Below, piece by piece: positions 1 to 64,000 of a stretch of 64,000 bases of DNA. The translations under genes were made by a program, and so were the position numbers. The stretch is from Geomonas azotofigens (lineage in GTDB: Bacteria > Desulfobacterota > Desulfuromonadia > Geobacterales > Geobacteraceae). Where the stretch lies: assembly GCF_018919395.1 (NCBI RefSeq), contig NZ_JAHLME010000005.1, positions 1-64,000 on the forward strand, written 5' to 3'. Under the pieces are notes generated by a model that made no database searches, was not told the origin of the DNA, and saw only the letters and a program-made list of their open reading frames with translations. The stretch's first letter is position 1. Every line of letters starts with the position of its first letter.

Positions 1-875
<875 letters not shown>

Positions 876-905
876 TCGTCTGAACTGTTTTTTTTGGAGG
901 ACCAG

Positions 906-1100
906 ATGTTCAAGCATTCAGATAATCCCAAATACCACATCGTGTCGGTACGAGTGAGCGAGGAAGACCACGAAAACCTTAATATGCTGTGCCGGCAATC
1001 ACAAAAAACGATTTCCGACCTGATGCGAGAGGCATTGCAGATCTGGATACCCGTCAATTGTCAGCCGCAGCGGACGAAATCTTGGAGACCCCTTAAATGA
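906..1100 (+). CDS. Small ribbon-helix-helix DNA-binding protein
   Basis: This is a 64-residue protein. Residues of about 9-45 match the ribbon-helix-helix fold of the CopG/Arc/MetJ type: a beta strand ([10 protein letters not shown]) and then two helices ([20 protein letters not shown]). The C-terminal tail is polar and basic. The ATG at 906 was chosen because GGAGG lies at 896-900; the upstream TTG at 894 overlaps that site. Its stop overlaps the maeB start (ATGA at 1097-1100), and it starts 30 bases after sucD, so it is probably translated in one sucD-rhh-maeB transcript. It may be a transcription factor or a stray antitoxin; no toxin gene is adjacent. The fold is seen in the sequence and the regulatory role is inferred. 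Confidence 0.8.
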
Positions 1101-3346
1101 GTAAGAAGATTAATGCGCTTGACTACCACTCCGGCGGGAGAAAAGGGAAGATCGAAGTCATCGCGACCAAGCCGTGCCAGACCGCGGCGGACCTGTCGCT
1201 TGCCTACTCTCCGGGTGTCGCCGAGCCGTGTCTCGCCATCCAGCAAAACCCGGACCACGCCTACACGTACACCGCGAAGGGAAACCTCGTCGCCGTCGTT
1301 TCCAACGGCACTGCCGTTCTTGGCCTTGGCAACCTGGGCGCCCTCGCGGGCAAACCGGTGATGGAGGGCAAAGGCGTTCTCTTCAAGCGTTTCGCCGATA
1401 TCGACGTCTTCGACATCGAGCTCGACACCGAAAACCCGGATGAGATCATCAAGGCGTGCCAGCTCCTCGAGCCGACCTTCGGCGGCATCAACCTTGAGGA
1501 CATCAAGGCCCCGGAGTGCTTCTACATCGAGGAAGAGCTGAAAAAGACCATGAACATCCCGGTCTTCCACGATGACCAGCACGGCACCGCCATCATCTGC
1601 TCCGCGGCCCTTCTGAACGCACTGATGCTCGTGGGCAAGAAGATCGAGGAGATCAGGATCGTGGTGAACGGCGCCGGCGCCTCGGCCAACTCCTGCGCCA
1701 AGCTCGCCATCGCCCTGGGCGTGAAACCCAACAACATGATCATGTGCGACACCAAGGGGGTCATCTACAAGGGCAGGGTCGAGGGGATGAACCCCTACAA
1801 GGAACTCTTCGCCGCCGACACCCCCTTCCGGACCCTGGAAGAGGCGGCCAACGGCGCCGACGTCCTCTTCGGCCTTTCCGCCAAGGGTGCCTTCACCCCG
1901 GAAATGGTCCGCTCCATGGCCGCAAACCCGATCATCTTCGCCATGGCGAACCCCGACCCGGAGATCACCCCGGAGGAGGCACACGCGGTGCGCGGCGACG
2001 TGATCATGGCTACCGGCAGAAGCGACTACCCGAACCAGGTGAACAACGTGCTCGGCTTCCCCTTCATCTTCAGGGGGGCGCTGGACGTGCGCGCCACCGC
2101 CATCAACGAGGAGATGAAGCTCGCCGCGGTGCACGCACTGGCCAAACTCGCCCGCGAGGAGGTGCCCGACTCCGTCTCCAAGGCCTACGGCAACGAGAAG
2201 TTCAGCTTCGGAGCGAACTACATCATCCCCAAGCCCTTCGACCCGCGCGTCCTGCTGCACGTGGCGCCGGCCATCGCCCAGGCCGCCATGGATACCGGCG
2301 TGGCGCGCATGCCCATTGCCGACATGGCGAAGTACATCGAGCAGTTGGAGTCTTCGCAGGGCAAATCCAAGGAAGTGATGCGTATGATCATCAACAAGGC
2401 GAAGAGCGATCCGAAGAAGGTGGTCTTTCCCGAGGGGGAGGACGAAAAGATCCTGCGCGCCGCCCAGACCCTGGTGGAAGAAGGGATCGCCCAGCCCATC
2501 CTCGTCGGGGACAGAAAGAAGATCCAGCAGAAGATGGACGACCTGAACCTGGACCTGGAGGTCCCCATCGTCGACCCGGCGGACTCGGAGCTGACCGAGC
2601 TTTACGCCAACGAGCTTTACCAGCTGCGGCAAAGAAAGGGGATCACGCTTACCGAGAGCAAGCGCATCATGCGCCGCAAGTCCAGGACCCACTTCGCCAC
2701 CATGATGGTGCACAAGGGGGACGCCGATACCCTTTTAGGAGGCATCGACACCCACTACCCGGAAACCATCCGCCCTGCCCTGGAGGTGCTCGGCAAGCAG
2801 GCCGGTCTTTCCAGCGTCCATGGCCTCTACATGATGGTGTTCAAGAAGGACGTCTACTTTCTGGCAGACACCACGGTATCCATCGACCCGACTGCCGAGG
2901 AGCTAGCCGAGACGGCCATCCTCGCGGCCGAAAAGGTGCGTATGCTCGACATCGAGCCGCGTATCGCCATGCTCTCCTTCTCGAACTTCGGCTCGGCCAA
3001 CCATCCGCAGGCGAAGAAGGTGAAGACGGCGGTGGAACTGGTCAAGGAACGCGTGCCCGACCTGCTCATCGACGGCGAGATGCAGGCGGACACGGCGGTG
3101 GTGCCGGACCTGCTCGAAGGTTTCACCTTTTCCAAACTGAAGACCCCGGCGAACATCCTCATCTTCCCGGACCTCAACTCCGGCAACATCTGCTACAAGC
3201 TCTTGCGCCGTCTCGGTGGCGCCGAGGCGATCGGCCCGATCCTCATGGGGATGAACAAGCCGGTGCACGTGCTTCAGCGAGGCGACGACGTGAATGACGT
3301 GGTCAACATGGCCGCCATCGCGGTGGTGGACGTGCAAAACCTGTAG
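1097..3346 (+). CDS. maeB: NADP-dependent malic enzyme with phosphotransacetylase-like domain
   Basis: This 749-residue MaeB-type malic enzyme decarboxylates malate to pyruvate, probably with NADP. The N-terminal malic domain has YSPGVAEPC and a [15 protein letters not shown] stretch. A Rossmann NAD(P) domain begins near [11 protein letters not shown] at about residue 195. From about residue 425 there is a phosphate acetyltransferase-like domain ([15 protein letters not shown] onward), which is usually regulatory and binds acetyl-CoA in this family. The length is typical of the fused form. The start overlaps the stop of the small RHH gene (ATGA), so translation is coupled. It follows sucD in the same direction, which fits a small carbon-metabolism operon. 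A strong terminator follows at 3536-3573. Confidence 0.95.
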
Positions 3347-3535
3347 CGCCCACATGCGAGCGAATGAAACGGCAGCCACGCGCTCTCGCCCACCTGCCGA
3401 GTGTACGAGAGTAGCTCGCCTCGCTGGCAGCGGTGTGTAGCGAAACATAGGAAGGGCAACCAAAACTACTTTACGTACCGGTTGCGCTACCTCAGCTCGG
3501 TTGGCACCACTGTCCCCACAGGTCGCCCAAAAGCA

Positions 3536-3573
3536 AAGAAGCGGGGATGGCTATCAGGCCAACCCCGCTTCTT
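3536..3573 (+). terminator. Rho-independent terminator of the sucD-maeB operon
   Basis: An 11-bp perfect stem AAGAAGCGGGG/CCCCGCTTCTT extends by four more pairs after one mismatch and is followed by CTTTTAC. It lies 190 bases downstream of the maeB stop. The intervening 3347-3535 holds no gene that I can support. Confidence 0.85.
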
Positions 3574-3662
3574 TTACTTGGTGATTATAAACTGGTGCAG
3601 ACGTTGACCCGGCAATTCCGGCGACCTCTGTCCGCTGTTCACGAAGCGCGGCACGCGAACGA

Positions 3663-3704
3663 GCGTCCTCCCCTTTGCGAAGGGGTGACAGAGGGATTTG
3701 CTTT
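3663..3704. repeat. REP-like palindrome, copy 1
   Basis: The palindrome CCCCTTTGCGAAGGGG is followed by a GACAGAGGGATTTGC-type tail. The same element in opposite orientation occurs at about 36230-36290, with the CCCTTCGCAAAGGG core and the GCAAATCCC flank. It is a short non-coding interspersed repeat between the maeB terminator and the tRNA cluster. Confidence 0.6.
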
Positions 3705-3710
3705 TTCGGT

Positions 3711-3745
3711 CAAAAAAAAGGCTTACCCCACATGAGGTAAGCCTT
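3711..3745 (-). terminator. Terminator of the tRNA operon
   Basis: A stem AAGGCTTACC/GGTAAGCCTT with a short loop is followed, on the minus strand, by a run of about eight T residues. It lies just after the 3' end of tRNA-Leu, so it ends the Pro-Arg-His-Leu transcript. Confidence 0.9.
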
Positions 3746-3755
3746 CACTTTTTGC

Positions 3756-3839
3756 TGGTACGGGAGACAGGACTTGAACCTGCACGTCGCAAGACAACAG
3801 CTCCTAAGGCTGCCGCGTCTACCATTCCGCCACTCCCGC
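3756..3839 (-). tRNA. tRNA-Leu (anticodon TAG)
   Basis: An 84-nt class II tRNA on the minus strand. The acceptor is GCGGGAG/CTCCCGT with an encoded CCA at 3758-3756, and the anticodon loop CTTAGGA on a GCAGC/GCTGT stem gives anticodon TAG. It has a long variable arm and a GTTCAAGTC T-loop. It is the last gene of the four-tRNA cluster. Confidence 0.97.
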
Positions 3840-3897
3840 AGAGGTTTGCAGCTGAAACAACAAACCCCGCTTTTTAAACGGGGTCGTCTTTATAGGT

Positions 3898-3974
3898 TGG
3901 GGTGGGTAGTGGGATTCGAACCCACGTATGAACGAGTCACAGTCGTTTGTGTTAACCGCTTCACCATACCCACC
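3898..3974 (-). tRNA. tRNA-His (anticodon GTG)
   Basis: A 77-nt tRNA with an encoded extra G at -1 opposite a C discriminator, the hallmark of tRNA-His. The anticodon loop CTGTGAC sits on an AACGA/TCGTT stem and gives GTG. CCA is encoded. A short GC-rich hairpin (CCCCG/CGGGG) lies between it and tRNA-Leu. Confidence 0.97.
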
Positions 3975-3985
3975 ATATTCAATTG

Positions 3986-4062
3986 TGGCACGCCTGAGAG
4001 GGTTCGAACCTCTGACCTACGGCTTAGAAGGCCGTTGCTCTATCCAACTGAGCTACAGGCGC
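3986..4062 (-). tRNA. tRNA-Arg (anticodon TCT)
   Basis: A 77-nt tRNA with acceptor GCGCCTG/CAGGCGT, the anticodon loop CTTCTAA on an ACGGC/GCCGT stem (anticodon TCT), the T-loop GGTTCGAACC and an encoded CCA. Confidence 0.97.
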
Positions 4063-4083
4063 AGAAGTAAAGCCTGCAATGAG

Positions 4084-4161
4084 TGGTCGGGGTGAGAGGA
4101 TTCGAACCTCCGGCCCCCTGCTCCCAAGGCAGGTGCGCTAGCCAGGCTGCGCTACACCCCG
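4084..4161 (-). tRNA. tRNA-Pro (anticodon TGG)
   Basis: A 78-nt tRNA with acceptor CGGGGTG/CACCCCG, the anticodon loop CTTGGGA on a CCTGC/GCAGG stem (anticodon TGG) and an encoded CCA. It is the first gene of the Pro-Arg-His-Leu cluster, the same four isotypes that are grouped in many proteobacteria. Confidence 0.97.
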
Positions 4162-4256
4162 ATTCAAGAAGCACGTTTATAGCACAGCCTCTGATGCCGT
4201 GCAAGCCCTTTTTTTGAGCCCCCGCGGCATTTCTTCAGATCTTGAAATGCCCCCGA

Positions 4257-4453
4257 AATTTAACGCAAAGCCGCAAAGTCGCAAAGACAACCAGGAGCAC
4301 GTCGGTCTTCGCTTTCAAGCCTTTAGTCCCTGGTAGTACACCTTGTTTTAATTCCTTTGCTTCACCTTTGCGTCTTGGCGGCTTTGCGTTAAATACAGTC
4401 TTTTCGCCTTTGCCTCATCTTCGCGCCTTCGCGCCCTGGCGTCTTTGCGTTAA
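4257..4453. repeat. Interspersed ACGCAAAG-type repeat cluster, copy 1
   Basis: Several related blocks occur here. TTAACGCAAAGCCGCAAAG appears near 4258, its inverted form CGGCTTTGCGTTAA ends near 4394, and a third related block (GGCGTCTTTGCGTTAA) ends at 4453, directly before the 3' end of rdgB. The same family recurs at 38197-38429. There is no coding potential. Inverted pairs such as these could fold as long hairpins in RNA. Confidence 0.6.
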
Positions 4454-4463
4454 GCCGTTCGCC

Positions 4464-5060
4464 TTACCCCTGTTGCGAGGACAACGCCTCTTTCAGCATC
4501 TGCATGGCCCGGCCGCGGTGGCTGATCGCGTTCTTGATCTCCATGGGCAGTTCCGAGAAGGTCTGCCCGTATTCGGGAACCAGGAACAGCGGATCGTACC
4601 CGAAGCCACCCTCGCCCCGCGGCGCCTCCAAAATCTCCCCGGCCAGCATCCCGTCGAAGGTCTGGCAGGTCCCGTCGGGAAGGCAGAGCGCGATGACGCA
4701 GTGAAACGCGCCGGTGCGCTCCTCACGCGGCACGCCGGTCAGTTCCTTCAGAAGGAGCGCGTTGTTGTCGGCGTCGCTGGCATCCTCACCGGCGAAGCGC
4801 GCCGAGAAGACGCCGGGGCGCCCGTCAAGATAGTCGACGCACAGCCCGGAATCGTCGGCCAGGACCGGCTTGCCGGTAAACTTCGCCGCCGAGAGCGCCT
4901 TCTTGATGGCGTTCGCCTCGAAGGTGTCCCCGTCCTCCACCACATCGGGGAGATCCGGGAAATCGGCCGGAGAGAGTATCCTCTCCACCACCCCGCGCAA
5001 AAGTTCGGCGAATTCCTTCAGCTTCCCCTTGTTGCCCGACGCGACCAGCAGCTCTTTCAT
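4464..5060 (-). CDS. rdgB: XTP/dITP diphosphatase (HAM1 family)
   Basis: This 198-residue house-cleaning nucleotide pyrophosphatase hydrolyses dITP, XTP and ITP to monophosphates and keeps deaminated purines out of DNA and RNA. The N-terminal [10 protein letters not shown] substrate loop, the ADDSGLCVD motif near residue 68, and FGYDPLF and SHRGRAM near the C-terminus are all present, and the length is typical. Its ATG overlaps the stop of rph (ATGA at 5057-5060), and the rph-rdgB order is a common conserved pair. The 3' end abuts an interspersed repeat cluster. Confidence 0.97.
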
Positions 5061-5776
5061 GCCTGAAGCGCCTCCCGCTGCAGTTCGAAGAGCCGGGACA
5101 GCCCGAGCATGGCGTGGCTGCGCATGGCGTCCATCTGCTCGAGGGTGAACGGCTCCGCCTCGGCGGTTCCCTGCACCTCGACAAAGCGCATGGACGAGGT
5201 CATCACGAAGTTCATGTCCACCTCGGCGCTGGAATCCTCCGGGTAGTCGAGATCAAGGAAGGGAACGCCGTCGATGATCCCCACGCTCACCGCGGCCACC
5301 GCCTCGCGCAGCGGGCTCTCGGCCAGGTCCCCGTTCTTCACCAGGGTCTGCAGCGCGTCTGCCAGCGCGACGTAGGCGCCGGTGATGGAGGCGGTGCGGG
5401 TACCGCCGTCGGCCTGGATCACGTCGCAGTCGATCAGGATGGATCGCTCACCGAGCTTCTCCATATCGACCACCGCGCGCAGCGATCTGCCGATCAGGCG
5501 CTGGATCTCGTGGGTACGCCCCGAGAGTTTCCCCTTGGCGGACTCGCGCTGGTTCCTGGTATGGGTCGCGCGCGGCAGCATGCAGTACTCGGCGGTCACC
5601 CAGCCGGTCCCCTTCCCTTTCAGGAACGAGGGCACCTTCGCCTCGACGGTCGCGTTGCAGATGACCTTGGTGTCGCCGAACTCGATCAGAACCGAGCCCT
5701 CGGCGTGTTTGAGGTAGTTGCGGGTGATCTTCACTTCTCTCAGTGCGTCGGCCGCGCGGCCGTTTGTGCGTGTCAT
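5057..5776 (-). CDS. rph: Ribonuclease PH
   Basis: This 239-residue phosphorolytic 3'-5' exoribonuclease trims tRNA 3' ends. It starts with [13 protein letters not shown] and has [16 protein letters not shown], the [19 protein letters not shown]-type loop, and [16 protein letters not shown] followed by [18 protein letters not shown], all family signatures. The ATG at 5776 was chosen over an upstream in-frame codon at 5830 because it gives the usual family length. A 12-bp palindrome TTGAACGTTCAA lies at 5794-5805 in the leader; its role is unknown. The gene is translationally coupled to rdgB. Confidence 0.96.
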
Positions 5777-5911
5777 GCTCTCTCCAAAAACTGTTGAACG
5801 TTCAACGTTCGTTATCCTGCTTCCACTCATGCCGCGGTTTCCCGACGGCTACATCTCTTCTAACCCTGCATCATCAACTGCTGAAACTGCACGTTCATCT
5901 TTCTGAAAAGG

Positions 5912-5990
5912 TTTGCTCCGATCCCCTCAGATGTTCTCCCTGTTAATGGTTAGGTTTTGCTCCGAAGTTCTCAGATTTTTCTCCGTGGCA
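5912..5990. repeat. CTCCGAAGT-CTCAGAT-CTCC repeat, two tandem copies
   Basis: Two related blocks both begin TTTGCTCCGA. They run TTTGCTCCGATCCCCTCAG then ATGTTCTCC (5912-5940) and TTTGCTCCGAAGTTCTCAG then ATTTTTCTCCGTGG (5956-5988). The same block occurs in the inverted-repeat element at 39091-39225. It is a dispersed non-coding repeat family in this genome. Confidence 0.55.
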
Positions 5991-6014
5991 GACGATTCTT
6001 GAACAACCGTTATG

Positions 6015-7304
6015 TCACTTGCCGTTAGGCGCCGTTTTGAGCCGCGGCACGATGGTCACCTTGCCGCGGCCGCCGTTGTCATAGATCGTGGGACCGCTCT
6101 CACCCCAGAAGTTGTTGGGGGCGCGGAACTCCTCCGTCCCGGCGTTGTAGATGTCGTGCCCGCTGTTGCCGCTGATGGTGTTGCCCCAGGCCACGCCAGC
6201 ACCGTCGAAAACGAGGATCCCCTGCATGCCGTTGCCGATGATCAGGTTGTCGTTGACCCGGACCCGCGATGCGGTCAAGGAGAGACCGTAATCGCTGTTG
6301 CGCGCGAGCTTCATGCCGCTGACGCTCCCCTCGCACTCCAAAAGGGTCACGCCGCGGCCGTTGTCCAACGCGGCCCCCCCCTCCAGTTTCACCCGGCAGT
6401 TGTCGCCCGAGAATGCGGCGCGGTTCATGGCGAGACTTCCGTCCTGCAGGTAGATGGAACTCTTGTGCGCCGTAATGCCGGCGTGGTTGCCAATCAGGTT
6501 CAAGCCGCGCAGGGTGGCCTCGCTGTTGGCGAAGATGAGACCCGCATCGCAGTCCGAGGCGCCGCCGGCTTCCATCTGCACCAAGGCGTCCTGGAAGCGC
6601 ATCCCCACGGTGCAGCGCTCGGCGCGCACACCCTTCAAGGTAAGGTTCGAGAACAGCGCTTCCAGTCCCGTCTGCGCCCCGTCGATGCGGCAGTTCTCGA
6701 GAACGTTCTTCTTCTCGCTCCCCAAAAGGGTCATCCCCAACCAGTCCCCCGCCGCGGACGTGGCGAAGTTCGAGGTGAAGCGGATGGGGTCGTCCTTGGT
6801 GCCCGAAGCGACGATGCGTCCCTGCACCACCAGGGTGGGAGGGCGCCCCTCGCTTTTTTTGAAGCGCACCACCGTTCCCGGTTCCACCGTCAGCGTCGTC
6901 TGGGGAGCCACGGTGACCGCCCCCTCCACCAGCACCTCCCCGCGCCAAACCGTGTCCTCCGCCAGCACCCGGTCCCCGTAAGATATGAGCGGTTTGAACG
7001 CCGCTTCAGGTCGCGGTGCTGCCGTCGCAGCGGGCGTGGTGCTAGCAGGTGTCGCCGGAGCAGCCGTCTCACTCTGCGCGCCCGAAGTCTTAGTTGCGTC
7101 CGTCTCTCCCGCCGCAGCGACAACAAGAGCCCTCCCCTGTAGGGGCGAATAATCATTCGCCCCCGCCGCCGTGACAGCGAAAGCAGGCGTGTCGGCCGTA
7201 GCCTTGGCGAAGTCGGGCCTGCCCACCGTAGCCTTGGCGAAGGTGGGAAGCAAAAAGGCCGCCAGAAGCGGCCCCCCGCAGATAAGGGTAAGGTATCTTT
7301 TCAT
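6015..7304 (-). CDS. Exported right-handed beta-helix protein with repeat-derived N-terminal linker
   Basis: This is a 429-residue exported protein. A signal peptide (MKRYLTLICGGPLLAAFLLP) is followed by a low-complexity linker to about residue 110 and then by a parallel beta-helix of the NosD/PbH1 type, with repeated short strands such as LENCRIDGAQTGLEALF and LKGVRAERCTVGMRF. Such folds often bind or process polysaccharide, but no catalytic residues can be assigned. The linker contains two pieces that look like intergenic repeats captured in frame: TFAKATVGRPDFAKATAD near residues 21-38 and NDYSPLQGRALV near residue 50. Its ATG overlaps the stop of the upstream diguanylate cyclase gene (ATGA, 7301-7304), so the two are coupled. 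Confidence 0.75.
   Translation of the reverse strand: MKRYLTLICGGPLLAAFLLPTFAKATVGRPDFAKATADTPAFAVTAAGANDYSPLQGRALVVAAAGETDATKTSGAQSETAAPATPASTTPAATAAPRPEAAFKPLISYGDRVLAEDTVWRGEVLVEGAVTVAPQTTLTVEPGTVVRFKKSEGRPPTLVVQGRIVASGTKDDPIRFTSNFATSAAGDWLGMTLLGSEKKNVLENCRIDGAQTGLEALFSNLTLKGVRAERCTVGMRFQDALVQMEAGGASDCDAGLIFANSEATLRGLNLIGNHAGITAHKSSIYLQDGSLAMNRAAFSGDNCRVKLEGGAALDNGRGVTLLECEGSVSGMKLARNSDYGLSLTASRVRVNDNLIIGNGMQGILVFDGAGVAWGNTISGNSGHDIYNAGTEEFRAPNNFWGESGPTIYDNGGRGKVTIVPRLKTAPNGK
7134..7262. repeat. Two interspersed repeats lying inside a coding region
   Basis: At 7134-7166 the palindrome GGGGCGAATAATCATTCGCCCC appears, in a CCTGTAG-flanked form of the type normally found between genes. At 7190-7250 a tandem duplication of GTAGCCTTGGCGAAG appears. 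Both sit in the beta-helix gene without breaking its frame, and the second encodes the FAKAT repeats. Confidence 0.6.
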
Positions 7305-8371
7305 GTCGTCGGGATCTGGAGACTTTCCTGGTGGTAGACCTTGTTCTTGCCGCGGCGCTTGGCCTGGTAGAGCAGGGAATCCACGATATTGAACAGCTCG
7401 TCCATCTTGTCGGCGTTCTCCGGATAGCTCGCGACGCCGATGCTCACCGTCACGCCGCGGCTCGCCCCCTCGACGAGCCTCCCGGTCGTGCCGTTTTGCA
7501 CGCTGTCGCGCAGGCGCTCCGCCGCCAGGATGGCCTGGTCCAGCCGCGTCTCCGGCAGCAGCACGATGAATTCCTCGCCGCCGTAACGGAAGGCGACGTC
7601 GACGCCGCGGATGGTCTGCAGGATCAGTTCGCCCATCAGCTCCAGGAGCCGGTCGCCGGTGGCGTGACCGAAGCTGTCGTTATAGCTCTTGAAGTCGTCC
7701 ACGTCCATCATGATGATGGAGAACGGCTTGTGGTAGCGCTTGGCGCGCGCCATCTCCTGCCTGAAGTACTGCTTGAAGTAGCGGTGGTTGTGCAGCCCGG
7801 TCAACGAGTCGGTGATGGCCAGCAGTTTGGTCCGCTTGTGCAGCGTGGCGTTGTGGATCGCCATCGCGGCGAAGGACGCCAGGATGGAGAGCAGGTTCAG
7901 CTTCTCCCGGTCGAACCGCCTCGGGGCGAAATCGTCCAGGTAGAGGATACCGACGATGCGCTCCTGGAAGATGAGCGGCACGCAGACCAGCGACCGGATC
8001 CCCTCGTTGAGGGCGATCGGGTTGTTGAAGAAGGGAGTCTTCTCGGTGTCCTCGATATAGAAGATCTCCCCCGCGCGGAGCACCTGCTCGGTGAGTCCGC
8101 CGGCGGTCACCTCCCAGCGCTCCTTCTTGACGAAGTCCGCCGTGAGCCCCGAGTGCGCGTGCAGGCTCAGCTCGCGCTTGGCGTCGTAGTAGAGCGCGAC
8201 GCTTCCCGCCGGGGTTTCGGCGAATCTCATCGCGGAGGTGAGGATGGCCTGCAGCACCGTGTCCAGGTCGAGCGTAGAGACGACGGCTTTAGCGACCTCT
8301 ATCAGATCCTTGAGCGCCTTCACTTGCGACTCAAGCGACTCCTTCTGGCTGTTGCAATCACACTGGGTCAT
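7301..8371 (-). CDS. GAF-GGDEF diguanylate cyclase
   Basis: This 356-residue enzyme should make cyclic di-GMP from two GTP. A GAF domain covers about residues 22-175 and a GGDEF domain about 185-350. The active-site loop is GGEEF (264-268), and the inhibitory I-site RGVD (255-258) sits five residues before it, so feedback inhibition is expected. Closely related Geobacter GGEEF enzymes of the Hypr subgroup can make cyclic AMP-GMP, so the product is not fully certain. The start at 8371 has a GGGAG ribosome site; an in-frame upstream codon at 8458 lacks one. It is coupled to the beta-helix protein gene by an ATGA overlap. No membrane segment is visible, so it is probably cytoplasmic. Confidence 0.92.
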   Translation of the reverse strand: MTQCDCNSQKESLESQVKALKDLIEVAKAVVSTLDLDTVLQAILTSAMRFAETPAGSVALYYDAKRELSLHAHSGLTADFVKKERWEVTAGGLTEQVLRAGEIFYIEDTEKTPFFNNPIALNEGIRSLVCVPLIFQERIVGILYLDDFAPRRFDREKLNLLSILASFAAMAIHNATLHKRTKLLAITDSLTGLHNHRYFKQYFRQEMARAKRYHKPFSIIMMDVDDFKSYNDSFGHATGDRLLELMGELILQTIRGVDVAFRYGGEEFIVLLPETRLDQAILAAERLRDSVQNGTTGRLVEGASRGVTVSIGVASYPENADKMDELFNIVDSLLYQAKRRGKNKVYHQESLQIPTT

Positions 8372-8500
8372 GGAGGCTCCCGGCAGGAAAATTAACCACA
8401 CATTAATATCACAGCGCCGCCCCGCTTGTAAATGGCCGAGCTGTGTAAACATCGGCAATTTCGATTTTTATGAGACTCCGAAATTTTAATCTATTAACGC

Positions 8501-8551
8501 TTGACTTCGTCATACATCTTGTGGTTTATTTCTGCCCGCCCACAAAATGTA
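8501..8551 (+). promoter_or_regulatory. Candidate nrdJ promoter with flanking inverted repeat
   Basis: TTGACT at 8501-8506 lies 18 bases from TTTATT at 8525-8530. The inverted repeat TACATCTTGTGG (8513-8524) / CCACAAAATGTA (8540-8551), 11 of 12 matched, brackets the -10. This placement fits a repressor site such as NrdR, but the sequence is not a clear NrdR box. Confidence 0.4.
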
Positions 8552-8608
8552 GGGTCTCAAGCAAATGACATGGCTACATGTTGAATATCCCAAGGAGGAC
8601 GAAAGGTT

Positions 8609-10843
8609 ATGAAGAAAACAGTCGAGAAGGGGCAGATCCCGGGTCTCACCAAGAACGCACTGACGGTGCTGGAGAAGCGCTATTTGAAGAGGGACCAGAG
8701 CGGGACCCCCCTTGAGACTGCGGCCGACATGTTCCGTCGCGTGGCCACGGCGATCGCCCAGGCCGACGCCGTGTTCGACAAGAAGGCCGACATCTCCGCC
8801 CTCTCCGACAAGTTCTACAACATGATGACCAACTTCGAGTTCCTCCCCAACTCCCCGACCCTGATGAACGCCGGTCGCGAGCTGGGGCAGCTCTCCGCCT
8901 GCTTCGTGCTTCCGGTGGGCGACAGCATGGAGGAAATCTTCGAATCCGTCAAGTACACCGCCCTGATCCACAAGTCCGGCGGCGGCACCGGCTTCTCCTT
9001 CTCGCGCCTGCGCCCGGCCAACGACGTGGTCATGTCCACCACCGGCATCTCCAGCGGCCCCCTCTCGTTCATGAGGGTGTTCGACGTCGCTACCGAGACC
9101 ATCAAGCAGGGCGGCACCCGCCGCGGCGCCAACATGGCGATCCTTCGTGTCGACCATCCCGACATCATGGACTTCATCATGTGCAAGAACGACCAGCGCC
9201 AGCTGAACAACTTCAACATCTCGGTCGGCATCACCGAGGAGTTCATGAAGGCCGTCGACGCTGACAAGGACTACACCCTGATCAACCCGCGCGACAAGAA
9301 GCCGGCCGGCTCCCTGAACGCCCGCAAGGTGTTCGCCCGCATCGTGAAGCAGGCCTGGGAGAACGGCGAGCCGGGCATCATCTTCCTGGACCGCCTCAAC
9401 AAGGACAACCCGACCCCGCACATCGGCGAGATCGAGTCCACCAACCCCTGCGGCGAACAGCCGCTGCTGCCGTACGAGTCCTGCAACCTGGGCTCCATCA
9501 ACCTGGGCAAGTTCGTGACCCACGGCAAGGTGAACTGGGACAAGCTGAAAGAGACCGTGCGCACCTCCGTGCACTTTTTGGACAACGTCATCGAGGTGAA
9601 CAACTACCCGCTGCCGCAGATCGACGAGATGACCCGCGCCAACAGGAAGATCGGCCTGGGTGTCATGGGGTGGGCCGACATGCTGATCCTGCTCGGCATC
9701 CCCTACGGCTCCGAGGAGTCGGTGGAACTGGGCGAGAAGGTGATGCAGTTCATCAACGAGGAAGGCAAGATCGCCTCCCGTGAGCTCGCCAAGACCCGTG
9801 GCCCCTTCCCCAACTTCAAGGGGAGCATCTACGACGTGGCCGGCGCCGATCCCATCAGGAACGCGACCGTCACCACCATCGCCCCGACCGGCACCATCTC
9901 CATCATCGCCAACGCCTCCTCCGGCGTCGAGCCGCTCTTCGCGGTCAGCTTCGTGCGCCAGGTGATGGACAAGAACATCCTGGTCGAGACCAACCCGCTC
10001 TTCGAGAAGGCCGCCAAGGAGCAGGGCTTCTACAGCGAAGAGCTGATGCAGCGGATCGCCGAGCACGGCACCGTGCAGGACATCAGCGCCATTCCCGAGG
10101 ACGTGCGCGACGTGTTCGTCACCGCCCACGACATCACCCCGGAAGAGCACATCACCATGCAGGCGGCCTTCCAGCGTCACACTGACAACGCCGTCTCCAA
10201 GACCGTGAACTTCCCGCGTGAAGCCACCATCGAGGACGTCGAGGAGGTCTACCGTCTCGCCTACCAGATGAACTGCAAGGGGGTCACCATCTACCGTGAC
10301 GGCTCCCGCGACGAGCAGGTGCTCTCCGTCGGCAAGAAGGAGGAGCCCAAGGCGGCCGCTCCGCTCACGCTGGAGGAGAAGCGCAGCATCAAGCGTGAGC
10401 GTCCCAAGGCGCTCAAGGGTTGGACCTACCAGATGCAGACCGGCTGCGGCCCGCTGTACATCACCATCAACGAGGACGCCACCGGCCTCTTCGAAGTCTT
10501 CACCACCATGGGCAAAGCCGGCGGCTGCGCCGCGAGCCAGAGCGAGGCGATCGGCCGCATGGTGTCTTTGGCCTGGAGAAGCGGCGTGCAGGCACGCCAG
10601 GTCGTGAAGCAGCTTTTGGGGATCTCCTGCCACAGCCCGAGCGGTTTCGGCGACAACAAGGTGCTTTCCTGCGCCGACGCCGTCGCCAAGGCGATCCAGG
10701 CGCACCTGGCCATCACCGGCCATGCCGAAGTCATCGAGGCCCCGAGCTTCGAAAGAGGCGCCTGCCCCGAGTGCGGCGGCGTCGTCGAGCACGAAGGCGG
10801 CTGCGCCGTCTGCCGCGTCTGCGGCTACTCCGAGTGCGCGTAG
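8609..10843 (+). CDS. nrdJ: Adenosylcobalamin-dependent (class II) ribonucleotide reductase
   Basis: This 744-residue monomeric enzyme reduces ribonucleotides to deoxyribonucleotides using coenzyme B12, with no need for oxygen. The fold motifs are SGGGTGFSFSRLRP, TRRGANMAILRVDHPDI, NPCGEQPLLPYESCNLGSI (active-site Cys region) and PTGTISIIAN. The C-terminus carries a Cys-rich ribbon (about 719-742) with the CPECGG and CRVCG pairs, the redox-active or zinc-ribbon tail of this class. An AAGGAGG-type site precedes the ATG. It stands alone, with its own candidate promoter and a terminator at 10945-10983. This enzyme suits an anaerobe and depends on corrinoid supply. Confidence 0.97.
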   Translation: MKKTVEKGQIPGLTKNALTVLEKRYLKRDQSGTPLETAADMFRRVATAIAQADAVFDKKADISALSDKFYNMMTNFEFLPNSPTLMNAGRELGQLSACFVLPVGDSMEEIFESVKYTALIHKSGGGTGFSFSRLRPANDVVMSTTGISSGPLSFMRVFDVATETIKQGGTRRGANMAILRVDHPDIMDFIMCKNDQRQLNNFNISVGITEEFMKAVDADKDYTLINPRDKKPAGSLNARKVFARIVKQAWENGEPGIIFLDRLNKDNPTPHIGEIESTNPCGEQPLLPYESCNLGSINLGKFVTHGKVNWDKLKETVRTSVHFLDNVIEVNNYPLPQIDEMTRANRKIGLGVMGWADMLILLGIPYGSEESVELGEKVMQFINEEGKIASRELAKTRGPFPNFKGSIYDVAGADPIRNATVTTIAPTGTISIIANASSGVEPLFAVSFVRQVMDKNILVETNPLFEKAAKEQGFYSEELMQRIAEHGTVQDISAIPEDVRDVFVTAHDITPEEHITMQAAFQRHTDNAVSKTVNFPREATIEDVEEVYRLAYQMNCKGVTIYRDGSRDEQVLSVGKKEEPKAAAPLTLEEKRSIKRERPKALKGWTYQMQTGCGPLYITINEDATGLFEVFTTMGKAGGCAASQSEAIGRMVSLAWRSGVQARQVVKQLLGISCHSPSGFGDNKVLSCADAVAKAIQAHLAITGHAEVIEAPSFERGACPECGGVVEHEGGCAVCRVCGYSECA

Positions 10844-10944
10844 ACTGGTGAGTTTTTTGAATTGGCCATGCTGCTGAGGAGAGATCATCCATCGATGCAA
10901 ACGCCACAAGAAACCGTCACTAAAGAAAATCGCTGAAGTAATAC

Positions 10945-10983
10945 AAAGGGGACAGGCAGCAAAAAAGCAGCCTGTCCCCTTTT
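10945..10983 (+). terminator. nrdJ terminator
   Basis: A perfect 13-bp stem AAAGGGGACAGGC/GCCTGTCCCCTTT is followed by TTTTC, about 100 bases after the nrdJ stop. Confidence 0.9.
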
Positions 10984-11271
10984 TCTTTCTCGCTCGACTA
11001 CATAATCACCGTACGCAGGTCAAAGCCCTGAAAAAACAACCAAGTACTGGCGCGAGCATGTACGCCGAATCTCCGGTAATGAGCCCCCCTCCAGAGTCCA
11101 ACAGAGTCGCGGCATGGTTTTGACGCTGGTAGTTTAAAGAACCGGTCTGGGTCCATTCGCCGGCGTGCTGTCGCTTCCTCCACTACACCCCGCCAACAGC
11201 AGTACCACCAAGTTCAAAACCATAAAGATCAAGCGACTGAACCGCGGTATGCGTTTCATGGTGGTTCTCCA
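10984..11271. other. Intergenic stretch without a supported gene
   Basis: Between the nrdJ terminator and the DUF3089 gene there is only a 61-codon minus-strand open frame (10998-11183) with no ribosome site, signal or recognizable motif. I see no RNA gene or repeat here. Confidence 0.5.
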
Positions 11272-12348
11272 TTACGGGTTGAGAAACCTGGCAGTGCGGT
11301 TGGCGGCGTTGGCGGCAAGGTTGCCGTAATAGAACGGGTAGTCATAGCTGTGGTAAAAGCCGGGCGCGACAGGACTCGGGCGCTTGAAGGTTGCCGGGTC
11401 AACGGTTGAGCAAAGCACCACATTTGTCGAAGAGGTCGGATCGAGAGCGCTCGTGACCGGGTCGATTGCGGCGACTTGCGCATCTGCATAGCCGGCTACG
11501 GTCTGCACGGGGATTATGACATCGCCCTGGTAGAACGGCGCCGTTGCGGTTGCATCGTATAGGCGCAGCGAGCCCGCATTGGCTGAGGCGGGAGCCTGTG
11601 TTGCCGTCCTGGTCCAGGAGATCGGGTTGATTGCCATGGCACCGGGGAAGACCACGGGGTTCCTGCCCGTAAAGGAAGGGCTTTGGGTGTTGTACGAGAC
11701 GATCACACCGGTATCATCCGCCCCCTGGGCGAATTTCAGATGGGGGTTCCGGTCGAAATAATCCTGCGTGAAGGACCAGCCGATGGCGTAGGCGGCAATC
11801 ATCCTCTGATAGACGCTTGGATTGGCTTTCATGTAGTTTTGCAGCAGGAGCGCGGTTACCGTTGAACCCTGGGAATGACTCACAAGAATGAATGGCCGGT
11901 TGTGGTTGTAGTTTTTGATGTAGTAATCGAACGCTGCGGTAACATCCGTGGCCGGTGTCCCGCTGATAAAGTCATACACGGCCTCTGTAGTCGGCAAAGC
12001 CAGCGTGTAGAAGGCATCTGCCTGCCGATAGTAGGGAGCGTAGATATTGCCGACAGCGGCAAAGGCGGTAGCCTGTCTCTGAAACCATGATTTTGCACCG
12101 GCTACCATGTTGGCGTTGTCTATTCGCCCGACAATCGGATCCCCCGAGCCGGCAAAGTACGCAGTCGGATAGACGTAGAAGACATCGACATTTTTAACGG
12201 GATCAAGCTGTGATGGCACGGACAGCCAATTGGCAGCCTTTGAATAGTCGATAGGAGTGCTCGTAGCGGAATTGTCCGTCCCACACCCGGCAACAACCAG
12301 ACAGGCCGAAAGGACTGTGAATAACACTGCAAACAATCTGATCTTCAT
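11272..12348 (-). CDS. DUF3089 alpha/beta-hydrolase-like lipoprotein
   Basis: This 358-residue protein has a lipoprotein signal ending VVAGC (Cys22 is the lipidation site). The rest matches the DUF3089 family of alpha/beta-hydrolase-like proteins: DVFYVYPTAYF near residue 55, and FILVSHSQGS near residue 163, whose Ser in SHSQG is the presumed nucleophile. The family is often annotated as putative lysophospholipase or esterase, but no substrate is established. AGGGGGA precedes the ATG. It stands alone on the minus strand, followed by unassigned DNA. The membrane anchor implies a role in the periplasm or at the outer membrane. Confidence 0.85.
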   Translation of the reverse strand: MKIRLFAVLFTVLSACLVVAGCGTDNSATSTPIDYSKAANWLSVPSQLDPVKNVDVFYVYPTAYFAGSGDPIVGRIDNANMVAGAKSWFQRQATAFAAVGNIYAPYYRQADAFYTLALPTTEAVYDFISGTPATDVTAAFDYYIKNYNHNRPFILVSHSQGSTVTALLLQNYMKANPSVYQRMIAAYAIGWSFTQDYFDRNPHLKFAQGADDTGVIVSYNTQSPSFTGRNPVVFPGAMAINPISWTRTATQAPASANAGSLRLYDATATAPFYQGDVIIPVQTVAGYADAQVAAIDPVTSALDPTSSTNVVLCSTVDPATFKRPSPVAPGFYHSYDYPFYYGNLAANAANRTARFLNP

Positions 12349-12364
12349 GTAATCCCCCTATAAT

Positions 12365-12539
12365 CTATTGATTTCCTGCACACATTATCGCGACCCATTC
12401 ATCCCGGTCTTTGATCAGCTTATCCCCCTCCGGTAAATCCGGAAAAGTTCTCGCTGAATACGGTTGTCGCGCCGGCCCCATACATCCTCTGGTAGTCGTC
12501 AAACAGTTGCCGGATTTCTTCATGGTCGATTGTATCCAT
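12365..12539 (-). pseudogene. Truncated, frameshifted SnoaL/NTF2-like domain gene
   Basis: From an ATG at 12539 the frame reads MDTIDHEEIRQLFDDYQRMYG and then TVFSENFSGFTGGG, and ends at TAA in a G run near 12424-12428. Removing one G continues the reading as DKLIKDRDEWVAIMCAGNQ before a TAG at 12365. This resembles the start of the NTF2/SnoaL-like sensory domain that precedes kinase or GGDEF modules in Geobacter proteins (FSGFTGG, KDR-WVAI). Only about 58 codons remain and the rest is missing, so this is read as gene decay. The family recognition is from memory and unaligned. Confidence 0.45.
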
Positions 12540-12604
12540 TGAGCACGCCCTGCTATAGGTAGTTTTGGGACATACACCTTGCGAGAGGACAGCGTTCGCC
12601 TCAA

Positions 12605-13284
12605 GCAGTCTTATCGACCGCTCGGTCAGTTATCTTGAAAAGTATCTTGTGGTTTGGGCGGCTTAGGGGGAAAGACATGGCTTAAGCCTCAAACGGTCAA
12701 GCCTGGCAGAGGCAGTAAAAAAACTTTTTGGGCAAGGATTTTTTTCTAACTTTACACTTGGACAAAATCGCATTTTTGCGGTTTTCACGGGAGGCGCTAC
12801 CACTGCGAGGGGTCTAGAGAGACGGCCCAAGCGAAGAGTAAACAAGAAGTAGCGGAAAAAAGGGGGACCTCGCAAGACGCGGTCCCCCTTCGTACGTTTC
12901 GGTGCGAACGTCCCCTCTCCTTGGGACGCAAGCTTACGGCTTACGGCTTCCTGCCTCCGCCCCCTCATCTTTTCTGTCTTTGCGTCAACGCCGCCACAAG
13001 TATTCACATCGACTTTACTCGGGGTCTGATTGACTGGAGCGAGTAGCAGGGAATCTCCCGAATCAAGCTTCAAATAACCTTATGTCGACTTCACACGACT
13101 GGAAGGCCAGAGGCAGGCTTTCTAGTGCCGAGCGAATACTTACACCCGCCTTCTCGTTCTCTTCAAAGAACTGGAAAACCCGCAACAAACCTGCTATCTT
13201 CCAGCAGCTTCTGCCAATGCGCAACAAAGTCAGCATGGCAATCGCGGGTAAAAACAACGTCAACTGGAATCACGGAGGTTGTGC
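12605..13284. other. 680-base intergenic region with one hairpin terminator
   Basis: No gene is supported here. A stem AAGGGGGACC/GGTCCCCCTT at 12860-12890, with T-rich sequence on the minus-strand side, looks like a minus-strand terminator, although no minus-strand gene is evident upstream of it. Minus-strand open frames at 12663-13073 and 13063-13263 have no ribosome site or family match. The region may be the remains of decayed genes next to the toxin-antitoxin-like genes. Confidence 0.5.
12854..12890 (-). terminator. Orphan minus-strand terminator
   Basis: A perfect 10-bp stem AAGGGGGACC/GGTCCCCCTT with an 11-base loop is followed on the minus strand by six T residues. No minus-strand gene could be assigned to it. 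Confidence 0.6.
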
Positions 13285-13575
13285 GTGATCGATTACGATA
13301 AATTCAAAAAATCGCTCAAACATCTCGAGCTGCAGTTTGCCAACTACAGCAGCTCTAGTCAGCGCAACCTGCCCGAACTGGACAGGGAGGCACTGGCCGA
13401 ATCGGTGGTGTACCGCTTTGAGACCTGCTATGACTGCGTGTGGAAGATCCTCAAGCGTTACCTCATGGAAGAACTGGGCATCCCCGACGTCCCCAACAGT
13501 CCCAAACCTATTTTTCGCCTCGGTTTCGAAAACAAGCTCTTCCCTTCCATTGAACGGTGGCCCGAAAAGGTGTGA
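13285..13575 (+). CDS. HEPN nucleotidyltransferase-substrate-binding protein, C-terminally truncated
   Basis: This 96-residue protein starts MIDYDKFKKSLKHLELQ, the typical start of HI0074-like HEPN proteins, and contains YDCVWKILKRYL and PNSPKPIFRLGFEN, also family-typical. Members are about 135-145 residues and continue with a conserved helical half, but this one stops shortly after LFPSIERW, so the C-terminal third is missing. The GTG at 13285 was chosen because GGAGG ends six bases before it. The normal partner, a minimal nucleotidyltransferase (MNT), is absent. Instead a RelE-like toxin gene begins 6 bases after the stop. It is probably a decayed HEPN/MNT remnant that may or may not still act. 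Confidence 0.75.
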   Translation: MIDYDKFKKSLKHLELQFANYSSSSQRNLPELDREALAESVVYRFETCYDCVWKILKRYLMEELGIPDVPNSPKPIFRLGFENKLFPSIERWPEKV

Positions 13576-13581
13576 CAACAA

Positions 13582-13914
13582 ATGACTCCATTTACCTATT
13601 TCGCTACTCCCAATTTCAAAACAAGAATAGCCAAGATCGAGAAGCACGACCCGCCGGGGTATGAGCGGATCCAGTCGGTCATAGAACGGCTTCTTCATAA
13701 CCCCGGCGACGCTGACGGCTGGATGCATGGGGAACACCACGGCCGACTGAAAAAGTACGTCGGCCGCAGGGATTACCGCCTTATCTACCACTGGTGCGAA
13801 CAGTGCCGCAAAGAAGGGCACAAGCTGGAACAATGCGGGTTCTGTTCTGAAGTCACCGACAACAGCGTGATCTTCTTCGACATCTACCACAAGAACGAGG
13901 CCAACAGGCTCTGA
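13582..13914 (+). CDS. RelE/ParE-superfamily toxin-like protein
   Basis: A 110-residue protein. The order helix (KTRIAKIEKHDPPGYERIQSV), then basic strand segment (GRLKKYVGRRDYRLIYHW), then VIFFDIYHKNEANRL resembles the RelE/ParE toxin fold, in which a basic surface cleaves mRNA on the ribosome. A CEQC...CGFC pair sits in a loop and may bind zinc. It lies 6 bases after the truncated HEPN gene. No RHH, HTH or PHD antitoxin gene adjoins it, so either the HEPN remnant serves as partner or the toxin is an orphan. The family assignment rests on pattern only. Confidence 0.65.
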   Translation: MTPFTYFATPNFKTRIAKIEKHDPPGYERIQSVIERLLHNPGDADGWMHGEHHGRLKKYVGRRDYRLIYHWCEQCRKEGHKLEQCGFCSEVTDNSVIFFDIYHKNEANRL

Positions 13915-13945
13915 AATCCGTGGCAGTCCCCCCGCGCCTTCGCTT

Positions 13946-14719
13946 TCACCTCTTCCTGCCCGCATACACCACGATCGGCACGGTGTAAACGACCTTGCCG
14001 GCTTCCCGGCGGGCGTTGATGCCCAACCTGTCGACGCCAACATCGGCGGTCACCAGTTCCCGGATCACCTGGTCATCTCCGGGCTTGGGAAAAGAGGCCT
14101 TTATCTGCGCCTCCAGCTCGATATCGACGCCATAGGCGCTCCGGCGGCAGTCTACAAGGCCTGAGCGCTGGAACAGCGCCTCGAACTCTTCAACGGTCAA
14201 GGCATGGGTGTGGGAAGGGTCGCGGATCAGCTCCAAATGGTCATAGGCGGCCGATTTCGCCGGCGGCATGGCGACGTCGGCCACCATGACCACGCCGCCG
14301 GGCCGGCACACCCGGATCATCTCCGCCAACGCCTCCCTCGGCTCCAGGAGGTGGTGAAAGCTGTAACGGGTGATGACCAGGGAGAAGGAATCGTCCAGGT
14401 AAGCCAGCGGGACGGCATTGCCGACGTCCCAGGAGAGATTCGCCAGCCGCTGCTCGCCTTGGCGCCGCCTTGCCTGCTCGATCATGGCCGGCGTGATGTC
14501 GATTCCCCGGACATGCCTGGCATGTTTCGCGAACTCGCAGGTGACCATCCCCGGGCCGCAGGCCACGTCCAGGACTTCATCCTCTGCGCCGACTCCGGAC
14601 ACTTCCAGCAGGATCTGCATCGCATCGTGATGCCCCGGCACCTGCGTGAACGGTACCGCCTGCTGGGAGAACTGCTCTATGATCTTCTCCTGGTGCGTCT
14701 GCGCCTCGTGGTTCGACAT
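13946..14719 (-). CDS. Class I SAM-dependent methyltransferase
   Basis: A 257-residue methyltransferase of the UbiE/Methyltransf_11 type. The SAM-binding motif I is VLDVACGPGMVTCEFA (about residues 45-60), with an acidic residue at the end of strand 2 (GIDITPAM) and the motif around FSLVITRYSFHHLLEP. The substrate is unknown. ATG 14719 is preceded by AGGAGGGGGGT. It lies 63 bases downstream of the crotonase gene on the same strand and may be cotranscribed with it. The C-terminal IVVYAGRKR is hydrophilic and the protein is cytoplasmic. Confidence 0.88.
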   Translation of the reverse strand: MSNHEAQTHQEKIIEQFSQQAVPFTQVPGHHDAMQILLEVSGVGAEDEVLDVACGPGMVTCEFAKHARHVRGIDITPAMIEQARRRQGEQRLANLSWDVGNAVPLAYLDDSFSLVITRYSFHHLLEPREALAEMIRVCRPGGVVMVADVAMPPAKSAAYDHLELIRDPSHTHALTVEEFEALFQRSGLVDCRRSAYGVDIELEAQIKASFPKPGDDQVIRELVTADVGVDRLGINARREAGKVVYTVPIVVYAGRKR

Positions 14720-14782
14720 TACCCCCCTCCTGAAATAGCAGTCACAACATGCCATGATCCCGCGCAAATCGAATAGACGGGA

Positions 14783-15565
14783 TCAGCGGTCCTGGAAAAC
14801 CGGCGCCCTCTTCTCCAGGAAAGCGCTCATACCCTCTTTCTGGTCTGCGGTGGCGAAGCTGTAGCCGAAGAGCTCCGCCTCGTAGGCGCAGGCACGGACA
14901 AGATCCATCTCCAGGCCGTTTACCACCGCCTCCTTGCACAGCTTGGTGGCGACCCGTCCCTTGGCCGCGATCTTCGCCGCCAGCTTGTGCGCCTCGCCCA
15001 ACAGTTCCTGCTGTGACACCACCCGGTTCACCAGCCCGATCCGGAAGGCCTCCGCGGCATCGACCATCTCACCGGTGAGGATCATCTCGAGCGCCCTGCC
15101 CTTCCCGACCAGCCTGGGGAGCCGCTGCGACCCTCCGAAGCCGGGGAGGATGCCGATGTTGATCTCAGGCTGTCCGAAACGGGCGTTGTCGGAGGCGATG
15201 CGGATATCGCAGGCCATGGCCAGTTCGCAGCCGCCCCCCAGGGCATATCCGTTGACCGCGGCGATGAAGGGTTTCGAGGAGCGCTCCATGGCGGCGAAGA
15301 TGCCATGGGCCTTGAGCGCCAGCTCGCGCGCCTGTGTCGAGGACATGTCCCGCATGAGCCCGATGTCGGCGCCCGCGATGAAGGCCTTGGCGCCCGCCCC
15401 CGTAATCACCGCGGCGCGGACCTCCTCGTAGCGGTCTATCTCGGCGACCACCCGCTCCAACTCCTCAAGGGTATCCGGCGTCATGGCGTTCATCGCCGAC
15501 GGACGGTTCACCGTCACGGTCGCAACATGATCGCTAACTTCCAGCAGCAAGTTCTTCAAGTCCAT
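14783..15565 (-). CDS. Enoyl-CoA hydratase/isomerase family protein (crotonase-like)
   Basis: A 260-residue crotonase that likely hydrates short-chain enoyl-CoA such as crotonyl-CoA. The oxyanion-hole segment is KAFIAGADI. The two catalytic glutamates are in GGGCELAMACDIR and QPEINIGILPGFGGSQRL, both intact, which supports true hydratase activity. The length is typical. AGGAGGGGGGAATG precedes the start. It sits alone apart from the downstream methyltransferase, with no beta-oxidation operon nearby, so the pathway cannot be fixed from context. Confidence 0.93.
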   Translation of the reverse strand: MDLKNLLLEVSDHVATVTVNRPSAMNAMTPDTLEELERVVAEIDRYEEVRAAVITGAGAKAFIAGADIGLMRDMSSTQARELALKAHGIFAAMERSSKPFIAAVNGYALGGGCELAMACDIRIASDNARFGQPEINIGILPGFGGSQRLPRLVGKGRALEMILTGEMVDAAEAFRIGLVNRVVSQQELLGEAHKLAAKIAAKGRVATKLCKEAVVNGLEMDLVRACAYEAELFGYSFATADQKEGMSAFLEKRAPVFQDR

Positions 15566-15710
15566 TCCCCCCTCCTTGCATGACAGGGCTGTTCCCTGTG
15601 ACAGTCACACTGTGACGAATGAGGATACCTGGAAATCGGAAAGTCACAACCGCCTAAACGCTTACCAAGCCGCACCACGCAATGTGCGCCCGCGCCTTGG
15701 CGCACAAAAA

Positions 15711-15743
15711 AAAGCACCTGACGGTTCTCCCATCAGGTGCTTT
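15711..15743 (-). terminator. Terminator of the LPP20-CsgG operon
   Basis: A perfect 11-bp stem AAAGCACCTGA/TCAGGTGCTTT is followed by an eight-T run on the minus strand, 25 bases after the stop of the small lipoprotein gene at 15768. Confidence 0.92.
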
Positions 15744-15767
15744 CATCTTCAGCAGTTGCTGCAAAAC

Positions 15768-15905
15768 TCACTCGTTGCTCAGGGCTCTTTGAGCCTGATC
15801 TGCGCTTTGGTGTTGAGATTCATAGCTATTCTGGTGGGTATGGCTCGGGAGGTTGGCCGCGCATCCACATAATGACAGAAGAACCAGAAAAAAGAGCGAT
15901 CTCAT
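15768..15905 (-). CDS. Very small lipoprotein (45 residues)
   Basis: The sequence starts MRSLFFLVLLSLCGC, a lipoprotein signal with the lipobox LCGC, so the mature peptide of about 31 residues would be anchored through Cys15. The mature part is polar and rich in Gln, Ser and His (HTHQNSYESQHQSADQAQ). GGAGG lies five bases before the ATG. It is the last gene of the operon, 13 bases after the LPP20 gene and directly before the terminator. No family was recognized. It probably works with the other lipoproteins of the operon at the outer membrane. Confidence 0.7.
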   Translation of the reverse strand: MRSLFFLVLLSLCGCAANLPSHTHQNSYESQHQSADQAQRALSNE

Positions 15906-15918
15906 CAAAACCTCCTGA

Positions 15919-16491
15919 CTATTGATTGAACTCTTTGTCGATATCGGCTTCTAACTCATTAAATGCCTTCTTGGCCTCTTCCTTCTGAAACAGAGCGCGT
16001 TCGTTGTTCAAGCTGCTGATGGCCAGTTGCTTGGTTATATCTGCCACGGCTTTAGGATCAAGCGACACCAGGATGTACATGGTGCCATCTTGGCCAAGCC
16101 ACAGATCTTTCTGTTTCGACCCGTTGAGCGTTTGCTTCGCCAATTGCTGGGAAACTGACGTCGTCACCTTGTCGAAGGTCTGGCTGTCGCCGACGCCGGT
16201 CTGCTCGCTAAAGTTCTTAAAGGAGTTTTTCACTTTAACACTGAGAATTCTGGCCAATTCGTCTCTGCCGCCAGCCATCGCCTCATTCCTTTGAAACTGG
16301 ATCCCCCCGGGGCTTTTCGCTGCTGATCCTACAGCGTTAAGTCCAGCAACAGACCCCGGATCCAACACCCACTGCGGAGCACCTTCGCCGACCGGGTTTG
16401 CAACCCCTTTTGCCACGTTGGTCTGCGTGCTGCTGCAGGCAGCCAAAAGGGCGAGGGCCAGGAGGGTAAAGATAATCTTCATTTTTAGCAT
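15919..16491 (-). CDS. LPP20-family lipoprotein
   Basis: A 190-residue lipoprotein with signal ending LLAACSS (lipidated Cys about residue 19) and an LPP20/FlgP-like domain: PQWVLDP, LNAVGSAAKS and EAMAGGRDELARIL, then TVYILV-type strands (TMYILVSLDP). LPP20-domain lipoproteins occur with CsgG-like proteins and, in Vibrio and Campylobacter, as flagellar outer-membrane disc proteins. AAGGAG precedes the ATG at 16491. It is the third gene of a four-gene set (LPP20-like, CsgG-like, LPP20, small lipoprotein). Confidence 0.82.
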   Translation of the reverse strand: MLKMKIIFTLLALALLAACSSTQTNVAKGVANPVGEGAPQWVLDPGSVAGLNAVGSAAKSPGGIQFQRNEAMAGGRDELARILSVKVKNSFKNFSEQTGVGDSQTFDKVTTSVSQQLAKQTLNGSKQKDLWLGQDGTMYILVSLDPKAVADITKQLAISSLNNERALFQKEEAKKAFNELEADIDKEFNQ

Positions 16492-16554
16492 AGCTTCTCC
16501 TTACATTTGGATTGCCTTCTGGAGAGAGATAGTATATCCCGTAAAAAAAAGCAA

Positions 16555-17592
16555 CTATTTGGCGATGAGGGTGTTCATCACGCTACCAGCGTCCTTCATA
16601 TATTCGAACGCGCTCTTGGAGTAAACTACTTTCACCTGATCACCAAGTTTCACATCTTTACTTTCTTCTGCCGATACCATTACCCACGAGCTTACCGGTG
16701 TGATGTGATTCGTGATGACGCCATCACACAGCTTGCGCGTTTCGGTTTCAGTGGCTCCGGTGAGTTGGTTGACACTTTCGGTGACGGTGAAAATCTCGCA
16801 CTTATCCCCGGGCTTTGCCCCTTTTTCCTCACCCAGGTTCACCTTGAGGATCGCAGTCGAATCCTTGATCTTTTTGCCGATGACGTAGGCTTGCGGCGCC
16901 AACCTGTTTTTGAGCTCGGCTTTTATGGAGTTTACCGCATCACGTCCTGCCCCGCGGACCAGATCATCATCCCTTTCAGCATAATTCTGGCTGGACCGGG
17001 TTTCTTCGCTTCTCCCCTTGTTGTCGCTGATCTTGAACACCTGAACGACTTTCATCGAAGGGATTTCGTAAACCTTGATCGTTCCTTCGACGTTGGCAGT
17101 ATAACGGAAGGAAGGCGCTGTTACCGTAACCCTTCCTTTCTTGTCGACATTGCGTGTGGCTTCGAAGAATTTGTGGGTGAAGGAAGCATTGCTGATGGAG
17201 CCGGAAATAGCGTAATCAGCGACAACCGGACCTTCGTACGCCCCGGTCTGGTTCATCTCGGCAAGTTTTATCTCATCCTGCAATTTTTTAGCGACGTTCC
17301 TGTCCACGATTTCAACGGTTTTACTTTCTGTTAACACCGCCTCCAGTGCGCCGGCAAGGGACACCCCCAGGTCAGCTTCTTCCGCTACAAAGTTGCCATT
17401 GTTGGCAAAAGGAAAGACAACCACCTTGGACTTACCACGCTCGAGGGCTTCAGCGGTCGGAGCGAACTTCGACTTCTGAAGATTGGTCGGTTGGAACTCG
17501 TCCAGCGACTTTATCTGGTGAGATGCACACCCCATTGAGACGAAGAAAGACAGGACCAACACCGAGCGTACACTTTTTTGCAGAAATGACAT
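16555..17592 (-). CDS. CsgG/HfaB-like outer-membrane assembly lipoprotein
   Basis: A 345-residue protein with lipoprotein signal ending VSMGCAS (Cys about residue 22) and a CsgG-like core: KSKVVVFPFANNG, ADLGVSLAGALEAVLTES, VEIVDRNVAKKLQDEI and YAISGSISNASF. It ends with an SH3-like piece (ILKVNLGEEKGAKPGDKCEIF). CsgG proteins form outer-membrane channels or assembly scaffolds for curli and holdfast. Flanking LPP20 genes suggest a surface structure rather than curli, since no CsgA or CsgB is present. AAAGGGGG precedes the ATG. GC content is visibly lower than in neighbouring regions. Confidence 0.82.
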   Translation of the reverse strand: MSFLQKSVRSVLVLSFFVSMGCASHQIKSLDEFQPTNLQKSKFAPTAEALERGKSKVVVFPFANNGNFVAEEADLGVSLAGALEAVLTESKTVEIVDRNVAKKLQDEIKLAEMNQTGAYEGPVVADYAISGSISNASFTHKFFEATRNVDKKGRVTVTAPSFRYTANVEGTIKVYEIPSMKVVQVFKISDNKGRSEETRSSQNYAERDDDLVRGAGRDAVNSIKAELKNRLAPQAYVIGKKIKDSTAILKVNLGEEKGAKPGDKCEIFTVTESVNQLTGATETETRKLCDGVITNHITPVSSWVMVSAEESKDVKLGDQVKVVYSKSAFEYMKDAGSVMNTLIAK

Positions 17593-17638
17593 AATTCCCC
17601 CTTTATGATGTGTGCTTCCTGAAGCAGGAACCCTGAAG

Positions 17639-18658
17639 TTAACGTGAAGCTTTCTCTATGCCCAACACAGCCCAGATACCGCGTTCGGCGATCTTCTTGT
17701 CGAGATTGATAGCCGCCGCTTGGTAAGCTTCGTTGAAGCTAATTGCCGAAGACCCCTTCGACTCAATTTTCGCTACAGCTACAGTGTTATCAGAGGTGGA
17801 CTTCACTTCGAAGTCGGTGTTGAATTTCACAACCTTGGCCCCGTAAAGTTCGAGTTTTTTAAGGCTGGAACGGATGTTCAAAGTGACAAGATTCTTATTG
17901 TTAGGGTCATAGGTGGGGACAACTACAATGGCAGCATTGTTTAGGTGCTTGGTTACAACGGCGACTAGTTCCGAGGAGTCCTGGCCATAATCGAGGTACA
18001 CCTGGAGTTTGGAGGAAGTACCCTTTATCTCGGCTGACAACTTGTTGAATTTGAGATAGTAGCTGTCCACGTCGAAAGCTGGCGACAGGGTGTGTATGAT
18101 TCCCAACAGTGGGTACGTCTCGGCTATCTTGGAAGTAATTTCCCTGTACAGCGCCACCTTCTCCATGATGCTCTTCTCGGCGCCCAATTCATAAGTACTC
18201 TTGATAAAACGGTCCGCATTCTGCAGGTCCTGAATTTTTTCGGACACAAATTTATGTTTATCAACTGACACGAGCACGAAAACATCTTTACCCTCAATGG
18301 AGTTTTTGATGATTTCGTAATTGTTGAATTTGATTTTTTCTACCGTTGTTGTGATGTTGTTACTGAGGTTCTTATCATAGCTCTGGATACTGTTGTGAGA
18401 AGACACCGTTTCGGTTTTCTCGAAGGTCGAACCAACCGTGACACTGAGCTTGGAAGCTATTTGATTCAGGGCTTCATTCGTGGCATCTTCAATGGTGGCA
18501 CCATGTCCGGAACCGTACAAATATGCTGCGTCGTTATTAGGAGGAGAAAGGAACCATTTAGGAACCGAGTTCGACAGCACGACAGGACAGAACAGCAAAA
18601 TGGTTATTCCACACAAGGCGAAAATCCTGGCAACTCTCAAGCAGCTTTTTGGAAACAA
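17639..18658 (-). CDS. LPP20-domain exported protein, first gene of CsgG operon
   Basis: A 339-residue protein with an uncleaved or signal-peptidase-I type leader (IFALCGITILLFCPVVLS). The LPP20-like N-terminal half has VPKWFLSPP, AAYLYGSGHGATIEDATNEAL and DVFVLVSVD. The C-terminal half (about 190-339) is unassigned, alpha/beta in character (KLQVYLDYGQDSSELV, LVTLNIRSSLKKLELYG). The start is TTG at 18658; another TTG at 18640 is possible and no ATG fits. The gene lies just downstream of a GEMM-I riboswitch and terminator, so its expression is likely set by a cyclic dinucleotide. Base composition is AT-richer than in the flanks. Confidence 0.75.
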   Translation of the reverse strand: MFPKSCLRVARIFALCGITILLFCPVVLSNSVPKWFLSPPNNDAAYLYGSGHGATIEDATNEALNQIASKLSVTVGSTFEKTETVSSHNSIQSYDKNLSNNITTTVEKIKFNNYEIIKNSIEGKDVFVLVSVDKHKFVSEKIQDLQNADRFIKSTYELGAEKSIMEKVALYREITSKIAETYPLLGIIHTLSPAFDVDSYYLKFNKLSAEIKGTSSKLQVYLDYGQDSSELVAVVTKHLNNAAIVVVPTYDPNNKNLVTLNIRSSLKKLELYGAKVVKFNTDFEVKSTSDNTVAVAKIESKGSSAISFNEAYQAAAINLDKKIAERGIWAVLGIEKASR

Positions 18659-18710
18659 AGTCCCCCCCTACCCGTACTTTTTTAAAATCCTCACTGTGCG
18701 CGCGCACGAA

Positions 18711-18750
18711 AAAAGCGCCCCTCTCACCGAAATGAGAAAAAGGGCGCTTT
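18711..18750 (-). terminator. Riboswitch expression-platform terminator
   Basis: A stem AAAGCGCCC/GGGCGCTTT is followed by six T residues on the minus strand. It lies between the GEMM-I aptamer and the first lipoprotein gene and inside its leader, so it is best read as the conditional terminator of the riboswitch. Confidence 0.8.
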
Positions 18751-18769
18751 AAATGCAAGGCATCCACGT

Positions 18770-18860
18770 GTTGCTCTTCGGTAACCGGCAATCCATTAAG
18801 GACCCTAGGGTTTTGCGTCACCAGATCGCTCTGGCTTTGCTCTTATCGGTGCGTATGAGA
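18770..18860 (-). ncRNA. GEMM-I cyclic dinucleotide riboswitch (possible cGAMP-type)
   Basis: On the minus strand the segments appear in GEMM-I order: AGAGCAAAGCC, a CCAGA-GCGA-TCTGG hairpin with a GNRA tetraloop, TGACGCAAA, then GGGTCC...GGA and GCCGGTTACC. These match the conserved core of the cyclic di-GMP-I (GEMM) riboswitch. The base before GCAAA is preceded by A (GAGCAAA) where classic c-di-GMP members have GGGCAAA. In Geobacter this G-to-A change marks riboswitches that sense 3',3'-cGAMP (GEMM-Ib). Ligand assignment is inferred. It is followed by a terminator and the LPP20-CsgG operon. Confidence 0.85.
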
Positions 18861-19080
18861 TTGTAGTCCGGTACTCTTGTTGATCCTCACAGAGATGTCA
18901 AGAAAAATAGCTTATTTTCAAAAATAAAATCTAAATAGCCACAGATAATGTTTATAAACACATGTGATATAGAGGGGTATCTAGCTGCCACCTATAAACA
19001 GACCAGCGCACCAGCAATATATCGATTGCCCATGAAGTTAAAGACCAAATTTATTAAATGGGTCTCTTATTTATACCTCT

Positions 19081-19120
19081 GGCGGTTAGTTGTCAAGAGG
19101 ACAATTGACAACAAACCGCC
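19081..19120. repeat. 16-bp inverted repeat upstream of GDSL hydrolase
   Basis: The arms GGCGGTTAGTTGTCAA (19081-19096) and TTGACAACAAACCGCC (19105-19120) match at 15 of 16 positions with an 8-base spacer. No T run follows, so an operator or an RNA hairpin is more likely than a terminator. It is in the 450-base AT-rich gap between the riboswitch and the hydrolase gene. Confidence 0.6.
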
Positions 19121-19311
19121 ACATCCCTTGCAAGAAGTGAAGGCGTTCCTCTGTCCTCCAAACAGGTCGAATGGAGGGCGGGACGGCTTGAAGAAACGAC
19201 GGAAAGTCTTACACTTGTTGTCAATACACCTGCGGGAAGGAGGGGTAAAAAGGGGCGCAGGAGTTGACCCTTGGTTGTTTCACTTTGCAGTGACTATCAA
19301 AGGAGGATTTC

Positions 19312-20271
19312 ATGGCCATGTTTCTAGAGAAGAGGCGGACGATCGTGGGGCTTCTGCTGGCCCTCGTGCTCATGGTGCCGATAGCGGCCTCGGCGCAGAC
19401 GTCCTTCGACCGCATCGTGGTGTTCGGCGACAGCCTTTCGGACCCGGGTAACGCCTTCGTTTTCCTGGGGACGGCGAACACTCCGCCCTACCAGTTCCTG
19501 GACCAGCTCCTCGTCCCCGAGATGCCTTACGCGCGCGGCGGCCACCACTTTAGCAACGGCGCCACCTGGGTGGAACAGCTCGCGCGGCACTACTCGCTTT
19601 CAGGTAACACCCGTCCCGCGTTTAGGGAATTTGGTGTCGAAGCCACCAATTACGCCATCGGCGGCGCCAGGGCGCATGACAAGGCTGGCGAGGCGACCAT
19701 CACCTTCGAGGTCACCACGTTCCTCAACGTCTTCGGCGGTCAGGCCCCGCCCAACGCGCTCTACGTGGTGGAATTCGGCAGCAACGACATCAGGGACGCG
19801 CTCGAAGCACAGGACCCCGCCATCGTGGAACAGGCGGTCGCGTACCTGCAGGCGAATATCACCGCTCTTTACAACGCCGGGGCCAGGAAATTCCTGGTAT
19901 GCGACGCGCCGGACCTCTCGCTCACGCCGGCGCTTCTCGCAACCGACATAGCCATGCCGGGAGCCGGGGCCGCCGCGCACCAGTTGTCCCAGTACTACAA
20001 TTATCTCCTCGACTACCTGCTGACGTCGATGTCCGCCCAGCTCCCCGACCTCCAGGTCGTGCGGGTCGGCTTTTTCGACAAGCTCGCGGAACTGGTCGCG
20101 GATCCCGCCGCGTTCGGCCTGAGCGTCGTCAACGCCCCCTGCCTGACGCCCGGCTCGCCTCCCTACGTCTGTAGCAAGCCCGACACCTTCATCTTCTGGG
20201 ACGGCATGCATCCCACAGAGAAGGTACACGGTGTCATAGCACAACAGGCGCTCACCGAGTTGGCGAAGTAA
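19312..20271 (+). CDS. Secreted SGNH/GDSL hydrolase (esterase/lipase-like)
   Basis: A 319-residue exported hydrolase with a signal peptide ending PIAASAQ (about 29 residues). The GDSL blocks are present: block I VVFGDSLSDPG (nucleophile Ser), block II NYAIGGAR, block III FGSNDI and block V FWDGMHPTEKVH with the catalytic Asp and His. This is the thermolabile-hemolysin/esterase-like branch of the family and probably acts on acyl or acetyl esters outside the cytoplasm. AAAGGAGGATTTC precedes ATG 19312. It stands alone with its own terminator at 20280-20316. The substrate is unknown. Confidence 0.93.
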   Translation: MAMFLEKRRTIVGLLLALVLMVPIAASAQTSFDRIVVFGDSLSDPGNAFVFLGTANTPPYQFLDQLLVPEMPYARGGHHFSNGATWVEQLARHYSLSGNTRPAFREFGVEATNYAIGGARAHDKAGEATITFEVTTFLNVFGGQAPPNALYVVEFGSNDIRDALEAQDPAIVEQAVAYLQANITALYNAGARKFLVCDAPDLSLTPALLATDIAMPGAGAAAHQLSQYYNYLLDYLLTSMSAQLPDLQVVRVGFFDKLAELVADPAAFGLSVVNAPCLTPGSPPYVCSKPDTFIFWDGMHPTEKVHGVIAQQALTELAK

Positions 20272-20279
20272 GCTGAAAA

Positions 20280-20316
20280 AAAACCGGAGCCTCCGGCGAC
20301 AGGAGCTCCGGTTTTT
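20280..20316 (+). terminator. Terminator of the GDSL hydrolase gene
   Basis: A stem AAAACCGGAGC/GCTCCGGTTTT followed by TT, 9 bases after the stop codon. Confidence 0.9.
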
Positions 20317-20451
20317 AGCTTGCCAGCGGCTACTGGGACGGCATCCATCCCACTTCTCGAACGGCAAATGCATGCCGCGCTCAGCAAAATACATTTCGTG
20401 AAGGGCAAACGTTTTACGGTGCGCGAAGTTCGCTTGATCTTCTCAAAGATG

Positions 20452-21045
20452 CCTTCGTTTCTCGGAGAAAGCTTCAGCTTGGCGACGGATGCGTTCCGTT
20501 TCTCGCAGAAAGCTTCCGCCGTGTGACGGAACATTCGATTTCCCAAAGAACGCTTCCGCCGGGAGACGGAAGTGTTCCGTTTCGCGGAGAAAACTTCCGC
20601 CGTGTGACGGAGCATTCGATTTCCCAAAGAACGCTTCCGCCGGGAGACGGAAGCGTTCCGTTTCGCGGAGAAAGTTTCCGCTGAGCAACGGAGCATTCGA
20701 TTTCTCTGAGGAAGCTTCCGCCGGGCGACGGAAGCGTTCCGTTTCCCAGAGGAAGCTTCCGCTTGGCAACGGAGCATTCGATTTTTCAGAGAAAGTTTCC
20801 GCCGGGCGACGGAGCGTTCGATTTCGCGGAGGAAGCTTCCGCTGAGCGACGGAAGCGTTCCGCTTCTCGGGGAAAGCTTCCACCGGGCGACGGAGCAATC
20901 GATTTCTCAGAGAACGGTTCCGTTGGGCGACCGATGCCTTCCGTTTTTCGGAGAAAGCTTCCGCTGCGCGACGGAGTATTCGATTCCTCAGAGGAAGCTT
21001 CCGTTGGAGCGACGGAAGCCTTCGGTTTCCGCCTGAACGGATTGC
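20452..21045. repeat. Array of about 14.5 tandem 40/41-bp hairpin repeats
   Basis: Units begin at about 20452, 20493, 20533, 20574, 20614, 20655, 20695, 20736, 20776, 20816, 20857, 20897, 20938, 20978 and 21020. Headers alternate between GTTCCGTTT and ATTCGATTT, and lengths alternate 41/40, giving an 81-bp dimer. Each unit has a core with CTTCCG paired to CGGAAG (or CGGAG) around an 8-base loop, so each can form a hairpin. Copies are diverged. There are no unique spacers, so it is not CRISPR. Because 81 is divisible by 3, long open frames appear on both strands but none has a ribosome site. Confidence 0.9.
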
Positions 21046-21206
21046 CGAGTACTCGAAGCGTGCGGGTTTTTAGGCGGCACAATGGGTAGGCGGCGAATTG
21101 TGCTTGAGGTTGTCGTCCAGCAAATGGATTGAGAGAAAGATGACTGCGGGACCTGGCCCCTGGAATCCAGAGGCCAGGCAGTTGACGGGGGAGTACTTCT
21201 CATACT

Positions 21207-21860
21207 TCATGTAACGATGATTCCGACTGGTTCACTCCAAGGGCCGGTTTGGTTGTGGCCGATGCCCCTGATTCTGAAGTGGTACCACGACGCCCTTTCC
21301 AGATTACCGATGACAACTCGCACCTTCTTCAGAAAGCTGTAATCAACATAGGATTCGTCCCCCTGCGGATGCCCCTTACAAATCCGCAACTGGTAGGAAC
21401 CGGCCGCAAGGTCTTTATCCCACGTCAGGGTGATCTCGCCAATCTCCGGCCCATTTTTAGCTCTAATAACCAAAGCGGCGGCGGAAACCGGTCTATCGTA
21501 CACCCTCTTCAGCTTTCCCTTGAGCTGATAGCCGTTGTTATGAAGCCATGTTTCATCTTTTTCTTGTTTCGCCCTGAGTACCAGATAGCTCGCGTTGATG
21601 TTCACATCCTCCAACGCGGCCGCGACAGCGGCATCCACCTCCTCGGTATGATCGAGATTCAAGGCCGCGGCTCTCTCCAGCGCCCTTGAGATCGCCTCCT
21701 TGTGAGCCTTGAAGTGGGGAGACCACGGGACCCAGTCGTCCTTAATGCAGCTGATCTTGACATGCGCCGCCTGCAAAGTTGCAGCGTCATCAAGCCATAT
21801 GATCAGTGTCGGTGGATCCATTTCCTCATGGTTCATTTCGAATTTATCTGGGACGCTCAC
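21207..21860 (-). CDS. Fibronectin type III domain protein
   Basis: A 217-residue protein. The last 95 residues form an Fn3-like beta sandwich: ALVIRAKNGPEIGEITLTW, then GSYQLRICKG and ASWYHFRIRGIGHNQTGPWSEP, with the conserved Trp and Tyr positions. The N-terminal 120 residues are helical (ISRALERAAALN, EEVDAAVAAALEDV) and unassigned. The start is GTG 21860, which has AAGGAGG at the right distance. No signal peptide is evident, so it is either cytoplasmic or exported by another route. It is a lone gene downstream of the hairpin-repeat array and the function is unknown. Confidence 0.72.
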   Translation of the reverse strand: MSVPDKFEMNHEEMDPPTLIIWLDDAATLQAAHVKISCIKDDWVPWSPHFKAHKEAISRALERAAALNLDHTEEVDAAVAAALEDVNINASYLVLRAKQEKDETWLHNNGYQLKGKLKRVYDRPVSAAALVIRAKNGPEIGEITLTWDKDLAAGSYQLRICKGHPQGDESYVDYSFLKKVRVVIGNLERASWYHFRIRGIGHNQTGPWSEPVGIIVT

Positions 21861-22020
21861 GCCTTTTCCTCCTTGATTATTGGTTTTTTCCAATATTACC
21901 GACAACACAGTGACGGTCAAGCGGGAAAATGCGGTGTCTCAGGACTAGGGGCGGGGGGGCAAGACCGGGGGAGGCGGCGGTAACGACCAAGGCCTTCCCC
22001 GGCTGCTGCCTGGGCGGGAT

Positions 22021-22659
22021 CTACTCTATACTCAACTTCGCCTTGATTTCCGATGCGGAGGCGCTGGTCGCGTACACCGACGTACCGACGTCGAAGAGCT
22101 TCGAAGCGGTCAGCCCGCCCACCACGACCGGGTCCAGCCCGACGCTCCGGGCCAGTTCGACCGCGACTGCCACCGCTTCCTGATCGTCACCGGCGATCGG
22201 GATGCCGATGGTGTCGCCATTCTTGTTCACGGTCTGCTTGAGATCTTCAAAGTAGACCGAGTTGAACGCCCGCACGATCCTCGCTCCGGGAAGCAGGCGC
22301 GCCACCACGCTACCCATCCCTCCGGGATCCTGCCTCGCCTCAACCGCCATAGCCCCGTCCCGCTCGGGGTACGGGTTGGAGGTGTCGATGACGATCTTAC
22401 CGTGCAAAGCCTGCCTGGTTTCGCTGTCCAGTTCCCGGTAGGCCTTGAGCGGCACGGAGAGCAGCACCACGTCGCCGAAGGTGATCGCTTCGGCAACGCT
22501 ACCGGCACGGGCCGTGGGGCCGGCCGTCCGCACCAAGTCCCCCAGGCTCTCGGGATGCCTGGAACTGAAGCATACTTCGTAGCCCGCCTTGGCCAACATG
22601 ATCCCCAAATTACCACCGATGTTGCCCGATCCGACGATGCCTATTCTCGTTATCTTCAT
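22021..22659 (-). CDS. NADPH-dependent F420 reductase-like dinucleotide-binding protein
   Basis: A 212-residue protein of the COG2085/F420_oxidored family. The Rossmann motif GIVGSGNIGGNLG is at the N-terminus, SSRHPESL follows (the NADP-phosphate contact region), then DVVLLSVPLKAY, VIDTSNPYPERDG and ARIVRAFNSVYFEDL. It is predicted to be an oxidoreductase acting with NADP; use of F420 is unlikely to be certain in this lineage. ATG 22659 was chosen because AAAGGAGG precedes it. It stands alone on the minus strand. Confidence 0.85.
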   Translation of the reverse strand: MKITRIGIVGSGNIGGNLGIMLAKAGYEVCFSSRHPESLGDLVRTAGPTARAGSVAEAITFGDVVLLSVPLKAYRELDSETRQALHGKIVIDTSNPYPERDGAMAVEARQDPGGMGSVVARLLPGARIVRAFNSVYFEDLKQTVNKNGDTIGIPIAGDDQEAVAVAVELARSVGLDPVVVGGLTASKLFDVGTSVYATSASASEIKAKLSIE

Positions 22660-22877
22660 GTTCGGGTCCTCCTTTTCCGCTGATTCCGGTCCCTCCTTCC
22701 TTGACGGCATCCCCCCTTCCCAAGAGTATACTCCCTGGCGGCATCCCCCTTCCAGGGATTAGCACGCCAGCATACGGCGGCGCGAGCGGGGCCCGGTGCG
22801 TTGTTTTTCTTGTGGCGGCACCGCGCCTGTGTTACAGCAAAGGCTTGAGGATCGTCTTCGTCACCGGAGGAGGCACC

Positions 22878-23135
22878 GTGGCAAACGTGAAACGCAGCAT
22901 CTTGGGGAACATCGCTGATATGGTCATCGACATCGATCCCTACCCTAAAGGGTTCGAGGTGTACGGACATGACAAGCTCGGGAGAAAGGTGGTGTTCGCG
23001 CGGCGCACCCTGCTCGATCCTATCATCGAGGACGGCGCCCGGGTGGCGCAGAGTCTCGCGGACTTCGCGAAGAAAACGGTGACCCTGCGGGTCCATTCGG
23101 AAAAAAGGGAGGAGTTTTTCCCCAAACCGGCGTGA
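22878..23135 (+). CDS. Conserved hypothetical small protein (85 residues)
   Basis: The GTG start at 22878 has GGAGG seven bases upstream. The protein reads MANVKRSILGNIADMVIDID and is mixed alpha/beta with no signal peptide or Cys motif, ending EFFPKPA. The N-terminal longer frame from 22701 has no ribosome site. No family was recognized. It lies 47 bases upstream of the AEC transporter on the same strand and may be cotranscribed. Confidence 0.6.
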   Translation: MANVKRSILGNIADMVIDIDPYPKGFEVYGHDKLGRKVVFARRTLLDPIIEDGARVAQSLADFAKKTVTLRVHSEKREEFFPKPA

Positions 23136-23182
23136 CGCGGCGCCGCCGCTAACGCCCGCCTGGGCGGGAGAAACTGGCTGTA

Positions 23183-24091
23183 ATGGAAAACTTCGTCTTG
23201 ATCGGGGTGTTCGTCCTCCTGGGGATGCTCTTTCGCCGCCTTGAGGCCTTCCCCAAGGACTCGGCGCAGACCCTCAACATGTTCGCCCTCTACGTGTCCT
23301 TGCCGGCGCTGATACTCCTTAAGGTGCCGCAGATCGTGTTCTCCCGGGAGATCGTCACCGCCGCGGTGGTGCCCTGGGGCATGCTGCTCCTCTCAGTGGC
23401 GTCCGTCCTCGGCGCGGCGCGCCTTTGGCGCTGGGACCGCGCCACGGTGGGCGTACTGCTCCTGGTCGTGCCCCTGGGGAACACCTCGTTTCTCGGGGTA
23501 CCGATGATCCAGGCCTTCTTCGGTGCCGCCGGCCTCCCCTACCTCATCATCTACGACCAGTTGGGTACGATGATCATCATGGTGACCTACGGCTCCTTCA
23601 TCCTCGCCCTCTACGGTAAGGACGGTTCGGTGAGGCTCTCGGCCATGGTCCGCAAGATGCTCTTCTTTCCGCCGAGCATCGCCCTGATGGTGGGACTTGT
23701 GGCGCGCGGCTGGCCCTACCCCGAGAAATTCGCGCAGGTGCTGCACAACATCTCCCTGACCCTGGTGCCGGTGGTGATGACCGCGATCGGCATGCAGATG
23801 CGGCTGCGGCTGCCGCGCAGGGTGATCGGGCCGCTGAGCTTCGGGCTGGCCATGAAACTGCTGCTCGCCCCTCTGGCGGCCCTGGCGGTCTGCCGCCTGG
23901 CCGGGCTCACCGGCATGGTGATCGACGTCTCGGTCCTGGAGGCGGCCATGCCCCCCATGGTGACCGCCGGTGCCCTGGCCGTGGTCGCCGGGATGGAGGC
24001 GGATCTCGCCGTGGCCATGATCGGCATCGGCATCATCCTCTCCTTCGGCACCCTCCCCGCCATCTACTGGCTGACGCGCATGTTGCCCTGA
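23183..24091 (+). CDS. AEC-family (auxin efflux carrier-like) transporter
   Basis: A 302-residue integral membrane protein with about ten hydrophobic segments arranged as two repeats of five. It contains the family-typical MFALYVSLPALILLKV and LGNTSFLGVPM in the first half and MPPMVTAGALA in the second. AEC carriers move organic acids such as malate or amino-acid-like substrates, but the substrate cannot be read from sequence here. It ends 20 bases before the convergent DUF5684 gene. Confidence 0.9.
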   Translation: MENFVLIGVFVLLGMLFRRLEAFPKDSAQTLNMFALYVSLPALILLKVPQIVFSREIVTAAVVPWGMLLLSVASVLGAARLWRWDRATVGVLLLVVPLGNTSFLGVPMIQAFFGAAGLPYLIIYDQLGTMIIMVTYGSFILALYGKDGSVRLSAMVRKMLFFPPSIALMVGLVARGWPYPEKFAQVLHNISLTLVPVVMTAIGMQMRLRLPRRVIGPLSFGLAMKLLLAPLAALAVCRLAGLTGMVIDVSVLEAAMPPMVTAGALAVVAGMEADLAVAMIGIGIILSFGTLPAIYWLTRMLP

Positions 24092-24111
24092 TGGCCCCGT
24101 CCCGAAACCGG

Positions 24112-25146
24112 TTATCCCTGCGGGGGCTCCTCGGAGAAGGTGAAATCCAGTTCGTCCTCCCGGACCTCGCCGTACCGTGAGCCGCCGAAAGCAAGTATCG
24201 GGAAGAAGACCATAGGGAGAAACACCAGACCGACGCCAAAAACCGGGCTTCGCTGGAACTTCTCCGCCAGCGCGAGCATCGCCAGCAGGTGGATAGCCAG
24301 GCCCACCACCGGGATGAAGACCAGCAGACACCACCAACCGGGCTTACCCGAGATCTGCATCAGCACGTAGTAGTTGTAAATGGGGATGATGCTCTTCACG
24401 CCCGACTGGCCCGCCTTGCCGAAGACGACCCACAGGGCAACGACGACCAGCAGGCCGCTCACCACCATCATGAGGAAGTACTTGAACCAGGCGGGTTCGG
24501 GCCTGGGCCCCTTGGCCGGCGCGGCGGCGCCACCTCCAGCCTCCTTTTGCCGTTGCGCAAGGCCCTTCTGCGCTTCGACGGCCTTCTTCATCAGATCGGG
24601 ATCACCTTTTTTTATCGCCTCCGCCATCATCTCCACGTTCTCTTTGCTGCGGCGTTCGACCTCCTCCCTGCTCAAGGGGGAAGTTGTGGGCGCGGCGGCC
24701 TCCGGCGCGGGGTCGGGCTGCGCGGCCGGTGCCGGTGCCGGCGCAACGACACGGGCCGGGGGAGCCGGCGTTGCCGCGCTCCTGGCCACGGCAGCGGCTG
24801 GTACCGGCGCTGTCCCCTGCGCCGGCTTCACGCCCTGGACTGCCGGCGCAGGCGCCGCGCTCTCCACAGCGACGTGCGCCTTGGCGACGGCAGGCTTGCT
24901 GCGCCGGGAAACGCGGGCGGCCTTGCGCTTTGCCCGCTCCATGCTCTTTTGGAGGTTGATCTCGCCGGGGGCAAACTCAAGGAGCACGTCGCGGTTCACC
25001 TTGACCACGACCAGACCGTTGCGTCTCCAGAAGGATTCGCAATCGAGGACGCTGCCGTCCCGAAAGAAGACCTGCTTGGCGAAAGAAACTCCCGCCAGCC
25101 CTAGCCATACGGCCAGCACCAGACTGCCGATGCGCACCCCCTTCAT
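24112..25146 (-). CDS. Exported protein with DUF5684-like membrane domain
   Basis: A 344-residue protein with a signal peptide (MKGVRIGSLVLAVWLGLAG) and a short N-terminal globular part (KQVFFRDGSVLDCESFW). A long Ala/Pro-rich linker covers about 90-170, then a helical stretch, then a C-terminal membrane domain (about 225-325) with SIIPIYNYYVLMQISGKPGWW, the DUF5684 signature. Function is unknown; it is anchored in the inner membrane with a periplasmic domain. It precedes no clear partner, but it follows the M48 and DUF898 genes on the same strand with a 50-base gap. Confidence 0.75.
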   Translation of the reverse strand: MKGVRIGSLVLAVWLGLAGVSFAKQVFFRDGSVLDCESFWRRNGLVVVKVNRDVLLEFAPGEINLQKSMERAKRKAARVSRRSKPAVAKAHVAVESAAPAPAVQGVKPAQGTAPVPAAAVARSAATPAPPARVVAPAPAPAAQPDPAPEAAAPTTSPLSREEVERRSKENVEMMAEAIKKGDPDLMKKAVEAQKGLAQRQKEAGGGAAAPAKGPRPEPAWFKYFLMMVVSGLLVVVALWVVFGKAGQSGVKSIIPIYNYYVLMQISGKPGWWCLLVFIPVVGLAIHLLAMLALAEKFQRSPVFGVGLVFLPMVFFPILAFGGSRYGEVREDELDFTFSEEPPQG

Positions 25147-25198
25147 ATGTCCCTCCTTCAGCTAAAACGCTGCATTGGTCCGGAGTCACCCGGTTTTC

Positions 25199-26230
25199 CT
25201 ACTGGGCGGCCAGCACCCTTCGCACCCTCTCCAGCATGGCCGGGTGGTCGTCGAACAGTTCCCCCATGCGGGGAGCGTCCTTGCGGTCCTGGTAATGATC
25301 GGCCTCGAGCCGCGCCAGGATCTCGGCATAGCGCCGTACCGGGATCCCCTGCCGCTTCAAGTAGCGGACGGCGGCGGCATCGGCCTCCCACTCGAAGTCG
25401 CGGGAGTACTTGGCATCTATGAGAGCCGTGGGAACCGTGGCGGCGAGCGAGCCGGCCGAAACGATGTCTCCGGTCAGGGTGGCGACCACGAGGACGGTCA
25501 CTGAATTCTGCAGCAGATGGCGCAACGCGTGCCTGCGCTCCAGGTGGCCGATCTCGTGTGCCAGCACGCCGGCCAGTTCGTCTTCACTCTCAGCCAGTTC
25601 CACCATCCGGTCGGTGACGATGACGATCCCGGAGGGAAGTGCGAAGGCGTTGGCCCCGATCTCCTTCGAGGAGCGGAACTCCAGGCGCCAGCGTTGGCGC
25701 TGGGGCTCCCCCGCGATCATGGCGCGGAAGCGGCGGGTCAGTTCCTCCCTGCGTTGCCGGGACAGCGCGCTCGGCCGCATGATGACCTTGTCCAGGACCT
25801 GCAGGGTCTCCCGCCCGATCAGCTCCTCGGTTCGGGGAGGGAGGATGAAAGCGACCTTGAGCGCCAGGACGGGAACAAGGTAGCGCAGGAAACCGAAGAC
25901 GATGGCAAGCAGCAGCGCCAGCGCGGCCAAGGCCCGCCCCAGGCTCTTCTCCCAGCGGTGTACGCCCAGTAGCGCTCCCCCCCTCCCCTGCCTGCGCAGC
26001 AGTTCCTCAACGAGCCGGTGCGCGTCGGTTTCGGCGCTGGCGCCATCGGGAAAGTGCAGCCTGCGCTTCATCCTCCCCAGGGGCGGGTCGACGCCGACCT
26101 CCGCCAGGGGGTAGACCGAATCGATCCCTCCGCCCGAAACCTCGAGTGAGGCATCGACTACGCGCAGCGTCACCTCGCGTCCCCGCGAGGTGCGGCCGTC
26201 GTACCATGTCGCCGTGCAGGAAGCGCTCAT
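25199..26230 (-). CDS. M48-family membrane metallopeptidase
   Basis: A 343-residue zinc protease with HEIGH at 225-229 and a downstream EWEADAAAV segment (about 280) supplying the third ligand, as in HtpX/Ste24-type peptidases. One transmembrane segment is at about 100-130. The N-terminal 90 residues form a small beta domain (TLRVVDASLEVSGGG) found in M48 proteins paired with DUF898 proteins. Its start overlaps the DUF898 stop (ATGA at 26227-26230), so translation is coupled. It likely degrades or processes membrane or periplasmic proteins. Confidence 0.92.
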   Translation of the reverse strand: MSASCTATWYDGRTSRGREVTLRVVDASLEVSGGGIDSVYPLAEVGVDPPLGRMKRRLHFPDGASAETDAHRLVEELLRRQGRGGALLGVHRWEKSLGRALAALALLLAIVFGFLRYLVPVLALKVAFILPPRTEELIGRETLQVLDKVIMRPSALSRQRREELTRRFRAMIAGEPQRQRWRLEFRSSKEIGANAFALPSGIVIVTDRMVELAESEDELAGVLAHEIGHLERRHALRHLLQNSVTVLVVATLTGDIVSAGSLAATVPTALIDAKYSRDFEWEADAAAVRYLKRQGIPVRRYAEILARLEADHYQDRKDAPRMGELFDDHPAMLERVRRVLAAQ

Positions 26231-27444
26231 AGCCCCAGGTCAAACCCCAGCATATCCCCCAGTTCCTCGGGCGCGGCGCCGACCTGGGTCTCGTGCGAGG
26301 CGAAGATGGCATCGAAGCTCCCCGCTCCCGCAGCGCTCAGACGCTCCAGGCGATAGCGCAGCAGGCGCACGGTGGCCCAGGGCGCCAGCAGTCCCAGGCT
26401 GCAGGCGACCACGACGGCGTTGGAGAAGTAGATCCAGAGCAAATCCCGCGTCCTGAGCGTCGAGGTGAACCTGTGATCGCCCAGGCTCGTGGAACTCCAG
26501 GTCAGATTGGTGAGGGCGGTTCGGACATAGAGGGCGGCGCAGATATAGATGACGAAGAAGAGTGCTGCCGGCAGCGCCATGGTGAGAGCGCTGGGCTTGA
26601 GCATGATGGCAGCGACGAGCGCCGCCAAGGCCAACGGGAACAGGACCACCAAGGGCAGGAAGATCCGGAAGTACTGCCCCGGGGTGGCGTGGAAGCGAAA
26701 GGGAGTGGTGCCGTAGCGGCTGTTCTCGACCAGGAACCGCCTCTGACGGTAATAGATGTATGGAACGAGAACCCCCATGGTCAGCGGGAGGAGCAACTGC
26801 CACCAGAGGAAGACCCGGTAGGCCTCGCGGTAGTCGGGGTTGAAACCGAAACGTATGTTGCGGTGCGAGCTGTTCCTCATGTTGAAGATCCGTGACCGAA
26901 CCACCACCCAGGGACAGACTCCCATGAAGAAAATCATGAGCAGCGCGGAGACCATCGGGCTGACGCGCGAGGCGAAGGAATAGAGGGTGAAGAACAGACC
27001 GGCCACAAGCCATCCCTTTAGGATTGCCCAGGGGTCGCCGAGGAAATCGAAGGGGACCCCGTCGAGCAGGGTGTTGCCGTAGAAGTAGCGCCGTTTGCGG
27101 ATCTTGGCCCAAGGGGAATAAAAGCCCAGGGTGACGATGCGCAAGAGCGTATTGACGATCCAGATGCCGAAGTATTCCCTGGCGTTGCCGGTGAACTCGA
27201 AACGGGCCGTGCGGCGGCGCGCTCCCGGCAGGCCCAGCGGCGAGGCCTGCGGTGCGGCGCCAGCCGCGGCGGCAGGGGCCACCTCGTCACCGCCGGGCAC
27301 GGCAACCGATTCATCGGGCTGGAAAGGGAACAAGGACTTGCAGACGGGACAGGTGACCGTGGTACCGGGCCGGGGTATGACGGCGACCTCGACCTGCTTG
27401 GAGAAGTGGCAAACGGGGCAGGTCAGGAAGATGACAGCGGACAA
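26227..27444 (-). CDS. DUF898 (YjgN-like) membrane protein with zinc-finger N-terminus
   Basis: A 405-residue protein. An N-terminal zinc-ribbon-like segment has two CPVC motifs (residues 9-12 and 32-35), followed by a linker. The DUF898 domain then shows FTGNAREYFGIWIVNTLL, TLGFYSPWAKIRKRRYFY and repeated membrane helices. Function is unknown. DUF898 and M48 genes are frequent neighbours, which suggests the pair works together in membrane protein quality control. It is the first gene of the pair, with AAGGAGGAAT before the ATG. Confidence 0.88.
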   Translation of the reverse strand: MSAVIFLTCPVCHFSKQVEVAVIPRPGTTVTCPVCKSLFPFQPDESVAVPGGDEVAPAAAAGAAPQASPLGLPGARRRTARFEFTGNAREYFGIWIVNTLLRIVTLGFYSPWAKIRKRRYFYGNTLLDGVPFDFLGDPWAILKGWLVAGLFFTLYSFASRVSPMVSALLMIFFMGVCPWVVVRSRIFNMRNSSHRNIRFGFNPDYREAYRVFLWWQLLLPLTMGVLVPYIYYRQRRFLVENSRYGTTPFRFHATPGQYFRIFLPLVVLFPLALAALVAAIMLKPSALTMALPAALFFVIYICAALYVRTALTNLTWSSTSLGDHRFTSTLRTRDLLWIYFSNAVVVACSLGLLAPWATVRLLRYRLERLSAAGAGSFDAIFASHETQVGAAPEELGDMLGFDLGL

Positions 27445-27637
27445 GATTCCTCCTTGCTACGGACTCGGGAATACCCGATAAGGCGGTCGCAGCATACCAC
27501 GGCGGCTTAGCGGTTATCAATTTAATTTTACAAATACTCCGGATTTGCCCGAGGTGACGGGGCTGACCAAAGGTGACCGGCGGGAGGACCGGCGGGCTTT
27601 GGACGGCACTATGGGAGAGAAAGGACAAAAGAGGGGA

Positions 27638-27669
27638 CACCGCCCGCTCCCGGATGGGGGCGGGCGGTG
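27638..27669 (-). terminator. Terminator of the outer-membrane protein gene
   Basis: A stem CACCGCCCGC/GCGGGCGGTG sits 12 bases after the stop at 27681. The T run on the minus side is weak, so confidence is moderate. Confidence 0.65.
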
Positions 27670-27680
27670 CTTTACGGCAG

Positions 27681-28514
27681 TTAGAACAGGTAGTAAAGGG
27701 AGAGACCGGCGCGGAAGCCGTCGGCGGAGCCGACGCGGACCGCGTCATCCTTGCTCCTGTAATCGGTGGCCACCACGTAGGCGACGCTGGGCAGCAGGTA
27801 GAAGTTGTGTGCCATCTGGAGGTAGCTGGAAACCTCGAAGGTGAAGTCCTCGTTGGCGGTGACGTCGCGGGTGGCGGTGTTGAAATTCGCATCCACCTTG
27901 GCGTCGATGGTCACGGTGTGGTTAAGCTCCTTCTCGAAGCCCAGCGAGATGGTGTGGGTGTCGTACTCATCATGGTTTCTGATGGTGGCACGGTAGATGG
28001 CGTAGGGGGTGTTGTGGTGCCCGAGGTTGGCGCTCGCCGCGATGAAGGGGATCAGGTCGGTGGTGCCGGTTCCCGCCTGGCTGTCGCCCGCGGTATCGAA
28101 TTTCACGCCCAGGCCCGCCACGACGGTGTACGGTGCTTCCTCACCGCCGACCAGACGGTATTTCGCCTGGAGCGCCAGGTCGCCGAAGCCGTCACGCCTC
28201 TCTTGTTCCGGATCGAGCCCGTTCATCTGGAGCTTGTCCCGCTCGCTGAAAACGTAGGGAATGGACGCGGACACTTCGAGGCCGTGGCCGAGACCGACGC
28301 CCACGGAATAGAGCGACTCGGTGGCGTTGAGGGTGCGCTTCCCGGATTCTCCCAGGATGGTGACGTCGCCTTTGCTGTGCGAATACTCGAACAGTGCCTG
28401 TGCCTCGACCTGCTTCTGGTCGAGAACGTCGGTTACCAGCAGTTTGTGTTCCGCGTGCGCGGTGGCCGTTGTCATGAGTATCCCGCCCAGTACTGCCAAA
28501 ACCATCTTCTTCAT
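27681..28514 (-). CDS. Outer-membrane beta-barrel protein (transporter/DUF-type)
   Basis: A 277-residue protein with a signal peptide MKKMVLAVLGGILMTTATAHA and alternating amphipathic strands ending in F (LSLYYLF), the usual C-terminal signal of outer-membrane barrels. Segments such as SVGVGLGHGLEVSASIPYV and DLALQAKYRLVGG match the putative outer-membrane transporter family (phenol-MetA-deg-like). ATG 28514 was chosen because GGAGGAG precedes it and the signal peptide starts there. It is a single gene and the substrate is unknown. Confidence 0.8.
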   Translation of the reverse strand: MKKMVLAVLGGILMTTATAHAEHKLLVTDVLDQKQVEAQALFEYSHSKGDVTILGESGKRTLNATESLYSVGVGLGHGLEVSASIPYVFSERDKLQMNGLDPEQERRDGFGDLALQAKYRLVGGEEAPYTVVAGLGVKFDTAGDSQAGTGTTDLIPFIAASANLGHHNTPYAIYRATIRNHDEYDTHTISLGFEKELNHTVTIDAKVDANFNTATRDVTANEDFTFEVSSYLQMAHNFYLLPSVAYVVATDYRSKDDAVRVGSADGFRAGLSLYYLF

Positions 28515-28885
28515 GTAACCAGTCTCCTCCTGCATTGAAATGATCCACCGACACCTGCATCAAGGGAAATCTCACTGAGCGCAGGGTGAAGGGGAAAAAT
28601 ATTTTAATACAACAGATCGCCTTCCATTACAACCGTAAACGAGGCGGCAAATGTTGCAGCCTGCAGATAACCCATCAAAACTATTGTCAATATCGAGCAG
28701 GCCGTCCTGCCCCGCCTCCGTTTCAGCGGCTTAGGCACCGCCAGCGCCCCGTCCCGGTCGTCGCTCGAAACCAATGCCGCCAGTGTAATCGGATGCGATT
28801 ACCGTTTTAAAGCAATCAGGACGAGCATTCCTCCCAGTCCACCACTTGCTCCTGCCGCCGCAGAAAAGTCTGGGCACCGCGATGA
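28515..28885. other. Intergenic region, no gene supported
   Basis: The 371 bases between the divergent genes hold AT-rich leader sequence near 28600 and a GC-rich block near 28700-28790. I see no open frame with a ribosome site and no RNA motif. A minus-strand TTGACA near 28685 is a possible -35 for the barrel gene, but no good -10 follows. Confidence 0.5.
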
Positions 28886-28914
28886 TTGACAAATTTGTCG
28901 TAAAATAATACATT
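28886..28914 (+). promoter_or_regulatory. Sigma-70-type promoter with overlapping palindrome
   Basis: TTGACA at 28886-28891, a 17-base spacer, and TACATT at 28909-28914, about 65 bases upstream of the small Cys/His gene. The 12-bp palindrome GACAAATTTGTC at 28888-28899 overlaps the -35, as expected for a repressor operator. Confidence 0.65.
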
Positions 28915-28978
28915 GTTCTAGCTCTTCACGAGAAATCCAGGGAGGACCTCCCGAAGTAGTCTGTAAAGGAGTAGGACA

Positions 28979-29209
28979 ATGGGTCTGGCAAAACAGTGCA
29001 AATTTTTCGGCCACATCATCACCATCGACAAGGCGCTGTCCGTAAGAGACGGAGCGACGCCGGAAAACCGGCACTCGCTTCTCTTCGAGTGCGATAAATG
29101 CGGCAAGCCGGTGCGCCCGCGCGCAGCCGGTGACAAACACGTCGCGCACTTCGTGCACGTCAAGGAAAACCCGGAGTGCCTCTACACGGAGCCGCCGAGG
29201 GAGTACTAG
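28979..29209 (+). CDS. Small Cys/His zinc-ribbon-like protein
   Basis: A 76-residue protein. The C-terminal half has FECDKCGKPVRPRAAGDKHV, followed by AHFVHVKENPEC, a C-x2-C...H...H...C arrangement that could bind one zinc and resembles the CoiA-type N-terminal finger. The N-terminal 35 residues are LAKQCKFFGHIITIDKALS. AAAGGAG precedes the ATG. It has its own promoter with a palindromic operator. No family function was recognized. Confidence 0.7.
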   Translation: MGLAKQCKFFGHIITIDKALSVRDGATPENRHSLLFECDKCGKPVRPRAAGDKHVAHFVHVKENPECLYTEPPREY

Positions 29210-29318
29210 GCCGGCACCACGCGCGCGGCGAAGACGCGGAGTGCCCGCCAAAGCCAAAACCGGCACCGGTTTCCCATGCAACTGGAAAGAAAACGGCTCC
29301 TGTGTTAGGATCGCCCGC

Positions 29319-30437
29319 ATGACGGGCTTAAGCGAAACCGCCGCCAAACGGCGCAAACAACTGCTGCGTTTCATCTCGACCGACCTGCTCGGGCCGATCG
29401 TGGGGAAGATGCCCAAGTCCTGCATCGAGTCCCTGGAAAAGGCCTCCTTCTACACCGACATCAGCGCGCACATCCTGGACATCGTCCCGGTGACCGAGGC
29501 GTGCATCGTCAAGCACGCGGTTGCCGCCAAACTCCCCCCCTTCATACGGACCGAGGCCGTCTTCGCCAAGCGCAACCTCTACCTGCTGCGCAACGCCACC
29601 GTCTCGCCCCACTCCGGCATGGTCTGGATCGGGAAGAGGATCCTCGAAGAGAGCGTGGGCTCGCTGCGCCGCATCATGGACTGGGGCGACGTGCTGCACG
29701 AGCCCCTGCTCCCCGCGGCGGAGTTGCGGGTCAACGAGCCGGTGGTGGTCTGCCATCCCGCCACCTATTACCACTGGCTCCTCGAGGTCCTGCCCAACGT
29801 CCTCTTCGCGGTCGCCCAATTCCCCGACGTCAGGATCGTGCTGCCGGAAAACCCGCCCCGCTACGTCCTGGACGGGCTGGCGACGGCGCTCGGCCCGGAG
29901 GGGGGGCGCAACGTCATCTTCAGCTCCACCCCGGTCCGGGTCGAGAGACTGGTCGTGCCGCAGTACCATACCCAGCCGGAATTCACGCCCCCCCAGGTGC
30001 TGGAACTTTTGAGATCGGCGGTGAAGGCAAAGGTGGTGCCGCGCAGAGCGGGGAACCTCGAACGGCGAACCGGCTCGAAGATCTACATCTCGAGGAGGAA
30101 AAGCAGGCGGCGCCTGGGGGGAGAGGCCGAACTCGAGCGGATACTGCGGGAGATGGGGTTCACGGTGCTGCACTGCGAGGAACTCTCTTTCGCCGACCAG
30201 GTCCGCGTCTTTCACGATGCGGAGATCGTGGTCGGCAGCCACGGCGCCGGTCTGAGCAACCTGGTCTGGTCCGAGCCCCCCTGCCGGGTGGTCGAAATCT
30301 TCCCCAAAAACTACATCCTGGACTGTTTCGCCTGGCTCAGTTTCAGCGGCGGCTTCGATTACCGCTATGTCATCTGCGACACGGGCCACAAGATCGACCA
30401 AGGCGCCATGGATGCCGTCATCGAAGCCGTGCGGTGA
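29319..30437 (+). CDS. Glycosyltransferase family 61 protein
   Basis: A 372-residue protein with the DUF563/GT61 pattern: HPATYYHWLLEVLPNVLFA in the middle, IYISRRKSRRR at about 255, then a helix (EAELERILREMGFTVLH) and VGSHGAGLSNLVWSEPPC, the family donor-binding signature. It probably transfers a sugar such as xylose or GlcNAc to a polysaccharide or glycan. ATG 29319 has AGGA nearby. It is not in a glycan cluster, which is unusual for this family, and lies 109 bases after the small Cys/His gene. Confidence 0.87.
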   Translation: MTGLSETAAKRRKQLLRFISTDLLGPIVGKMPKSCIESLEKASFYTDISAHILDIVPVTEACIVKHAVAAKLPPFIRTEAVFAKRNLYLLRNATVSPHSGMVWIGKRILEESVGSLRRIMDWGDVLHEPLLPAAELRVNEPVVVCHPATYYHWLLEVLPNVLFAVAQFPDVRIVLPENPPRYVLDGLATALGPEGGRNVIFSSTPVRVERLVVPQYHTQPEFTPPQVLELLRSAVKAKVVPRRAGNLERRTGSKIYISRRKSRRRLGGEAELERILREMGFTVLHCEELSFADQVRVFHDAEIVVGSHGAGLSNLVWSEPPCRVVEIFPKNYILDCFAWLSFSGGFDYRYVICDTGHKIDQGAMDAVIEAVR

Positions 30438-30670
30438 ACACGGCACGCTCACTCACATCCCCTCAAGAAGTAACGCAGAAACCTTGACTTAGTGCCATAG
30501 AGGCATAGGCTTATGACAGGGGTCTGTGCTACTTGGTCCTCCTTTTTATTGCCCCTCGGAAAGGCTCTGCTCCACTGATACAGATCTCCCATACTCTGAG
30601 CTAAAGGGGACACAGCCCGGGCAGGGCCCGACGCCCTTTTGCAGCACCACAAGGAAGAGGAGGGACGGCC

Positions 30671-31117
30671 ATGGGGTCTACAGGGAGAGTAGCGTCGTTG
30701 GCGTGCGCGGCGATCATGTCGGTCGCCGTGATCGGCGGCTGCGCCGCCGGACTGACCGGAACGCAGCAGGCCGAATTGCAGGGGTACCGCAACAAGGGGC
30801 TGTCCATCGAGGAAAAGAACCCGTCCACCGCGGCATGGTTCGGGATCCTGCCGGGAGGAGGCTCCTTTTACACCAGGAACTACGGCTTCGGCATCGCGAA
30901 CCTGCTTTTGTGGCCCTTCTCCGTGCTCTGGGACCCGGTCAGCGGCTACAACGGCGCCGAGGCGCTCAACTACAGTACCACCGTGAGCGTGGTCGAGAAG
31001 AAGCGGAACGCGGAACTGCATGACCTGGATACCAGGTTCAGCCTCGGAGCCATGACTAAGGAAGAGTACCTGACGCAGAAGGCGGCTTGCGAGAAGCGTT
31101 ACTCGCCCGACCTCTAG
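30671..31117 (+). CDS. Lipoprotein with conserved membrane-proximal motif and SHOCT-like tail
   Basis: A 148-residue lipoprotein with signal ending AVIGGCAAG (lipidated Cys about residue 24). A conserved central segment reads NPSTAAWFGILPGGGSFYT, then NYGFGIANLLLWPFSVLWDP, which is likely membrane-associated. The C-terminal 30 residues (DTRFSLGAMTKEEYLTQKAA) are SHOCT-like. Function is unknown. GAGGAGGGACGG precedes the ATG, and it stands alone with a hairpin at 31139-31174 after the stop. Confidence 0.75.
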   Translation: MGSTGRVASLACAAIMSVAVIGGCAAGLTGTQQAELQGYRNKGLSIEEKNPSTAAWFGILPGGGSFYTRNYGFGIANLLLWPFSVLWDPVSGYNGAEALNYSTTVSVVEKKRNAELHDLDTRFSLGAMTKEEYLTQKAACEKRYSPDL

Positions 31118-31138
31118 CGGTGTGACGCGCCACTCAAT

Positions 31139-31174
31139 GCAGATGCCTTTGGCTCCCGCGCCGGGGGCATCTGC
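31139..31174 (+). terminator. Hairpin after the lipoprotein gene
   Basis: A stem GCAGATGCC/GGCATCTGC lies 22 bases after the stop at 31117. There is no clear T run. The following 31175-31595 is AT-rich leader DNA before the chemoreceptor, with no gene or clear promoter assigned. Confidence 0.6.
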
Positions 31175-31595
31175 GCGTCAGGCGCCTGATCTTCAGACTG
31201 CCAGCCTTATCTTTCCCCGGCATTTCCCGCCGCATGCCACGCCGGCTTTCCCTTCCGTTGCTTTTTCCGCCTTGAATCCCGCCTCGCGAAGTAAAGTTCA
31301 TCTACCTCGACTTGAAGTTGTTGCAACCACCAGCGTTATTTCACACAATACCGTATACACTTTACTGTTTACGAAAAACTTGATGCAGGTCTTTTTTTCG
31401 GCTATAAACGCCCGGCGGAAAATGTAATACTAAATTTGCCAGTCAAATCTTGCATTTAAACCAATTAACACTTTTTACGAATCACAAAGGTAGTGTCAGC
31501 TGCGGGTAATTCGACCCAATAAGCATACGAGCATAATATTAATCAGTACTTGACGGTGTTGGAAAGTATCAGTACCGGGCGAATAAGGATAAGGT

Positions 31596-33698
31596 GTGAA
31601 AGCAAGCATCGTAAAAAAGATCACGGCACTGATCATCATCATTGTCATCACGGCGGTGACCGTGACGACGTACATATCGCTTGCGCAGATGCGGCAGGAG
31701 ATGGTGCGCGTGGCGACGGCGTCGCAGGAGAGCAGGATCAACACTTTTGGGGAGCTCTTGAGGCAAAAAGGCGAACTAAGGATCGTCGATAACCGCCTCA
31801 TGGCCGGCGACTACGTCATCAACGGCAACAACGAGCTTCCCGACAAGGTGGCGAAGATCTGCGGCGGCACGGCGACCATATTCATGAACGATGAACGGGT
31901 CGCCACCAACGTCATCAAGGAGGACGGCACCAGGGCGGTCGGAACCAAGCTGCAGGGGCCGGCCTTCGACGCCGTGTTCCGCAAGGGGGAGCCGTACCGT
32001 GGTGTGGCTCCCATCCTCAACATCCCCTACTTCACCGCGTACGACCCCATCCTGGATGCGGGCGGGCACGTCATCGGCGCGCTCTACGTGGGGGTGAAGA
32101 CCGCCGACTTCCTGCAGTCCTTCGAGCAGACGAGGGCCGTCGTCATATCTCTCGCCATAGGCTTCACCCTTTTGGCCAGCGGTCTTGCCGCCTGGTTCAC
32201 GAAGATGCTGCTCGCTCCCCTGGGCAAGGCCGTGGCCATCACCGAGGCCGTGGCCGAAGGGGACCTCACCGTTGCCATACCGGCCGGCGGTCGCGACGAG
32301 GCCGGCAAACTGCTCGGTTCGCTGAAGACGATGGTCGCGGGGCTGTGCGGCATGATCAGCAGGGTCACCGGCTCGACCACGGCGCTCCAGGAGATCTCCG
32401 GGCGTCTGGCGGCGGAAGCGGTACACGCCGTGGCGGCGGCCAGGCACCAGCAGGACAAGGTGATGGAGACCTCGGCCTACGTGCGGACCATAGCGGACAA
32501 GGCGGAGGAGATCCAAAATGGGACCCAACGGTTGGCGCAGGCGGCCGCGGAATCGTCCTCGGCCATCCTGGAGATGACCGCCAGCACGGACGAGGTCGCC
32601 ATGAACGCCGAAAAACTGACCAACCTGGTGGCGGAGGTGACGGCGGCGATGATGCAGAGTGCCGCCGCCACGGGTGAAATCGGCGAGCATACCAAGTCCC
32701 TGGTCGCCTCGTCACTCTCCACCGCCTCCTCCATCCTGGAGATGGAGGCGGCCACCAACAGCGTGAAGGGTAACGCGCTCTTGACGGCCGAGGTGGCCCA
32801 GGGGGTCGAGGAGGATGCGCTGAAAGGGGTGGAGGCGATGCGCGCCATGCGCCAGGGGATGAGCGACATCCGCGCCTCGTCGGGCGTCACCAACCAGGTC
32901 ATCGCGACCCTCACCTCCAGGACCCACGAGATCGGAGCTATCTCCTCGGTGATCGACGACATCGCCAAGAGGACCTCGCTGCTCGCCCTCAACGCGAGCA
33001 TCATCGCGGCGCAGGCGGGGGCACACGGCAAGCCGTTCGGTGTGGTCGCCGAGGAGATCAAGATGCTCGCCTCGAGCACCGCCAACTCCACCAACGAGAT
33101 CGCCGCGCTGATCGCTGCGGTGCAGTTGGAGACCGAGCACGCGGTGAAGGCGATCAAGGAGGCCGACCAGCGCATCGTGGCGGGAGAGGAGCTGAGCTCG
33201 CGCTCCAGCGCGGCTCTCGAGAAGATCGTGAGCGGCGTATCCAGCGCCAGGAGCCATGTAAGCGGCATCGCCCTGGCCACGGCCGAGCAGGCCAAGGGGA
33301 CCAGCCTGATCCGCGAGGCCATGGACCGGATCACCCAGATGACGGAGAAGATCGAAAAGGCGATCAGGGAACAGGCGGGGGCCAAGGAGGCGATCATGTT
33401 CGCGGCCGAGGAGATGAGGGAGCTGGCGACGCAGTTCCACTCCGCCACCCGGGAGCAGAGCAAGGTAGGTCGCTCCATTTCCGATTCCATCCTCGACGTG
33501 AGCGAGATGTCCCGGAAGATAGAGACGGCGTGCGCGGTGCAGGCCAAGGAGAACCAGCAGATAGCGGCGGCCGTGACCGAAATCCACTCCGACGCCGACC
33601 GCTGCCTGCAGGCGGCGGCCCAGTTGGAGTCAGGCGCCAGCGACCTCACCAGGCAGGTCGAGGTGCTGCAGCAGGGCGCCGGCGCCTTCAGGCTCTAG
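31596..33698 (+). CDS. Methyl-accepting chemotaxis protein with single-Cache sensor
   Basis: A 700-residue chemoreceptor. TM1 covers about 8-30. A periplasmic sCache-like sensor follows (about 35-185, ATIFMNDERVATNV and GVAPILNIPYFTAYDPILD). TM2 is at about 187-210, followed by HAMP and a long coiled-coil signalling domain. At the hairpin tip (about 455-485) LLALNASIIAAQAGAHGKPF replaces the usual [20 protein letters not shown], so the conserved Glu, Arg and Glu that contact CheA and CheW are changed to Ile, Gln and Ala. It is a single gene with a terminator at 33748-33783. The ligand is unknown. Confidence 0.93.
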   Translation: MKASIVKKITALIIIIVITAVTVTTYISLAQMRQEMVRVATASQESRINTFGELLRQKGELRIVDNRLMAGDYVINGNNELPDKVAKICGGTATIFMNDERVATNVIKEDGTRAVGTKLQGPAFDAVFRKGEPYRGVAPILNIPYFTAYDPILDAGGHVIGALYVGVKTADFLQSFEQTRAVVISLAIGFTLLASGLAAWFTKMLLAPLGKAVAITEAVAEGDLTVAIPAGGRDEAGKLLGSLKTMVAGLCGMISRVTGSTTALQEISGRLAAEAVHAVAAARHQQDKVMETSAYVRTIADKAEEIQNGTQRLAQAAAESSSAILEMTASTDEVAMNAEKLTNLVAEVTAAMMQSAAATGEIGEHTKSLVASSLSTASSILEMEAATNSVKGNALLTAEVAQGVEEDALKGVEAMRAMRQGMSDIRASSGVTNQVIATLTSRTHEIGAISSVIDDIAKRTSLLALNASIIAAQAGAHGKPFGVVAEEIKMLASSTANSTNEIAALIAAVQLETEHAVKAIKEADQRIVAGEELSSRSSAALEKIVSGVSSARSHVSGIALATAEQAKGTSLIREAMDRITQMTEKIEKAIREQAGAKEAIMFAAEEMRELATQFHSATREQSKVGRSISDSILDVSEMSRKIETACAVQAKENQQIAAAVTEIHSDADRCLQAAAQLESGASDLTRQVEVLQQGAGAFRL

Positions 33699-33747
33699 GG
33701 GCGCGGCATCGGCCTCTAAAAATCAAAACCTCAAGGGGGAAGGAGTA

Positions 33748-33783
33748 AGGGCTGGCGAGCAAGAGAAGGCGCCGGCCCTTTTT
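33748..33783 (+). terminator. Chemoreceptor gene terminator
   Basis: A GGGCTGGCG/CGCCGGCCC stem (one G-U pair) followed by TTTTT, 50 bases after the stop at 33698. Confidence 0.88.
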
Positions 33784-33789
33784 GCGTCC

Positions 33790-33996
33790 GGTGGACACGG
33801 TGGACACGGTGGACATGGTGGACATGGTGGACATGGTGGACATGGTGGACATGGTGGACATGGTGGACATGGTGGACATGGTGGACATGGTGGACATGGT
33901 GGACATGGTGGACATGGTGGACATGGTGGACATGGTGGGCATGGTGGACATGGTGGACATGGTGGACACGGTGGACATGGTGGACATGGTGGACAT
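33790..33996. repeat. 23-copy tandem array of the 9-mer GGTGGACAT
   Basis: Exactly 23 contiguous 9-bp units lie from 33790 to 33996. Units 1, 2 and 20 read GGTGGACAC, one reads GGTGGGCAT, and the rest are GGTGGACAT. The array encodes Val-Asp-Met on the plus strand and Ser-Thr-Met on the minus strand. It lies just after the chemoreceptor terminator. Such near-perfect short repeats are prone to slippage. Confidence 0.97.
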
Positions 33997-34344
33997 GGTC
34001 GTGGAGGGCACCAGGAGGGGATTCCAGATGCATTTGTTGTCGGTCGCTCCCAGCAGGAACCCGTCCGAGCCCACCGATCTCGTGTCGATGCAGTCACCAA
34101 GGCGGACGTTGTAGAGCATCACCTCACCGCAGTTTTTCACGAGGAACTTGTACACCACCTTGGTGTCACCGTAGAAGGCGGTCGGCACTTTGACCGTCGA
34201 TGCGGGCATGTTGTTGCTCCCCGGAACCGAGGTCGTCAGGGTGCCGTCGGAGGGGGTGGCGGGGCCAATAGGCAGCGAGTGCCAAGGGATCAAAAGCTGA
34301 TGGGGCGGTGGGAAACAACGGCCGGCAGGGGAGCGACCGCTCAA
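33997..34344 (-). pseudogene. Remnant of a secreted beta-sandwich repeat protein
   Basis: On the minus strand the reading includes STVKVPTAFYGDTKVVYKFL, then VKNCGEVMLYNVRLGDCIDT, which resembles the start of a DUF11-like surface repeat. There is no convincing start or signal, and the frame runs straight into the (Ser-Thr-Met) array and the opposing terminator. It is best read as a decayed gene fragment, not a complete gene. Confidence 0.4.
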
Positions 34345-34498
34345 GCGTGCGGAGGCACCCCCGCTGCGCGCTGCACGCGCCCGGGGATGTGGTATCCTCT
34401 TTGCTGCTTTAAGGCGTTGACATCACGGTCAAAGCGTCATAGATTCGCCTCCGACCGCGGCGCAGCCGGCCGCCCACACCACATCGAAAGAGACCCAG

Positions 34499-36223
34499 AT
34501 GAAGCTTGCAATAAAACCCGCCACAGGGCTCGCGGTGCTCCTCGCGGCGCTTTCTCTCGGAGCGCCGGCCGACTTTGCCGCGGCGGCGCTGTTCGGCGCA
34601 GCCCCCTCCCTCGCGGCCGACACCCATGCCGCCGCCTCCGCAACGGTCAGCGCGCCGAAGATCTGCGCCCAGCCCAACGACGCGGTGAGGGAGTACGCCG
34701 CGGTGATCGAGCGGACCAGGAAGGAGCAGCCGGAACTCGCCGAGGCGCTGCGCGTCTTCCCCAAGGGGGCCGATCTCCACAACCACCTCTCCGGCTCCAT
34801 CCCACCCGAGAAGTACCTGACCCTTGGGGGCGCGGACGGCGCCTGCTACGGCCCGGACGGCGGCGCGGACAGCTACACCCTCAACGGGGGAACATCCTCC
34901 GGCGGCTGCGGCGCAGGCTTCAGCCCCATCTCCGGGGCTTCCGCGGCGGAGCGGGAAAGGATCATGGAGTCCCTCTCCATGTACCGGTTCGGCTATCCGG
35001 ACACCCAGCAGGGACACGACCACTTCTTCGCCACGTTCGCCAGGTTTCGGGCCGTCTCCGACAACGCCTGCAACACGGCGCCCATGCTCGCCGAGGTGCT
35101 GAGACAGTCCAGCCAGGACGGGGTGTCGCACCTGGAGACCATGCTCTCCTTCCAGTCCTCCGCGGTGAACGCGCTGGCGAGGCAGCTGCGGCAGAAGTTC
35201 CCGGAGGAGGCGGCCTACCGGGACGAGCGCCGCTTTCCCGCGCTGAGGGATTTCCTCGTCGACGCGGGGCTCAACGACACGGTGGCCGCGGCCCGCACCG
35301 AGATCGCGCAGTACGTCAACAAGACCCGGACGCTGCTCAAGTGCGACAGCCCCGACGCCGAGCCTGCCTGCGGCGTCTCCTACGCCTTCCTGGCGACGGT
35401 GAACCGCACCTCCGCCCAAGGGGACGGCAGTCCGGACCTCGCCAAGGTCTTCACCCAGGCCGCCTTTTCCATGCTGCTCTCCTCCTCGGAGGGGCGCGTG
35501 GTCGGGGTGAACCTCCTGAGCAAGGAGGACACGGCGGTATCCCTGGCGGCATTCCAGGACCAGATGCGGATCTTCGGCTACTTCCACGAGGCCTTTCCCA
35601 AGGTGAACATCGCCCTGCACGCCGGCGAGCTCACCCCCTGTTTCGTAGGCGCCGGCAACCCGGCACTCAAGGAGCACCTGACCGGCACGCTCAAGGCGGG
35701 GGCGAAGCGGATCGGCCACGCGGTCTCGTTCGCGTTCCTAAAGCAGGCGGAGCAATCGGAGGTGGCCGACCTGATCAGGCGCAGCGACGCCCTGGTGGAG
35801 ATCATGTTCACCAGCAACGCGCAGATCCTCGGCATCACCGGGATAAAGCACCCGTTCCAGCAGTACCGCGCCTATGGGGTCCCGGTCGCTTTCGCGAGCG
35901 ACGACGAGGGGGTGTCCCACGCGAACCTCACCGACGAGTGGATCTACGCTTACCAGAACTACCGGCTGACCCGGGACGAGCTACAGTACCTCGGGCGCAA
36001 CAGCCTGCAGTACAGCTTCATTCCAGGGGCGCCGCTGTGGGCTGACGTGGCCAAAGGGAAGACCGTTAACGCCTGCGCCGGGGACAGCCCCGGTTCGGCC
36101 ACCATGTCAAAGGGGTGCGGCAGGTTTCTGAAGGAGAGCGCCAGGGCGACGGCGCAGTGGGAGTACGAGGCGCGGCTCAAGGAGTACTGGCGCGGGTACG
36201 GAAAGTATTTCGGGAAGAGGTAG
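34499..36223 (+). CDS. Secreted adenosine deaminase-like metallohydrolase
   Basis: A 574-residue amidohydrolase of the adenosine deaminase/ADGF group. A signal-like N-terminus (about 1-40) is followed by the metal-binding KGADLHNHLSGS (near 93), then INALHAGE-type NIALHAGELTP (near 370), RIGHAV (near 400) and FASDDEGVSH (near 470), giving the expected His, Glu and Asp ligands. It likely deaminates adenosine or a related nucleoside outside the cytoplasm, which is less common than the cytoplasmic enzyme. The ATG at 34499 has only a weak AAGAGA site. A long insertion (about 110-140) is rich in Gly and Cys. Confidence 0.88.
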   Translation: MKLAIKPATGLAVLLAALSLGAPADFAAAALFGAAPSLAADTHAAASATVSAPKICAQPNDAVREYAAVIERTRKEQPELAEALRVFPKGADLHNHLSGSIPPEKYLTLGGADGACYGPDGGADSYTLNGGTSSGGCGAGFSPISGASAAERERIMESLSMYRFGYPDTQQGHDHFFATFARFRAVSDNACNTAPMLAEVLRQSSQDGVSHLETMLSFQSSAVNALARQLRQKFPEEAAYRDERRFPALRDFLVDAGLNDTVAAARTEIAQYVNKTRTLLKCDSPDAEPACGVSYAFLATVNRTSAQGDGSPDLAKVFTQAAFSMLLSSSEGRVVGVNLLSKEDTAVSLAAFQDQMRIFGYFHEAFPKVNIALHAGELTPCFVGAGNPALKEHLTGTLKAGAKRIGHAVSFAFLKQAEQSEVADLIRRSDALVEIMFTSNAQILGITGIKHPFQQYRAYGVPVAFASDDEGVSHANLTDEWIYAYQNYRLTRDELQYLGRNSLQYSFIPGAPLWADVAKGKTVNACAGDSPGSATMSKGCGRFLKESARATAQWEYEARLKEYWRGYGKYFGKR

Positions 36224-36229
36224 GGCAAC

Positions 36230-36290
36230 AGGCGAGGCAAATCCCGCCTGTCCCCCCTTCGCAAAGGGGGGGGACGCTTGGGCACGGGCC
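36230..36290. repeat. REP-like palindrome, copy 2
   Basis: GCAAATCCC, then CCCCCCTTCGCAAAGGGGGG, in the opposite orientation to the copy at 3663-3704. It lies in the non-coding gap after the adenosine deaminase gene. The rest of this gap (to 36430) contains no gene. Confidence 0.6.
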
Positions 36291-36432
36291 GCGCTTCGTG
36301 GCCAAAGACATCGCCACGTGCACCCCTTGAAAAAGCGGGCAAGGGGGACTCCCGCTGTTGGCTGGTATTCCACAGTCAGGGCGACGCTTGGCGGCGAGGT
36401 ATTCATCGCTTACGTGCTTCGATGAACATAAA

Positions 36433-36464
36433 AAAGGGGACGCAGCGCGGGCTGCGTCCCCTTT
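36433..36464. terminator. Bidirectional terminator
   Basis: A perfect 14-bp stem AAAGGGGACGCAGC/GCTGCGTCCCCTTT with a 4-base loop lies between the convergent adenosine deaminase and DUF4337 genes. The A run before it gives a T run for the minus-strand gene. Confidence 0.88.
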
Positions 36465-36488
36465 CTTCGTTTGAGCTGGACGCCCGGG

Positions 36489-37016
36489 TTACATGAAGAG
36501 GAGGAACCCGTTGGCGAACTGGACCAGCCCGCAGATGCCGACGGCGAGGCCGGCGACCCAGATCGCCTTCTTCTTCAATAACGCGGCGATCGAGGAGAGC
36601 AGGATGGCGATCTGCAGGAAGATCACCGCGAGCCCGAAGGGGCGGCCATGGCGCTGCGCGTCATCCCTGTCCTTCTCGAGCTTCTTGGCTTCATCCTGGA
36701 TCTTGGCCTTCTCCTGGTCGTACTTGGCGATCTTGCCTTTAAGCGCCTGGACCCTGGCCTCCAGGGCGGCGCCTACCTGCTTCCCGCCGGTTCTCAGGAG
36801 CTCGCGCTCCAACTGCCCCTGCTCCATCTCGGCCAGGGATTGCTTGATGCTCTTGGCCTGGTAAAAGGCCCACTGGTCGGAGGCCTGGTTCTGCGCCAGG
36901 ACCGACCTCGTGGAGAAGCCGCCCCCCTTGAAGGTGGCCAGCGTGGCGCAGACGGCGAGGACCACGGTGGTGAGTGCGAGATAGTTGAGCCAGGGCTCCT
37001 TTTTTTCTTCTGCCAT
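36489..37016 (-). CDS. DUF4337 membrane protein
   Basis: A 175-residue protein that matches DUF4337: PWLNYLALTTVVLAVCATLATFKGGG (TM1, about 8-33), the SDQWAFYQAKSIKQ motif, a long coiled coil (about 65-120) and two C-terminal TM segments. Function is unknown. ATG 37016 has AGGAGGTTTGACA before it; the TTG at 37022 lies inside that ribosome site. It lies 43 bases after the EamA transporter gene on the same strand and is probably cotranscribed. Confidence 0.88.
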   Translation of the reverse strand: MAEEKKEPWLNYLALTTVVLAVCATLATFKGGGFSTRSVLAQNQASDQWAFYQAKSIKQSLAEMEQGQLERELLRTGGKQVGAALEARVQALKGKIAKYDQEKAKIQDEAKKLEKDRDDAQRHGRPFGLAVIFLQIAILLSSIAALLKKKAIWVAGLAVGICGLVQFANGFLLFM

Positions 37017-37058
37017 TGTCAAACCTCCTGCTGGTAACGGTAGTTATGACACCGGCGG

Positions 37059-38075
37059 CTAGTGCTCGTGCCGGTGGTGCTGGTCGGGCCAATGAACGTG
37101 GGAATGGGTGACCGGCCGGTGCACGTGAAAATGGTCGTGCGGCTCCGTCCCCTCCCCTTCCAGGTGCTCGTGTTCGTGATGGTCGTCGTGACGGTGCAGG
37201 TGGGCATGGGAGAGTTCCTCGTGGCTGTGACGATGGCCGTGGACCTCCACGTAGAGGAGCAGGATGCCGGCCAGCATCAGCGCGGTGGCGATCCAGTAGG
37301 GAGCGGGTGGGCGCTCGCCCAATAGCGCCACCGAGAGCAGCGTCCCGAAAAAGGGGCCTACCGCGAAGAAAGTCGCGGTCCGGGCGGCGCCGATCTGGCG
37401 CAGGGCTTCCACGAACAGAACAAGGCTGAGACCGTAGCTCAGGGCGCCTACGGCGAGCGCCCCGGCGATCTGCCCCGGCGACGCGCCCCCCGCGGTGAAC
37501 AAAAGAGCCAGGACGATGGAGAAAAGCCCCGCCGCGAGCCCTTTCACCGAGGCGAGCACCGTCGAGGAAATCTCGTCCACGTCCCGGGTCAGGTTGTTGT
37601 CGATGCCCCAGAAGACGCAGGCGACCACCACCAGAAGTCCGGACAGCGAGAAGGAGAGCCCTCCTTGAGCCCTCAGCACCACGAGGCCGGCCCCCACCAG
37701 GATGAGCACCTTCCCGGACCAGACGTAGGGACCGATGTACTCCCGGAACACCAGCCAGGCGATCAGTGTAGTGGCCACCGTCTCCAGGTTGAGGAGCAGG
37801 GAGACCTCGGAGGCGGTGCCGTACTTGATGCCGAAGGCGAGGCAAAGGGGAGCGACGATGCCGCCGGAGATGACGGCGCCGACCAGCTTCCACCTGTGCC
37901 CGGGAGAAAGCAGGCGCAACTCCGCGCGGGAGCTCTTCCCCTGGACCAGGAGCAGCGCCTGCAGGCCAAGGCCCGAGCCGAGGTAGAGCAGTCCGGCGAG
38001 CAGGGCCGGCGACATGTCCCCGATGAGCATCTTGCAAAAGACCGGGGACACGCCGAAAAGCGCCGCGGAAAGCAT
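37059..38075 (-). CDS. EamA/DMT-family transporter with His-rich C-terminal tail
   Basis: A 338-residue DMT-superfamily transporter with about ten TM helices in two EamA repeats. The first begins LSAALFGVSPVFCKML and the second LLVVVACVFWGIDNNL. After about residue 278 the protein ends in a tail of about 60 residues with 23 histidines and many acidic residues (HGHRHSHEEL at its start and HHRHEH at its end), a likely metal-binding domain. That suggests transport or sensing of Zn, Ni or Co, although DMT proteins usually carry metabolites. The ATG at 38075 is the first in frame, but it lacks a good ribosome site, so the true start could be upstream with a rarer codon. Confidence 0.85.
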   Translation of the reverse strand: MLSAALFGVSPVFCKMLIGDMSPALLAGLLYLGSGLGLQALLLVQGKSSRAELRLLSPGHRWKLVGAVISGGIVAPLCLAFGIKYGTASEVSLLLNLETVATTLIAWLVFREYIGPYVWSGKVLILVGAGLVVLRAQGGLSFSLSGLLVVVACVFWGIDNNLTRDVDEISSTVLASVKGLAAGLFSIVLALLFTAGGASPGQIAGALAVGALSYGLSLVLFVEALRQIGAARTATFFAVGPFFGTLLSVALLGERPPAPYWIATALMLAGILLLYVEVHGHRHSHEELSHAHLHRHDDHHEHEHLEGEGTEPHDHFHVHRPVTHSHVHWPDQHHRHEH

Positions 38076-38196
38076 GGCGAAAAGTTGTCCGGTGAAGACA
38101 GGCAGGCGGCACCTCCGCGAGAGTCATCCCATTGATGGGAGAAGAACAATAACCGAATCCGGCAGATTTTTCCAGAGCGTAAACAGGCCCCAAAAG

Positions 38197-38429
38197 GCTC
38201 AACGCGAAGGCGCCACGGCGCCACGGCGCGAAGACGCGACGACCGAAAAGCGATGAACGCATTGAATGTGCGTTGCCGTACTTCTTGGCGACTCCGCGTC
38301 TTCGCGTTCAAGCCGTTTTTGTAACGCAAAGGCGCGCAGACAGCGGAAACAACGGATACAGTAAAAACATGAAAGGGGAAACGTTTCTGTTTCTCTTTGT
38401 GCCTTTGGCGGCTCCGCGTCTAGCGTTGA
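38197..38429. repeat. Interspersed ACGCAAAG-type repeat cluster, copy 2
   Basis: Blocks related to the 4257-4453 cluster: AACGCGAAGGCGCCACGGCG at 38201, CGCGTCTTCGCGTT near 38297-38310, AACGCAAAGGCG near 38323 and GGCGGCTCCGCGTCTAGCGTT near 38407-38427. It is non-coding and sits in the gap upstream of the ferritin-like gene. Confidence 0.6.
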
Positions 38430-38541
38430 AGGTGTTGAGAGAATGCTAAGTATCTTTTGCGATCGGCATTTTGTTATAATTTAAGCATCGGCACGAGAGG
38501 TGCCTGTGACTCACGCTTTGCCTGACAGCAAGGGGGACACC

Positions 38542-39021
38542 ATGAACGTTTTCGATTGCGCCATAAAGATAGAGGAAGAAACCAAGGCATACTATGAGGG
38601 ACTGGAGGCCGAAGCTATGGAGCCGGAGATGAAGACGCTCTTCTCCATGCTTGCCGCGTCCGAAGAGGAACATCAAAGGAGACTGAGAAGACTCAGAAAG
38701 AGGATGCAGGGAGCCACACTGGAAGGACTGAACGGCAACCTGTGCAGGTTCAGACCGCTGCTCAGCCAGAAAGAGCTGCTGGAGGAAACCGATCGGGACC
38801 CGAACCTGTACCGGTTCGCGGTGGGCAACGACGAGCAGGACATCCGCTTCTATGAGGAACTGGCCTCGGCGGCGACGGACGAGATGACCCGCAAGGGTCT
38901 GCTCTTGCTGGCCGAGGAGGAACGCCGCCACCTGCAAAAAGTCACCAACATCTACTCCTTCGTGGAAGATCCGAAAACCTTCCTGGCCTGGAGCGAGTTC
39001 AGCAACATGAAGGAGCTCTAG
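38542..39021 (+). CDS. Ferritin-like (rubrerythrin-type) diiron protein
   Basis: A 159-residue helical protein with the ferritin-like pattern: EEETKAYYEGL, then ASEEEHQRRL (Glu-x2-His) in the first helix pair and DIRFYEELA, then LLLAEEERRHLQK in the second, giving the Glu and His ligands of a diiron site. Rubrerythrin-like proteins reduce peroxide or store iron in anaerobes; the rubredoxin domain is absent here. ATG 38542 has AGGGGGACACC before it, while the longer frame from 38500 lacks a site. It is a single gene. Confidence 0.85.
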   Translation: MNVFDCAIKIEEETKAYYEGLEAEAMEPEMKTLFSMLAASEEEHQRRLRRLRKRMQGATLEGLNGNLCRFRPLLSQKELLEETDRDPNLYRFAVGNDEQDIRFYEELASAATDEMTRKGLLLLAEEERRHLQKVTNIYSFVEDPKTFLAWSEFSNMKEL

Positions 39022-39042
39022 CGCCGCATCCGCAGCGGGAAA

Positions 39043-39076
39043 CGAAGAAGCCCGCCGGCAACGGCGGGCTTCTTCG
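39043..39076 (+). terminator. Terminator of the ferritin-like gene
   Basis: A stem CGAAGAAGCCCGCCG/CGGCGGGCTTCTTCG with a short loop, followed by TTTC. Confidence 0.85.
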
Positions 39077-39090
39077 TTTCAGACAGGAAT

Positions 39091-39225
39091 CAAAACCATT
39101 GGCCACGGAAAACTATCTGAGGAAATCTGAGACGTCAAAAACAGAAGAAGGGGTAGCGGCGTTTGCTTCCACGTTTTTCGTCCTTCTCCGAAGTCCTCAG
39201 ATTTTCTCCAAGGCCAATGGTTTTG
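39091..39225. repeat. MITE-like inverted-repeat element, 135 bp
   Basis: The ends CAAAACCATTGGCC (39091-39104) and GGCCAATGGTTTTG (39212-39225) are perfect 14-bp inverted repeats, with further inverted similarity inside (ATCTGAG and CTCAGAT). The internal part shares the CTCCGAAGTCCTCAGATTTT block found at 5912-5990. There is no transposase gene. The 3' end of the adjacent hypothetical gene lies inside it. Confidence 0.7.
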
Positions 39226-39499
39226 GCTCACTGCTCTCCGCCCTGGCGGGATCGTAGGCGCTGTCGGGGTCGCACTCCGGACGGAGGTAGCGCTCCAGTT
39301 CGTCGTACAGGCGATCGGAGGTCAGCTTGATCGCCATCACGGTGTCCATCTCCTCAACGATCCCCTGCTTCAGGTAGCTTACCAGCAGCCGGTCCACCAG
39401 CCCCTTCAACTGCTGGGACATGCAGTAGACCTCCTTCAGCATGACGTAGTTGCTCTCGGAAAGCTCCCGCAACCTCTCGTCGTTCATTTCGGAACTCAT
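39197..39499 (-). CDS. Hypothetical protein whose C-terminus runs into a MITE
   Basis: A 100-residue helical protein (RLRELSESNYVMLKEVYCMS, then LKGLVDRLLVSYLKQGI and YDELERYLRPECD). The last eight or so residues (KPLALEKI) and the stop codon lie within the inverted-repeat element at 39091-39225, so the original C-terminus was probably replaced by an insertion. GGAGGGGCG precedes ATG 39499. It lies 21 bases after the ferredoxin gene on the same strand. No family was recognized. Confidence 0.6.
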   Translation of the reverse strand: MSSEMNDERLRELSESNYVMLKEVYCMSQQLKGLVDRLLVSYLKQGIVEEMDTVMAIKLTSDRLYDELERYLRPECDPDSAYDPARAESSEPKPLALEKI

Positions 39500-39520
39500 C
39501 GCCCCTCCCCGGCGCCGACT

Positions 39521-39709
39521 TCAGCGCCAACTGATACAGTTGACCGGGCAGCTGTCAATGGCCTGTTGGATCTTCTCGCTGTCTCCGCCCCCCTGCCCCT
39601 GCACCTCCGAGACCCCGTCCCCGTTCAGACGGAACACCTCGGGCAGAATGCTCACGCAGAGCCCGCACCCTATGCAGACTCGTTGGTCGACGTACACCTG
39701 GCTCGGCAT
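39521..39709 (-). CDS. Small [4Fe-4S] ferredoxin
   Basis: A 62-residue single-cluster ferredoxin. VCIGCGLCVSILPEVF supplies three Cys and the C-terminal SCPVNCISW the fourth. This is the small ferredoxin type used as an electron carrier by many anaerobes. It lies 148 bases downstream of the DUF1540 gene on the same strand as hgcAB, and could serve as donor for reductive reactions nearby, but no direct link is visible. Confidence 0.9.
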   Translation of the reverse strand: MPSQVYVDQRVCIGCGLCVSILPEVFRLNGDGVSEVQGQGGGDSEKIQQAIDSCPVNCISWR

Positions 39710-39857
39710 CTGTAGTCCCTCCCGATCGAAGTCGAACTGGTAAAAGATACACGATGGCCGCCGAATGTCGAACCCGCCCGGGGCGGGGGCGGGAGTCGGT
39801 ATGTCTCGCTGCGGAAGGGGGCTGCATTTTTGTGGGGAATGGTGAAGCGGCGACGGG

Positions 39858-40157
39858 TTATCTGGGTTTGTAGGTGAAGCAGTCGGGATGAGACTCGTGC
39901 ATGCCGACGTCGACGGCGGGAGCCGTGCACTCGAGGGACCGGTTGTAGCTGCAGTTCTCCACCTTGCAGGCGCCGATGCCCCCCTGGACGTCGATGATCC
40001 CCCCCCTCTGGCTCCCCTGCAGGAAGGTGTCGCACTCGGGGCAGGCGTCGTCAGCCCCCCCGACCGTGATGGCGAGCGTGTGACAGGAGTTGTGCTTGTT
40101 GTAGGCGCACTGCGTTACGTTGCAGGAACTGATTTTCACCATCTGCTTCTCTTGCAT
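39858..40157 (-). CDS. Tandem DUF1540 Cys-rich protein
   Basis: A 99-residue protein with two DUF1540 units: SSCNVTQCAYNKHNSCH with ACPECDTF, and GACKVENCSYNRSLEC with PDCFTY. Each unit has C-x4-C-x2-Y-N-x4-C plus a later Cys. The fold probably binds metal. Function is unknown. AAAGGAGGCAGAC precedes ATG 40157; an upstream codon at 40190 has no site. It is downstream of hgcB on the same strand. Confidence 0.85.
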   Translation of the reverse strand: MQEKQMVKISSCNVTQCAYNKHNSCHTLAITVGGADDACPECDTFLQGSQRGGIIDVQGGIGACKVENCSYNRSLECTAPAVDVGMHESHPDCFTYKPR

Positions 40158-40235
40158 GTCTGCCTCCTTTTCGCGGCCCCCTTCGCGCATTAGGAGGTTT
40201 TAACAGACGTGGTTTGATAGTCAAGGCGTCCAGGC

Positions 40236-40532
40236 CTACCCGCAGCACCCCCCCCCGCCGTTGAAGCCGGGAATCTTGCGTTCCCTGAGCCACTCGTGGA
40301 TGAGGCCGCTGGCGCAGCCGACCCCGGCATCGACCTTCAGGGCGGCGGCGGGGCAGTTGAGCGCGCAGGCGCCGCACTCCATGCAGGCGTCGCGGTCCGC
40401 CACGACGGCCCGCTTTTGCGCCATGCGGAACACCTGGTGCGGGCAGACCTCGACGCACCTGCCGCATCCGACACAAAGGGAGCTTTCGAGCTCCAGCGTG
40501 GCCACCCCGGCCAGATATCGGAAACCTTTCAT
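40236..40532 (-). CDS. hgcB: Mercury-methylation ferredoxin HgcB
   Basis: A 98-residue 2[4Fe-4S] ferredoxin that reduces the corrinoid of HgcA and is essential, with HgcA, for Hg(II) methylation in known methylators. The start MKGFRYLAGVATLEL is HgcB-typical. The clusters are CVGCGRCVEVCP and CMECGACALNCP, the conserved extra Cys is in VGCAS, and the C-terminus ends in a vicinal Cys pair (GGGGCCG) thought to bind mercury. GGGAGGAGC precedes ATG 40532, 12 bases after the hgcA stop, so the two genes are one transcript. Confidence 0.95.
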   Translation of the reverse strand: MKGFRYLAGVATLELESSLCVGCGRCVEVCPHQVFRMAQKRAVVADRDACMECGACALNCPAAALKVDAGVGCASGLIHEWLRERKIPGFNGGGGCCG

Positions 40533-40543
40533 ATGCTCCTCCC

Positions 40544-41704
40544 TCAGGCCAGAAAGCGGCCGGCGATAACGACGATGAGCGCGGCGCCGAGGGCGCCCGC
40601 CATGATCGGCAGTCCCAGGCGCATCTCTTTCTTCACCCCGGACTTCGACGTGTAGGTGGTGCAGCCGGTGAAGTTGAGGGTGTAGAAGGAGGAAACCGCC
40701 GGAAGCGCCAGAAAGGACGCGAGCGTCGCCGCCCCTCCCCAGTTCGCCCCGCCGGCGAGGGCATAGAGGAGCGCGCAGTAGAGCCCCCCCGCAACCGCCC
40801 CCTTGATCGCGAAGCTCCGCCCCGGCAGCAGCGGCAACAAAACGGGGCCGACCGCGATGCCGGTGAAGACCGCCCCCAAAACGGAGAGGGCGGCGGCGGC
40901 CGCGGCATCCGCCCCCCACAACAGCCGGGCCGCGAGGTAGATGAGCGCCGTCGCCGGGGCCACCGGCTTGGCCGCCAGGACCAGTTCCACCGGGACCAGC
41001 ACCAGGCGGTCGTACCAGGTGAAGCGGAGCTCGCGCATGGCGGGGGTCGCCGCACCCTGGTCCAGGTACGCGGGAAGGTCGTCGGCGCGCACGGTGGCGT
41101 AGACCACCTCGAAGCCGCTTCTTTGCCTGACCCGGTGCGCCGCCACGCCGGCCGCACCCAGGATGGGAAGGATGAGACGCCGGTGGCTCACCACCTGGGC
41201 GAGCCCGCTCGCCGCGATGCGGCGCACCAGCTCGCCGGTGCCGAAGGTCCCCTTCCCCGCCGCGCACCAGACGTTGATGCCGTAGGTCTCCAGGACCAGG
41301 AGCCAGACGTCGCGGCCGGAGAGCGCCCGGCGCACGATGTCGTAGCTCATCTTGTAGTTGGCGGTCACCACGACCGGCGCCTCGGCATCGGGCTCACCGA
41401 CGGCGTAGAGGCCGGGGGGGACCATGAAGGTCATCCTGTTGATGCCCCAGCGCGCGAGGCAGGCGCCCAGGTGGTCGCTCCAGGTCAGGCTCCCGCTGAT
41501 CCGCGCTGCCCGGCCGCTGCCGGCCGGAATCCACCCCAGGAAACCGGGGACTTTTTCGCTGATCTCTCCGCCGCCGGCGGAGGTGGGAGGGCCTCAGCAG
41601 GGGGGCGCATCGGGGTTGGCGCCGGTTTGTGGCGCGCAGGAGGAGGGAGCCGGCTGCTTCACCTCGACCTTCTTGAACCGGCGCGTCTTGATCTCGTCGC
41701 TCAC
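40544..41704 (-). CDS. hgcA: Mercury-methylation corrinoid protein HgcA with in-frame UGA (putative selenoprotein)
   Basis: HgcA transfers a methyl group from a protein-bound corrinoid to Hg(II) at the membrane. The cap-helix motif NVWCAAGKGTFG is intact (Cys147 as the lower cobalt ligand) and five C-terminal TM helices follow. Read from GTG 41704, which has GGAGG and a GTGA overlap with the arsR stop, the protein is 386 residues with one UGA at codon 37 (41596-41594) after Cys36. The frame continues past it with VPGFLGWIPAGSG and RWGINRMTFMVPPGLYAVG, homologous to other HgcA N-termini. The first ATG after the UGA (41434) would remove that conserved part. A 17-nt hairpin begins 11 nt after the UGA. 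I infer Sec37, which makes a Cys-Sec pair. The alternatives are a genuine stop with internal initiation, or a sequence error. Confidence 0.85.
41566..41582 (-). promoter_or_regulatory. bSECIS-like hairpin in hgcA
   Basis: CTCCGCC-GGC-GGCGGAG, a 17-nt hairpin starting 11 nt after the UGA, with the loop 18 nt away and G first in the loop. This fits the spacing rule for bacterial SECIS elements (16-37 nt from UGA to loop). The core TCCGCC/GGCGGA pairing is shared with the cytochrome hairpin at 55213. Confidence 0.6.
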
Positions 41705-42099
41705 GCGTCACCTCCAGCGGGGGCACGCCCCGTCATATTCGTTTTTTCGGATTCAACCTCGGCACAGCAGGAACCGTCCCTCAGCTCCCGGAGCCGCACA
41801 AGGTCCGCACGGGCCGTGTCGGTGACCAGGAGGAAGGTGCGCAGCACCGGGACCAGGAACTGCTGCACCGGCTCCAGCGACGCGTTGATCGAGTAGTGGT
41901 TCCAGGCCCCCATCCTTCTCCCCTTGAGCCATCCCGCATGCTTCAGGATGGAAAGCTGGCGGGAGACGGTCGACTGGGGGAGTTGCAGGGCGGCCACCAG
42001 GTCGCAGACGCAAAGCTCTCCGCCTTGCAGCAGGAGCGCCAAAAGGCGCAGGCGGGTCTGGTCGTCCAGGGATTGGAACAGCAGGGCGAGGTTTTCCAT
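41701..42099 (-). CDS. ArsR/SmtB-family metalloregulator of the hgc operon
   Basis: A 132-residue winged-helix repressor. LQGGELCVCDLVAALQLPQS holds the Cys-Val-Cys metal site on the recognition-helix side, as in As(III)-responsive ArsR, followed by TVSRQLSILKHAGWL. A C-terminal SCC pair adds a possible metal ligand. ATG 42099 follows the candidate -10 by six bases and lacks a Shine-Dalgarno site, so the mRNA may be leaderless. Its stop overlaps the GTG of hgcA (GTGA), so the genes are coupled. ArsR-family genes next to hgcA are known in other methylators. The inducer could be arsenic, mercury or another soft metal. Confidence 0.93.
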   Translation of the reverse strand: MENLALLFQSLDDQTRLRLLALLLQGGELCVCDLVAALQLPQSTVSRQLSILKHAGWLKGRRMGAWNHYSINASLEPVQQFLVPVLRTFLLVTDTARADLVRLRELRDGSCCAEVESEKTNMTGRAPAGGDA

Positions 42100-42105
42100 G
42101 CGGGA

Positions 42106-42134
42106 ACCATATCCGCAAAACCGGATATGGTCAA
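42106..42134 (-). promoter_or_regulatory. Promoter and ArsR operator of the arsR-hgcA-hgcB operon
   Basis: On the minus strand TTGACC (42134-42129), 17 bases, and TATGGT (42111-42106). The perfect inverted repeat CCATATCCG (42107-42115) / CGGATATGG (42122-42130) with a 6-base spacer covers the spacer and -10. Start of transcription would be at or near the A of the ATG. Confidence 0.8.
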
Positions 42135-42136
42135 GT

Positions 42137-42169
42137 AAAAAAAGGCCCGGAGGATCGCTCCTCCGGGCC
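42137..42169 (-). terminator. Terminator of the first giant cytochrome gene
   Basis: A perfect 9-bp stem GGCCCGGAG/CTCCGGGCC followed by seven T residues on the minus strand. It insulates the cytochrome gene (ending 42198) from the hgc promoter directly downstream. Confidence 0.92.
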
Positions 42170-42197
42170 AACATGAAGCAAGGTTCAGCTTACCCCG

Positions 42198-45100
42198 TTA
42201 GGGGGTGATGGTGGCCTGCATGTACCCTACCTGGACACCGGAGTTGAAGCAGTAGATCTTGATGATCTTCTGCGTGGTGGTGGTGTAGGTATGGTTCAGG
42301 GTCAGCGGGTCGGTGACGCCGCTGGTCAGGGTGGTGGTCCCGCCGTCGCCCCAGTAGACCTTGACCTGGTTGGTGCCACTCGGAAGGTTCGAGAAGGTGG
42401 CTTTGCGCAGGGCGTGGTCCCAGGCGATGGATACCGGCGGCACGATGGCGTTCACCGTGACGTAGGTGCTGGCCGTCTTGCCTTCCTCGTCGACGACGGT
42501 GAGGGTGACGGTCTTGCTGCCGGTGGTGGTGAACTTCACCTTGGCGTCGGTCCGGGAGTTGGCGTTGGTGATGACGGCAGCGGCGTCGTTGGTGCTCCAG
42601 GTGTAGGTGACGGTACCGACCGGGTTGTTGCCGGCGTCGACCTGGGCTAGTGCCGCGGTGACGGCGTGGTCGGCGCCGGTTGCCCACTGTACCCCCATCT
42701 GGGCCGCGTCGTCGTCGGCAAGCGGGGTGTTGATGACCGCCTGCGGCGCGATGCCGATGCCGTAGTCGGACACGTTGGTGGACAGGGCGTTCAGGTAGCC
42801 GACATAGGCGTCGCGGGTGGCGTAGCTGTTGGCGCCGCGCACGATCGGGTCGGCCTTGTAGACCTTCCCTTTCAGCCCCAGCGGGGCGGAGTCGGTCTGC
42901 GGCGAGATGCGGATCTCCTTGCCCGCGGCCGCGGTGATGGTGAGCGCGCCGCCAGCCTCGGTGACGGTGAAGTCGGAGTTGGTGGTGAAGCTCGCCGGCA
43001 GGGCGGCCAGTACCTCGGCCATGCTGGTGGCGTTGTCCTTGCCCAGCTGTGCGCTGCGGAAGGTGATGTGCCCCACGTTGGTGTCGCCGGCCGGACGGAC
43101 CTCGACCTTGATCAGCCACCCCTTGGTGGAGGTCGCCTTGGACTTGACGGCATCCTGGGCGGGAACGCCGGTCGGGGTGGCGCAGAAGAACGGGCTGGTC
43201 GGGCCGGAGCAGACCGCGGCCGGGGCGGAACCGGCGATGGTGGTGTACCAGGCGGTGTCGCGGGTCTGGAAGTTCGCCTCGTAGATCACCTCGCTCCTGT
43301 CGATGTTGCGCAGGGTCTGGTTATCCGCGGCGGCGGTGTTGTTCACGTACGGGCCGTCGAACCTGGTCAGCAGGGTGACCGGAACGGTCCTGTCCCCCTT
43401 CTTGGTGACGACGCTCGGGTGCGAGTCGGTGGTGTCGGCCAGGCCGTTGACCTTGGTGAAGGTGGTGACCTGGTTGGAGTAGAAGCGGAACTTGTTCTTG
43501 CCGGTGGTGTCCACGCCGCTCATGTTGCCCAGGATCGGGTAGGCGCCGTTGTAGAACCCTTTGTTGGCGCCGTGGCAGTCGGTGCAGCCACCTTTACCCC
43601 ATGCCATCTTCTTGATCGGGGCGATGTTGTGGCTCGCCTTGAAGGGGACCATGAGGAACGACATCTTGGGAATCAGCTTGTAGGTGTTGGTGGGGTCGCT
43701 GACGCCGAGAAGCTGCTTCAGGCCGCCCGGGTAGGTGCCGGTGCCGGTGGAGGCGGTGCCGAGGTTGTCGCCGTTGACCCTGGCGTAGAGGGAGGTCATC
43801 TCGGTCTCGTTGACCCAGCTGCCGTCCGCGTTTTGCTCCATGGTCACGGCCTTGGCGCCCGCGGCGTTGTTCAGGTCGTTGATGTGGGTCTGCAGCAGGG
43901 TGTCCATGCCGGCGTTACGGCCGTCGTTGTTGGCGTCCAGGCCGCCGTTGGCGGCATCCATGCCGTTCATGTCGCGCAGGAACGAGGAAGTGAGCAGGTT
44001 CGCGCCGTAGAGCTTGCCGTTGTTCCAGTACAGGGCATTGCCGGCGGTGCCGGCCATGTCGCGGGCGACCTGCGGCTCGTCGTGCAGCGCCACGCGTCCT
44101 TCGGCGTCGGCGCCGGTGCCGTCAACCATGGCGCCGCCGTCAAACTCCTTGCTGATGTGGCAGGCGGTGCAGTCCATGATGTCCATGTGGCTGGCCGGAG
44201 CGCCGTTTTTGTCGTAGGCGATCTTGGCGGTCAGCCCCTTGGCGGCGTGCATGGAAGCGGAGTTGGGCGCGCCGTAGGTGGGCCAGGTCGGGGTGCCGGT
44301 CGGCTCGTGGCAGTCGGTGCAGTGCTTGAAGGCGACCGTGTCGAGCTTGTTCCACATGGCGTCGAAATCGGAGGCGCCACCCTTGGCCGGGTCGCACAGA
44401 CCGAGCTTGGTCTCGGTGACCAGGCCGGAAGTGCCGACCTGCGGGTTGGCGACGTCCTTTCTCTGGTGGCAGGCCATGCAGCCCAGGCTGTAGTGGACTT
44501 CCTGCCCTTCCAGCCACTGCTCGCCGCGCTTTTTCCAGTCGACGTTGTACTGCGACTGGTGGCAGGAGGAGCAGTTGCTGGAGGCCGGCTTGCTGTTCAG
44601 GCTGGCGCTCAGGTCGACGTAGAGCTTGCCGGAGGCGTTGGTCTTGACGGTGGTGTAGTTGTAGAAGACCTGGGTGCCGCTGGCGACGGAGTTGACCAGC
44701 TTGGCGCCGACGGCGCGGGAGGCGTCGAACTCGCCCTTGCGCACGGCTTCCTTGCGGGCCGCCCAGTCGTAGCCGGTCTGGTGGCACATGAGGCAGTCCA
44801 TCTCGAGGACGCCGGTCTGGGCGTAGTCCTGCTTGACGACATCGCCGCGCTTGGACACGTCCGGGTTGAAGATATCGATGAAGTAGTTCCAGGCGGTGAC
44901 GGCGGTGCCGAAGTCGAAGCTGCGCAGCGAGGTGCGGGATGCCGGATCGTAGGCGGCGCTCGGCATGTTGGCGTAGGCGTACTCGTTCATGCCGCCGCCG
45001 ACGTGGCACTCGGCGCAGTCGCGCATCACGCCCGCGTTGGAGTTGTCGACCTTCTGCTTATAGGCGGCCTGGCCGGCGCCGCTGTCGGCACCGAAGGAGA

Positions 45101-45710
45101 AGATCTCGAAGAACTTGCCGGTGGGGTTGGCCTGCTGGCCGGCGCCGGGGTTGGTCGAATCGACCAGGACGCTGCCGAAGGGAACCGTCACGAACTGGTT
45201 GGTGGTGCCGTCGTAGCTTGCGCCTGCGCCATCTTTGTATGCTCTCGCCAACTGGCGAGCGGAAGGCGGTCACCAGCTCCCGAAGTGGCCGGGGCTCTGC
45301 ACCCAGTTCTTGCCCTGGGGGCCCGCGCCCGGACGCCACTTGTCACCGGCGTTGGTGTAGGGGTTGAACGCGTCGGGGTTGGCCGGGTTGAAGCCCTTGA
45401 ACTCGTTGGCGCCCAGCTGGGTGTGGTAGCTGTGCCTTTCGATGTCGTCGTAGCTGAACTTGGCGTTGCCGACGGTGCTGTTACCGTGGCAGGCAACCCC
45501 GTTGTTGGTGCCGAAGCAGGTCTGCTTTACGCTGTAGGCGGGGGCGGCGGAGCCGTCCAGCGGACGAGCGATCTCCTGGCCCTGCCAGTCTTTAAGGATG
45601 ATGTTGGTGTGGTCGCTGGTGGCGGCCAGCGCCGTTCCCGCCGCGAGCCCTAACAGGACTGCGGAAGAGACGGCGGCCGACTTCACGACCTTCTTCCTCG
45701 AGTGGTGCAT
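42198..45710 (-). CDS. Giant exported octaheme c-type cytochrome A with in-frame UGA (putative selenoprotein)
   Basis: A 1170-residue exported cytochrome. A signal peptide (SAAVSSAVLLGLAAGTALA) is followed by an unusual C-x8-CH motif (CFGTNNGVACH), and at codon 147 a UGA stands in the context SGSW-UGA-PPSARQLA-type. After it the same frame runs on with seven CxxCH motifs (CAECH, CLMCH, CSSCH, CMACH, CTDCH, CTACH and CTDCH) and two PKD-like C-terminal domains (VYWGDGG). Start ATG 45710 has AAGGAGGCTACC. The downstream part alone has no signal peptide and could not be matured as a cytochrome. A hairpin with loop 16 nt after the UGA is present. The closest paralog has Ser at this position. Terminator at 42137. 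Confidence 0.85.
45244..45259 (-). promoter_or_regulatory. bSECIS-like hairpin in cytochrome A
   Basis: CTCGCC-AGTT-GGCGAG, starting 10 nt after the UGA at 45272-45270, with the loop 16 nt away and G second in the loop. Compared with cytochrome B, the first two base pairs differ by compensating changes (C-G for U-A, and U-A for C-G). Confidence 0.65.
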
Positions 45711-45859
45711 TGGTAGCCTCCTTGAAAGATCTTTGCCATTGCAGGTCGCGCGGTGAGGGGCGATCGATAGCAAGCACGCGGGGTTCCCCGGTGGGGGAAC
45801 CGGGGTGCGGTGCGTGACTTCCGCGGGAACGGTAGAGAGCCGAAGCTTTCCCGGGAAGT

Positions 45860-45875
45860 AGCAGGAAGTGTACCC
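45860..45875 (-). promoter_or_regulatory. Candidate sigma-54 promoter of cytochrome A
   Basis: On the minus strand GGGTACACTTCCTGCT, with GG and GC separated by 10 bases, resembling the -24/-12 consensus TGGCACG-N4-TTGC. It lies 150 bases upstream of the ATG. A CGGCTCTCTA box follows about 20 bases later, as it does upstream of cytochrome B. Confidence 0.45.
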
Positions 45876-45984
45876 ATGCCTTGGGGTGTCGGACTTATAC
45901 TAAAAAAGGAAGCGATGACGAGTGGTTACGCGGAAGAGTCCGCAGGACGGGGAATCAAGGGGGATGAAAACGGGGCGCTAAACT

Positions 45985-46030
45985 GGGGCAAACACCCCAC
46001 CACCGGGAGGCCAGGTGGGGTGTTTGCCCC
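45985..46030 (-). terminator. Terminator of the response-regulator gene
   Basis: A perfect 17-bp stem (GGGGCAAACACCCCACC and its complement) with a 12-base loop, 13 bases after the stop at 46043. Confidence 0.85.
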
Positions 46031-46042
46031 AGCAGGGGTCGG

Positions 46043-46717
46043 TCACTTCCACTGTTCCAGGTCGATGAGGCCCAGCCGCGCGGCGTAGCGCACCAGTTCG
46101 ATGCGGCTGTGCACGTCCAGCTTTTTCATCAGGTTGGTACGGTGGTTCTCCACGGTCTTGGCGCTCACCTGGAGCTGGTCGGCGATGCTGCGGGAGGAGC
46201 CTCCCTCGGCCACCAGGCGCATCACCTGCTGCTCCCGGGCCGAAAGAAGTGCGTAGCGCGCGTCCTGGACGCCGCCGTCCTTCCCCTGCCCGCTCAGGTG
46301 CCTGATCACCATGTCGCCGGAGAGCTGCCCGTCCAGGAAGTGCTCCCCCTGGGAGAGCGCGTCCATGGCCTCGATGAGCCGGTCGCTGGTCGCCTCCTTG
46401 ACGATGTAGCCGCGCGCGCCGGCCTTGAAGGAGTCGGTGGCGTACTCGAGGTTCTGGTACATGCTGAGCATCAGGATCTTGACCGAGGGGACCGACTGGA
46501 CGATCTTCCTGGTCGCCTCGATGCCGCTCATGTCCGGCAGGGAGACGTCCATGGTCATCAGGTCGGGCTTGAGCTCCTGCGCCAGGCGCAGGGCCTCCTC
46601 GCCGCTGCCGGCCTCGCCGACGGTTTCGTACTTGCTGCTCCTGGCGATCAGGCTCTTCAGACCGTCACGGAACAGTGGATGGTCATCCACGATGATCACT
46701 CGGCTCTTCGCTGCCAT
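46043..46717 (-). CDS. NarL/FixJ-type response regulator
   Basis: A 224-residue response regulator with receiver domain (about 5-120) and phosphoacceptor Asp in LMTMDVSLPDMSG, and Lys in GYIVKEAT. The C-terminal LuxR-type helix-turn-helix (about 155-215) has LSAREQQVMRLVAEGGSSRSIA. The paired kinase gene ends 59 bases upstream. The pair lies between giant cytochrome genes, so control of these cytochromes is likely but inferred. TGAGGAGGGG precedes ATG 46717. Confidence 0.93.
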   Translation of the reverse strand: MAAKSRVIIVDDHPLFRDGLKSLIARSSKYETVGEAGSGEEALRLAQELKPDLMTMDVSLPDMSGIEATRKIVQSVPSVKILMLSMYQNLEYATDSFKAGARGYIVKEATSDRLIEAMDALSQGEHFLDGQLSGDMVIRHLSGQGKDGGVQDARYALLSAREQQVMRLVAEGGSSRSIADQLQVSAKTVENHRTNLMKKLDVHSRIELVRYAARLGLIDLEQWK

Positions 46718-46775
46718 TTCCCCTCCTCATTGCATCACAGTTCATCCCCGCGGCGGATCAAGCTCCCCCGGGGCG

Positions 46776-48191
46776 TTATTTTCGCGCCGGCTCGGCCTGG
46801 GCCTCCTCGGCGATCGGTATCTCCACGGTGAGGCGGGTCCCCATGCCGGGGTTGGAGTGGATCTTGAAGGAGCCGTGCAACAGCTCCACCCGCTCCGCCA
46901 TCCCCACGAGCCCGAGGCCGTCGCAGCGCTTCCCCTTGCAGGAGGCGGGATCGAAGCCGGTGCCGTTGTCCCGGATGCGCATCCTCACGATGGGGTGGGA
47001 CGCCACCAGCTGGATCCCCACCTCGCTCGCCCCGGCGTGCTTCACCACGTTGTTGAGCGCCTCCTGCACCACCCGGTACAGGTTGATCTCGGCGTCCTGG
47101 GAAAGCCGCACCCCCTCCATGCCGTTGTGGGTGAAATCGACCTTCACCCCGTGCCGGGCGGCCAGCTGGTCGCACTCGGTGCGGATCGCCTCCACCAGCC
47201 CGAGCCGCTCCAGGGAGGTGGGGCGCAACCCCGCGCTCAGGTGGCGCACGCTCTCCACTCCCCCCTTGAGCATCTGGGAGAGCTGCCCCAGGCGGGCCGC
47301 GACGTCCCCGGGAGCCCCGGAGAGGTCCTGGGCCAGGAGGTCAACGGCGATCTTGGCGGCGTTCAGGCGCTGCCCCAGGTCGTCGTGCAGCTCGCGGGAG
47401 AGGTGCTTTCTCTCGTCCTCCTGGACGTTGATGAGCCGGTGCGACAGGGCCCTGACCTTCTCCTCGGCCTCCTTGCGCTCGGTTATGTCGCGGGCCACGG
47501 CGAGTTTCGTCGGGCGGTCGATGCCGGGCATCCGGACGGGAAGCTCGATGACCGAGTACCAGCACTGGGCGAGCTGGTTGAAGTACTCCTTCTGCATGGG
47601 GCGCTCCGAGATGAAGACGTGGTCGGTGGAACAGTCCTCGCACGGCACGTCCAGCCCCCGGCAGAGCTTGTAGCAGTATTCCTTTTCCATCTCGCCGCGC
47701 AGGGCCGCCTTCATCTTGCGGTTGGCGTAGACCAGGCGGTAGTCGTCGGTGACCACGTAGACCCGGTCCTCCATGGCGTCGAGCAACAGGCGCAGCGTCT
47801 CCTGGGAGGCGTGCATCGCCTCGCCGATCAGCTTGCAGTCGGTGCGGTCCAGGAAGGTGCCGAACACGGCCGGCTCCCCCTGCACCTCGATGAGGCGCGC
47901 CTCCACCTCGATCCAGAACGGGGTGCCGTCCACCTTGGCCGAGGGCTGCCCCCAGGAGATCTTCTCGTAGTTGCCGGACAAAAGCTGCTCGTGGACCTTG
48001 CGGAACAGGTCGACGCTTTGCCAGTCCGGGTACACCGTGCCGAACATGTCGCAGCCGATCAGGCTCTCATGATCCCGGTAGCCGAAGATCTCGCCGAAGC
48101 GCTGGTTCAGGAAAATCGCCCTGTCGTGCTGGATCACGTAGATGCCGTCGGAGAGATTGGCGACGATACTGGCAAAGAGATCGGTCTTCAC
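46776..48191 (-). CDS. PAS-domain NarX/DegS-type histidine kinase
   Basis: A 471-residue kinase without TM segments. PAS1 (about 5-125: DGIYVIQHDRAIFLNQRFGE) is followed by PAS2 (about 140-260), which contains a Cys-rich stretch CYKLCRGLDVPCEDC that may bind a metal or cofactor. The HisKA_3 domain has ERKHLSRELHDDLGQRL with the phosphorylated His, and HATPase has EALNNVVKHA and RIRDNGTGFD. The GTG at 48191 has GAGGAAAGACA before it and begins at the first PAS domain; the longer frame from 48320 has no site. It probably phosphorylates the adjacent regulator. The signal may be redox or a small molecule. Confidence 0.9.
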   Translation of the reverse strand: MKTDLFASIVANLSDGIYVIQHDRAIFLNQRFGEIFGYRDHESLIGCDMFGTVYPDWQSVDLFRKVHEQLLSGNYEKISWGQPSAKVDGTPFWIEVEARLIEVQGEPAVFGTFLDRTDCKLIGEAMHASQETLRLLLDAMEDRVYVVTDDYRLVYANRKMKAALRGEMEKEYCYKLCRGLDVPCEDCSTDHVFISERPMQKEYFNQLAQCWYSVIELPVRMPGIDRPTKLAVARDITERKEAEEKVRALSHRLINVQEDERKHLSRELHDDLGQRLNAAKIAVDLLAQDLSGAPGDVAARLGQLSQMLKGGVESVRHLSAGLRPTSLERLGLVEAIRTECDQLAARHGVKVDFTHNGMEGVRLSQDAEINLYRVVQEALNNVVKHAGASEVGIQLVASHPIVRMRIRDNGTGFDPASCKGKRCDGLGLVGMAERVELLHGSFKIHSNPGMGTRLTVEIPIAEEAQAEPARK

Positions 48192-48286
48192 TGTCTTTCC
48201 TCTCTGGTAACCGCGGGTGAAAGGCCGGGGCGGCAGCAGCTTATCGTATCGCGCCGCCTCAATCAACATCAAAAAGCGCGGGAATT

Positions 48287-48318
48287 GAGAGCCCGGAGTC
48301 GATACCCTCCGGGCTCTC
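48287..48318 (-). terminator. Hairpin terminator of giant cytochrome C gene
   Basis: A perfect 12-bp stem GAGAGCCCGGAG/CTCCGGGCTCTC after the stop at 48329. The T run on the minus side is delayed, so termination may be partial and the kinase gene could be read through. Confidence 0.7.
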
Positions 48319-48328
48319 ACGGTGGTCG

Positions 48329-51300
48329 TTACGGAGTGATGCTCTTTTGCATGTAGCCCAACTGTGTGCCGCTGGAATTGTAGCAGTAGATCTTGATGAT
48401 CTTGTCGGTGGTCGTGGTGTAGCTGTGGACGAGCGACAAGGGGGCGACCACGCCGCTTGACAGCGTCGTGCTCCCTCCGTCACCCCAGTAGACCTTGACG
48501 GCGCTGGTCCCGACCGGGAGGCTGCTGAAGGTGGCGGTCTTGGTGCTGTGGTTCCAGGCGATGGCTATGGGAGGGACGATGACCGTGACCGAGGCGGTGT
48601 TGGCCACCGTGATTCCCTCCTCGTCGGTGACCGACAGCCGTATGGTCTGGGGCCCCAGGGTGGCGAAGGTGATCGAGGGGGTCTGGGTGGCGGCGCCGGT
48701 CACGACGGCGCCGGTGTCGGTGCTGCTCCAGGAGTAGAGCACCGTCCCCACCGTCTTCTCGCCGGCGTCGTACCTGCCGTTGCCGTTGGCGTCGAGGTAC
48801 TGTCCCGGCGGGCAGGAGAGCGCCAGGGGCGCCCCGGCCACCACCTGGGTGCCGACCACGGTGGCGTCGGCGTCGGCGACCGGGTTGATGGTCGCCACCG
48901 GCGTGACCCCCATGCCGTAGTTGGCCGGGCTTTGCGGCAGGTTGAGCGCCGCGACGCGCGCGGCGTCGTACCCCAGGAACTCCCAGCGGTCGGGCTCGCG
49001 GGTCTTTTTGGGGGAGGCGCCCGTATCGGCGTAGGCGAGGGTCTTCTTCACGCCGTTTTTGTCCCAGTAAAGGGCCTTGGTCGCCACGTCGGCGGCGCCG
49101 TTGTAGGAGACCGTCACCGCGGCCGCGGAGCCGTCGGGGAGCTTCCCTTTGCCGATCATGTTGACCTTGCCGTTGAACACCCCGGCGGCGCCGCCGTGGC
49201 AGTCCGAGCAGCCATAGACGGTCTTGCCGGCGGCGTCGATGGTGCGCCGCCCCAGGGCGAAGCTCGCCATGGGGACCACGTTGTGCATGACCAGGTAGGG
49301 CTCGGACTCGAGGACCAGCTGCGGGACGAAGCCGGCGTCCTTGCCGGTAACCTTCGCCTTGTAGGCCTCGATCTCGGCCGGACGGGTGAACATGACCGCC
49401 CCGTCCTGGTTCTTCACCGCCTGCGCGTCGAAGGCCGCCGTCCCGGTCAGCGCCACCGGCACGCGGTTGTTGTCGGCGTTCACCCCGAAGGTGAAGTTCT
49501 CCTTCACGTTCCTGAGGAAGAAGGGGTCGCCGGAGACCACCTTGCCGTTATTGCTCATGCCGGTGGTGAAGCCGTCCCCGTTGGCGTCCTTGCTGCCGAC
49601 GTTGTTCCAGTAGATGCCGGTGACGTAGTTGAAGGGGTAGATGAGCCGGCGCCAGAGCGGGTTGGGCTTGCCGTCGGCGAGGGTCCGCTGCGGCGTGGTC
49701 TCCTTCCAGCTGTAGAGGAGGTCGACCGTCTGGCCGGCGCCGGGCTGGTCCAGCGGGTTCCCCACGAAGTTGAAGAACTGGGCGCCGGTACTGTAATCGA
49801 CGGAGCGGGCCGCGGCGTAGCGCTTCTGGATGTGGCAGGCGGTGCAGGAGATGACATCGAGGTGGCTGCCGGTGAACTCGACCTCGGCGCCGCTGGCGTC
49901 GATGCGGCGGGCGCCCGGGACGATGGTGAGCATGAGGCCGGCACCGGCGTGGGCACCGTCGGGAGAGGGGGCCGAGAAGGTGTCGATGTCGGCCCTGCCG
50001 TCCCCGTCGAGGTCGCCGCGCAGGGTATGGCAGTCGTAGCAGAACTTCACGGTGCCGCCGAAGTCGTCCGCGGTGCCGCTCATGGGATCGTACCCTTTCC
50101 CGGGGCTGTGCATGTAGTTGGGGAGGTTCGGGTTGTACGCCTGGAACTTGCCGGTGGCCGAGTGGCATCCCGCGCACTGCAGACCGTTGTGCAGCTCGTC
50201 CTGGTTCCAGATGTCGCCGCGCTTCACGAGGTCGCTCAAGTAGCGCGCAGGCCTCACGTTCCCCGGGTTGGCGGGGTCGTCCGAGGGGATCGCGTCATAG
50301 GAATAGAAGAAGTTCTTCCAGTTCGCCACGTTCTGCCCCTTGGTCACCGTGGGCATGTGGCAGTGCACGCAGTTGCCCGCCTTGGGGTACCTGCTGATCC
50401 GGTCGGTGAAGGCGAAACCGAGGTAGAGGGTGCCGTCGCTGCCGAGGTTCAGCTGCGCGGCGTCGTAATCCATGTTGAAGCCGTCTCCCTCGCCGGGGTT
50501 CAGGACCGCCAGCCCCGAGCCGAGGGTTCCCGCGTTGTAGAGGCGGCTGTCACGCACGATCTCCTGGTTGCGCGCGAGGTGATCGTACCCCTCGAGGTGG
50601 CACATGAGGCAGTCCATCTGCAGCGTGCCGTTCATCCCCCACATGGCCCAGTCCACCGTCTTCACCGCCCCGTCGGAGCTGACGAAGAAGTCCCACGGGT
50701 TCAGGGGGACGCGACGCGGGTAGTACGGACTGGAGAGCGGCAGCGGGAAGGTGTAGTCGTTGGCGATGGAGAGGTTGCGCTGATCGTTGTCGAGGTTGTT
50801 GTGCACCCCGCCGGGCCCGCGGTCGCGGCCGAAGTAGTCGCTCACGCGCCACGGGAAGGTGAAACTGTAGGGGTTTGAGGTGCCGGGGCCGCCGCCGACG
50901 TGGCAGACGCCGCACTCGGTGACGAACTCGAAGGCCCCCATGTCGAGCTTTTGCAAGAGCTGCGACGGGGACGAGTAGGTCGCGTTCATGTTGCCCAGCT
51001 GGCGGTTGTAGATGGGGGACCAGTTGCCGAACTTGCCGGGACCGGACACCCATGGGCGCTCCTTGTCGTAGCCGTAGCCGTACGGTGACAGGGGCAGCTT
51101 GTTGAAGGACATGGTCGCGTGCCGGTTCATGTTCTCGTTGGCGACGATGTCGAAATGGCACAGGTTGCAGCTCGCCTTGATGCTGAACGGGGGGAGTCCC
51201 AGGTAGCGGCCGGAAACGGGGGCGCCGGTCGGCTTGATGGGGGAGTCGTTGAAGTAGTCCAAAAGCGGGATGCCGACCATGGCGGGATTGAACTGCATCC

Positions 51301-51409
51301 CCCTGGTGCCGGTCTCCCCGGGCTTTGGGTGGGCCGCGTGCGCCGGGGGCGCCCCGCTGAGCGCCAACGTCGAAATGAGTGCAGCGATAATGGCTAGGTT
51401 AATCTTCAT
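48329..51409 (-). CDS. Giant exported octaheme c-type cytochrome C (no UGA)
   Basis: A 1026-residue exported paralog of A and B. The signal peptide is MKINLAIIAALISTLALSG and then AHAAHP. Eight CxxCH motifs follow: CNLCH, CGVCH, CLMCH, CVHCH, CAGCH, CYDCH, CTACH and CSDCH. Where A and B have the UGA after Trp, this protein reads GNWSPIYNRQLGNM, with Ser (codon TCC). The C-terminal PKD-like domains (VYWGDGGST) are shared. A CCAGGAGGATGC site precedes ATG 51409. It lies between the two-component system and cytochrome B and may be cotranscribed with B past a terminator. Likely an extracellular or periplasmic electron carrier. Confidence 0.9.
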   Translation of the reverse strand: MKINLAIIAALISTLALSGAPPAHAAHPKPGETGTRGMQFNPAMVGIPLLDYFNDSPIKPTGAPVSGRYLGLPPFSIKASCNLCHFDIVANENMNRHATMSFNKLPLSPYGYGYDKERPWVSGPGKFGNWSPIYNRQLGNMNATYSSPSQLLQKLDMGAFEFVTECGVCHVGGGPGTSNPYSFTFPWRVSDYFGRDRGPGGVHNNLDNDQRNLSIANDYTFPLPLSSPYYPRRVPLNPWDFFVSSDGAVKTVDWAMWGMNGTLQMDCLMCHLEGYDHLARNQEIVRDSRLYNAGTLGSGLAVLNPGEGDGFNMDYDAAQLNLGSDGTLYLGFAFTDRISRYPKAGNCVHCHMPTVTKGQNVANWKNFFYSYDAIPSDDPANPGNVRPARYLSDLVKRGDIWNQDELHNGLQCAGCHSATGKFQAYNPNLPNYMHSPGKGYDPMSGTADDFGGTVKFCYDCHTLRGDLDGDGRADIDTFSAPSPDGAHAGAGLMLTIVPGARRIDASGAEVEFTGSHLDVISCTACHIQKRYAAARSVDYSTGAQFFNFVGNPLDQPGAGQTVDLLYSWKETTPQRTLADGKPNPLWRRLIYPFNYVTGIYWNNVGSKDANGDGFTTGMSNNGKVVSGDPFFLRNVKENFTFGVNADNNRVPVALTGTAAFDAQAVKNQDGAVMFTRPAEIEAYKAKVTGKDAGFVPQLVLESEPYLVMHNVVPMASFALGRRTIDAAGKTVYGCSDCHGGAAGVFNGKVNMIGKGKLPDGSAAAVTVSYNGAADVATKALYWDKNGVKKTLAYADTGASPKKTREPDRWEFLGYDAARVAALNLPQSPANYGMGVTPVATINPVADADATVVGTQVVAGAPLALSCPPGQYLDANGNGRYDAGEKTVGTVLYSWSSTDTGAVVTGAATQTPSITFATLGPQTIRLSVTDEEGITVANTASVTVIVPPIAIAWNHSTKTATFSSLPVGTSAVKVYWGDGGSTTLSSGVVAPLSLVHSYTTTTDKIIKIYCYNSSGTQLGYMQKSITP

Positions 51410-51493
51410 GCATCCTCCTGGTTTTCTTTCGTGATGCGGCTGCGGTTAACCATCGATTCCGGCTTACTCCCTGCTCCATTTCAGCGTTCATTT

Positions 51494-51523
51494 AAAAAAG
51501 CCCGGGAGGTTTCCCCCCCGGGC
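51494..51523 (-). terminator. Terminator of giant cytochrome B gene
   Basis: A stem GCCCGGG/CCCGGGC followed by six T residues on the minus strand, 28 bases after the stop at 51552. Confidence 0.85.
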
Positions 51524-51551
51524 GAATGCACATCATCTTACCGACGCATCG

Positions 51552-54500
51552 TTACGGCGTGATGGTCGCCTGCATGTAGCCTACCTGGACACCCGAGTTG
51601 TAGCAGTAGATCTTGATGACCTTCTGGGTGGTGGTGGTGTAGGTATGGTTCAGGCTCAGCGGGCTGGTGACGCCGCTGGTCTTGGTGGTGGTCCCGCCGT
51701 CGCCCCAGTAGACCTTGACCTGGTTGGTGCCACTCGGGAGGTTCGAGAAGGTGGCAGTGCGCAGGGCGTGGTCCCAGGCGATGGTTACCGGCGGTACGAT
51801 GGCGTTGACCGTGACGTAGGTGCTGCTGGTCTTGCCTTCCTCGTCGACGACGGTGAGGGTTACGGTCTTGCTGCCGGTGGTGGTGAACTTCACCTTCGCG
51901 TCGGTTCTGGAGTTGGCGTTGGTGATGACGGCGGCCGGGTCGCTGGTGGTCCAGGTGTAGGCCACGGTGCCCACCGGGTTGTTGCTGCCGTCGACCTGGG
52001 CAACCTTGGCGGTCACGGCGTGGTCCACGCCGGTCGCCCACTGGACGCCGAGCTGGACCGCGTCGTCGTCGGCGAGCGGGGTGTTGATGACGGCCTGCGG
52101 AGCGATGCCGATACCGTAGTTGGCGAGGTTGGTATCGATGCCGGTCTCGAGGTAGGTCGCGTACGCTGCGCCGTCGAGCGGGGCGCCGCCGTTGACGGAA
52201 CCGTCGGCGTTGACCTGGCCGACCTTGTAGTAGATCGCGCCGTCTTCCTCGGGGTAGAGGATCTCGGAGCGGTCCACGGTGGAGGCGTAGCTGTACTCGG
52301 TGCCCGCCACGTTGACGTCGTGGACGAAGTTGATCTCGCGCGGCTGGCCGAGTTTGTTGTAACCCTCGAAGTAGCCGGTGAGGTCGCCCTTGTAGGCCTT
52401 GATGCGGACCGGCTCAAGCGGACGCATCATCATGTTGCCCTGGTCGCCCTCGATGGTCCACCCTTTGGCGGCCGGGCGCACCGGCTCGCCGGTGGCCGCA
52501 TCGACAACGAGGTTGCCGAAGGTGTCGACGGTCGGGTAGGTGCTCGGGTCGTAGGTCTGGGTGGACGGCAGGGCGGGGCCGATCATGTCGAAGCTGCCCT
52601 TGAAGAAGCCGGCGCCAGCAGCGTGGCAATCGGCGCAGGATTTACCCTTGACGTAGGTGGAAACGGACTTCACGCCGTGGGTGACCATGAACGGAGCGCC
52701 GATCAGGGTCAGGGTGGTGCCGTCCCAGGACTTGCCGTCGGTGGCGTCCTTGATGGCGGTACGGTAGGCCTTGTAGCCGCGGATCTGGTCCGGCTCGGTG
52801 AAGACGACCGCGCCGCTCCAGACGGAGGCGTACTTCCAGTTGTCGTTGGCGAACATGCCGTTCGGACCGTAGAGGCTCTGGTAGGCGCCGCCGGTCGGGT
52901 CGGTCTTGCCGGCCGGGGTGCCGAAGCCGCCGAAGCCTGTGGAGATGACGGAGAGCGGACCCGGGACGAAGTTGAAGCCGGACTTCAGGTCACGCATGGC
53001 CCACGGGTCGAAGATCGGCTTCTCGAAGCCGGAGGTGTTGTTCGCGTCCGGGACGTCGCCGGTGAAGATGTCGCGGTAGCCTTTGAGGGACGGCTTGGTC
53101 TCGGCGGTCGGCTGGCCGGTGACCGGGTCGTCGCCGATGAGCAGGCCGCCCGGCACGCCGTCGCCGTTGGCGTCGACGGAGCCGCTCTCGTTGTTCCAGA
53201 GCACGGCGGTGATCGGGTTGGTGAGGTACAGCTTGCGACGGAACTTCAAGTCGTTTTTCGGGGTGTTGCCCATGGACAGCGGCAGTTCCATGTTGCCGTA
53301 CGGCTGCCACATGGCCACCGGTTTCCAGTTCTGGAGCTTGCCGCCCATTTTGGTGACATCGGCACCCATGCCGGTCGGGTCCTCGAAGAGACCGAGCATA
53401 CCCCTGGAGGGGTCGGTACCGACGATGGCCGGGAAGCGCATGCCGGAGGAGGCGTCCAGCGAACGGACCGCCATGCTCACCTTGTTCACGTGGCAGACGG
53501 TGCAGTCCATGACGTCGAGGTGGTTACCGCGGCTCAGGATGGTGCCGCCGGCGGTGGTGCCGTTCTCCTGGGAGGTGAAGTTGGACTCCCTGGGCACGCC
53601 TTTGCCGCCGAAGTCGCCGTGCAGACCCATCTTGTCAACCATCTGGTTGATGTTGGCGAGCAGGCCGGCGTTGGCGTGAGCGGTGTTCGGGTTGGGTGCG
53701 CCGAAGGTTTCGATCGGGTTGCCCTGGTAGTCGGTACCGGTCACGTGGCAGAACTCGCAACGCTTGATGGTGTTGCGGGTGTCGTGCTTTTTGATGGTGG
53801 CGGCTACGTCGCCACCCTCGATGACGGGCTGACGCTCCTTGAAGGCCGGCAGGCCGTCCTGGATGGTCGAGGCCGCGTCGAAACCGCGGGCCGGGTCGCA
53901 CATGTTCTTGTCGGTCGAGTTGCCGGTGAAGTGGCAGCCGGCGCAACCGAAGTTGCCGTGAACGTCCTGGCCGGCCTGCCATGCGTCACCGCGCTTGAAC
54001 CACTCGGCGCGGGGGAACGGCATGGTGGACTTCTTCAGGGTGTTCTGGTCGGCCTGGCCGGTCATGGTGTAGTAGTACAGCGGACCGGTCATGGCCATGT
54101 TGCCGCCGCCCAGCTCGCCGTCGCCCAGGGTGTTGAACGGAGACGGACCGTTGGCCTGCAGGTAGGTGAGGCCCGGCATCATGAAGTTCATGAAGTTGTC
54201 GGCGGTGATTTTCGGGGAGGTGCCGGTCTGCATGAACGGGGAGTTGATGTCGTAGTTGACCATCCTCTTGCCCAGGGGGCCGACGCCGTAAGCCGGGTCG
54301 TACACCATCGGGGCGGAGGAGAGGAAGCCGGTGCTGCCGCCGGTGACGCCGAACATCTCGGGGAAGTTCTTGAGGGTCTTGGTGGCGTGGCACTGGTGGC
54401 AGTTGTTCTCGTCGGGCTTCCCTTTGATGTTGTCGGTGACCTTGGCGGTCAGGAAGACCAGCTCGTGCGAGGAGTAGCTCGCGAAGCCCATCTGGCCCAG

Positions 54501-55706
54501 CATGCCGCCCATCGGGGTGTCGCTGATCTTGACGAAGGAGGTCTTGCCGTTGTTCGGGTCATACCCCATGAAGGTCTGGGAGAGCGAGAACATGTCGAAG
54601 AGACCGGCGCCGGTGGTCGGGGTGGCCGAGAGGGAGCCGGCCTGGACCATGACCGAGGCCATGACGTTGTCGTAACCCTTCAGGTGGCAGAAGAGGCAGT
54701 CCATCTCCTTCACGTTGGGCATCATGAGCTGCTTGTTGACCACGGTGTAGCTGGAGCCGCCGTTGGGGTTGGCCATGGTGGCGTTGACGCCCCAGCCGTT
54801 GGGAACCGTCATCGGTCCGCCGCCCGGCAGGGTCGGGTCGGGCGCGCCGCCGCGACCCATGTAGACCGGGTAGACCCACGGGGACATGGTGACGAAGGAC
54901 TGGTCCTTGCCGGTCGCGGGGTCGTAGTTCTCCCAGACGGTGGCGGTGATCGGGTTCAGGCTCGCCGGCGGCTGGGTGTTGTCCATGATGGACGGACCCC
55001 AGTCAGCCATGGTCTTGGCGGGGAGACGGTTCCCTTCCCTGTCCTGCTCGTAGAAGACGCCGCCCACGTGGCAGGTGGCGCACATGGTCGCCTGGTCCCA
55101 CAGGGACATGTCGACCTTCGGGTAGTTGTTGCCGCCGAGGCGGAAGTTCTCAAAGGCGTTGGCGCCAGAATTCATGTAGTTGATGTGATGACCGGTGCTG
55201 TCTTTCTGATAATCCGCCACCTGGCGGAGAGAAGGCGGTCACCACTTGCCGTTGTGCCCGTGGGACTGGACCCAGGGCTTGTTGGCGGCGAGGCCGGTCT
55301 GGGTACCCGCGGGTACCAGGTCGGCGGTGCCGGTGCTCACGAACAGGCCGCTCTTGGAGTTGTCCATCCACTCGTTGAAACCGAGGGCGGCGTGGTAGGC
55401 GTGCTTGGAGATGCCGTCGTAGTCGACTTTGAGCTTGGCGCTCGCGCCGTCCTGGGTGGTGCCGTGGCAGGCGACGCCGTTCTGGTCGCCGAAGCAGGTC
55501 TGCTTCGGGGAGTAGGGCATGCCCTGCTTGGTCACCCGGTCGACCATGACCGGTGCTTTCGGGAAGCCCATCTGCTGAGCCACTTCTTCGTAGGTGTACA
55601 GCTGGACCGGCGGGTGCGCTGCCATGGCGATGCTCGCGCCCATGGCAACCCCTGCCGCCGCTGCTGTAACCGTCAGAAGCGAACTGATCTTTTTCGTTCT
55701 CTTCAT
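51552..55706 (-). CDS. Giant exported octaheme c-type cytochrome B with in-frame UGA (putative selenoprotein)
   Basis: A 1384-residue exported cytochrome, the longest in the window. A signal peptide (MKRTKKISSLLTVTAAAAGV...MAAHP) is followed by CFGDQNGVACH (C-x8-CH) and a UGA at codon 156 in the context GKW-UGA-PPSLRQVA, matching cytochrome A. The frame continues with seven CxxCH motifs (CATCH, CLFCH, CHQCH, CAGCH, CEFCH, CTVCH and CADCH) and two PKD-like domains. Start ATG 55706 has AAAGGAACC. A sigma-54-like promoter lies at 55845. A long internal segment (about 220-560) is absent from A and C. As in A, the segment after the UGA has no signal of its own. I infer that Sec or another residue is inserted. 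Confidence 0.85.
55213..55228 (-). promoter_or_regulatory. bSECIS-like hairpin in cytochrome B
   Basis: TCCGCC-AGGT-GGCGGA, starting 10 nt after the UGA at 55241-55239, with the loop 16 nt away. The AGGU loop with two G and a U resembles the GGU loops of bacterial SECIS elements. It is the same position as the hairpin in cytochrome A. Confidence 0.65.
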
Positions 55707-55844
55707 GAGTGGTTCCTTTTTTGATTGAATTTGACAACCTTCATCACATCTTCCACCCGTCCTTCCTGCGTTTTTCGGGGGGTGCAGGGGTGCGGGGTAC
55801 CGCGGTGAAGCCACAACGAGTTTTAGAGAGCCGTAACAACCTTT

Positions 55845-55860
55845 AGCAATAGCGGTACCA
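55845..55860 (-). promoter_or_regulatory. Candidate sigma-54 promoter of cytochrome B
   Basis: On the minus strand TGGTACCGCTATTGCT, with GG and GC ten bases apart and a near-exact match to TGGCACG-N4-TTGCT (TGG, AC and TTGCT match). It lies 140 bases upstream of the ATG, in an AT-rich leader with no other promoter. Confidence 0.7.
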
Positions 55861-56025
55861 ATATATTCAAATCGCGTAATTAATCTGGTCGTCACGGTGG
55901 CGAAGGGAGGGGAGCCGGCGCCGCGGCGGGGCGGCAAACAGCTTGAATCACAAGACCATTTCCGGCTTACTGCCACGCGCGGCGAGCAATGGCGGGAGCT
56001 TCCCCGGGGTGAGCCGCCCCCCCCA

Positions 56026-56053
56026 GCGCCCCTGGGGTGAACGCCCCAGGGGC
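56026..56053. repeat. GC-rich hairpin between divergent genes
   Basis: GCGCCCCTGGGG and CCCCAGGGGC form a stem in the 539-base gap between cytochrome B and the BamE-like gene. There is no T run, so its role is uncertain. The rest of this gap has no gene. Confidence 0.5.
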
Positions 56054-56245
56054 GGGGCGAACCGCGCCGGGGCGGTGGGGCATGCCGCGGGGTGATATAA
56101 CCTAGCTGGGGGAAAAGACCCACGGCCGGCGCCGCCACGGGTCAAGGCCAGGCCGCTAACCAGCCGTAACCACGTCGCCCCCTTTTCCGGCTGAATATTT
56201 GCATATTCAAGTTCCGGCATTTCGAATCTACAGGAGGAGTCGCAG

Positions 56246-56620
56246 ATGAAAAAGATGTCTCTGGTGCTGGCGTTGCTGCTGCTGGGTGCCTGCGCGCACG
56301 CCCCGGCGCAAAACGCCAAGGTCGAAGCTCAAAAAAGCGAGCGCAAGCTCTCGGTGGCGTGGGCCAAAGAGGTGATCGTGAAGGGGAAGACAACCCAGAA
56401 GGAGATCCTGGAAAAGATCGGGGTGCCCAACGCGGTGCAGAGAAGGGCGCTGGGACAAACGGGGGGGGCGGCGCAGACCTGGCAGTACTGGACCGCCCCG
56501 CCGTTGCAGGCCGTGGCGCAGGGGGGCGCGCAGCAGGTGTTCCAGATGAGCGTGAGCTTCGATGACAACGACGTCGTGCTCGACTACTCGGCGGCCGACA
56601 ACACCGTGGTCATCCAGTAG
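56246..56620 (+). CDS. BamE/SmpA-like lipoprotein
   Basis: A 124-residue lipoprotein with signal ending LLLGACAHA (lipidated Cys about residue 16). The mature domain has VIVKGKTTQKEILEKIGVPN and then TWQYW and FQMSVSFDDNDVVLDY, matching the SmpA/OmlA (BamE-like) fold. These proteins work in outer-membrane assembly or bind other envelope proteins. AGGAGGAGTCGCAG precedes the ATG. It is the only plus-strand gene among the cytochrome genes, ending at a terminator shared with the convergent cytochrome operon. Confidence 0.83.
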   Translation: MKKMSLVLALLLLGACAHAPAQNAKVEAQKSERKLSVAWAKEVIVKGKTTQKEILEKIGVPNAVQRRALGQTGGAAQTWQYWTAPPLQAVAQGGAQQVFQMSVSFDDNDVVLDYSAADNTVVIQ

Positions 56621-56645
56621 CCTCGGACGAGGCGTGGCGTAAAGG

Positions 56646-56689
56646 GCCCGCGCGGCGCTCCCTAGAAGGGGCGCAGCGCGGGCTTTTTC
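56646..56689 (+). terminator. Terminator between convergent genes
   Basis: A stem GCCCGCGC/GCGCGGGC followed by TTTTTC. It overlaps the last codons of the convergent 12-heme cytochrome gene (stop at 56662). Confidence 0.85.
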
Positions 56690-58419
56690 GTTCTGGGAAG
56701 GACGCGGCCGGCGGGAGCGCCCGGACCGTAGCTTCTGGGGTTGGACGAGTGGCAGTTGGAGGTGCAGTTCTTGGGGGTGGCGGTCGAGTCGTAGCTGGCC
56801 ACGATGCCGAAGTTGGTGGCGAAGTTGATGAGGTGCGCGTTATGCTGCTCGCTGCCGCCGTTGACCCGGCTCACCCCGTGCGGGTCGTGGCAGATGAAGC
56901 AGGGAACCCCCTGCTGCACCACGTGGACGTTGTGCAGGGAGAGCCCGGTGGCGGTCACCGAGAACGGCGAGGTCGCGTCGAAGAGCCGCTGCTGGTAGTG
57001 GCAGCGGAAGCACAGGGCGTAGTTGGCGTCGCTGTAGCTTTGGGGATAGAAGTCGGTGTCGTAGTTTCTGAGCAGGAGGTGCTTGTAGCTCGAGCCATGG
57101 GGCCCGTTGGGGCCGGTCCCCCCCCCTTTCCGGCTCTGGTCGCTGCCGTGGCAGTCCGAGCAGTAGATGACGCTGGAGCTGCTCAGCCCGAGGTCGGTGC
57201 GCAGGCTCGGCACGTCGCCCCCCTTGCCCGGCCCTTCCACCGGGTGGAACGAGGGGGCGTCGAGCGAGAACTCGAAGCGGGTGTTGAGCGTGTCCACCTG
57301 GCGGGTGATCGAGGTCCCGGCGAAGGCCTTGTCCGCGTGGCACTTGAAACAGATCTCGTACTCGTAGTCCGCCTTGGTCTTCACCTCGCCGGCCAGGGAA
57401 ATCCCCTTCACCCCCGCCAGGGCGCCCACCACCACCGGGGCCGAGGCCCCCGTGTACTGCGGGGCGTGGGGGTTGTGGCAGTCCTCGCACTCCGCGTGTT
57501 TTTGGAAGCTCAGCGTATTTTCCGCCTCATCATGCACCCCCGCCGTGTCGGCGACGCGGTGCCGGTAGTTCAGGGCCATGACGTCCTGGATGTCGGCCCC
57601 CACCCCGCCGGCCGAGTGGCAGGGGAAGCAGACCTGCTCCTCGGGGTACTCCTTCATGAGCCGTTGCGGCGCCTTGGCGTTGTGCGGGACGTGGCAGTTG
57701 CCGCACCCCTTGACCGCGGTCGACACGTTGGTGGCGTGCACGGAACCGCTCCAGCCGTCGACCAGGTGGCAGGCGGTGCAGAGCGCCGACCCGGCGTTGT
57801 TCATCACCAGGAACTTGCCGTAGGGGTCGGCGTGGGGGTTGTGGCAGGTGGTGCACTGGATGTTCTGCCCCGGGTCCAGCTTCAGCTTGGGGTCCAGTTG
57901 CGACGGCAGCCGCAGGCGGGTGTCGCGGGTGGCGAGGTCGGTATCGTACCGGAACGAGACGGGATGATCGTTGGTGAGGTCGCTCCCCGTGGTTCCTCCC
58001 AGGTTGCTGGGGCGATCGATGGGGATGGTGGTGAAGCCGCCGGCCATCGGGATGGTGACGTTGTTGATCAGGGAGCCGACCGCGATGGTGCCGTCGTGGC
58101 AGGAGAGGCAAAGCCTCGAGGAGCCGGTCGGCTGCCCGGGCTTGGCGAACCGGGTCGACGAGGAGTAGACGTCGTAGTGGGTGCGCACCTCGGGGCGGCT
58201 CCAGAGCGGCTTCACGTCGCTGGCATGGTGCGGGGTGTGGCAGAAGATGCAGACCTGCACCTCGGACTCGGCCTTGATCGGCCCGGGCCCGCTCACCGAG
58301 AGGTTGTGCCTGGTATGGAGGATCCCCTCCCCGGCCGCCAGGGCGACTCCGGGCAGGAGCGTCACGAGTAGCAAAAGACCCCAGCGTGTCAGGGATCTCG
58401 TCGAGTTGGTGGCGACCAT
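56662..58419 (-). CDS. Exported multiheme c-type cytochrome (about 12 hemes)
   Basis: A 585-residue exported cytochrome. A signal peptide (about residues 1-28, GLLLLVTLLPGVALA) is followed by eleven CxxCH motifs (CIFCH, CLSCH, CTTCH, CTACH, CGNCH, CFPCH, CEDCH, CFKCH, CSDCH, CFRCH and CFICH) and one CTSNCH (C-x3-CH) near the end. Many are followed by NPH or PHH, as in doubled-CxxCH or NrfA/OmcI-like cytochromes. ATG 58419 was chosen for its AGAGGAAACAAGGAC site and signal peptide; an ATG at 58455 is in frame but overlaps the upstream NHL gene. It is the last gene of a porin-cytochrome operon. Probably an outer-membrane or extracellular electron carrier. Confidence 0.9.
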   Translation of the reverse strand: MVATNSTRSLTRWGLLLLVTLLPGVALAAGEGILHTRHNLSVSGPGPIKAESEVQVCIFCHTPHHASDVKPLWSRPEVRTHYDVYSSSTRFAKPGQPTGSSRLCLSCHDGTIAVGSLINNVTIPMAGGFTTIPIDRPSNLGGTTGSDLTNDHPVSFRYDTDLATRDTRLRLPSQLDPKLKLDPGQNIQCTTCHNPHADPYGKFLVMNNAGSALCTACHLVDGWSGSVHATNVSTAVKGCGNCHVPHNAKAPQRLMKEYPEEQVCFPCHSAGGVGADIQDVMALNYRHRVADTAGVHDEAENTLSFQKHAECEDCHNPHAPQYTGASAPVVVGALAGVKGISLAGEVKTKADYEYEICFKCHADKAFAGTSITRQVDTLNTRFEFSLDAPSFHPVEGPGKGGDVPSLRTDLGLSSSSVIYCSDCHGSDQSRKGGGTGPNGPHGSSYKHLLLRNYDTDFYPQSYSDANYALCFRCHYQQRLFDATSPFSVTATGLSLHNVHVVQQGVPCFICHDPHGVSRVNGGSEQHNAHLINFATNFGIVASYDSTATPKNCTSNCHSSNPRSYGPGAPAGRVLPRTKKPALRPF

Positions 58420-58442
58420 GTCCTTGTTTCCTCTGCCGCCCG

Positions 58443-59462
58443 TCAATCCAGCCATACGTACCCCAAAAGCTGGATGCGGTTGTTGAAGGTGTCGGCGATG
58501 TAGATGTTGTCGTCCTTGTCGATGGCGATGCCCGACGGCATCCAGAACTCCCCCTGCCCGCTGCCGGTCGTGCCGAAGGTGAGCAGGAGCCTCCCCTGGA
58601 AGTCGAAGACCTGGATCCGGTCGTACATGGCGTCGCAGACGTAGATGTGCCCCTCGCTGTTGACCGCGATCCCCTTGGCCTTGCCGAAATAGCCGGGGGT
58701 GTCGCCGGCTTCCCCGAACTGCTTCAGGTACCCCCCGGCGCTGGTGAAGATCTGGATGCGGGCGTTCAGGGGATCGGTGACGTAGATCCTCCCCTCGGTG
58801 TCGACGGCCAGGTCGGTGGGGAGGTTGAATTCCCCCTTGCCGCTGCCGATCCGCCCGAAACGGAGCGCCTCCTTCCCCTTGCGGTCGTACCCCACCACCT
58901 CCCCCGCCAGCGTGTCGGTCACGTAGATGAGCTTGTTGCGCGGGTTGTAGACGATGCCGGTCGGCCGTTTCAGCCCCTCCACGAAGGGGGTCGGCACGCG
59001 CTCGCCCAGGTTGAACCGGTACACGGCGCCCGCCGCGGCGTCGGTGACGTAGGCGACGTTGTCCTCGTCCTCGGTGACGCCGATCGGGTGCCTGAAGGGG
59101 CCGCCCCCCCCGATGAAGTAGTAGCGCTTCTGGTCGCGGTCGAAGAGGTGCACCCCCTTCTTGAGCGGGTCGACCACCAGGATGCGTTGCCGGCAGTCGG
59201 CGTGGACGCCGTAGGGGCGGGAGAGTCCCTCCTGCTGGTCACCGGCGACCCTGCGCCAGATCCCCTCCCAGAAGCCGGGGGTGATCTCCAGGTCCTGGGG
59301 CGCCCTGGCCGCGCCGGTCCAGACGATGCGGGCGGGGTTTGGTCCCGGCGGCCAGACCCGGCTGCGCACCTGCCCACCCTTGGGGGCCACGCAGCAGGCC
59401 AGCGGCAGGCAGATACCGCTAAGAAGCAGCACGAACACCATGCGGGAGAGGAACCATTTCAT
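58443..59462 (-). CDS. NHL-repeat lipoprotein of the electron conduit (downstream copy)
   Basis: A 339-residue lipoprotein with lipobox LACC (Cys near 23-24) and about six NHL-type beta-propeller repeats: IYVTDTLAGEVVGYDRKG, IYVTDPLNARIQIF, IYVCDAMYDRIQVFD and IYIADTFNNRIQLLG. NHL propellers mediate protein contacts. In Geobacterales they occur with cytochromes and barrels in electron conduits. AAAGAGC precedes ATG 59462, 17 bases after the barrel gene. It is paralogous to the protein at 62086. Confidence 0.88.
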   Translation of the reverse strand: MKWFLSRMVFVLLLSGICLPLACCVAPKGGQVRSRVWPPGPNPARIVWTGAARAPQDLEITPGFWEGIWRRVAGDQQEGLSRPYGVHADCRQRILVVDPLKKGVHLFDRDQKRYYFIGGGGPFRHPIGVTEDEDNVAYVTDAAAGAVYRFNLGERVPTPFVEGLKRPTGIVYNPRNKLIYVTDTLAGEVVGYDRKGKEALRFGRIGSGKGEFNLPTDLAVDTEGRIYVTDPLNARIQIFTSAGGYLKQFGEAGDTPGYFGKAKGIAVNSEGHIYVCDAMYDRIQVFDFQGRLLLTFGTTGSGQGEFWMPSGIAIDKDDNIYIADTFNNRIQLLGYVWLD

Positions 59463-59479
59463 GCTCTTTGCCGATGCGA

Positions 59480-61483
59480 TCAAAACGACCTCCTGAGGGA
59501 GATGCCGATACCCTCGCCGACCGACCACCCCGCGCCGGAGTAGGTCCAGGAGAGGTTGGAGTTGAGCACCGCCGACAACTTGCCGAACTTCCCCTCCACG
59601 TTGGCCCCGAGGTTGGTGCTGTGCGACATCGCCCCCCCCTGGAGCAGGACGTTGGCGTAGTTGGCGGTGAAACTGCCGAGGAGCCTGCCGAAGGCGCGCC
59701 GGTACGAGCTCTGCAAGGTGGCGCTGTTGGACCAGAACGACGCTCCCGAGTCGGAGGAGAGGGTGCTCCAGCGGTCGGCCGCCGACAGGGTGAGGTCGCC
59801 GTAGGCGAAGGGACCGCCGTAGCGCCAGGAGGTGCTCAGGTAGTAGACGTCGCCGGCGTACCCCTTGTCGTACCCGGTTTCCGCCGAGAGGGTGTGGCGC
59901 TTGAGTCTCGCCGTCGCCCCGGTGTCGACGTGACGGGTTTCGGTGAGGGTGAGGCCGGTGGCGTCCCCCTTGCGCAGGCTCGTGTCGGACATGTGCGCGT
60001 TGAGGTAGATGCGGTACTTGCTGCCGTACAGGTCGAGCGCGCTGTTGAAGCCGTGGCTGGTTGAAACGGTGGAGATGCCGGGGTCCTGGCGGTAGCTGTA
60101 GGAGATGAGCACGTCGGTGTCGCCGGGAAAGGTGTTGAGGAGCTCGATGCCGTCGGCGACCACCTTGTAGTACGACGCCGGGTAGGTGAGCAGCGACTGG
60201 GCCCCCTTCACCTCGAGCGTGGCGGGGTCGAAGCTTGGGTGCGCGAGGGTGATGTGCCGCAAGAGGTCGGCCGGGATGGTCCACTGTTCGTTCAGGACGC
60301 TGACCGTGGCGACGTCGCCGTTGCGCTCCAAAAGCCCCTTGCCGTAGGAGTACGACGCGCTGAAGGCGCTCGCCTCGGGGAGTTTCTTGCGGTAGCTGAA
60401 GGACAGGCCGGCGTTGTAGGAGTTGTTGCTGCCCCGGTCGAACTCCTCGCTGGTGGCGGAGACGCTCACCCCCGTGGTGAGACTCCCCATCAGCGTCTGC
60501 TGCAGTTGCGCCGACACGCCGCGGTTGTCGCTGGAAGCCGACTCCGAGCGGTTCTTGCTGCTGAAGGCGCTGACACTGCCGTCGAGCTTCTTGCCGAACT
60601 GCCACCCCAGGAAACCGTTGAGGCTGGAACTGTCGAGGGTGTAGATCCCGGCGGTCTGCTGCAAGGAGCTGTTCAGGGTGAGGTGGCGCGCCAGGCCGGC
60701 GTCGGTGTGCCATTCCCCCTGGTACCCCGCCTGCACCATGCCGGTCCTGCTCTCCCCCCCGGCGGCACCTCGCAGCACGCTCGAATCGCTCTTGGCGAGG
60801 CTCGCGGCCAGGGTGATCTTGCCGAACTCCTGCAGGTCGGGGACCGCGTTGAAGCTCAGGCTGTCGCTTGATTGCCTCGTGTTGACGGCGAGGCCGCTGG
60901 TCTGCTGCGTCTGCTGGGTGAAGCTCATCGACGCCGGGACGTACTTGTTCTGGACCGAGAGATGGGCGGTGCGGATGTCCGTTTCCGACTGGTAGGAGGG
61001 GCTAAAGGGGGGCGAGATGGTCTGCCGGCTCGAGGCGGCGCTGAACGCGGCCGGCATGGCCGACAGGGGCAGCAGCTGGCCGAAGATGTTGTAGTGCACC
61101 TGGAACTGGGACGTTTTCCGGTCGCCCAGTTCGTCGTTGGTCCCGTTTTGCTGCCACTCGAGATCGAAGGACGACTGCCCCTTCAAAAGCAGCGGAGAGA
61201 CGAGATAGTAGGCGAAGCCGGCGTTGTAGTCCTCGATCGATTCCTGGGTGGTTTGGCTGCTGGAGAAGTCGCGGCTGACCGCCTTGGAGTTGCTGATGTT
61301 GTACCCGCCCCCGACCGAATGGTAGAAGTCGCGGACGGCGAAGACGGAGAGCGCGCGGGCGTCGTCGCGCCAGCAAACGACGAGGCAAAGCGCCAGGACG
61401 AAGGACGGCGCCACGGCCGGGACCCTGCCCCCCCCCTTTTTTCCACCGCACCGCAGTCGCTGCACCATCCCCATCGAACTCAT
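59480..61483 (-). CDS. Outer-membrane beta-barrel of the electron conduit
   Basis: A 667-residue protein with a signal-like N-terminus (VAPSFVLALCLVVCW) and many alternating amphipathic strands ending in Phe (GIGISLRRSF), typical of a large outer-membrane barrel. It lies between a pentaheme cytochrome and an NHL protein, the order used by porin-cytochrome conduits, in which the barrel sheaths the cytochrome and lets electrons cross the outer membrane. No family name can be given. GAAAAAGGT precedes the ATG. It ends 17 bases before the next gene. Confidence 0.78.
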   Translation of the reverse strand: MSSMGMVQRLRCGGKKGGGRVPAVAPSFVLALCLVVCWRDDARALSVFAVRDFYHSVGGGYNISNSKAVSRDFSSSQTTQESIEDYNAGFAYYLVSPLLLKGQSSFDLEWQQNGTNDELGDRKTSQFQVHYNIFGQLLPLSAMPAAFSAASSRQTISPPFSPSYQSETDIRTAHLSVQNKYVPASMSFTQQTQQTSGLAVNTRQSSDSLSFNAVPDLQEFGKITLAASLAKSDSSVLRGAAGGESRTGMVQAGYQGEWHTDAGLARHLTLNSSLQQTAGIYTLDSSSLNGFLGWQFGKKLDGSVSAFSSKNRSESASSDNRGVSAQLQQTLMGSLTTGVSVSATSEEFDRGSNNSYNAGLSFSYRKKLPEASAFSASYSYGKGLLERNGDVATVSVLNEQWTIPADLLRHITLAHPSFDPATLEVKGAQSLLTYPASYYKVVADGIELLNTFPGDTDVLISYSYRQDPGISTVSTSHGFNSALDLYGSKYRIYLNAHMSDTSLRKGDATGLTLTETRHVDTGATARLKRHTLSAETGYDKGYAGDVYYLSTSWRYGGPFAYGDLTLSAADRWSTLSSDSGASFWSNSATLQSSYRRAFGRLLGSFTANYANVLLQGGAMSHSTNLGANVEGKFGKLSAVLNSNLSWTYSGAGWSVGEGIGISLRRSF

Positions 61484-61490
61484 ACCTTTT

Positions 61491-62066
61491 TCACTTCAGG
61501 AAGTACCTGGAGTCGCCCGAATGGGGATCGTGGCAGTCGATACACCGGACTCCTTTGGCCTGGATCTTGTCATGCATGCCGGCGGCGCTGCGCTCCTCGC
61601 TGTGGCACTTCTGGCACAGCTTGAGCGGGTCCCGCGCCAGGAGGGAGGGGTACGACCCCTCATGGGGGAGATGACACCCAAGACACTCCCCCTCGGCCGC
61701 CGGGCCGTGGGCGTAGCGGTGCTTCAGGATGTTGGGGTGGCACATGAAACAGAGCTCGGTCTCGGGCTTGAGCAGACCGCTTATGGTGGTTTTCTCCGCC
61801 TCGTGGCAGCCGTTGCAACGCTTCTCGGCGTAGGGGGGATGGATGCTCGGCTGGTACACCGGCGCCTGGGCCGTCGCCCCTTTGCCGGATTCGGCCCGCG
61901 CCGCCTTTTGCTCCAGCACCTCCTCGCAGTACTGCTCCACGGGGGGAAGCGCCGGGACCTCGTCGAAGAAGGTGGTCAGGAACCGGTGCGTGGCCGCGGG
62001 CTCGCAGCCGCAAAGAAGCGCCACCGCCACCAGGGCCAGGATCGATCGAGAAAAGAGGCTGCTCAT
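61491..62066 (-). CDS. Pentaheme c-type cytochrome lipoprotein
   Basis: A 191-residue lipoprotein with lipobox LLCGC (Cys near 21) and five CxxCH motifs (CNGCH, CFMCH, CLGCH, CQKCH and CIDCH), several followed by NPH-like or LPH residues (the doubled-CxxCH, OmcA/MtrC-like or c3-type fold). A periplasm-facing heme carrier bound to the outer membrane. Its stop is 7 bases before the barrel ATG, so translation is coupled or close. It probably passes electrons to the barrel. Confidence 0.9.
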   Translation of the reverse strand: MSSLFSRSILALVAVALLCGCEPAATHRFLTTFFDEVPALPPVEQYCEEVLEQKAARAESGKGATAQAPVYQPSIHPPYAEKRCNGCHEAEKTTISGLLKPETELCFMCHPNILKHRYAHGPAAEGECLGCHLPHEGSYPSLLARDPLKLCQKCHSEERSAAGMHDKIQAKGVRCIDCHDPHSGDSRYFLK

Positions 62067-62085
62067 GCCGGCGGCGTCCCCGAGG

Positions 62086-63291
62086 TTACTTCGCGGGGGC
62101 GGGAGCCCCTGCCGCAGCGGCTGGCTGCGCCTCTGGCGCCTTCTCCTTCTCCTTCTTTTTCTCCTCTTCCTTGGCGAGGTTCTCCTCCATCTTGCGGATC
62201 TGCTGCTGCCGCTCCTTCACCAGGGCGTCGTAGTCGACCCCCTGCTTCTTGCCCAGGCCATAGGCGCTGATCTTGTGCGTGCCGAACTGGCTCACCACGA
62301 ACAGCACCCGCTCCACCACGAAATCGGGAGCGGCGAACTTCTGGTAGTAGTCGAGGTCGTCGTCGCTGACCGCCATTCCCGCCGGGACGTTGAGCGAGGC
62401 GGGGGTGCCGGGCTCGCCGAAGGACATGAGCAGCTGGAAGTTCTCGTCGAGCAGACGCACGTTCTGGCTCGCCGCGTCGACGATGTACATGGTGCCGGCC
62501 TTGTCGAACACGATGGAACGGGGGCGGTTGTAGTCGGCGGGACCCGCTCCCATCTTGCCGAACATCCTCAGGGGGTGGCCGTCGCGGTCGAAGTGGACCA
62601 CGCGCCCGTCAAGGTTGGTGACGTAGACCCCTCCCTTGCCGTCCAGGCCGATGGCCAGCGGGGTGAACAGGCGCCCCCGCTCGTCCCCCTCGTTGCCGTA
62701 GCTGCGCACCGGGTTCGAGGTGCGGCGGTCGAAGACCCGGACCAGGCCGTTGCCGGAATCGAGGATGTAGAGGTTGATGTCGTCGACCGCGACCCCCACG
62801 GGCTTCATATCCTCCTCGCCCACGGTCCCGGCGAAGGAGCCGTCGGCGGCGAATTTCACCACCTTCTTGCGTGCCGAGTCCGCCACGTACACGTTCCCCT
62901 CGGCGTCCACGGCGACGGCGATCGGCTTCATCAGTTTCCCCTCGCCCTTGTTCCCCTTGAGCAGCGAGGCCTTCTGCCTGGGGAGGTCGTAGATCACCAC
63001 CTGGGACTGCACGGTGTCGCAGATGTACAGGGCCCCCTTGTGCACCGCGATGCCATAGGGCTTCACCAGGGGGATCGTTTCCACCTGGCTCTCCTTGAGG
63101 TCGAGCAGGGAAACCGACTTCTTGGGCACCACGTCGGTGGAATCGGAGATCTTGGTCAGGTACTGTATGCGCGGCATGTCGGGGGCCGGAGGCCAGAACT
63201 GGGTGATCTTGGTGGGGCCGGACGCGCACCCTCCCAACAGAGCCGACCAGAGAGAAACGATGAAGATGGCTGTTCCGATCCTGTGTGACAT
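62086..63291 (-). CDS. NHL-repeat lipoprotein of the electron conduit (first gene)
   Basis: A 401-residue lipoprotein with lipobox LLGGCAS (Cys about 22). The propeller repeats (IAVHKGALYICDTVQSQVVI, VYVADSARKKVVKFAADG, LYILDSGNGLVRVF and VYVTNLDGRVVHFDRDG) are followed by a charged coiled coil and an Ala/Pro tail. AGGAGGGGTT precedes ATG 63291, and a promoter is at 63325. It is the first gene of the operon NHL, pentaheme cytochrome, barrel, NHL, 12-heme cytochrome. Confidence 0.88.
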   Translation of the reverse strand: MSHRIGTAIFIVSLWSALLGGCASGPTKITQFWPPAPDMPRIQYLTKISDSTDVVPKKSVSLLDLKESQVETIPLVKPYGIAVHKGALYICDTVQSQVVIYDLPRQKASLLKGNKGEGKLMKPIAVAVDAEGNVYVADSARKKVVKFAADGSFAGTVGEEDMKPVGVAVDDINLYILDSGNGLVRVFDRRTSNPVRSYGNEGDERGRLFTPLAIGLDGKGGVYVTNLDGRVVHFDRDGHPLRMFGKMGAGPADYNRPRSIVFDKAGTMYIVDAASQNVRLLDENFQLLMSFGEPGTPASLNVPAGMAVSDDDLDYYQKFAAPDFVVERVLFVVSQFGTHKISAYGLGKKQGVDYDALVKERQQQIRKMEENLAKEEEKKKEKEKAPEAQPAAAAGAPAPAK

Positions 63292-63324
63292 AACCCCTCC
63301 TGGCGCAGAATATAAGCGATCCGA

Positions 63325-63353
63325 TATATATAGCAATGACGGTAAAATGTGAA
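63325..63353 (-). promoter_or_regulatory. Promoter of the conduit operon
   Basis: On the minus strand TTCACA (63353-63348), a 17-base spacer and TATATA (63330-63325), about 35 bases upstream of the first ATG. It follows a strong terminator, so the operon has its own start. Confidence 0.6.
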
Positions 63354-63391
63354 GCGAAATGTCGGCGTGTTAATCAAACGTATCCATAAAA

Positions 63392-63416
63392 AAGGCCGCC
63401 ACGGAGTGGCGGCCTT
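63392..63416 (-). terminator. Terminator of the truncated cytochrome gene
   Basis: A perfect 11-bp stem AAGGCCGCCAC/GTGGCGGCCTT with a 3-base loop is followed by six or more T residues on the minus strand, about 24 bases after the stop at 63440. Confidence 0.92.
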
Positions 63417-63439
63417 CGGGACTGCGGATACCGTTTGGC

Positions 63440-64000
63440 TTACTTGTTGTGGCAGGTCAGGCAGAAGGAGGACTGCACCTGGCTGCCGTAGAGCAGGAAG
63501 CCGCGCATGTTGCCTTCCGGAGCCTTGTTGCCCACGGCGTTGCCGTTGTGGACGTCGTGGCAGGAGGCGCAGGTTACGAAGCCGTTCACGTTGGTGTCGG
63601 ACGGGTCGGTGTAGAGAACGGAGGAGATGGTCTTGCCGGCGCTGCCGTCGGTGGCGGTGAAGGTCTTGGTGGTGACGTTCAGCTCGTAGTCGGTGCCGTT
63701 GGGATCCTGCTTGCCCTGGTAGTCGCTGTAGCGCATCCCGATCGGGTGGTCGTTGGTGAGGCCGCCGGTGCCGGCCATGGCGCTGTAGCCGCCCGCGATA
63801 CCGATGGAGTTGACGCCGCCGCCGCCCAGGGCGGTGTTGAAGGCGTCGCCGGTGGTGACCGGGTTGGTGACGGTCTGGCCGTAGTAGGAGTCGATGGCGA
63901 TGCTGCCGTCATGGCAGGAGAGGCAGAGACGGGACGGTCCGATGAGCGGATCGTACACCTTGTTCTGGCGCTCCGGGTCGAAAGTCTGGCTCACGTAGGT
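63440..64000 (-). CDS. Multiheme c-type cytochrome (5' end outside window)
   Basis: The visible C-terminal 186 residues of a cytochrome with three CxxCH motifs (CLSCH near the right edge, then CASCH and CLTCH). SRLCLSCHDGSIAID, TNDHPIGMRYSD and CASCHDVHNG closely match the 12-heme protein at 56662, so the two are paralogs. The frame is open to base 64000 and the true start lies outside. The stop is at 63440, followed by a terminator, so it is the last gene of another transcript upstream of the conduit operon. Confidence 0.85.
   Translation of the reverse strand, partial: TYVSQTFDPERQNKVYDPLIGPSRLCLSCHDGSIAIDSYYGQTVTNPVTTGDAFNTALGGGGVNSIGIAGGYSAMAGTGGLTNDHPIGMRYSDYQGKQDPNGTDYELNVTTKTFTATDGSAGKTISSVLYTDPSDTNVNGFVTCASCHDVHNGNAVGNKAPEGNMRGFLLYGSQVQSSFCLTCHNK

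What the first reader, a model, noticed from the sequence alone, without database searches (positions are those of the whole stretch)
41560..41704. hgcA carries an in-frame UGA: putative selenocysteine in a mercury-methylating protein
Seen: from GTG 41704, which overlaps the arsR stop and has GGAGG, the frame runs 36 codons to a UGA at 41596-41594 that directly follows a Cys codon. It then continues in the same frame into HgcA-like sequence (VPGFLGWIPAGSG, RWGINRMTFMVPPGLYAVG) and the cap-helix motif NVWCAAGK. A 17-nt perfect hairpin begins 11 nt after the UGA, with its loop 18 nt away, within the known bacterial SECIS spacing. Without readthrough the protein would begin at an internal ATG, and a coupled start codon with a conserved N-terminus would be wasted. 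Inference: HgcA here has Cys36-Sec37, which would bind Hg(II) far more tightly than Cys-Cys. I know of no described HgcA selenoprotein.
Basis: partly seen in the sequence, partly recalled or inferred. Interest (0 to 1): 0.95.

Follow-up and report, generated by a model that had tools for sequence, protein, structure and literature searches.

The report
Selenocysteine-containing mercury-methylation protein HgcA
The gene for a protein that bacteria use to turn mercury into methylmercury carries a stop-like UGA codon that is almost certainly read as selenocysteine, a case already predicted in print for this protein family and here supported by conservation among relatives.

Summary
In detail: hgcA (40544-41704, minus strand) has an in-frame UGA at 41596-41594, directly after a Cys codon, with a 7-bp hairpin starting 11 nt downstream. 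Of 90 hgcA loci read from the order (of 98 places found), 80 have UGA and 10 a Cys codon at this site. In UGA forms the hairpin is kept by synonymous codon choice: 498 of 525 stem cells pair, against a resampled mean of 319 and maximum of 353. In Cys forms it is not (35 of 70, expected 34.7). The genome has selA, selB, tRNA-Sec(UCA) and a selD with a UGA of its own. Outside the order 37 of 106 loci have a UGA in the tail, 32 beside Cys. So Cys36-Sec37 is very probably made. It is not new: a 2026 review lists HgcA (motif CU) and HgcB as predicted selenoproteins, citing Haft & Gwadz 2023, and a 2024 PNAS paper says the same. What the Sec does, presumably Hg(II) binding or hand-off, is untested. 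Counter-evidence: two genomes listed 99% complete have the UGA form but gave no selA, full-length selB or tRNA-Sec match.

The parts
41701..42099 (-). arsR/smtB-family regulator gene; its stop overlaps the hgcA start (GTGA)
   Evidence: NF033788, 2.7e-22; the start at 42099 is my choice, the mechanical ORF begins at 42174
41711..41715 (-). GGAGG, probable ribosome-binding site, 6 nt before the GTG
40544..41704 (-). hgcA, read through UGA: 386 residues with Sec37
   Evidence: NF040863 435.3 bits, cut-off 275; PF03599
41594..41596 (-). in-frame UGA, Sec37, after Cys36
   Evidence: UGA in 80 and Cys in 10 of 90 loci read in the order
41566..41582 (-). SECIS-type hairpin, 7-bp stem with GGC loop
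   Evidence: synonymous-site test and pair exchanges
40236..40532 (-). hgcB ferredoxin; Cys (GVGC) at the place where some HgcB are listed as selenoproteins (GVGU); Cys-Cys-Gly C-terminus
   Evidence: (NF040864 126 bits)

Best explanation
hgcA here encodes a selenoprotein. Translation starts at GTG 41704, probably coupled to arsR. The ribosome meets UGA 41596-41594; SelB bound to the hairpin at 41582-41566 delivers Sec-tRNA(UCA), and translation continues into the corrinoid and membrane domains. The product has a short, probably flexible N-terminal tail with ProProCys36-Sec37-GlyPro, about 54 residues before the core that begins at ATG 41434. The likely role (inference) is that the Cys-Sec pair binds Hg(II) or CH3Hg+ and passes it to or from the corrinoid site and the Cys-Cys tail of HgcB; many relatives have Cys-Cys in the tail instead. 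Shown by sequence: frame, site conservation, Cys/Sec exchange, hairpin selection, machinery. Not shown: Sec in the protein, and its function. The confidence given is for the Sec identity, not for the mercury-binding role (about 0.6).
For: Frame and UGA. selB 393.6 bits over cut-off 242, tRNA-Sec 74.9 bits over 47 and ARAGORN anticodon tca, selA 606.7 bits, selD 358.2 bits with one in-frame UGA. UGA in 80 of 90 loci read in the order and TGC/TGT in the other 10, same place C[U/C]GP. Stem: 498 of 525 cells paired over 75 distinct UGA rows, 0 of 2000 synonymous resamplings reach it; 70 of 75 rows have all five inner pairs (expected 5.5); pair types C-G/T-A/A-T exchange; Cys rows 35 of 70, expected 34.7. 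Outside the order 37 of 106 loci have a UGA in the tail (three labels corrected by hand) and 34 of these 37 have their best hairpin loop 17 to 22 nt after it. Three of the 10 Cys-form genomes of the order, G088, G104 and G112, gave no selA, full-length selB or tRNA-Sec match. Among six near relatives the codons before and after the UGA vary most at third positions (166 against 101 and 59 before; 220 against 111 and 93 after), and the five others have ATG at the GTG position.
Against: Hairpin energy is ordinary for this composition. G080 and G091 (both listed 99% complete) carry UGA hgcA with the hairpin (7 and 6 of 7 pairs) but gave no selA, full-length selB or tRNA-Sec match; G016 (78%) likewise. 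Seven of the 10 Cys-form genomes of the order do have selB. The phylogeny-aware test of UGA form against selB presence is not significant. Before the UGA, 154 of 249 changed codons among six near relatives are non-synonymous, so the tail is only loosely constrained as protein. 69 of 80 UGA loci have some ATG/GTG/TTG between the UGA and the core, so a shorter product is possible there. No protein data.
Confidence: 0.95

Rival explanations
1. UGA is a true stop; a 36-residue leader peptide is made and HgcA starts at ATG 41434 or, in relatives, another internal codon.
For: ATG 41434 exists and the NCBIfam HgcA match begins only at residue 68. Genomes G080, G091 and G016 have the UGA but gave no Sec machinery match. 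69 of 80 UGA loci have a possible start codon after the UGA.
Against: In the 10 Cys-form loci the same frame runs through this place without a stop; all 90 loci read have UGA or Cys there, none TAA or TAG; the stretch between UGA and ATG varies most at third positions; the hairpin is kept in UGA forms and not in Cys forms.
Confidence: 0.04
2. Sequencing error or a broken gene at 41594-41596.
For: None found.
Against: The same UGA in 80 of 90 loci read in the order, among them 19 of 19 loci read from the window's own genus.
Confidence: 0.005
3. Sec is inserted but serves redox protection or structure rather than mercury binding.
For: No functional data seen; the crucial residues in published mutagenesis are C93 of HgcA and C73, C94, C95 of HgcB, as reported in a passage of PMC11588087, not the N-terminal pair.
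Against: Vicinal Cys-Cys or Cys-Sec next to an organometal enzyme fits metal binding, and several Cys relatives have more than one CC pair in the tail. Inference only.
Confidence: 0.3

Closest known systems
Selenoprotein form of HgcA, NF040863, motif CU (catalogued in PMC13188914, credited there to references 61 and 63, the latter Haft & Gwadz 2023)
   Same: Same family model, same CU motif, one Sec.
   Different: No difference found; I could not read Haft & Gwadz nor compare with the listed example WP_250697417.1 itself.
Cys-form HgcA (10 of 90 loci read in the order)
   Same: Same protein and site; CCGP.
   Different: Cys codon, hairpin pairing no better than expected.
Selenoprotein HgcB, NF040864, motif GVGU (PMC13188914)
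   Same: Partner protein of the same pathway.
   Different: hgcB here is GVGC; Cys at this place in all 82 HgcB that the script could read among 90 loci, 8 not readable.

Membership tests
HgcA (NF040863) | Family score over curated cut-off | tested here: met
   435.3 bits against 275
HgcA (NF040863) | Cap-helix motif NVWCAAGK and hgcB next door | tested here: met
HgcA (NF040863) | Methylates Hg(II) | not testable with these tools
   needs an assay
Bacterial selenoprotein | In-frame UGA replaced by Cys codon in relatives | tested here: met
   80 UGA, 10 Cys of 90 loci read
Bacterial selenoprotein | SECIS hairpin just after UGA, with G in the loop | tested here: met
   the loop rule is recalled; no dedicated SECIS program was available
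Bacterial selenoprotein | selA, selB, selC, selD in the genome | tested here: met
Bacterial selenoprotein | Selenium in the protein | not testable with these tools
   needs 75Se labelling or mass spectrometry

The most novel reading that the evidence does not exclude
In this order mercury methylation is largely selenium-dependent: a Cys-Sec pair on the HgcA tail is the Hg(II)/CH3Hg+ relay partner of the HgcB Cys-Cys tail, and some lineages that lost the Sec machinery kept methylation by switching to Cys.
Probability: 0.3. Interest if true: 0.75.

Novelty: already known. Interest (0 to 1): 0.42.

Why it matters
If Sec is made and used, selenium supply could affect methylmercury formation, and HgcA sequences or constructs that start at an internal codon lack the native tail. 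Cys-Sec in 80 of 90 hgcA loci read in one order of bacteria makes the role of the tail directly testable. The identity of the selenoprotein is already in print; the codon-level hairpin test and the counts here add support.

Tried and rejected
Hairpin energy as evidence: not unusual. Plasmid search with the protein: no match. Selenocysteine in HgcB here: rejected, GVGC; apparent U letters after the HgcB C-terminus in some relatives are ordinary UGA stops by my reading. The correlation of UGA form with selB: 3 of 116 UGA rows and 7 of 49 Cys rows lack selB, but the pair test on the tree does not reach significance. For that count three genomes with partial selB matches (G014, G022, G048) were taken as having it, and outside the order a genome was taken as lacking selB if it was not among the 353 rows, which scored only three candidates per genome. 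The named genome scan (80 loci) was used only for names of relatives; its loci entered no count. Structure prediction was not run.

Full report
Observation. The sequence is as described. On the minus strand a GGAGG (41715-41711) precedes GTG 41704, which overlaps the stop of an arsR-family gene. The frame runs 36 codons to UGA 41596-41594, directly after a Cys codon, and continues to the stop ending at 40544. The product scores 435.3 bits against the HgcA model NF040863 (cut-off 275) and the next gene scores as HgcB, NF040864. A 7-bp hairpin with loop GGC lies at 41582-41566. Its energy is not special against shuffles (z 0.08 to 0.28), so one sequence alone could not settle the matter.

Machinery. 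The window's genome has a selB over the cut-off (393.6 bits), a selA (606.7 bits), a selD (358.2 bits, with one in-frame UGA of its own) and a tRNA-Sec with anticodon UCA.

Relatives. A search of 141 genomes of the order gave 98 hgcA places in 96 genomes. I read 90 of these 98; the other eight were a second copy with the same score, a place near a contig end, or partial matches. At the site 80 have UGA and 10 have TGC or TGT. All 19 loci read from the window's genus have UGA. The four named loci nearest by HgcA are of Geomonas species (83 to 88% identity; records of the window's own genome may be left out there). Five near relatives have ATG where the window has GTG, and similar starts. In the 35 or so codons before the UGA third positions vary most (166 differences against 101 and 59 in six sequences compared pairwise), a coding signature, although 154 of 249 changed codons are non-synonymous; after the UGA the figures are 220 against 111 and 93.

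Hairpin selection. In 75 distinct UGA rows, 498 of 525 stem cells form a standard pair. Redrawing synonymous codons from each gene's usage (with pooled usage added) 2000 times gave mean 318.8, sd 9.3, maximum 353. The five inner pairs (second to sixth) are all intact in 70 of 75 rows, expected 5.5. Partners slid by one to three bases pair in 43 to 74% of cells against 95%. The first pair exchanges C-G for T-A, the second T-A for C-G or A-T. The 10 Cys rows show 35 of 70, expected 34.7. Rows are related, so these are not independent events. Of the 10 Cys forms, seven have lost the TS-GGG residues that follow the Sec and three keep TS[T/K]GGG, which suggests that in UGA forms these residues are kept partly for the RNA.

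Wider picture. In 395 genomes of the phylum, 117 had a match, 120 places. I read 108 of the 120, two of them already counted in the order. Of the remaining 106, 37 have a UGA in the tail region (32 beside a Cys codon), 40 have a Cys-Cys somewhere in that region and 29 neither; some of the 29 are truncated, masked or divergent. Three automatic labels were corrected by hand. In 34 of the 37 the best hairpin has its loop 17 to 22 nt after the UGA, often AGGT, AGGC or GGC; mean best stem 6.4 pairs against 5.2 at random places of the same genes, a modest excess. On a FastTree of 193 rows at least 12 UGA/Cys changes are needed, three within the order.

Against. Three UGA rows of 116 come from genomes without selB at the threshold used: G080, G091 (both listed 99% complete) and G016 (78%). 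selA and tRNA-Sec were also not found in them; the tRNA search scored 150 candidates per genome. Seven of 49 Cys rows lack selB, so most Cys-form genomes do have it. The tree-based pair test is not significant.

Prior knowledge. A review (PMC13188914; abstract, outline and passages seen) lists HgcA, NF040863, motif CU, WP_250697417.1 (its references 61 and 63), and HgcB, motif GVGU (63), as selenoproteins; reference 63 is Haft & Gwadz 2023. That paper is not held and I have not seen it. A PNAS 2024 paper (PMC11588087, passages) states that some HgcA and HgcB homologs may be selenoproteins. In PMC12013277 (passages) only the reference to Haft & Gwadz came up. The literature searches, of which I saw listings (25 of 443 papers), showed me no experimental test of Sec in HgcA, within that open-licence library only.

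Function. The structural model paper (PMC7305189, passages) suggests a possible role of the C-terminal Cys pair of HgcB in transfer of Hg(II) or methylmercury; no passage returned there concerned an N-terminal Cys pair of HgcA. I infer that the Cys-Sec tail of HgcA is a second such carrier. This is the untested part.

Verdict. The thing is real and, as a kind, already in print as a prediction. The most novel reading left open is that methylation in this order depends on selenium through this residue.

Noticed in passing
L073 (G080) and L074 (G091): UGA hgcA with the hairpin kept, in genomes listed 99% complete that gave no selA, full-length selB or tRNA-Sec match.
   Followed up: partly
window 39858-40190, minus strand: A DUF1540 protein with two matched stretches lies just downstream of hgcB, followed by a small 4Fe-4S ferredoxin at 39521-39709.
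   Followed up: no
window 42198-45251, minus strand: Large multihaem cytochrome, with MtrC/MtrF-like and cytochrome c7 matches, upstream of arsR-hgcAB.
   Followed up: no
L008 1501-2418: selD of the same genome is itself a probable selenoprotein (AAGUAAK).
   Followed up: partly
L213, L218, L224, L251: Outside the order some HgcA tails have Sec before Cys (UC) instead of CU.
   Followed up: partly
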